From: an uncultured Nitrosomonadales bacterium | GTDB lineage: Bacteria; Pseudomonadota; Gammaproteobacteria; Burkholderiales; Gallionellaceae | Length of the DNA: 10,767 bases | Reading direction: 5' to 3' | NCBI GenBank assembly: GCA_903934275.1 | Contig: CAIZNF010000429.1 | Span: 1-10,767 of the forward strand | In this document: piece after piece, positions 1-10,767 of the stretch | How the letters are laid out: the number at the start of each line of letters is the position of its first letter | How positions within the stretch are numbered: position 1 is the stretch's first letter | The notes under the pieces: generated by a model | Told to the model about the DNA's origin: nothing | The model's database searches: none | Seen by the model: only the letters and a program-made list of their open reading frames with translations | Made by a program: the position numbers and the translations under genes

Positions 1-111
1 CCAACCAAACGTATCCTCGCGGCATCTTCGGATTCATACCGTGAAGCATTGCTTGGTTTCGGGGAAATTTGATGCGATTGCCCTGACACCCTGAGAAAAC
101 TCTCCCTCGCG
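1..111 (+). other. Remnant upstream of the kinase, with no intact gene
   Basis: Frame 1 is the kinase frame. It runs from the window edge to a TGA at 70-72, then stays open from 73 into the kinase. Frame 2 is open from the edge to a TGA at 92-94, and frame 3 stops at 42-44. The codons at 85-111 read DTLRKLSLA, which joins smoothly to the PAS domain downstream and looks like real coding sequence. This stretch therefore probably holds the broken upstream part of a larger sensor protein. The alternative is that the kinase begins at GTG 112 and the upstream similarity is a residue of an older fusion. No promoter could be recognised. Confidence 0.4.
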
Positions 112-1773
112 GTGGAGCAAAGCTCCAATTCAATCGTCATCACCGATCTCGATGCGAACATCGAATATGTCAACCAGGCCTTCGTCAAAGAGACCGGTTA
201 CAGCTTTGATGAGGCTCTCGGGCAGAACCCGCGCCTGCTGAATTCCGGCAAGAACCCGAAAGAAATCTATGACGAGATGTGGTCATGCCTGACTCGTGGC
301 GAGACGTGGAAAGGTGAATTCATCAACAGGCGCAAGGACGGCAGCGAATACATCGAGTCTGTGACAACATCCCCGGTACGCCAGAGCAATGGGCAAGTAA
401 CCCATTATATGGCCATCAAGGAAAATATCACCCGGCGCAGAAATAACGAGGCGAAAATAGAGTGGCTGAGCCGCATGCACCAGTTGCTGAGCTTGGTAAA
501 CGAGGCAATTGTGCGCACCAAAAATCGGAATGAACTTTTTGCGGCAATATGCAATTCTTCCGTGGAGGCAAAACTTTTTCGGTTTGCCTGGATAGGCATG
601 CTGGATGAAAAACGTATCTGTGTGATACCTGTGGTTTCTGCCGGAGTGGAAGAAGGCTACATGGCCAAGGTCAATATCAGGCTCGACGATGAGCGCACCT
701 CAAACGGGCCGATTGGCCGGTCGATTCGCACAGGCATTCATGCGCTGGTTCAGGACATCGAGAGTGACCCAAGCATGTCACCGTGGCGGGATGAAGCGCT
801 GAGGCGCGGCTATCGTGCATCCGGCGCGTTTCCGATCTATGAAGCAGGCATTGCAACCGGCACAATAAACGTCTATGCCGAGGAAGCGCATTTCTTTTCG
901 CCGGACATTATCCGATTGATGCTGGATCTTGTTTCCGCCGTGTCGCTTGCGCTTGACATGTTTGCCAATAAGCAACGCCGGGAGCAGGTGGAAGATGAAA
1001 TCGTGCAGCTCAATGTAGGGCTGGAACACCGGGTTCAAGAGCGCACCCGCCAACTGGAAGCCGCCAACAAGGAGCTGGAAGCATTCAGCTATTCCGTGTC
1101 GCATGATTTGCGCGCGCCGTTGCGCAGTATCGATGGATTTAGCCGGGTTTTGTCGAAAAAATATCATGCGCAACTGGACGCTACCGGGCAAGATTGGTTG
1201 GGTCGTGTATGCCGCGCGAGCCAGCACATGGGCCACCTGATCGACGACATGTTGCAGCTGTCACAGGTGGTGCGCAGCCCGTTGAAGCGGGAGTGGGTTG
1301 GTTTGAGCAAAATTGCCGAAGATGTGGCGGATGATCTGAGTAAAACAAATTCTGAGCGGCAAGTGAAATTTGTTTTGCAGCAAGGGCTGTCAGTGCAAGC
1401 CGACTCCGGCCTGCTACGCATCGTGATGAATAATTTGCTCGGCAATGCCTATAAATTTACCGGCAAAAAGGCTAATGCGGAAATCGAATTCGGTGAGCGC
1501 GACGTTGGAGGGGAACGCACGTTTTTCGTGTGCGATAACGGCGACGGATTCAATATGGAGTATGCGCACAAATTATTTGGCACATTCCAGCGGTTGCATA
1601 CAGTGAGCGAATTTGAGGGAACCGGTATCGGGTTGGCCACGGTACAGCGCATTATCCGCAGGCACAATGGCGAGGTGTGGGCAGAGGCGATAGAAGGGCA
1701 GGGGGCGACGTTCTATTTCACGCTGCCGCAAAGGGAGCGGGGGGGGCTTGCTGAACAGGATGCGGTGGAATGA
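112..1773 (+). CDS. PAS-GAF sensor histidine kinase, probably 5'-truncated
   Basis: Membrane-free sensor kinase of 553 residues that should autophosphorylate on histidine and pass phosphate to a response regulator; none is encoded in the window. A PAS domain fills about residues 1-108 (TDLDANIEYVNQAF and a PAC end at KENITRRR). A GAF-like domain spans about 118-285, followed by a coiled linker. The HisKA H-box is FSYSVSHDLRAPLRS with the phospho-acceptor at H331. The ATPase domain has the N-box around N445, a G1 box DNGDGF at 475-480 and a G2 box GTGIGLAT at 503-510. No transmembrane segment is visible, so the signal is likely cytosolic. The GTG start at 112 has no Shine-Dalgarno sequence. 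The reading frame is open from 73, and those extra codons encode LRKLSLAV, which normally leads into this kind of PAS domain. A TGA at 70-72 then closes the frame. Kinase identity is firm; the start and intactness are not. Confidence 0.88.
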   Translation: MEQSSNSIVITDLDANIEYVNQAFVKETGYSFDEALGQNPRLLNSGKNPKEIYDEMWSCLTRGETWKGEFINRRKDGSEYIESVTTSPVRQSNGQVTHYMAIKENITRRRNNEAKIEWLSRMHQLLSLVNEAIVRTKNRNELFAAICNSSVEAKLFRFAWIGMLDEKRICVIPVVSAGVEEGYMAKVNIRLDDERTSNGPIGRSIRTGIHALVQDIESDPSMSPWRDEALRRGYRASGAFPIYEAGIATGTINVYAEEAHFFSPDIIRLMLDLVSAVSLALDMFANKQRREQVEDEIVQLNVGLEHRVQERTRQLEAANKELEAFSYSVSHDLRAPLRSIDGFSRVLSKKYHAQLDATGQDWLGRVCRASQHMGHLIDDMLQLSQVVRSPLKREWVGLSKIAEDVADDLSKTNSERQVKFVLQQGLSVQADSGLLRIVMNNLLGNAYKFTGKKANAEIEFGERDVGGERTFFVCDNGDGFNMEYAHKLFGTFQRLHTVSEFEGTGIGLATVQRIIRRHNGEVWAEAIEGQGATFYFTLPQRERGGLAEQDAVE

Positions 1774-1798
1774 GCCTACATCGGATAATTGAAGGGGG

Positions 1799-1826
1799 CG
1801 CAGGTGCGAATGAATTCGCACCTACG
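1799..1826. repeat. REP-like palindrome between convergent genes
   Basis: A perfect 9-base stem (AGGTGCGAA at 1802-1810 and TTCGCACCT at 1815-1823) has a TGAA loop. The stem extends to 12 pairs with one mismatch (1801/1824). It lies in the 151-base gap between the 3' ends of the kinase and the second permease, the usual place for dispersed REP-type repeats in proteobacteria. Neither strand has a run of T after the stem, so it is not a classic intrinsic terminator, although a hairpin here could still protect or end both transcripts. The rest of 1774-1924 shows nothing recognisable. Confidence 0.7.
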
Positions 1827-1924
1827 AAAACCACACAACGATTTGAAGTCACTCATAATTTTCTGACAACTGCCGCTTCTAGGGTAATGGGCAACAAAAC
1901 CACGTTTTCCATAAGCCCGCCATT

Positions 1925-3124
1925 TCATTCCGTCCGCAACGCCTCCACCGGATCGAGTCGCGCCGCACGCCGCGCCGGCATCACACCCGCTACCAAGCCA
2001 ATGGTGATCGCGCTTAATTCGGCGAGCGCCGCAAATAGCCACGGCGTGTGTACCGGCAACCCCGGAAACAGCAGATGCGCTCCTTGCGCGATACCCACTC
2101 CCAGCGCCAGCCCGGCCAAACCGCCCAGCGCCGACAGCAGTATCGCCTCGCCCAGAAACAGCATCAGCACCTGCCGTTCGCGCGCGCCCAAAGCGCGCAG
2201 CAGGCCGATCTCGGCGGTGCGCTCGGTGACAGCCATAGTCATGATGGTGAGGATGCCGACACCGCCTACCAATAGAGAAATCCCGCCCAGCGCACCGACC
2301 GCAAAGGTGATCACATCCAGCACCGAGCCAAGCACTTCAAGCGCCTTTTCCTGCGGGATCAGCGTGAAGTCTTCGCGCCCGTGCCGCTCTTTGAGTAACG
2401 CGGTGATGGAGTTCACCACGCCTTGCAAGTCAGCGTTGGCTTTGTAGCTCAACTGGATTTCCATCAATCCCGGACGATTGAATAATTCCAGTGCGCGTGC
2501 GGCGGGAATAAACACAGTGTCGTCGAGATCGAACCCAAGCATCTGCCCCTTGGGTTCCATTACTCCGATCACGCGATAGCGTTGCCCGCCGATGCGTAAA
2601 TAGCTGCCGAGCGGGTTTTGCCCGGCAAACAATTCCTGATTTACTTTCGTGCCCAGCACAACCAGCGCGCGCGCCTGAGTAGGATCGTCATCGGGCAGAA
2701 AACTGCCGGTCTGCACATTAATTACCAACACCTTGGTGAGATCGTGTCCCGCCCCAATTACCGTGGTGCGACGCGTCTTGCCATTGAAGCGCAGCTCGGC
2801 ATTGCCCGTTACACTGGGGTTGACGTACTCGATATTCGGCAAGTGGCGCAGGGCCTGCGCATCCTCAATGGAAATTGTCTTGACCGAGCCGAAGATGCCC
2901 ACGTTGCCACCCTGAGTCTGCGTCTTACCGGGCTGAATAGCGATCAGGTTAGTGCCAAACTGACTGAATTCCGCCAGCACAAACTGATGCAATCCTTCGC
3001 CGATGGAAGTGAGCAAGATCACCGCCGTGATACCGATAGCAATGCCTAGGCCGGTCAGGAAGCTGCGCAGCCGATAAGCGACGAAGCTGGAGGTGGTGAG
3101 GCGGATTAGGTCGGGGAATAGCAT
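1925..3124 (-). CDS. MacB/FtsX-type ABC transporter permease (second permease)
   Basis: Inner-membrane permease of 399 residues, full length for a stand-alone MacB-like permease. A first membrane segment lies near residues 22-40 and a periplasmic MacB-type core spans about 45-265. Three more membrane segments follow near 270-298, 318-347 and 363-383. The cytoplasmic ERTAEIGLLRALGA stretch (301-314) and the C-terminal PARRAARLDPVEALR (383-397) are typical of the family. It lacks the ATPase half of true MacB and presumably uses the ATPase at 8842-9531. It should work with the adaptor and the first permease to export a substrate, which cannot be named from sequence. Its ATG lies 21 bases after the stop of the restriction enzyme gene, with only a weak TGGA upstream, so it appears to depend on transcription through the four-gene cassette. 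Confidence 0.93.
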   Translation of the reverse strand: MLFPDLIRLTTSSFVAYRLRSFLTGLGIAIGITAVILLTSIGEGLHQFVLAEFSQFGTNLIAIQPGKTQTQGGNVGIFGSVKTISIEDAQALRHLPNIEYVNPSVTGNAELRFNGKTRRTTVIGAGHDLTKVLVINVQTGSFLPDDDPTQARALVVLGTKVNQELFAGQNPLGSYLRIGGQRYRVIGVMEPKGQMLGFDLDDTVFIPAARALELFNRPGLMEIQLSYKANADLQGVVNSITALLKERHGREDFTLIPQEKALEVLGSVLDVITFAVGALGGISLLVGGVGILTIMTMAVTERTAEIGLLRALGARERQVLMLFLGEAILLSALGGLAGLALGVGIAQGAHLLFPGLPVHTPWLFAALAELSAITIGLVAGVMPARRAARLDPVEALRTE

Positions 3125-3145
3125 GGGCGTGTCATTCCAGTGGCA

Positions 3146-6100
3146 TCACGCCTCAATCAGCGCAATCTCTTCCGCTGTAAGGCTGAACAGCGCGTACACC
3201 GCACGGTTGAGTGCGGCTTCGTGTTGCGCGATTTGCGCGGTGAAGCCTTGCACGATGTCGCGCTGGCTGTTGAAGTAGCTTCCCCAATCATTGCGCTCGG
3301 CGAGAGGGATGTCCTGCTTGAAGAGTTTTTTCGCCTCAGCGCGGAACGCGGCGAAATCCAGCTCCCACCAGCGTTCCAGCTTCTGCGTGAGCTTGGCCTT
3401 ACCGCCCGGCGCAAGGTCGGGGATGCGTTGGCAAAAAGCAGCCTGTGTGTCGCGGCGCGCTTCGGCGGCTTGCTGGCACTGCTGCGCAAGAGAGGCGAGA
3501 AGGGCTCTTTCTTCTACGCTGACGGCGGGGATGGGCAGAGTTTCGATGTATTGAGTTTTTAGTCGAGAAAAACCACCGCGTATGGCTGGGCATATTTTTC
3601 GCACTAGCCACCAAATAACTCTTGAGTTCAGAACAGACAACAAGCAGAAATCATCAGTAGGTATAGCAAAACCGGTTGTAGGAAAATAGCTCCCGCTTCT
3701 ATCTATTGAAAATTTTGCCGCTTGAGAAATATCGGAATAGATCAACTTTGCTTTTGGAAATTGTTGAGCATAAACTTCTTGCGCTTGCTGTAACTCGAAC
3801 CACGCCTGCTTGGTAGCGCGCTTTTCAAGTTTAGCCTTGAACGGCAACAGATGCGCCTTGATGGCGTGATAATCCTCGATATCGAGCACGCCCTTGGGAA
3901 TGTAAATCAGATACAGGTCTTGCGGCTCAATGCGCCACTTCTTCAAATCCTTGCCTTCCAAAAACGGCTTGAGCAATTCGGTCGATTTCGGGCCTTGCGC
4001 CACCAGCACATCGCGCGTGGCACGATCCACGACGAATGCTTCTTCCAACCCGCTTTTGATGCCATACAGCGGCGAGCCATATATTTGTTTCAGAGTTGCG
4101 CGGCCTTGCATGAGCTTGGTGCGCAGGCGCGCGGGAGCGTCGCCTTCCAGCTGCCAGCTATCGTGTTTCAACTGGTTTTGCAGCATGGTTTGTGCGTGCT
4201 TACGAAAGTACTCAGCCAGGCTGGTTTCGTATTTGGCGGTGAGGGCAAGAAAACGGATTTCCCTCTCCCCCGCTCCCGCAAGCGGGCGAGAGATGTTTTT
4301 CTCCAGAACGATGATCGCCGGATAAGTGGTCACGCCTTCGAACACTTGGAGGTCGCCGAAATCCACCAGCGCCAGCAGGCTGGTCTTTTCCAGCAGGTAA
4401 CGGCGCAAGGGTTCGCCGGAGCCGGTCTTGAAGAAGGTGGAAGATGAGATGTAACCCAGCCGTCCGCCCGCTTTCAGCAGGCGCACGCCCAGCTCAAAGA
4501 AGTAGCAATAAAGATCGGCTCGGTCGCTGGCGACGGTGTAGTGTTTTTCGAGATAGGGCTTGATCGGTTTAATGCGCTCCATGCGCACATACGGCGGGTT
4601 GCCCAGCACCACGTCGAAACCGGACACCCTCTCCCCCTGCCCCTCTCTCGCCTGCGGGCGAGGGGAAAAAACATCGGGGAAGGCGAATTGCCAATCAAAG
4701 GCACGTTCGGAAAATTCCTGCCCCTGAATCAGGCTGTTGCCCACGCGCAGGTTGGCTTCCAGCGATTGCAGCGGCTTGCCGTGCTGCGCAGTCTTGAGCC
4801 ATAGCGATAGCTTGGTGATCTCGATAGATTCCGGGTTGAGGTCAACGCCATAGAGATTCCCGTTGAGAATTTCGCGGTTGATGTCGAACAGGTCGCGTGT
4901 GCCGGTGATGGCTTGCAGTTGCTCGCTGACGTTGCGGTATTCGGCATCCAGCAGGTCGAAGGCGGCAATTAAAAATGCGCCGGAGCCGCAGGCCGGATCG
5001 ACCACCTTGATGTGCTGCAGTTCGTCGCGCCAGGCGTGCCAGAACAGATATTCGGTAAGACGCGCGTGGTCGGTGAGTTTCAGCTTGCCGTGCCTGGCTT
5101 TTTCTTCCTTGCCGGGTGCGCGGTAGCGGAGGTTGCCTTGTTCGTCCTGCGGCTGTTTGGCGTCGAGATAGTTCGCCAGCAGCACATTGCGCCGTTGTTC
5201 GAGATAGCCGCCCAGCGTCTGCTCGACGATGAAGGCGGTGATGTCGTCCGGCGTATAGACCACGCCGTGCTGCTTGCGCTTGCCGGATACGCCGCGCGCC
5301 TGTCTGGCAATTTTTGCTTCGTCCGCCTTGAGCCTGAAGGTGTCGAGATCGGTTATTTCGCGCAGCTCTTCGAGGTCGGCGACGGATTGCTCGAAGATAT
5401 GCCCGAGTACGGCCACGCCGACTTCAGATTGAAAGTCGTATTCGCCCAACTGTCTGAACATCTCGCAGGTGCTGTCCGGCAGCATCAGCCCGTCGACTGC
5501 GGCATCAAGTGCGAAAAGGCCGCCGTTATAGGCCGGGATGCCGAGCGCGGCATTGCCTTTGTCCACTGCGCGAAACAGCCCCTTGAAGTTATCCCAGACA
5601 GGATGGGAAGCCAGCGGGTTGTTCAGCTTATAGGCGGTATCCAGCGTGTGCGCAGGCAGCAACTCGCGGTCTTCGGCAAAGGCGATGAACAGCATCCGGT
5701 CGAGGATGGTTTGCGCGTGGGTGATGATGTCGGCCAGCGGCAAAGCGTTGTTCTGCGCCAGCGCGAGGATGAGTTGGACGCGCCATGCCTTGTAGTCGCT
5801 GTATAGCTGCTGGGTGATTTCTTTTTCCGCATTGGCGCTTTCGGCGAGGAGTTTTTCGGTTTGTCCGCCGAGCAGGTTTTCCGCGCCCAGCAACAGGCGG
5901 AAGCGCTGGTATTCGGCATCGCTGTCGGCCAGCGCGAGCAGATCGAAACGCTCGTAAACCTGCCGCGTGTGCGCATAGGAATAGAGGCGGATTTCCACCA
6001 TATTGGAAAGCACGATGAATTTGCGTCCCGGAATATCCGCCGCATATTCCCACGCCTGCTGTACCGGGGATTTGTGCCGCCCCGGCATGATTGCGTCGAG

Positions 6101-6451
6101 GTTGGTGGTGTCCGCACCCTTGAGCTCGACCGGCGCAATGACTGCACTTTTTCCGCCGCCAAAATGGCCCAGCGCGGCATCGGCGCTGCCTGAGCCGGTG
6201 TGATGTTCTTCGGCGATAGTCTGCGCCGCACCGCTGCCAAAAGGCACATAGCCCAGAATCCCGGCAAAAATTTTCTGGATAAAGGCGCTGCGAATCGCGG
6301 CCTCCTTATTGCTCTTCTTGGTGATGCTGCCATCGCGGATGGTCTGCGCCCAGTCGTGCAGAATCTGCTTGTGCTGTGCCGGTGTCGGCGCGGTTGGGCA
6401 GCGCTTGGCAATAAGGCGCGGATTAACGAGAGGCTGGCGGAATAGTTCCAT
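3146..6451 (-). CDS. Type IIG restriction-modification enzyme (fused nuclease, N6-adenine methylase and specificity domain)
   Basis: Single-chain restriction and methylation enzyme of 1101 residues, within the usual size for Eco57I-type proteins. The N-terminal part carries a PD-(D/E)XK-like nuclease pattern (D91 with E109-L-K111). A helical linker spans about 185-390. The gamma-class methylase core has GVVYTPDDI (396-404, motif X region), motif I DPACGSGAF (485-493), a motif II-like GVDLNP (535-540) and motif IV NPPY (618-621). The C-terminal target-recognition domain (about 750-1000) includes LPIP near its end. Such enzymes methylate adenine at their site on host DNA and cut unmethylated phage DNA; the site cannot be read from the sequence. 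Two features are odd: palindromic repeats translated at residues 595-610 and 719-732, and a 38% GC segment in the recognition domain. The gene starts 5 bases after the winged-helix gene, so the two are likely co-expressed. No separate methylase or specificity gene is needed or seen. Confidence 0.93.
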   Translation of the reverse strand: MELFRQPLVNPRLIAKRCPTAPTPAQHKQILHDWAQTIRDGSITKKSNKEAAIRSAFIQKIFAGILGYVPFGSGAAQTIAEEHHTGSGSADAALGHFGGGKSAVIAPVELKGADTTNLDAIMPGRHKSPVQQAWEYAADIPGRKFIVLSNMVEIRLYSYAHTRQVYERFDLLALADSDAEYQRFRLLLGAENLLGGQTEKLLAESANAEKEITQQLYSDYKAWRVQLILALAQNNALPLADIITHAQTILDRMLFIAFAEDRELLPAHTLDTAYKLNNPLASHPVWDNFKGLFRAVDKGNAALGIPAYNGGLFALDAAVDGLMLPDSTCEMFRQLGEYDFQSEVGVAVLGHIFEQSVADLEELREITDLDTFRLKADEAKIARQARGVSGKRKQHGVVYTPDDITAFIVEQTLGGYLEQRRNVLLANYLDAKQPQDEQGNLRYRAPGKEEKARHGKLKLTDHARLTEYLFWHAWRDELQHIKVVDPACGSGAFLIAAFDLLDAEYRNVSEQLQAITGTRDLFDINREILNGNLYGVDLNPESIEITKLSLWLKTAQHGKPLQSLEANLRVGNSLIQGQEFSERAFDWQFAFPDVFSPRPQAREGQGERVSGFDVVLGNPPYVRMERIKPIKPYLEKHYTVASDRADLYCYFFELGVRLLKAGGRLGYISSSTFFKTGSGEPLRRYLLEKTSLLALVDFGDLQVFEGVTTYPAIIVLEKNISRPLAGAGEREIRFLALTAKYETSLAEYFRKHAQTMLQNQLKHDSWQLEGDAPARLRTKLMQGRATLKQIYGSPLYGIKSGLEEAFVVDRATRDVLVAQGPKSTELLKPFLEGKDLKKWRIEPQDLYLIYIPKGVLDIEDYHAIKAHLLPFKAKLEKRATKQAWFELQQAQEVYAQQFPKAKLIYSDISQAAKFSIDRSGSYFPTTGFAIPTDDFCLLSVLNSRVIWWLVRKICPAIRGGFSRLKTQYIETLPIPAVSVEERALLASLAQQCQQAAEARRDTQAAFCQRIPDLAPGGKAKLTQKLERWWELDFAAFRAEAKKLFKQDIPLAERNDWGSYFNSQRDIVQGFTAQIAQHEAALNRAVYALFSLTAEEIALIEA
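3541..3780 (-). other. AT-rich segment of the predicted target-recognition domain
   Basis: By hand count 92 of 240 bases are G or C (38%), against 63% in 3481-3540 and 55% in 3781-3840. It encodes about residues 891-971 of the restriction enzyme, including SGSYFPTTGFAIP and LNSRVIWWLV, where specificity domains of type IIG and type I enzymes usually contact DNA. The reading frame is intact. The composition break suggests that the recognition part was exchanged by recombination, which is inference. Confidence 0.6.
4259..4300 (-). repeat. C-rich palindromic repeat in frame within the restriction enzyme (copy B)
   Basis: The stretch starts with CCCTCTCCCCC on the plus strand and continues into a CTCCCGC-AA-GCGGGcGAG hairpin with one bulged base. 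On the coding strand it is read as NISRPLAGAGEREI (residues 719-732), close to the SPRPLAGEGQGERG-like peptide obtained when a widespread proteobacterial intergenic repeat is translated. It lies between VLEK and RFLAL in the region just after the methylase core. It resembles the element at 4625-4670 in order, orientation and encoded peptide. Confidence 0.65.
4625..4670 (-). repeat. C-rich palindromic repeat in frame within the restriction enzyme (copy A)
   Basis: On the plus strand a CCCTCTCCCCCTGCCCCTCT block leads into a CTCGCC-TGCG-GGCGAG hairpin followed by GGG and an A run. The coding strand reads it as FSPRPQAREGQGERVS (residues 595-610). The flanks FPDV and GFDVVLGNPPY would normally sit almost directly next to each other in Eco57I-type methylases, so the repeat looks like an insertion just before motif IV. 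The frame stays open and the catalytic motif is intact. Confidence 0.7.
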
Positions 6452-6456
6452 TGCTT

Positions 6457-6840
6457 CTACGCCGCCCGTCTCTCCGGCAATTTCATATCCACCACGATCT
6501 CGTCGTAGGGCGCAAAAACCAAACCTTTTTCGTTCTTCTCAATCGCCATCCATTCGATCAGACGCTCGCAGTCGCTGTGGACATTTTTGTAGTCGCGTTT
6601 AAGTTGGCGCGCAAGTTCCGCAACAGTCATTGCACCACCTTCGCGCAACACACCGATCAATTCCCAACGCTTGGGGGTAAAGGCCGAGAACAACTCACCA
6701 ACATCGTCGAAACCAACACAGAAATAAGGTTGCACCGCTTTGCCTTGCCTGGTGGCTTTCATGGCGGCAACGGCACGCGCGAGGCTGGCAGTCACCGGCT
6801 CGCCCACGGTCAGATTAAGTACGGCATTATTGGTTTTCAT
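6457..6840 (-). CDS. Winged-helix DNA-binding protein, antitoxin/regulator type
   Basis: Protein of 127 residues with no membrane segment. Residues about 50-118 form a helix-turn-helix with wing: FSAFTPKRWELIGVLRE, then AELARQLKRDYKNVHSD as the likely recognition region, and a wing ending near FAPYDEIVVDM. This pattern matches the HVO_A0114/TumA-like family of DNA-binding proteins, often found as antitoxins or as autoregulators of small defence operons. Its ATG overlaps the stop of the nucleotidyltransferase gene by four bases (ATGA), and AGAGG lies seven bases upstream of the ATG, so expression is tightly coupled. It could repress the cassette promoter, neutralise the nucleotidyltransferase, or act as a control protein for the restriction enzyme that starts 5 bases later. 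The family call is moderately sure; the partner is inference. Confidence 0.82.
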   Translation of the reverse strand: MKTNNAVLNLTVGEPVTASLARAVAAMKATRQGKAVQPYFCVGFDDVGELFSAFTPKRWELIGVLREGGAMTVAELARQLKRDYKNVHSDCERLIEWMAIEKNEKGLVFAPYDEIVVDMKLPERRAA

Positions 6841-7316
6841 TTTGCAGCCTCTATCGCGCGCTGCAATATCATTCTATCCATCACATCTTTATCTCGCACG
6901 GTTTGCTTGGTGAGCAGTAATCCTTCGAGAGACAGGGTGCGTACAGGGATGCCGTCGAGATCAACAATTTCTGCATAGCGTGAAAGTGTCTGGTTGGTTT
7001 CGCCGCAGGCATTGAATAATAAATCGATAACAAATTCGTCTGCCACGCGGATCGTTTCGCCTTCTTCGAACCAGATGGGATCGATTTGCTCACTCGCTCT
7101 TTCGGGCAACACCAGCAATGCTTTGATTACCCGTTTTCCCTGCTCGCTGGTTGGAGGTACTAGAAAATCAATATCAGTTGTGGCGCGATAGTAGCCGTGC
7201 GCAAACAAGGCATATCCCCCAATCAGGAAATAATCGACGTTATTCTCGTTGAGGGATTGGATAACAGCTTTCAGGTCGGTTATCGTTGCCGGGCGTGCAT
7301 ATTCCTCTTCAGCCAT
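6837..7316 (-). CDS. MNT/AbiEii-like nucleotidyltransferase, possible toxin
   Basis: Soluble protein of 159 residues. The nucleotidyltransferase core motif is clear: GGYALFAHGYYR begins with G33-G34, followed by the acidic pair D48-I-D50, and D98 in FVIDLLFN may be the third acidic residue. The C-terminal TKQTVRDKDVMDRMIL resembles the conserved lysine/aspartate end of AbiEii-type and DUF6036-type proteins. Family members transfer nucleotides, and several are toxins of type IV-like or MNT-HEPN systems; the target here is unknown. The ATG at 7316 was chosen over an upstream GTG at 7355, because the extra residues lie inside the preceding gene and do not resemble the family. The start overlaps the stop of the 74-residue gene by 8 bases and the end overlaps the winged-helix gene by 4, so the three genes are translationally coupled. 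Confidence 0.85.
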   Translation of the reverse strand: MAEEEYARPATITDLKAVIQSLNENNVDYFLIGGYALFAHGYYRATTDIDFLVPPTSEQGKRVIKALLVLPERASEQIDPIWFEEGETIRVADEFVIDLLFNACGETNQTLSRYAEIVDLDGIPVRTLSLEGLLLTKQTVRDKDVMDRMILQRAIEAAK

Positions 7317-7533
7317 GTCTGCTTTTCTGAACAGCGACCATCGAGTCAACCACACATTCCATCATGTGCCGATCAGCGTCTTCATGAGATTTGTAACGAT
7401 ACACGCCGCGCGGGAAGCAAAAAGTGGACTGCATTTTTTGCATTTCGGTATTGAACAACGCACCTTCTCTCAACAAAGCACCGTCGGCGTGAAAAGTGAT
7501 GTCACGTTCCTTGCGTTTACCGGCAATTTTCAT
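7309..7533 (-). CDS. Small unknown protein, first gene of the inserted cassette
   Basis: Protein of 74 residues that I cannot assign to a named family. It is charged and soluble, with a basic N-terminus (KIAGKRKERD). A central FNTEMQKMQSTFCFPRGVYR leads into a YKSHEDADRHMM helix. The FPRGVYRYKSHEDAD stretch recalls small proteins often encoded just before AbiEii-like nucleotidyltransferases, which suggests a partner or antitoxin role; this is from memory of neighbourhoods and is not proven. Its reality is supported by an excellent ribosome-binding purine tract (GGGGGGAG, 3 bases before the ATG) and by the 8-base overlap with the next gene. It is the first gene after the 113-base gap and so probably lies closest to the cassette's own promoter. 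Confidence 0.75.
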   Translation of the reverse strand: MKIAGKRKERDITFHADGALLREGALFNTEMQKMQSTFCFPRGVYRYKSHEDADRHMMECVVDSMVAVQKSRHG

Positions 7534-7646
7534 TATCTCCCCCCGTTACATTTAATCTGGCACATTCAATCTATGCTGGCAGGTTACCCAGCGGACAGCC
7601 AAAGGTCAAATACAATACTTTGTCCATACATCGCAAGCCATCAAAT
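7534..7646 (-). promoter_or_regulatory. Leader of the inserted cassette with a weak candidate promoter
   Basis: This AT-rich gap separates the first permease from the cassette. On the minus strand a TTGACC (7609-7604) and a TAACCT (7586-7581) are spaced by 17 bases; the second matches the -10 consensus at only three of six positions. The purine tract at 7544-7537 is the ribosome-binding site of the 74-residue gene. An imperfect inverted repeat (arms 7593-7604 and 7618-7625, GGACAAAG core with a 4-base bulge) overlaps the -35 candidate and could be an operator for the winged-helix protein or just chance. Confidence 0.3.
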
Positions 7647-8855
7647 TCATCGCCCCGCCAGCGCCATCACCGGATCGAGCCGTGCGGCGCGCCGTGCGGG
7701 CCACACGCTGAACAAGATGCCGGTGCCGAGCGATGTGCCGAGTGCCGCCAGTACCGCCCACCAGGGGGCAACCACCGGCAATGAGGGATAGAGCTTTCCG
7801 ATCATCCATACGCCCGCTTCGCCGAGAATAAGGCCAGTTATACTGCCGATGCCGGACAGCAGAATCGCTTCGGCAAAAAACAGGTTTCTGATTTGTGCGG
7901 CGGGTGCGCCCAATGCCTTGAGCAAGCCAATTTCCTTGATGCGTTGCGTGACGGCGATCAGCATCACGTTCATGATGAGGATACCCGCAACTGCGAGGCT
8001 GATGGAGGCGATGCCGCCAACCGCCAATGTCAGTGCGCGCAGAATACGGTCGAAGGTTGCCAGCACGGCATCTTGCGTGATGACGGTCACATCGCGTTCG
8101 CCGTTGTGGCGGCGCAATAAAATCTCCTCAGCATCATGCTTGGCTTGTTCGATGGCATCGCGGCTTTTCGCCTCCACCAGCACGCGGAACAGGCCGGAGG
8201 TATTGAACAACATATGCGCCGACGCGACCGGCACGATGACGATTTCATCAGTATTGAATCCCATTGATTCGCCCTGACTCGCCATCACGCCAACCACGCG
8301 GAAACGCCGGTCTCCCAACCGTATCCAGACACCGATAGCCGACTCCTGACCGAACAACTCGCGCTTGATTTTTGCGCCCAGCACACACACTGACTCGCTG
8401 GAATGCATATCTCCGGCGGGCAGGAATTGCCCTTGTCCCAGGTTCATGTGGCGCACTTCGAGCAGCTCCGCAGTCGAGCCCAGCACCACCACTTCGCGGT
8501 TGCGCGAGTCCCGTGAAATTTGCGACGAACCCAGCGTCAGCGGAGCAATGCGCCCGATGGCACGACTGCGCAATAAAGCCTGCGCATCGTCCAGGCTCAA
8601 TTCGCGCGGAATCTGTCCGAGCAACATGCCCGGCCCTATGCCAGCCGTTTCTGTGCGACCGGGTAACACGATGACCAGATTGGTACCCAGCGAAGAAAAC
8701 TGATTGACGACATAGCGGCGCGCCCCCTCGCCCAACCCGGTCAACACCACAACCGATGCGACACCGATGGACATTGCGAGCATCATCAGCAAGGTGCGTG
8801 CAGGGCTGCCGCGCAGGCTGCTTAACGCGAACTGCACGACATCAATCAGTTTCAT
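7647..8855 (-). CDS. MacB/FtsX-type ABC transporter permease (first permease)
   Basis: Inner-membrane permease of 402 residues. The first membrane segment is near residues 21-40 (MMLAMSIGVASVVVLTG) and the periplasmic MacB-type domain spans about 45-265. Three C-terminal membrane segments lie near 272-300, 324-353 and 363-386. The cytoplasmic QRIKEIGLLKALGA (304-317) and PARRAARLDPVMALA (386-400) match the same positions in the second permease. The two are clearly related but well diverged, which fits a heterodimer or two copies with different roles. The ATG at 8855 was chosen because family homology starts at MKLIDVVQFALSSLRG; a longer frame reaches 8948 inside the ATPase gene. The start overlaps the ATPase stop by 14 bases, so translation is coupled. 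Confidence 0.93.
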   Translation of the reverse strand: MKLIDVVQFALSSLRGSPARTLLMMLAMSIGVASVVVLTGLGEGARRYVVNQFSSLGTNLVIVLPGRTETAGIGPGMLLGQIPRELSLDDAQALLRSRAIGRIAPLTLGSSQISRDSRNREVVVLGSTAELLEVRHMNLGQGQFLPAGDMHSSESVCVLGAKIKRELFGQESAIGVWIRLGDRRFRVVGVMASQGESMGFNTDEIVIVPVASAHMLFNTSGLFRVLVEAKSRDAIEQAKHDAEEILLRRHNGERDVTVITQDAVLATFDRILRALTLAVGGIASISLAVAGILIMNVMLIAVTQRIKEIGLLKALGAPAAQIRNLFFAEAILLSGIGSITGLILGEAGVWMIGKLYPSLPVVAPWWAVLAALGTSLGTGILFSVWPARRAARLDPVMALAGR

Positions 8856-9531
8856 GTGCGCGCCCCATCTCACCGGTGATCTGCCCATCCACCATATGCA
8901 ACTGGCGCGCCGCGCGCCCACCGATGACAGGATCGTGGGTGACAACAATCAGCGCGACTTGTTGCTCCACCAGCTGTTCCAGCAGGTTCATCACTTCCTT
9001 GCCGGTGGTTTGGTCGAGATTGCCGGTCGGCTCGTCGGCCAGCAACACAGCGGGATGCATACTGGTGGCGCGCGCAATCGCCACGCGCTGACGCTGCCCG
9101 CCGGAGAGCTGGTCGGGACGATGATCGGCACGATCCGCCAAGCCGTAATTTACCAGTAGTTGCCGGACACGATCTTTACGTTCGGCGGCGGGCACACCAG
9201 ACAGAATCAACGGCAGCTCAATGTTCATCGCGGCAGTCAGGCGTGGCACCAAATGAAACGCCTGAAATACGAAGCCGATTTTTTCGCTGCGCACTTTGGC
9301 CTGTTGATCGTCGGTCAAATCGGTGACGTTACCACCATCCAGCCGGTAAGTGCCGGAACTCGGACGATCCAGCAGGCCGATCAAATTAAGCAGCGTTGAT
9401 TTACCGGAGCCGGACGGCCCCATGATCGAGACATAATCACCCGCCGCGATATTCAGGTCGATGCCGCGCAACGCGGCGACCTGCTGATCGCCGACCATAA
9501 AGCTGCGGCTGACTTTATCCAGGCGAATCAT
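8842..9531 (-). CDS. ABC transporter ATP-binding protein, LolD/MacB type
   Basis: Cytoplasmic ATPase of 229 residues, the normal length for this family, that powers the MacB-type permeases. All motifs are present: Walker A GPSGSGKST (38-46), Q-loop Q90, signature LSGGQ (142-146), Walker B VLLADE (162-167), D-loop NLD (171-173) and switch histidine H199. The ADEPTGNLD context is typical of the LolD/MacB/FtsE group. Its ATG overlaps the adaptor stop (ATGA) and no Shine-Dalgarno sequence precedes it, so it depends on translation of the adaptor. In MacB proper, ATPase and permease are one chain; here they are separate. The gene's place next to an HlyD-type adaptor argues for efflux and against lipoprotein release (LolCDE). 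Confidence 0.96.
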   Translation of the reverse strand: MIRLDKVSRSFMVGDQQVAALRGIDLNIAAGDYVSIMGPSGSGKSTLLNLIGLLDRPSSGTYRLDGGNVTDLTDDQQAKVRSEKIGFVFQAFHLVPRLTAAMNIELPLILSGVPAAERKDRVRQLLVNYGLADRADHRPDQLSGGQRQRVAIARATSMHPAVLLADEPTGNLDQTTGKEVMNLLEQLVEQQVALIVVTHDPVIGGRAARQLHMVDGQITGEMGRAHETD

Positions 9532-10706
9532 TTAGCAGGTTTGTTTGCTTCCGGCTGCACCCTCGCGCCAGCTTTCACGCCGGGTCGATCCAGCGACATC
9601 ACGATCTGGTCGCCTTCGTTCAACCCGGCGATAATTTCAGTGTGCTCCCAATTAGTCAGGCCGGTTGTCACAGCGCGTTCTTCAAGTGTGACATCGGCCC
9701 TGTAAAGCAATACCCGCTTACCTTCCAGCAGTGTTTGCGTGGGGATGCGCAGCACTTTATCATGGGCCGCGTGAACGATTTCAACATCGGCGCTATAGCC
9801 GACCAGTAAATTTTCAGATGTGGGCGGCTCAACAAATTCCACCTCCACTTCGACGGTGCGCGCCTGTTTTTCCAGCTCCAGCACGTATGGTGCGACGCGT
9901 TTGACCTTGCCGGCAAATGATCTGCCCTTGATCGCGTCCAGTGTGATGCGGCTCACCTGCCCCACTTTGATGTTAGCCGCATCCACCTCATCAATCGGCG
10001 CACTGACAAACATGCAGCGGTCATCAATCAGGTCGATGGCGGGCAGTGTCAGAATTCCGGGCGGCGAAGGCGTGGCGTACTCGCCCAGCTCACCGCTGAT
10101 ATCGGCCACAATGCCATCAAACGGCGCGCGCAACACCATACGCCGCAAACCGGCATGTGCCACTGCGATACGCGACCGGCTTTGTTCAATCTCGCTACGC
10201 GCCACCGTACAGGATGCCTGCTTGGCTTTCGCGTCAGCCTCGGCGCGCTCCAACCCTTCCGACGAAATAAAACCGCGCTCGCGCAACTGGCGCGCCCGCG
10301 CCGCTTCCTTGCTGCTCATATCGGCGACAGTACACACCTCGTCGATGCGCGTGTTTGCGGTATTAAGCTGTTGCTCCGCCAACCGCGCCTGCGCCTGCAA
10401 ATCGTCGTCCCACAATTCCAGCAATATCTGGTTGGTCTTGACTCGCTCCCCTTTTTTCACCAGCAGATGTGCAATTTGCCCACCCGCCGGCGGAGCCAGT
10501 TTAGCGCGGCGGCATGCCTTCACCGTTCCCGCACGAGTGTTGCTCACCGTCGCCTCCACCACACCGCGCTCAACCTTGAATAACTGCACGCGAACCGGCT
10601 CCGGCCGCGTAAAGAACCAAGCGGCGATGGCAAGCAGCAGCGCCCCTGCCAACCAAGATAGATAGCGGAAAAGGGTATTACGTTTATTTGGCTGAAAAAC
10701 TATCAC
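9528..10706 (-). CDS. HlyD/MacA-type periplasmic adaptor protein
   Basis: Membrane-fusion protein of 392 residues that bridges an inner-membrane ABC exporter and an outer-membrane channel. A short cytoplasmic N-terminus is followed by one membrane anchor (about 15-32, LSWLAGALLLAIAAWFF). Then come a lipoyl half-motif (APPAGGQIAHLLVKKGERVK, 71-90), a long coiled-coil hairpin (about 102-188) and the second lipoyl half (LRAPFDGIVADI, 192-203). Beta-barrel and membrane-proximal domains run to the end. The start is GTG at 10706, supported by AAGGAG five bases upstream. It is the first gene of the efflux operon and overlaps the ATPase by four bases. The outer-membrane partner (TolC type) may lie beyond the right edge or elsewhere. 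The substrate is unknown; antibiotics, metals, peptides and siderophores are all possible for this family. Confidence 0.94.
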   Translation of the reverse strand: MIVFQPNKRNTLFRYLSWLAGALLLAIAAWFFTRPEPVRVQLFKVERGVVEATVSNTRAGTVKACRRAKLAPPAGGQIAHLLVKKGERVKTNQILLELWDDDLQAQARLAEQQLNTANTRIDEVCTVADMSSKEAARARQLRERGFISSEGLERAEADAKAKQASCTVARSEIEQSRSRIAVAHAGLRRMVLRAPFDGIVADISGELGEYATPSPPGILTLPAIDLIDDRCMFVSAPIDEVDAANIKVGQVSRITLDAIKGRSFAGKVKRVAPYVLELEKQARTVEVEVEFVEPPTSENLLVGYSADVEIVHAAHDKVLRIPTQTLLEGKRVLLYRADVTLEERAVTTGLTNWEHTEIIAGLNEGDQIVMSLDRPGVKAGARVQPEANKPAK

Positions 10707-10767
10707 GCAAGCTCCTTGCAGAATGCATTTTTTGAACTTGAATTGTCCATTTATCGTCGGGCTTTGC
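10707..10767 (-). promoter_or_regulatory. Leader of the efflux operon with strong ribosome-binding site
   Basis: The minus-strand AAGGAG at 10717-10712 sits five bases before the GTG start of the adaptor and decides that start. The remaining bases to the window edge are AT-rich. They include a TGGACA that could serve as a -35 element, but no convincing -10 follows at the right distance, so the promoter is left open. Confidence 0.5.

Follow-up and report, generated by a model that had tools for sequence, protein, structure and literature searches.

A TM/PIT-type palindromic repeat read in frame in a type IIG-like methylase gene and in other core enzyme genes of Gallionella and relatives

In this study, we have analysed a short palindromic repeat that is translated as part of a methylase on a 10,767-nucleotide stretch of DNA (the window) from an uncultured bacterium of the Gallionellaceae. 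We consider it very probable that this is a non-autonomous repeat of about 40 bp, of the TM/PIT type, which inserted in the methylase gene and was kept as a frame-preserving, stop-free insertion in a tolerant loop. In the mechanism that we propose, a dispersed palindromic repeat would have landed in the loop just before the strand leading to the NPPY motif, and would have been retained given that the frame was kept, that no stop codon was brought in and that the loop could accommodate it. The repeat is short and self-complementary and its consensus is free of stop codons; therefore, the protein stays uninterrupted when the net length of a landing is divisible by three, and landings in tolerant loops would persist. 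By the same process, many core enzymes of the genome and of the genus would have acquired in-frame copies, in all six orientation/phase classes, and some loops would receive inserts in several lineages.

Two copies in a methylase gene

The gene that carries the repeat occupies positions 3146 to 6451 on the reverse strand and encodes a protein of 1101 amino acids resembling type IIG restriction-methylases. Its Eco57I and TaqI_C domains, and also an N6_Mtase domain, are matched in Pfam, its best match in PADLOC is REase_MTase_IIG (E 4.8e-122), and its predicted model is similar in Foldseek to CamA, M.BseCI, MmeI and BrxX. Judged from its sequence and predicted model, the protein combines the two parts expected of a type IIG enzyme, namely an N6-adenine methylase core with NPPY and a TaqI-like specificity domain. 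The NPPY motif, which we take to be the catalytic one, is intact (4589 to 4600, reverse strand; residues 618 to 621), falls in invariant columns of the alignment and lies 7 residues past the insert; the methylase would probably still be active with the insert in place. Adjoining the gene, at 6457 to 7355, are a small HVO_A0114-family protein and an AbiEii-like nucleotidyltransferase (19.7 bits, under the Pfam cut-off), possibly a toxin-antitoxin-like pair. MacB-like ABC permease genes at 1925 to 3124 and 7647 to 8948 (NCBIfam, under cut-off) enclose the methylase and the AbiEii-like pair, which gives the impression of a defence cassette inserted in a transporter operon.

According to the first-pass annotation of this DNA, a C/G-rich hairpin is translated in frame as FSPRPQAREGQGERVS directly ahead of NPPY, and this is what we find at 4627 to 4667 (forward strand, CCCTCTCCCC-CTG-CCCCTCTCTC-GCCT-GCGGGCGAGGGGAA). 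On the reverse strand, the translated repeat (4622 to 4666) makes up residues 596 to 610, SPRPQAREGQGERVS, in place of three residues (e.g. KAG) of uninserted homologues. On the window, this copy receives 53.5 bits (E 7.7e-12) from R1, a model built from 16 copies of the host genome including this one. An RNA hairpin as the main feature was rejected, since the folding energy of the RNA differs from that of shuffles by less than two standard deviations (z -0.8 to -1.9).

The first-pass annotation had described the two methylase motifs on either side of the insert as nearly contiguous as a rule, and the homologues agree. We measured the linker between the F-D-W and F-D-V-V-L-G-N-P-P-Y segments in the best 120 of 7910 matches, 118 of which were readable: it has 12 residues in 110, 11 in 2 and 23 to 36 in 6, against 24 in the window protein, which is therefore 12 residues in excess. 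The gap predicted at residues 596 to 610 is present in the alignment, and unrelated sequence of similar length is not seen in many homologues, 112 of the 118 having 11 or 12 residues. In the DNA of two uninserted relatives, Gallionella sp. STC_7 (L067) and Gallionellaceae clean455 (L068), the insert site has the short form. A nearly identical insert is found at this site in P0002 (source ena), which is 88% identical over the searched region, and a variant insert in P0003 (source lgn). On a quick tree of 114 methylase homologues, the longer linkers require at least five changes, or four without P0035, whose 23-residue linker was counted as an insert; the insert-bearing P0003 pairs with the insert-free P0004, with good support, and this pairing sets P0003 apart from P0001 and P0002. 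As carriers, P0035 and also P0121 (17 residues, by eye, outside the count) were rejected, being not recognisably TM/PIT-like, and no further clear carriers emerged when we searched twice for the first methylase insert (16 and 9 proteins).

A second, decayed copy, overlooked in the first-pass annotation, is present in the same gene at 4261 to 4295 (forward strand; about residues 719 to 731), where R1 scores 23.5 bits (E 1e-4) with 6 model positions missing. The loop concerned, between TYPAI.VL and IRFLAL, is of 12 residues in 56 of the 72 homologues (of 120) that our pattern could read, some long inserts (P0035, P0078) being missed by it, and of 16 residues in the window protein. By eye, repeat-like peptides occupy this loop in P0002, P0003, P0004, P0006, P0008, P0009, P0011, P0048 and P0071, and the peptides of P0035 and P0005 are presumably translations of other palindromic repeats. 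In the predicted methylase model, four segments have pLDDT below 50; residues 601 to 606, in the first insert, and 723 to 725, in the second copy, are two of these, a coincidence that may point to tolerant loops, though low confidence would also be expected where few homologues have residues.

The repeat family in the genome and in its core enzymes

The first-pass annotation had taken the repeat for an inserted intergenic one, and in the host genome, probably that of a Gallionella and a draft in 722 contigs with 5.7% contamination, it is indeed dispersed. With up to two mismatches allowed, the pattern CCCTCTCNNNCTGCCCCTCTC of the window copy is found 13 times in this genome and the reversed pattern once; a related 25-base pattern matches once in the window and in none of 200 shuffles. 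R1 has at least 45 matches at E<=0.001, in genes and elsewhere, a lower bound, since scoring covered 150 of the 1058 candidates of the first look. The copies are of about 40 bp and, in the consensus of the 16, consist of a C-block, a mirror image of the C-block and a pairing G-block (CCCTCTCCCC-CAG-CCCCTCTCCC-GCAAG...GAGGGG). A G/C-rich hairpin with an adjacent mirror-symmetric third block is also what defines TM (earlier PIT), the G/C-rich intrastrand-triplex motif that Holder et al. (2015) report from more than 260 genomes with many copies per genome (PMC4666352). By this three-block architecture the repeat qualifies as a putative TM/PIT member, and its letters appear close, by eye, to E. 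coli copies such as CCCTCTCCCTGAGGGAGAGGGTTAGGGTGAGGGG, which is the reverse complement of the present orientation (PMC4666352).

The family extends to relatives. We found the core pattern, at up to one mismatch, in 38 of 61 genomes (the host's own, 36 of the same genus and 24 of the same order), the reversed-pattern control of this search having been discarded as invalid because the reversed pattern is itself nearly the repeat. One relative, G023, a second species (99% complete), has 121 R1 matches. A hand-typed consensus is free of stop codons in all six frames. This is only a mild peculiarity, since among real copies 8 of 16 have no stop in any frame, and 28% of shuffles and 12% of random windows have none either.

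Some copies resemble each other beyond the repeat. A sub-family with a TCCTCAATCCTCTCCC core and an alike right flank (CGAACGAGAA, CAAACGAAAA or CGATCGAAAA) is seen in the host genome at C53:1080, C454:2944, C304:3367, C113:5317 and C448:241, both in genes (AcnA, GltB) and elsewhere. Common flanks also link copies at C123, C25, C454:416 and 572, C412:17193, C671:3174, C555 and C385 (left, near GACTGAATCAC, in some; right, TTGCTTGTTGTCCA or CCCA, in others), and these copies might belong to longer composite repeats.

A copy was called in-gene from the longest stop-free frame across it, followed by homology on both sides. By this procedure, 19 of the 45 copies are in frame within 16 conserved genes of the host genome, the window methylase included, and all six orientation/phase classes are represented (5, 4, 4, 3, 2 and 1 copies); the remaining 26 are either intergenic or in frames that lack evidence of homology on one side or both. 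Compared with solved homologues, extra residues are present at the repeat in MutS, CysS, PurL (two sites), UDP-glucose dehydrogenase, glycine dehydrogenase subunit 2, PgeF and a copper-type P-type ATPase, as they are in MurC (L052) at a short related repeat that belongs neither to the 45 nor to the 19. For PolA, UvrD, a CusA/CzcA-like pump, AcnA (aconitase), GltB (glutamate synthase), HrpA, an AddA/RecB-like helicase and an MmeI-like enzyme, a family model matches before and after the copy without a change of frame. PolA is placed here because its alignment covered only the part downstream of the inserts, and the pump is on balance no longer than its family model (936 residues on 938 positions). 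Copies in ORFs without two-sided matches (L031, L032, L034, L038, L040, L109 and others, and L131 in G023) were not taken as in-gene, and the 19 also exclude a C-terminal HrpA piece (L043), with a related short repeat that is not among the 45. The host assembly has a single MutS and a single CysS, and their insert-bearing forms are therefore probably the working ones. In G023, the 30 best-scoring of the 121 copies, which are no random draw, comprise 6 in frame in LeuRS, ValRS, PurL, KdsB, MetRS and HypE and 24 with no in-gene evidence. The TM/PIT-like coding insert is unique neither to the methylase nor to the species.

Recurrent insertion in PurL and alternative explanations

PurL, present in 38 of the 41 genomes of the genus, offers a comparison across many relatives. 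The site lies between P-W-E and Y-G-K-P and was read in 30 loci, 27 by pattern and 3 by hand (G011, G033 and G064). It holds two residues in 13 of these loci and more in 17, the latter comprising nine with triplex-type palindromes (a class assigned partly by exclusion, which takes in the decayed palindrome of G015 and the variant ones of G014 and G030), six with an unrelated GAAGGG-type palindrome, one with a simple repeat (CACCCCT, in G011) and one with eight residues. The unrelated palindrome, rich in GAAGGG/CCCTTC and larger, is in frame at the site in L155, L157, L158, L159, L162 and L168. The 30 loci favour insert-bearing ones because they were the best matches to a query that itself carries inserts; among 8 matched genomes outside the 30, 6 appear to have the short form (the segments abut, 3 bases apart) and 2 are partial, and the longer form is found in 17 of 36 readable genomes overall. 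A PurL tree of the 27 pattern-read loci, with insert columns removed, requires at least seven changes between presence and absence, five of them forced by starred branches and with gain and loss indistinguishable, and at least 10 changes when three states are distinguished; the three hand-read loci are outside it. On either side of most PurL inserts there is a tyrosine, x-Tyr before and Tyr-Gly after (xY...xY), which might look like a duplication of target codons or the replacement of an ancestral insert.

Such presence and absence between relatives suggests that the repeat is mobile. We infer this mobility only, because neither target-site duplication, in 43 of the 45 copies, nor a cognate Y1 transposase, at four of five loci, was found. 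As to duplication, the word shared by the two flanks of these 43 copies averaged 2.44 at 8 bases and 2.38 in shuffled pairs, and at 12 and 18 bases there was likewise no excess over shuffled pairs. In four of five Y1_Tnp loci, with up to 1.5 kb of flank, no cognate Y1 transposase was found: three have no repeat copy, and the fourth, L066, has two that are more than 1.2 kb away. A RAYT transposase as the mover was rejected on this ground. In L066, GTAG-type palindromes (GTAGGTCGGGCTCCGCCCGAC and relatives) are present at 1299 to 1353, 1878 to 1931 and 3048 to 3102 around the Y1 transposase gene, which by eye is between tgt-like and queA-like genes; they form with it a separate REP/RAYT system of the same genome. 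Copies of our repeat might arise at stalled forks or be moved by an enzyme supplied in trans.

One could ask whether insertion is targeted beyond what tolerance would explain, the repeats preferring certain DNA sequences so that the hot spots would be a landing preference. Exact sites do recur, in PurL and in the two methylase loops, and few copies have a G directly ahead of the C-block (5 and 2 of 43 at -1 and -2), which may reflect how the model draws its ends. However, the 43 copies have no duplication and no other plain flank preference (base counts by eye), and the PurL site is common to different repeat families; we regard targeting as rather unlikely. Selection for a useful insert, whether a hairpin or triplex that slows replication, transcription or translation or a Pro/Gly-rich linker that functions in the protein, seems to us improbable. 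It would account for several lineages carrying inserts at the same PurL site and in the two methylase loops, and several of the hosts act in DNA repair or replication (MutS, PolA, UvrD, AddA-like), as is reported for other REPs (PMC3733652), but a single PurL site holds unrelated inserts that differ in length and sequence, 13 of 30 relatives make do with two residues there, all six orientation/phase classes occur, and both inserts of the window protein fall in segments that are modelled with low confidence. In tolerated landings, the inserted peptide would be close to neutral.

We regard the last two explanations as very improbable. Local slippage could have given low-complexity sequence that merely resembles a repeat that is itself C/G-rich, as in the plainly simple PurL insert of G011, but the window copy fits the family along all 41 positions (in a model that includes it) and 12 similar copies are found elsewhere in the host genome. 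An assembly or binning artefact might be suspected in a contaminated draft of this many contigs, but P0002 and P0003, which come from other sources, have the insert at the same place, and in-frame inserts are found in other genomes of the genus, some of them in 5 to 30 contigs.

Relation to known repeats and meaning

The first-pass annotation had likened the insert to the Rickettsia palindromic elements (RPEs), and the likeness is apt, with 16 conserved genes of the host genome carrying in-frame copies with homology on both sides; identity with RPEs is not supported. RPEs are likewise palindromic repeats found in frame in many unrelated genes (PMC10969869, PMC3733652). They are described as being of about 150 bp, with a conserved peptide for each RPE (PMC10969869), whereas the present repeat is of about 40 bp and its 19 in-gene copies are in six orientation/phase classes. 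Size alone fails to separate the two because RPE-4 and RPE-6 of R. conorii, treated as CGTC-tagged repeats, are short too; the CGTC tag does separate them (PMC3733652). By analogy, the best reading is that the repeat works like an RPE but belongs to another family.

Di Nocera et al. (2013) described GTAG/CGTC REPs wholly inside ORFs of several bacteria, many in genes for DNA synthesis or repair (PMC3733652). Our repeat is similarly a short palindrome within ORFs, with DNA-repair genes among its hosts. In contrast, neither tetranucleotide is in its consensus, and it had no RAYT association at four loci. They report one case of a REP at the same site, recB of two Xanthomonas species, to be set against one PurL site with unrelated inserts across a genus here (PMC3733652). 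MITEs are also dispersed and self-complementary, but no target-site duplication was found in 43 of 45 copies, which are only about 40 bp long. As for TM/PIT itself, the E. coli copies are described as always intergenic and with no link there to mobile elements (PMC4666352), unlike the 19 of 45 copies that are in frame within conserved genes here.

In-frame palindromes are known already in Rickettsia and, as GTAG/CGTC REPs, in other bacteria (PMC3733652, PMC10969869). Among the papers listed, our literature search found no description of TM/PIT as an insert inside genes, which supports its absence from print weakly. Within the literature searched, what appears to be new is TM/PIT as a coding insert, its abundance in Gallionella core enzymes and the unrelated inserts at one site across a genus.

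In conclusion, our results extend in-frame palindromic insertion from the Rickettsia elements and the tagged REPs to the very widespread TM/PIT motif, reported as intergenic in E. coli (PMC4666352), in a lineage of which dozens of relatives have been sequenced. Within the genus, a given loop may or may not hold an insert, and the inserts are of different kinds; the movement of the palindromes and the importance of their peptides thereby become testable by comparison. Importantly, annotators should not take repeat-derived peptides for domains. From the inserts one can also read, as from a natural map, where MutS, PolA, PurL, aminoacyl-tRNA synthetases and type IIG methylases tolerate insertion. 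More broadly, and only tentatively, we suggest that in Gallionella and its relatives triplex-type palindromes may enter essential enzyme genes in frame at a high rate and be an active source of protein sequence. The PurL loop between PWE and YGKP and the two type IIG methylase loops might then be true landing pads, with unrelated palindromes entering, replacing one another and leaving, and a structure-driven dispersal without a dedicated transposase might keep lengthening and trimming core proteins.
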